DNA from: Victivallales bacterium | Lineage (GTDB): Bacteria; Verrucomicrobiota; Lentisphaeria; Oligosphaerales; Oligosphaeraceae | Direction of reading: 5' to 3' | Length of the DNA: 9,639 nucleotides | NCBI GenBank assembly: GCA_017963875.1 | Contig: JAGCTA010000474.1 | Coordinates: 1-9,639 of the forward strand | In this document: piece after piece, positions 1-9,639 of the stretch | How the letters are laid out: every line of letters starts with the position of its first letter | Position numbering within the stretch: the first letter of the stretch is position 1 | Notes under the pieces: generated by a model | What the model was told of the DNA's origin: nothing | Seen by the model: the letters and a program-made list of their open reading frames with translations, nothing else | Database searches by the model: none | Position numbers and translations under genes: made by a program

Positions 1-537
1 ATCGATAACGTCAACGTTACCTTTTCTAACGTTACCTTCGATATAAACACGGAGTCTGAAAGCAATTATCCGCGTCTGACGCCTATCGGTGGTTATGTCG
101 GCACGCTTATGAACATCGGTGTCAACAACGATGGCTGGTGGGGCGAGGGCGAAATCAAATTCTACATGGACGGCGACCGTGAGTTCCCGACCATCTGCGG
201 CACGGGCACCGAGGACTATTTCGGCGGCTCCTATGGTTTTGAGAGAAACCATCAATATCAGGAGTTCTGCACACCCTACATGGGACTGCACGCAGTCTTC
301 CGCCCCGACGGTCTTTACCGCACTCAGCAGCGCTTCAGCATGTATCGCTGGCATATCATGGACCCCATCCGCTTCGAGAGCGACCTGCGCGTGACCATTC
401 AGGACCTTGGCTGGCGCGCATACGGCAAATACCTTCCGCTGCAAGACGACATCTCCACCGTCGCCTACTGGTACCAGACGCTTCCGACAGCCCCCTTCCC
501 GCAACTCCCCGACCGCGATTATCTAGAAGTCATCTGA
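1..537 (+). CDS. GH172 (DUF2961) family glycoside hydrolase, 3' part
   Basis: This frame is open from the first base and ends at TGA 535-537, so about 178 C-terminal residues are present and the start lies left of the window. The segment around bases 133-234 holds WWGEGE, then FYMDGD, then GTGTEDYFGG, the signature block of DUF2961, now glycoside hydrolase family 172. Known members act on fructo- or arabinofuranosides (difructose dianhydride I synthase/hydrolase, arabinan-degrading enzymes) and form trimers of double jelly-roll subunits. The two conserved acidic spots, the Glu pair in WGEGE and the Glu in GTEDYF, lie about 20 residues apart, matching the spacing of the two catalytic glutamates as I recall them for the family. 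The C-terminal strands (YRWHIMDPIRF, LGW) are also typical. Substrate cannot be told from this part. It converges with the minus-strand operon across a 45-base gap, where I see no convincing terminator hairpin. It is probably unrelated to the redox genes. Confidence 0.9.
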   Translation: MDNVNVTFSNVTFDINTESESNYPRLTPIGGYVGTLMNIGVNNDGWWGEGEIKFYMDGDREFPTICGTGTEDYFGGSYGFERNHQYQEFCTPYMGLHAVFRPDGLYRTQQRFSMYRWHIMDPIRFESDLRVTIQDLGWRAYGKYLPLQDDISTVAYWYQTLPTAPFPQLPDRDYLEVI

Positions 538-582
538 TGGTCTAAAACCTGGCGAAGGCTTTCTGACGGCGTTTTCAATCCA

Positions 583-2172
583 TCACAGTGCGGCCAAGGC
601 CAAGGCGATCATGAGGCCACCCAAGACGGCAAAAAGCGCCGCCATGATAACCTTCGTCGCGAAGACATGATGTTTCGCCCAGTCTCCGAGTGCCTTCGCG
701 CCTACCCCATACGCAGCCAGAGCCGTTATCACCACCAGTGGCACGATGAAGCAAATGTTGTAAAGGAAAAGGAACAACAGGAACTTGCCATTGATTCCCA
801 GGCTCGACAACGCCATCAGCACAGGAAAATACACTTGTCCCGTGCATGCCAGTTCCATAGACGAAACAATCCCCCCAAGCACAATCGCTGCAGGACACAT
901 CAGCCACGCATGGACATCCGTGAACTTGCGGATTTTCTCGTGGATGCCGCGATGCGTCTCCTTTGATAGCCCCATGTCCATGTCGCTCGCCTTGCCTGTC
1001 CGACGATAGCGCAATGCGTCGCGCAGATGAAGCACGCACAGCACAAAACCCACTAGAGCGAATATGCCGTAAATCAGAACTTTCAGCCAGTGAATCTCCT
1101 GAAGTTGGCGCAATACCATGGACAACGCTATCCCATAAAGAAAATACGTCAGAAAAACACCCAAACAAAATCCCGCACCGACAATAATAATCTGCGTGCG
1201 ACGGCGTTTCAGATACAACAAATAACTGATAAGGAAAATTGACGTCGCAAACGCGCATGGATTGATTCCGTCCGCGAGCCCCCCTCCTAGTACCGACACC
1301 CATCTTGTCGCGCCTATAAACGCTTCCAGACGGCTTTTTTCGCCATTCAGTTCCTCCTGTGTCAAAGGGGTCTTCCAAAATGGTGTTCCTTTGGCATTCT
1401 TCAGAGCCTCTGCCAGTTCCTTTGCAGTCGCAAGGCGTCCTGTCACATAACCATTTGTCCAGACGACCATCGGAGCCAGGTTTTCATCGGTCTGGGGAAT
1501 ATCAAACGCCTTTCGTACGCGCGACAACATCGCCTGGCCTTCAATGGTCGTGACATCGAACTCGTCAACATTCAGTCCCGTCACCATATCCTCAAGGAGA
1601 CCAAACTCGCGGCTCTGGCGTTCGCATTTCTTGCATCCTGGCTGACGGAAAAAGAGCAGTTCAGCATGAACCGCAGAAGAATTATCAGAGACAACAGCGG
1701 CTTTGCCATCCGCCTTTTCCTTTGCTTTCGCCATTTCGGCAAGCGCCTTTTTCGAGTAATTGTACTCCACAATCGGCGCGTCCGCAACCTCCGCCACGGC
1801 TTCGATTCCTGCGAAAATCCCGCCTGTCGGCGCCTGTTTCACCAACTCCGCCATGCGTGGCTCCAAGGAATTGAAGCCCTCGCGTCCGCAGACCATTTCA
1901 CGCCCCATGAGAATCACTGGAAACGTGTTTCCCTTGGCAACAGTCTCCAAGTCATCCTCGACGGCATTCAGAAAACGGTAATTCGCCTTGACGTCAATAT
2001 TGATGAAAACCATGACAGGATCATCTGGCGAATTGTATTTTTTGCTCCATGCGGATTTCAGTGCCGCGCAGTCCTCGCAGTCGCGGGAACCGAACAAAGC
2101 AATCCACGGGCGCGCGACCGCCGAAACAGCCACCAACAGAACAAGCACCAGTATCCTAATCAAATACCTCAT
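583..2172 (-). CDS. Fusion of two thioredoxin-like domains and a CcdA/DsbD-type thiol transporter
   Basis: The product has 529 residues and is an inner-membrane protein. From the ATG at 2172-2170 it begins with MRYLIRILVLVLLVAVSAVA, a signal peptide or anchor. A TTG at 2196 would add eight polar residues, so I prefer the ATG, although its Shine-Dalgarno is weak. Thioredoxin-like domain 1 spans about 21-120 with C32-E-D-C35. A Lys/Ala/Glu-rich linker follows, then domain 2 at about 168-262 with C180-K-K-C183. From about 290 to 529 there are six hydrophobic segments. The first holds INPCAFAT (C306) and the fourth ELACTGQ (C443), the paired membrane cysteines expected of the CcdA/DsbD/ScsB superfamily. 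Such proteins move electrons from cytoplasmic thioredoxin to exported thiol proteins. Two extracytoplasmic redox domains placed ahead of the channel resemble DsbD/ScsB in logic but not in detail. It starts 71 bases after the 1452-residue thioredoxin protein and is probably co-transcribed with it. The exact partner is inferred. Confidence 0.85.
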   Translation of the reverse strand: MRYLIRILVLVLLVAVSAVARPWIALFGSRDCEDCAALKSAWSKKYNSPDDPVMVFINIDVKANYRFLNAVEDDLETVAKGNTFPVILMGREMVCGREGFNSLEPRMAELVKQAPTGGIFAGIEAVAEVADAPIVEYNYSKKALAEMAKAKEKADGKAAVVSDNSSAVHAELLFFRQPGCKKCERQSREFGLLEDMVTGLNVDEFDVTTIEGQAMLSRVRKAFDIPQTDENLAPMVVWTNGYVTGRLATAKELAEALKNAKGTPFWKTPLTQEELNGEKSRLEAFIGATRWVSVLGGGLADGINPCAFATSIFLISYLLYLKRRRTQIIIVGAGFCLGVFLTYFLYGIALSMVLRQLQEIHWLKVLIYGIFALVGFVLCVLHLRDALRYRRTGKASDMDMGLSKETHRGIHEKIRKFTDVHAWLMCPAAIVLGGIVSSMELACTGQVYFPVLMALSSLGINGKFLLFLFLYNICFIVPLVVITALAAYGVGAKALGDWAKHHVFATKVIMAALFAVLGGLMIALALAAL

Positions 2173-2243
2173 CGTACTATCCGTAAAGAACAACAAAAAA
2201 ACTTTCAGACCATTTCATGCGACAGATGAGACTCTTTCAGGCA

Positions 2244-5200
2244 TTACTTCATGAACCATCCGCCAACGCCCTTGGGCAAAGGTTTGTCAACAGGGACAAA
2301 TCTCATTCCATTCCAATACCAACCAGAACTCCAGTCAGGCGGTTCCGCTGTAAACATCCATTCACTGCCCTCCGCTGGCACTATGACGCTTCTGGCTTTG
2401 ACAGAATCATACACCAGTCTCATGCTCTCCACAGGGACATCATTCAGGTGGAACCAAAATGCCTGTCCCGCCTCGACTTTATGCGCCATGACCATTGCGC
2501 CATTTTCGTACGCCATGGGATTCAACGACATAAGTTTTTCCATGGAGGCAGGCGTCAGCAACGCCAAGTCCCATGGCATTGCCAAAATATTCCATCCTCC
2601 GTGCCACGGTACTTCGAGTGTATTCAGCCAGAACTCCAATGCACCTGCCACAGTCAGTTGCAACGCCCCGCTGGTACGCTTGTCGCCTTCGCCCAAATTG
2701 TAAATTCTGGCATCACCCGCAGGAAGCAAACGCGGGCCATCATTCCGCCACAGCATCACTGTATCGCCTACAACAGCCAGCAACCAGCCGTCTGCAGTGA
2801 ATTCCTCGGGAGCATCCGATGCGGCAATGCCTCCCGAAACACGCACAGGCACTGAGGCCTCATCAGGAAGCGTATAATTGTTGTGTGCGCCATAAAGCGC
2901 CGCAAAACCGCTCTTTCCATCTGGAAGGACATAATACCCCGCCGCCACTGGCCTTTCGTCCCAGGCGCAGCAATCCTGCTCCATCGGCACAACTGCCAAA
3001 GTCAACAATGCTTGTTGAATAGACGTCGCCCCAGTCTTGTCATTGACAAAAACGTTAACTGCGCCTGTCAGACAGCCTTGGACGGCGTTTCGAGTCAACG
3101 ATACATAACCGTAGGGCTCTGTATCCCCCGTGATGTTTCCAGCATCGTCTTCCATCAAGGCGACTGCCACTGGAACCGCCATGTCAAATCCTTCCAAGGA
3201 TGAAAGCGACAGCCAGAATTCCCCGACATTCAGTCCAAGCCTGTCTGATATCGTTTCCTCAAAATCCTCCACGCCGAAAGCCACGAATCCCGTGACATCC
3301 TCCTCCGTGGCAAGGCAGGCAAGAACTCCATCAGGCGTTCTCAGCATGTATTGTTCATAATAGTCATCTGGCAACACATCTGGACACAACGCCAACTCGA
3401 CGACAGCACCAAACGTGCTTCCCTTCTCATTGTCACGTCCATAGACAATGGCGGCGACCGCCTCTTGGGTCGTCATCCATTCCACGACATCATCTCCGCC
3501 AGCGAACCCTGGCATCCGTGCATTCCAACCCCATGATTCATCCCCTGCCCTCAACATCAAGACTCCACCAGCCCCTCCTGGGACATAGTAATCCTGCAGA
3601 AATCCATTATATCCTGACGCCAGAGGCAACGGCTCCGCAGCCAGACTGCCAGCAATTGACAATGTTCCATTCGGAGAAGTCATCGTGCCTGAGACAAGCC
3701 CCTCATTCGTCACGGTAAGGACAAATTTCTGGTCACCGTTTTCTAATTCAGTCGTCAGTATGCCCGTAGCGGAATCAACGGCTGTCCAGCAACCTGATAT
3801 AATTTCCCCTATGCCGTATTCGCAGGCGTATGTCATTGAAAGCACACCTTCTTCGTCCGATGTCAACCGCAGACGCCCGCGCACCAGGCGCTGGCCGTCC
3901 TGCAGCATTTCATAGAAATACCCTGCAAAACATCTGCTGTAGCCGAATGGATTGATGTCATCCAAATTTCGAACGGCATATTTGACGAACAATCCCTCGC
4001 TGAGAGTCTCCTTTTCACCATCCTTCACGGCAAGTTTCAATGAAAATGTTCCTAAATCCTTGGAATCTGGCAATGCCTCGATTCGCAGAATGCCCTCTGG
4101 TCCCTCTCCCTGCTCCAATGTAAGTTTCATCCATTCTGGAACGAACATCCATATCTGGGCATATTCCTCTGGATCGGTAGGCTTTAGGGAGACGTCTCCC
4201 GCCAGGCCGTTGTGGAACGGCACCTCGACAACTGTCTTCACATATTCCATGATATTCATCAAATCCACTTCATCAACTTCAAACGCAGGCAATGAATAGA
4301 CACACCCCTGCGTGACGCCAATGGCACCGACAGACACACCCTCCCCTGATACGACTTCAAGTTGCAGGGAAAACGACCTTACACCTTCCCATGGTTGCAG
4401 CCCCGCGTTGTCCAGTGTCAGCGTGGCGTTTTTCGATATGCCTGCCGCACGCTCATCGGCTGTCCATGACACGAAGTCCTCTGCAATGGCGACTGTCAAG
4501 TCATCATCCTCATTGACCAATTTGACCTTGACCGCCATGCCGTCACCTGCCGTATCGTAGTTGCGAATGCCGATAGGTACAATTGCTTTCGTAGATATTT
4601 GCTTGAGTTTAATTGCTTTTGACTCGAACAAGACTTCCGTCTTAACATCCTCCGTGCATTCCCATGACAACTGATAGGGCACTGGCCCCTTTGAATTTGG
4701 AGCCGTTACACGCACACGGCACAACTGGCCAGTCTTGTTCGAAGCAATCCAGCGCAATTCCACGCCTTTCGCCAAATCATTTTCAGCGGATGTCAGCAAT
4801 TCCCCCGTCAATCCACCGTCCGCCACAGCAATAAGTTCCATCTTGACCTTTTCCGATGCGGTTCCCTTCACCGTCAGCACCCAGCGCTCCAGCGCGCTTT
4901 GCACTTTAAAACCATACCAGTCACGCTCATCAACACCCCCGATGACCCTGTCGGCAATCGGCGAAACACCATTGTTCAATTGATCTGAAACCGTTTCTCC
5001 GTCATAATTATCAAGGTTCTCTCCTTCGTCTGCCGCCACTGTCTGGAACTGGAAGAACTTCTCCCTCTCCCCTTCGCCAGTCAACTTCGAGGAGACAATG
5101 ACATACGCGCTGCCCTTCGGCGGCGTAAAGGCACCATCGTTGTTCGTGAAGTACCCGACAATACTGCCGTCCCTTCCACGCCTGTAAATCAACGTGGGAT

Positions 5201-6602
5201 AGCAGATTGGCTTGGCATCGCTCATGGAACCGACTGGCTCCAATAGGCTTTCCAATATCGTTGTGGTATTCTCCTTGAGTTTTTCAGCACCCTGCTCCAA
5301 AGTCAATCCATTGCGCTCCAGATAACCTCCAGGCGAATCATCGCAAAGAAGTGACGTGCCGTAGGGGTTTCCATCCATATAGGCTTGTGTCAGCCGACGG
5401 CGGTTTTCGACATGCACCAGATAGGCGTTCTCAGCCGCCCAGTCGCGGAATTCCTTGGTCTCCACGAAATACCTTTGCATTTTCATGCAATAGGGACACC
5501 ACGTCACCGCGCCGACATTGACGACGACATCCTTGCCGTTCGCCTTAGCGGCCGCAAGAGCCGCATCCATATCCATCGTCCATTTGCCAAGATATGCCCC
5601 GCTGAAATACGGGTCAGTGATATCTCCTTTTTCTGGGATGTCCTCTTCATGGAAGATAAGCCTGAAACGGTTTTTGTCGCCCTCGATTCCCGTGGCATAA
5701 AGCCGCAAATGATAAAGGCCGCCTTCCGTCGCCAGAAGATAGAATCCATGGTCAAGCACGGTCAGCCCATCGCCCTCGCCGCTCTTCACCAGCGTGCTGC
5801 CAAAGAACAACTGGTAGCCAACACGGGCGGGCGCGGTGTCGCCTGTCGCGTAATATCCGCCGAAACCGACCTGTCTGCCTGCCTCGACTGTGAATGAATA
5901 CCACAGTTCGGTAACATCCTTTGTGAACATCTGGTTTTGAAGCGTCTTGGTTCCATCAGAGGGAATTGGATTCAGCAGCGTGCTGTTATCCAGACTTGCC
6001 CAATAAGCATTCGGAAAACTGGCTTCGACAATCGCTGAGAATTCACTGAATTTCGGAGGATTGCCGACAGACACTCCGTGGATGGTGTTCTTGTACTTGA
6101 AATTAAAGAAAGCCACGATATCGACCTCGTCTGCCAGAAGGCTTGGCGAAGTCAAATCAGCCGTGTCCTTCACATGGACAAGCGCCGTCATGGGAAATTC
6201 AGACACCTTGTTCGCAACTGCGGCATTATAACTTTTCACAAAGGTATTCCGCAGTTTCTCCTCCTTGACAACCACTGGAAGAACACGCTTCGCCGCAGCC
6301 CAGGCTTTTACTGGGAAAATACCGTAGGTTTCATCTGTTGGTTCGCATCCCTCGTCGTGGGAAACAATGCCATCGCACAAGGCATTTACCCATGCGGTCT
6401 TGCAATGATTACATTCATTGTTTCCCCTGGAAATATGAACCAAGATGGGACGGTTGTTGTCGAATGCCGCCTTTTTTATTTCCAACACCGTTTCATTGTC
6501 ATCGGAACGAATCTCTGTCCATCCCGCGCCGTAGTTCCACTCCGCCACCTCCTGTGCAAATGCAAAAAAAGAAACTAAAACCAATAGAATCGTTTTTCTC
6601 AT
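2244..6602 (-). CDS. Giant exported protein with two N-terminal thioredoxin-like domains and a C-terminal GWN module
   Basis: The product has 1452 residues. I chose the ATG at 6602 because AAGGAG lies just upstream; a GTG at 6632 would overlap the preceding gene and push the signal peptide inward. The N-terminus (MRKTILLVLVSFFAFAQ) is a signal peptide. Thioredoxin-like domain 1 (about 35-185) has C64-N-H-C67 and a likely cis-Pro at 137. A beta-rich segment resembling bacterial pre-peptidase C-terminal (PPC) domains follows (about 205-325). Thioredoxin-like domain 2 (about 345-490) has W368-C-P-Y-C372 and a YPT motif with Pro469. A second PPC-like stretch begins near 531 (DNYDGETVSDQ, RDWYGFKV). 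The rest is beta-rich and unrecognised until the C-terminus, where a CC...PV..GYY segment (C1211, C1212) and a GWN...P segment (W1337) match the right-edge protein. The likely role is an exported thiol-disulfide oxidoreductase or redox-dependent surface protein, reduced by the CcdA fusion encoded downstream. Substrate is unknown. There is no recognisable membrane anchor or sortase signal at the C-terminus. Confidence 0.85.
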   Translation of the reverse strand: MRKTILLVLVSFFAFAQEVAEWNYGAGWTEIRSDDNETVLEIKKAAFDNNRPILVHISRGNNECNHCKTAWVNALCDGIVSHDEGCEPTDETYGIFPVKAWAAAKRVLPVVVKEEKLRNTFVKSYNAAVANKVSEFPMTALVHVKDTADLTSPSLLADEVDIVAFFNFKYKNTIHGVSVGNPPKFSEFSAIVEASFPNAYWASLDNSTLLNPIPSDGTKTLQNQMFTKDVTELWYSFTVEAGRQVGFGGYYATGDTAPARVGYQLFFGSTLVKSGEGDGLTVLDHGFYLLATEGGLYHLRLYATGIEGDKNRFRLIFHEEDIPEKGDITDPYFSGAYLGKWTMDMDAALAAAKANGKDVVVNVGAVTWCPYCMKMQRYFVETKEFRDWAAENAYLVHVENRRRLTQAYMDGNPYGTSLLCDDSPGGYLERNGLTLEQGAEKLKENTTTILESLLEPVGSMSDAKPICYPTLIYRRGRDGSIVGYFTNNDGAFTPPKGSAYVIVSSKLTGEGEREKFFQFQTVAADEGENLDNYDGETVSDQLNNGVSPIADRVIGGVDERDWYGFKVQSALERWVLTVKGTASEKVKMELIAVADGGLTGELLTSAENDLAKGVELRWIASNKTGQLCRVRVTAPNSKGPVPYQLSWECTEDVKTEVLFESKAIKLKQISTKAIVPIGIRNYDTAGDGMAVKVKLVNEDDDLTVAIAEDFVSWTADERAAGISKNATLTLDNAGLQPWEGVRSFSLQLEVVSGEGVSVGAIGVTQGCVYSLPAFEVDEVDLMNIMEYVKTVVEVPFHNGLAGDVSLKPTDPEEYAQIWMFVPEWMKLTLEQGEGPEGILRIEALPDSKDLGTFSLKLAVKDGEKETLSEGLFVKYAVRNLDDINPFGYSRCFAGYFYEMLQDGQRLVRGRLRLTSDEEGVLSMTYACEYGIGEIISGCWTAVDSATGILTTELENGDQKFVLTVTNEGLVSGTMTSPNGTLSIAGSLAAEPLPLASGYNGFLQDYYVPGGAGGVLMLRAGDESWGWNARMPGFAGGDDVVEWMTTQEAVAAIVYGRDNEKGSTFGAVVELALCPDVLPDDYYEQYMLRTPDGVLACLATEEDVTGFVAFGVEDFEETISDRLGLNVGEFWLSLSSLEGFDMAVPVAVALMEDDAGNITGDTEPYGYVSLTRNAVQGCLTGAVNVFVNDKTGATSIQQALLTLAVVPMEQDCCAWDERPVAAGYYVLPDGKSGFAALYGAHNNYTLPDEASVPVRVSGGIAASDAPEEFTADGWLLAVVGDTVMLWRNDGPRLLPAGDARIYNLGEGDKRTSGALQLTVAGALEFWLNTLEVPWHGGWNILAMPWDLALLTPASMEKLMSLNPMAYENGAMVMAHKVEAGQAFWFHLNDVPVESMRLVYDSVKARSVIVPAEGSEWMFTAEPPDWSSGWYWNGMRFVPVDKPLPKGVGGWFMK

Positions 6603-6606
6603 TTTA

Positions 6607-6612
6607 CTCCTT
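6607..6612 (-). promoter_or_regulatory. Strong Shine-Dalgarno for the 1452-residue protein
   Basis: The minus strand reads GGGGAAGGAGTAAAATG here. AAGGAG sits four bases ahead of the ATG at 6602-6600 and lies in the 22-base gap after the upstream stop at 6625-6627. It decides the start against the GTG at 6632-6630 and supports translational coupling within the operon. Confidence 0.8.
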
Positions 6613-6624
6613 CCCCTTTTTTGT

Positions 6625-7899
6625 TTATTCACTAGGTATTTTATTTATAGCAGGCCGATTGCCTTGCCTTGTACTATTCCTATTGGAAACAACGACTTCG
6701 ATTATTCCTTCTGGTTTGCCTTTGAGTTTTAATTGCAATTTTACCTTTTTGTCAGGCTGCTTAAGGATTTCTGGAGAGATTTTAAGAGAAAATGTCAATG
6801 CCTCCCCCTGCATATCCCTGGAAATACTGATGCATTCATTTTCTGAAGCCAACTCCACATCCGATAATATTTTCTCATTATAATCGACAGGACGCGTGGC
6901 TCTGGCTTTCTTCTCCTCAATACTGACATGGAAACCGCCATGGGCCTTGTCCAATTTATCGACATGATCGTGTTTTCTGCTGCGTATTTTCAAATTGCCA
7001 AAGGGACTTTTTGGGGCATTCGATGTTTCCTCCCAATCTTTCAGGGTTACAATCAATGTACGTTCAGGAATGATGCCATTTGAAAAATCTTCTTCTGACA
7101 AACGAAATGACTTGCTGCTCAACAGGTATTTACGTCCCAAGACTTTTCCAATCAGCCTCAGGCGAATGCCCATGTCCTCACCCAACAATGGAACGGGAAG
7201 AAAGACAACCTCTGTGAAATTGCCTGCCTGCAGCGGCAGTTTTGGAGTCACTTCCAATTCATAGACGCGTGCCTTTTCGTCTTTCAAAGCAAGTTTCAAG
7301 TTAAATCGTGGGCTTTCTTTCGGCGGGAGAATGGTGAGAGCGGCGTTCTTCTCTGGATTCGTTGCCTTGATGGTGAATTTTCTTGTCCAGAGAATATCGG
7401 AACCTTCAAACTCTCCAAGGTACATGCTCGCGTCTGGAGAAATGGATATAAGCGGCTTGAATATCCCAGATACCTTAAGCGAAGCCTCGGAATATCCTTT
7501 TGACTCAAGATAAATCCAACGATACCAACTACCTGACGTATGCCCCAGACGACTGCCAAAGAGTTTTGCTCGAATGTTGATTCGCTCTCCTGGAACAAGT
7601 TTCCTCGGAGCGGGGGACTCCACAATCTCTATGCACGAACAACTGCTTATTGCACGCTTGAAAAACACCTCTTCCTTGCCTTTGTTCTCTGCCTCAACAG
7701 TGAATTCCAAAAGGCTGGCTTCATTCACTTCACCAAGATTCTTTTCCTCGCCCTCGACTAATGCAAGAGTACTTTCAGGCAGATCCTGCTCCTCCTCTGT
7801 GGTTTCCTCGACGTCCTGCACAACAGGTTCTACGGCATAAAAAGCCATACTCAAACCAAATAGTATAACAAGCAAACAACAAATTGTTCTTTGTGACAT
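6625..7899 (-). CDS. Exported DUF1573-type protein
   Basis: The product has 424 residues. The ATG at 7899 has AAGGAA six bases upstream. The N-terminus (MSQRTICCLLVILFGLSMAFYA) is a signal peptide, followed by a very acidic stretch at about 24-42. Residues about 45-130 fit DUF1573: a short strand, then KNLGEV, a hydrophobic EFTVEAENKG segment, and ISSCSCIEI with C87-S-C89, followed by a proline and PGE turn. DUF1573 is an immunoglobulin-like, exported domain of unknown function, common in Bacteroidetes and PVC bacteria, whose usual mark is a C-x-C at this position. Residues about 140-424 contain further beta-rich repeats (for example FKPLISISPD, and later KISPEILKQPDKKVKLQLKLKGKPEG), so the protein may be a string of such folds. 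It is the first gene of the minus-strand operon and ends 22 bases before the giant thioredoxin protein. The two close cysteines could be a substrate of the relay, which is inference. Confidence 0.8.
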   Translation of the reverse strand: MSQRTICCLLVILFGLSMAFYAVEPVVQDVEETTEEEQDLPESTLALVEGEEKNLGEVNEASLLEFTVEAENKGKEEVFFKRAISSCSCIEIVESPAPRKLVPGERINIRAKLFGSRLGHTSGSWYRWIYLESKGYSEASLKVSGIFKPLISISPDASMYLGEFEGSDILWTRKFTIKATNPEKNAALTILPPKESPRFNLKLALKDEKARVYELEVTPKLPLQAGNFTEVVFLPVPLLGEDMGIRLRLIGKVLGRKYLLSSKSFRLSEEDFSNGIIPERTLIVTLKDWEETSNAPKSPFGNLKIRSRKHDHVDKLDKAHGGFHVSIEEKKARATRPVDYNEKILSDVELASENECISISRDMQGEALTFSLKISPEILKQPDKKVKLQLKLKGKPEGIIEVVVSNRNSTRQGNRPAINKIPSE

Positions 7900-7905
7900 A
7901 GCTTC

Positions 7906-7911
7906 TTCCTT
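7906..7911 (-). promoter_or_regulatory. Shine-Dalgarno for the DUF1573 gene
   Basis: The minus strand reads AAGGAAGAAGCT and then ATG, so a good ribosome binding site lies at normal distance from the start at 7899. This supports the chosen start and marks the 5' end of the operon. Confidence 0.7.
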
Positions 7912-7923
7912 TTTTCACGTTTT

Positions 7924-7948
7924 TTCCTTGAACTGCGCTCTCAAGGAA
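7924..7948 (-). promoter_or_regulatory. 8-bp inverted repeat in the operon leader
   Basis: TTCCTTGA (7924-7931) and TCAAGGAA (7941-7948) are perfect inverted arms around a 9-base centre. The element ends 24 bases before the DUF1573 start and just ahead of its ribosome binding site. It could be an operator for a dimeric regulator or an RNA stem-loop in the leader. On the minus strand the arm is followed by A residues, so it is not an intrinsic terminator for that strand. I could not fit a confident -35/-10 pair nearby. Confidence 0.45.
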
Positions 7949-7981
7949 CAGAACAAGCGCAAATATCACCCACAAAAGCAC

Positions 7982-8005
7982 AGGCTGGAGACCTACTCTC
8001 AGCCT
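7982..8005 (-). terminator. Possible weak terminator or attenuator stem-loop
   Basis: AGGCTG (7982-7987) and CAGCCT (8000-8005) form inverted arms that can extend to a bulged stem by pairing GAG with CTC. On the minus strand the stem is followed by GTGCTTTTGTG, a short T-run. It sits between the repeat mosaic and the operon, so it could end transcripts coming from the right-edge gene, or it may just be another palindrome of the repeat region. The T-tract is poor. Confidence 0.3.
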
Positions 8006-8118
8006 AGGCGGACCGTGATGCGGGCTGGGCTGGCTAATGGTCCTGGGCGGACCGCAGAGCGGGCCACTTGTTCTGTGCGGATACCGCGAAAACGGGCCGG
8101 ACTGACTAATGGCCATCT

Positions 8119-8203
8119 GCGGACCGCAGAGCGGACCGGGCCGAATTGAGGGCTATGCTTAACGCTAACGCGGTTGCGCTACGCCCTCCAAGTTCCCATC
8201 GCC
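8119..8203. repeat. 85-bp direct repeat, copy A
   Basis: This copy runs from GCGGACCGCAGAGCGG through CCGAATTGAG and CGCTAACGCGGTTGCGCTAC to TTCCCATCGCC. By eye it matches copy B (8567-8654) at all but six positions, with one 3-base gap. It combines a class 1 and a class 2 palindrome in fixed order, so this compound is itself a mobile or recombining unit. Confidence 0.85.
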
Positions 8204-8449
8204 GCTACGCGGCTCTCCAGACATTCACGCGGTTTTCCGTGGGTTGCGCTACACCGCTAACGCGGTTACGCTTCACCCACGGCTACCCTTCCTTCGCCGC
8301 TAACGCGGCTATGTCCACGGCTACTCGTCCTGTGCAGCCCGCGAAGCGGGAGCTGGCTCATCTCATCGGACTGGCCGCGAGATGCCAACAGCCGGGGACC
8401 ACCCGTCCTGTGCGGACCGCGAAGCGGGCCGGGGGCCACCCGTTCTATG

Positions 8450-8492
8450 CCGCTCGCAAAGCGAGCGGAGGGCAGATACTCGTCCTGTGCGG
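8450..8492. repeat. 43-bp direct repeat with perfect hairpin, first copy
   Basis: Perfect arms CCGCTCGC (8450-8457) and GCGAGCGG (8461-8468) around AAA are followed by AGGGCAGATACTCGTCCTGTGCGG. The same order recurs at 8529-8570 with an AA loop and a few substitutions. The two copies are 79 bases apart start to start, with related class 1 sequence between them. Confidence 0.8.
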
Positions 8493-8528
8493 ATCGCCAA
8501 GCGAGCCGGGCTGGCTAATGGCCATGTG

Positions 8529-8570
8529 CCGCTCGCAAGCGAGCGGAGGGCGGATACTTGTTCTGGGCGG
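8529..8570. repeat. 42-bp direct repeat with perfect hairpin, second copy
   Basis: CCGCTCGC (8529-8536), AA, GCGAGCGG (8539-8546), then AGGGCGGATACTTGTTCTGGGCGG. It is the second copy of the unit at 8450-8492 and runs directly into direct-repeat copy B. Confidence 0.8.
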
Positions 8571-8654
8571 ACCGCAGAGCGGGCTGGGCCGAATTGAGAG
8601 CTGCGCTTACCGCTAACGCGGTTGCGCTACGCCCTCCAACATGTTCCCATCGCC
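8567..8654. repeat. 88-bp direct repeat, copy B, overlapping the right-edge gene
   Basis: It is homologous to 8119-8203, with six substitutions and a 3-base insertion (CAT at 8640-8642 or an equivalent placement). Its right part, 8613-8654, encodes the last 13 residues and the TAG stop of the minus-strand gene that follows; the stop lies inside the CCGCTAACGCGG palindrome (8610-8621). The 3-base insertion keeps the reading frame and adds one Met codon. Confidence 0.85.
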
Positions 8655-9639
8655 CTCGTCTATCGATCGAATGGGTTTATAGGTAAATTTAAAATAGCCA
8701 TTTTTCCAATACCAGAAGCGTGTGATTTCATCATAATTCAATGGTTGTGACTCGAATTTCAACGTCTTCAACGTCTTTCCATCCTCCTGCAATGTTTTCT
8801 CTACCCAACCACCAATCATTGGGTTGCTCTTTCCAGACTCTGGATTCTTTCCTGCCAGTTTGAACGATTGCGGCTCTGTCGCATATACCCAGTAGGCTTT
8901 GCCTGGTTTCAAGAAATCAGTCATAACCATCGCTCGCGAATCTAATGTATAAAGCGGCATGGACTTCAGATTATCACATAGAGCATCAAAAGTAGGAATA
9001 CTATCCCATGTCAGAGAATCTTTCTCAGGTATACCTATCAGGTTCCAGCCACGCTCTAATTCCAGACTCATGGCGATGGTATCTGAAACCGTCAAGGTCA
9101 TGACTTCGCCTTCTCCATTCGTTCCACTCAAGTCAACGGGGCAAAGCGTCCAGTTCCCTGGCTCAAGTGACAAAGAATCTGCCTCGTCTATGATTATGAC
9201 TATATCATCCGTAGAATCATCTGGAGTACTATTATCACCTACCGCAAGGATATCCGCCACCTTGCTGAAAGTCACCTCGGCACCATTTTTCTCCAATCCA
9301 GAAATGACTTGCTCTGCATCGTCAGACCATGCAACGCCATTTGCCTGGCTGGGAGATAACTCATCTGCAGCAGGTGCAAGATATTCCGTATTTTCTTCTC
9401 CATCTACTACAACCGAGCGTCCCCAATAGATTCTCACTGGGTAACTGACCCCATCCCATTCATAATAGCCCAGGCCTACGGGGTGGACTTCAGTCTTGCA
9501 ACAAAATCCTGTGGCAGCGACCAAAATACCATGGACCATAACATCGTCAATGCGTTCACAATCTTTTTTTTCTACAAAACGATTGCTTATAATACTGCGT
9601 GAATACAGAGTGATTGTTCCAGAAAACTCACCAACTATC
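8613..9639 (-). CDS. C-terminal part of a large exported protein with the GWN module, 5' partial
   Basis: An ATG exists at 9539, but the frame stays open for 33 further codons to the window edge. Those codons read as ordinary protein (EFSGTITLYS, ISNRFVEKKD), so I annotate a partial gene of 341 codons. No domain name comes to mind. What can be seen: a strand-rich segment with GFCCKTE...HPVGLGYYEW, an acidic Asp/Ser-rich stretch (STPDDSTDDIVIIIDEAD), then ERGWNLIGIP, SRAMVMTDFLKPGKAYWVYA and RFWYWKNGYFKF. The order CC...PV..GYY, GWN...P, AMVM, G.A.W, WYW.NG, KP is the same as in the last ~250 residues of the 1452-residue protein, so both carry one homologous C-terminal module. The final residues (GDGNMLEGVAQPR) come from direct-repeat copy B and do not match the family end. 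Function is unknown; exported location is inferred from composition and homology. Confidence 0.75.
   Translation of the reverse strand, partial: IVGEFSGTITLYSRSIISNRFVEKKDCERIDDVMVHGILVAATGFCCKTEVHPVGLGYYEWDGVSYPVRIYWGRSVVVDGEENTEYLAPAADELSPSQANGVAWSDDAEQVISGLEKNGAEVTFSKVADILAVGDNSTPDDSTDDIVIIIDEADSLSLEPGNWTLCPVDLSGTNGEGEVMTLTVSDTIAMSLELERGWNLIGIPEKDSLTWDSIPTFDALCDNLKSMPLYTLDSRAMVMTDFLKPGKAYWVYATEPQSFKLAGKNPESGKSNPMIGGWVEKTLQEDGKTLKTLKFESQPLNYDEITRFWYWKNGYFKFTYKPIRSIDEGDGNMLEGVAQPR

Follow-up and report, generated by a model that had tools for sequence, protein, structure and literature searches.

The three adjoining genes described here raise the question of what a CcdA-like transporter may serve when one of its neighbors encodes a protein of 1452 residues. 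The window, that is, the whole stretch of DNA analyzed, is a contig fragment and comprises 9,639 nt of contig JAGCTA010000474.1 (GCA_017963875.1, Victivallales bacterium). The three genes all lie on the minus strand, separated by gaps of 22 and 71 bases, and they encode a protein of the DUF1573 type carrying a CSC motif, a protein of 1452 residues (hereafter the giant) whose motifs are CNHC and CPYC, and a protein of 529 residues that has CEDC and CKKC motifs and a predicted membrane domain. A preliminary description had placed these adjoining genes at 583..7899, and its positions and gaps are borne out. Its observation is confirmed, including the unusually large thioredoxin partner, while its interpretation is partly supported. 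The features are as follows.

583..2172, minus strand: Trx-Trx-membrane transporter, 529 aa, CcdA-like
589..1359, minus strand: predicted membrane domain of the transporter, from a structure model; Cys306 at 1255-1257 (NPC) and Cys443 at 844-846 (ELACTG)
1375..1686, minus strand: thioredoxin domain B of the transporter; CKKC at 1624-1635
1768..2121, minus strand: thioredoxin-like domain A of the transporter; CEDC at 2068-2079 (C32/C35, 36/36)
2244..6602, minus strand: giant multi-thioredoxin protein, 1452 aa, with a signal-peptide-like start; ribosome-site-like sequence ahead of the ATG
2247..2630, minus strand: C-terminal GWN domain (CT) of the giant, common to other large proteins of these genomes
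3966..4292, minus strand: Ig/cadherin-like beta domain of the giant, residues 771-879
4284..4646, minus strand: Calx-beta-like domain of the giant, residues 653-773
4653..4985, minus strand: PPC-like domain P2 of the giant, residues 540-650
5043..5630, minus strand: thioredoxin domain T2 of the giant, residues 325-520, with WCPYC, its CPYC at 5487-5498 (PF13899, 1.3e-10)
5628..6065, minus strand: beta-sandwich (PPC-like) domain P1 of the giant (P1 versus P2 96.8; structure model)
6063..6539, minus strand: thioredoxin domain T1 of the giant, residues 22-180, with CNHC at 6402-6413 (hhalign; conservation of C64/C67)
6625..7899, minus strand: DUF1573 protein, 424 aa, with a signal-peptide-like start
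7633..7641, minus strand: CSC (CxC) motif of the DUF1573 protein, residues 87-89
8613..9638, minus strand: C-terminal part (341 aa) of another CT-domain protein, open at the window edge (CT match 1.7e-7)

Whether these genes belong together was judged from 197 genomes in the class to which Oligosphaera ethanolica (G001) belongs. These are mostly metagenome assemblies of unstated completeness, a limited number of candidates was scored per genome, and thresholds were set at gaps in the E-values after the lists had been viewed. At these thresholds the transporter occurs in 26 of the 197 genomes, once in each (E <= 1e-150; next best 1.5e-105), and the giant in 22 (E <= 1e-35; next best genome 7.9e-21). 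Both are present in 19 genomes (Fisher 6.8e-18, uncorrected for shared ancestry). The transporter is found without a giant at E <= 1e-35 in 7/26 (G009, G024, G043, G047, G051, G054, and G055), and the giant without a close transporter in 3/22 (G030, G038, and G046), with a weaker match of 1.9e-94 in G030. The two lie on one contig in 15 of the 19 genomes (G001 to G007, G010, G037, G042, G044, G045, G048, G052, and G053), with the matches within about 6 kb of each other in 14 of these and about 9 kb apart in G048; they are on different contigs in G008, G039, G041, and G049. Gene order varies between giant-DUF1573-transporter and DUF1573-giant-transporter, and the linkage holds. Thus, adjacency of the homologues is not rare, and the operon-like unit proposed for the window is upheld by the gene set being kept together in relatives. 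Further searches covered a set of 20 genomes that was not random, consisting of G009 and the 19 in which giant and transporter occur together.

The transporter shows Thioredoxin_2 matches in 32/36 members (E up to 0.1), and its cysteines are conserved in the close set, with C32/C35, C306, and C443 each in 36/36 and C180/C183 in 35/36. Cys306 and Cys443 are also kept in 21/21 sequences of a distant set. As a rule, DsbD/CcdA transporters carry two conserved redox cysteines in their first and fourth membrane helices, and the structure model places Cys306 and Cys443 in those helices; an alignment of low significance pairs them with the TPC and ACVAP cysteines in DsbD. Source annotations call several relatives of the transporter CcdA. 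In Pfam, neither PF02683 nor PF13386 is matched by the window transporter, and the transporter loci are absent among the DsbD (PF02683) matches of the 20 genomes. The ArsG model matches the window protein at 5.1e-4, under the model cut-off of 200 bits, and 15/21 distant-set transporters (best 5.3e-9); PF13386 matches 2/21 of the latter (best 6.4e-6, matched region not given), with no match in the 10/21 scanned singly. Alignment of the membrane domain to DsbD is weak, at 23.6% in one comparison and, in a deeper one, at 27.1% over the local and 1.6% over the global alignment. The CcdA/DsbD identity assumed in the preliminary description is likely for this domain, not proven, the similarity in sequence being weak. 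Trx-Trx-CcdA-like relatives are found in Chloroflexi, Atribacteria, Omnitrophota, and other groups.

The giant is predicted from its signal-peptide-like start to be exported. Its two thioredoxin domains resemble each other (T1 versus T2, hhalign 97.9) and the thioredoxin domain of DsbD (97.3 for T1 and 97.2 for T2). T2 is a Thioredoxin_7-type domain with a CXXC, matching PF13899 as listed above, the NCBIfam DsbH model (2.3e-7), and PDB 2ju5 (E 0.0025). Its 31 bits fall below the NCBIfam DsbH equivalog cut-off of 190 bits, and hence the giant may work like DsbH, yet is not classed as DsbH. An alignment of 19 of the 21 giants, in which two upstream paralogs lacking the second CXXC were left out and multi-copy proteins were represented by the last T1 copy only, retains C64/C67 of T1 in 16/16 rows having letters there and C369/C372 of T2 in 18/19 rows, so that the CXXC pairs of the giant are conserved. 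Among giant frames read in longer regions, the second pair is kept in 15/18. The frames without it (L156, L157:7689-12401, and L163:1618-6768) each adjoin a second giant retaining the pair, and because every such genome retains an intact giant, these paralogs leave the odds of the explanation given below unchanged. The T2 motif reads CPHC in L021, L002, L011:12742-17349, L019, L163, L166, and L169. Giants of relatives have about 1400-2240 aa and two to five thioredoxin heads, with five Thioredoxin_7 stretches in that of L022. Head number varies by duplication inside the protein, copies being 46 to 92% identical within one chain and first copies 23 to 41% identical across proteins. Given the likeness of T2 to DsbH, the giant would more probably serve as an intermediate or a catalyst. 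The role of terminal acceptor, which the preliminary description gave it, is not required by these matches or by the candidate client present in the wider cluster of relatives.

The DUF1573 protein borders on its family, scoring 25.1 bits against a PF07610 gathering cut-off of 26.1, with the match limited to residues 50-113 of its 424 aa. Relatives at the same position do reach the cut-off, e.g., 41 bits in G006, and that of G007, missed by Pfam, was recovered with a local profile. The CxC is kept in all 12 proteins checked and in 25/25 rows of a larger set. PF07610 is sparse in the 20 genomes (32 matches, 17 beside the module), and a DUF1573 gene adjoins the giant or the transporter in 18 of them: the transporter in 15, the giant in G008, G048, and G049, and neither in G009 and G039. 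Outside the class, DUF1573 either neighbors the transporter or is fused to it in 7/53 distant loci searched with a profile trained on Lentisphaerota. The distance between them is 13 bp in WOR-3 (L062), 5 bp in Omnitrophota (L070), and 0.8 to 1.0 kb in four Atribacteria loci, and in Poribacteria (L027) the two are fused (PF07610 1.3e-20). A DUF1573 selenoprotein with UGC appears in tables of two reviews, as far as the consulted portions of these go (PMC9312934; PMC13188914). Selenocysteine at the CxC place would be as expected for a redox site.

A wider cluster became apparent in 19 longer regions, chosen among genomes that carry a giant, a transporter, or both, and including 13 loci that extend upstream of the giant; the long-flank reading leaves aside the giants of G007, G037, G039, G042, G044, G045, and G053, and L164, L165, and L169 end at the giant start. 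The recurring order is a CT-domain protein (about 620-820 aa), a six-cysteine protein, a HEAT-like protein, a parvulin, the giant, DUF1573, and the transporter. G002, G003, and G010 have the full set, the DUF1573 gene of G010 being known from the Pfam family search, and so has G004, with an extra giant ahead of DUF1573; in other genomes single genes are moved, inverted, or on different contigs. The parvulin (PF00639) lies upstream of the giant in 12/13 loci, the exception being L168, with a CT-domain gene between them in L167. Neither the parvulin nor the six-cysteine gene was found within the window; the absence of a nearby folding gene holds for this short stretch only and fails in relatives. 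The six-cysteine protein is predicted from its signal-peptide-like start to be secreted; five of its cysteines are present in 18/18 sequences and the sixth in 17/18, and seven members scanned gave no clear Pfam match (best E 0.092). It occurs once each in 18/197 genomes, and 17 of the 18 also have the giant, the sole exception being G055 (Fisher 3.3e-19, uncorrected for shared ancestry). Giant genomes without it number 5/22 (G037, G041, G042, G044, and G045). Its gene lies on the contig of the giant, within about 10 kb, in 12/17 genomes and on another contig in G005, G007, G030, G038, and G049. A phylum-wide draw of 387 genomes returned 13 six-cysteine proteins, none outside the set of 18 genomes. 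The six-cysteine protein is the best candidate for a client, a role that we infer, and it could instead be a metal binder.

Three standard oxidative-folding families are without a match in the 20 genomes, namely, VKOR (0/20, with 3/14 controls positive), DsbA (0/20; 8/14), and DsbB (0/20; 6/14). An ordinary DsbD is encoded away from the module in 18/20 genomes, all except G002 and G052, and the 14 of these 18 that were read are full-length DsbD-type proteins. Thus, the module transporter would be a second exported thiol route in those genomes. A link to cytochrome c maturation, as for CcmG/ResA with CcdA, was looked for in the 20 genomes, and no assembly gene was linked to the cluster. PF01578 (cytochrome c assembly protein) is present in only 8/20, always away from the cluster, and therefore the client of the transporter is not cytochrome c in general, which agrees with the preliminary description.

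Taken together, these observations are read here as a conserved Lentisphaerota cluster in which the transporter feeds the giant, which in turn reduces or reshuffles the six-cysteine protein, with a probability of about 0.5. Electrons from cytoplasmic thioredoxin would reach Cys306/Cys443 in the membrane, then the CKKC and CEDC of the transporter, and from there the CNHC and CPYC of the giant, whose heads would act on the cysteines of the six-cysteine protein. The beta domains may keep the thioredoxin heads clear of the membrane, the CxC of DUF1573 may be a second exchange site or a client, and the parvulin may assist folding of the same six-cysteine client. The giant would then act like DsbH or protein disulfide isomerase and not as a structural end product. 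The direction of redox flow is itself an inference. CPYC/CPHC and CxHC motifs are reminiscent of glutaredoxin, DsbA, and PDI, and for this reason the giant could be oxidizing. The overall reading is that of a dedicated envelope thiol-disulfide station. The fuller proposal is held more tentatively, as possible and somewhat less than probable: that Lentisphaerota without detectable DsbA, DsbB, and VKOR run a dedicated disulfide-handling station made up of a giant with tandem-duplicating heads, its own Trx-Trx-CcdA-like transporter beside ordinary DsbD, a parvulin, and DUF1573 as a CxC redox partner, all acting on a secreted six-cysteine protein.

Parts of such a station have counterparts in known systems. 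DsbD, CcdA, and ScsB combine a membrane cysteine pair with exported thioredoxin-fold domains and thioredoxin partners, and the present module shares two conserved membrane cysteines, exported thioredoxin-fold domains, and partners with them. It differs in its two tandem N-terminal thioredoxin domains, in a membrane domain outside Pfam DsbD_TM, in the size and multiple heads of its partner, and in the additional presence of ordinary DsbD. Several thioredoxin heads per chain in an exported compartment are known from eukaryotic PDI and ERdj5, a likeness for which no sequence kinship is claimed; in the giant, unlike in these, PPC-like domains stand between the heads, and Calx-beta and Ig-like domains come after them. 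Chlamydial DsbH has the same type of thioredoxin domain as T2 and belongs to the same PVC group. The solved DsbH chain has 154 residues, whereas in the present cluster a giant beta scaffold carries the heads. DsbA and DsbB, both present in Chlamydia according to the sections of the literature consulted, have no match in the present genomes. If the fuller proposal is true, it would give DUF1573 its first function as far as searched (Pfam states none). The reading would also provide a bacterial protein that corresponds in function to disulfide isomerases with several heads. It points to a specific candidate for the client and opens to experiment both the role of DUF1573 and the question of which proteins receive electrons from the widespread Trx-Trx-CcdA-like family.

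The main doubt concerns direction. CPHC is the motif of DsbA, and its presence at T2 in several relatives makes it a serious, if rather unlikely, rival that the giant acts in the envelope as a disulfide oxidase or isomerase, forming disulfides in exported proteins in place of DsbA, DsbB, and VKOR, with the transporter resetting or counterbalancing it. The lack of matches to these three families in genomes searched alongside positive controls is in keeping with this, and the six conserved cysteines could make three disulfides. Yet the linked membrane protein resembles an electron exporter, DsbD feeds electrons outwards, and the search for an electron acceptor of such an oxidase covered only VKOR, DsbA, and DsbB; furthermore, DsbH, a relative of T2, is described as reducing in the consulted portion of one report (PMC5193440). 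It is more doubtful again that DUF1573 with its CxC is the main client and the giant one lineage-specific carrier or tether. DUF1573 does accompany the transporter outside Lentisphaerota, including the fused form, it has the tabulated UGC form noted above, and in G041, where the giant lies on a different contig, it stays with the transporter. Against this, it is the giant, not the transporter, that DUF1573 accompanies in G008 and G049, and the distant association is limited to the 7/53 loci found with the Lentisphaerota-trained profile.

Two further explanations place less weight on a folding client. The Calx-beta and cadherin/Ig-like domains, together with a C-terminal domain that is also found in very large open frames, would suit an adhesin-like surface protein whose heads serve stress repair at the cell surface and that has no folding client of its own. 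A precedent is the pneumococcal CcdA-Etrx-MsrAB2 pathway, in which, in the available part of the source, CcdA pairs with surface thioredoxin-fold proteins serving a defined partner (PMC3914529). There the Etrx proteins are lipoproteins and the client is a repair enzyme, and here neither a methionine sulfoxide reductase nor a peroxidase was found among the selected Pfam-scanned neighbors, while the close links to the parvulin and the six-cysteine protein speak for a dedicated client; the adhesin explanation is considered improbable. That the genes are mere neighbors with separate roles is very improbable indeed. Related genomes co-inherit gene order, and giant and transporter are on different contigs in 4/19 genomes, but the linkage persists despite changes of order, and DUF1573 and the transporter are linked or fused across phyla.

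The 341-aa fragment at 8613..9638 has its nearest giants in L156 (6.3e-10) and L157 (3.7e-9), and it probably corresponds to the second giant gene of G004.

Matches to the GWN C-terminal domain of the giant, the 1452-residue predicted-exported multi-thioredoxin protein, were found in all 10 genomes searched (G001-G008, G010 and G045). With a cut-off of E <= 0.01, each genome yielded between 6 and 23 matches to this domain (window 2247-2630), and the matches sit in open frames reaching 10182 residues. In this lineage the domain may serve to sort proteins to the surface or to anchor them there.

Some paralogs of the giant have kept the first CXXC motif (CNHC in the giant) and lost the second (CPYC):

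L011:2593-7224, giant paralog, first CXXC only
L157:7689-12401, giant paralog, first CXXC only
L163:1618-6768, giant paralog, first CXXC only

Each of their genomes also encodes another giant that either keeps both CXXC motifs or has the second.

The CcdA-like transporter has relatives of differing architecture. In the Verrucomicrobiales loci L053, L073, L076 and L077, the Trx-CcdA-like part forms the C-terminal end of a frame of 1361-1472 residues, preceded in L053 by HEAT repeats, and comparable long frames recur among the matches of the transporter search across 197 genomes of the class of Oligosphaera ethanolica (G001). A protein from Poribacteria (L027:1981-4185) carries DUF1573 fused ahead of two thioredoxin-like domains and a membrane domain. 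Related genes were found downstream of the transporter at four loci (L001, L002, L003 and L021), with those of L001 and L021 matching calcineurin-type phosphoesterase and 5'-nucleotidase domains.

No match to DsbA, DsbB or VKOR was obtained in any of 20 genomes (G001-G010, G037, G039, G041, G042, G044, G045, G048, G049, G052 and G053), yet predicted-exported proteins with conserved cysteines exist.

Two further features lie in the window:

1-537 (+), DUF2961 protein gene, 3' portion (PF11175, E 1e-45)
7997-8640, G+C-rich region with short direct repeats that have diverged

The DUF2961 gene is convergent with the cluster. The repeats, which lie between the CT-domain gene at the window edge and the DUF1573 gene, comprise at most 7 copies of 21-28 nt and one 73-nt pair that is 92% identical.
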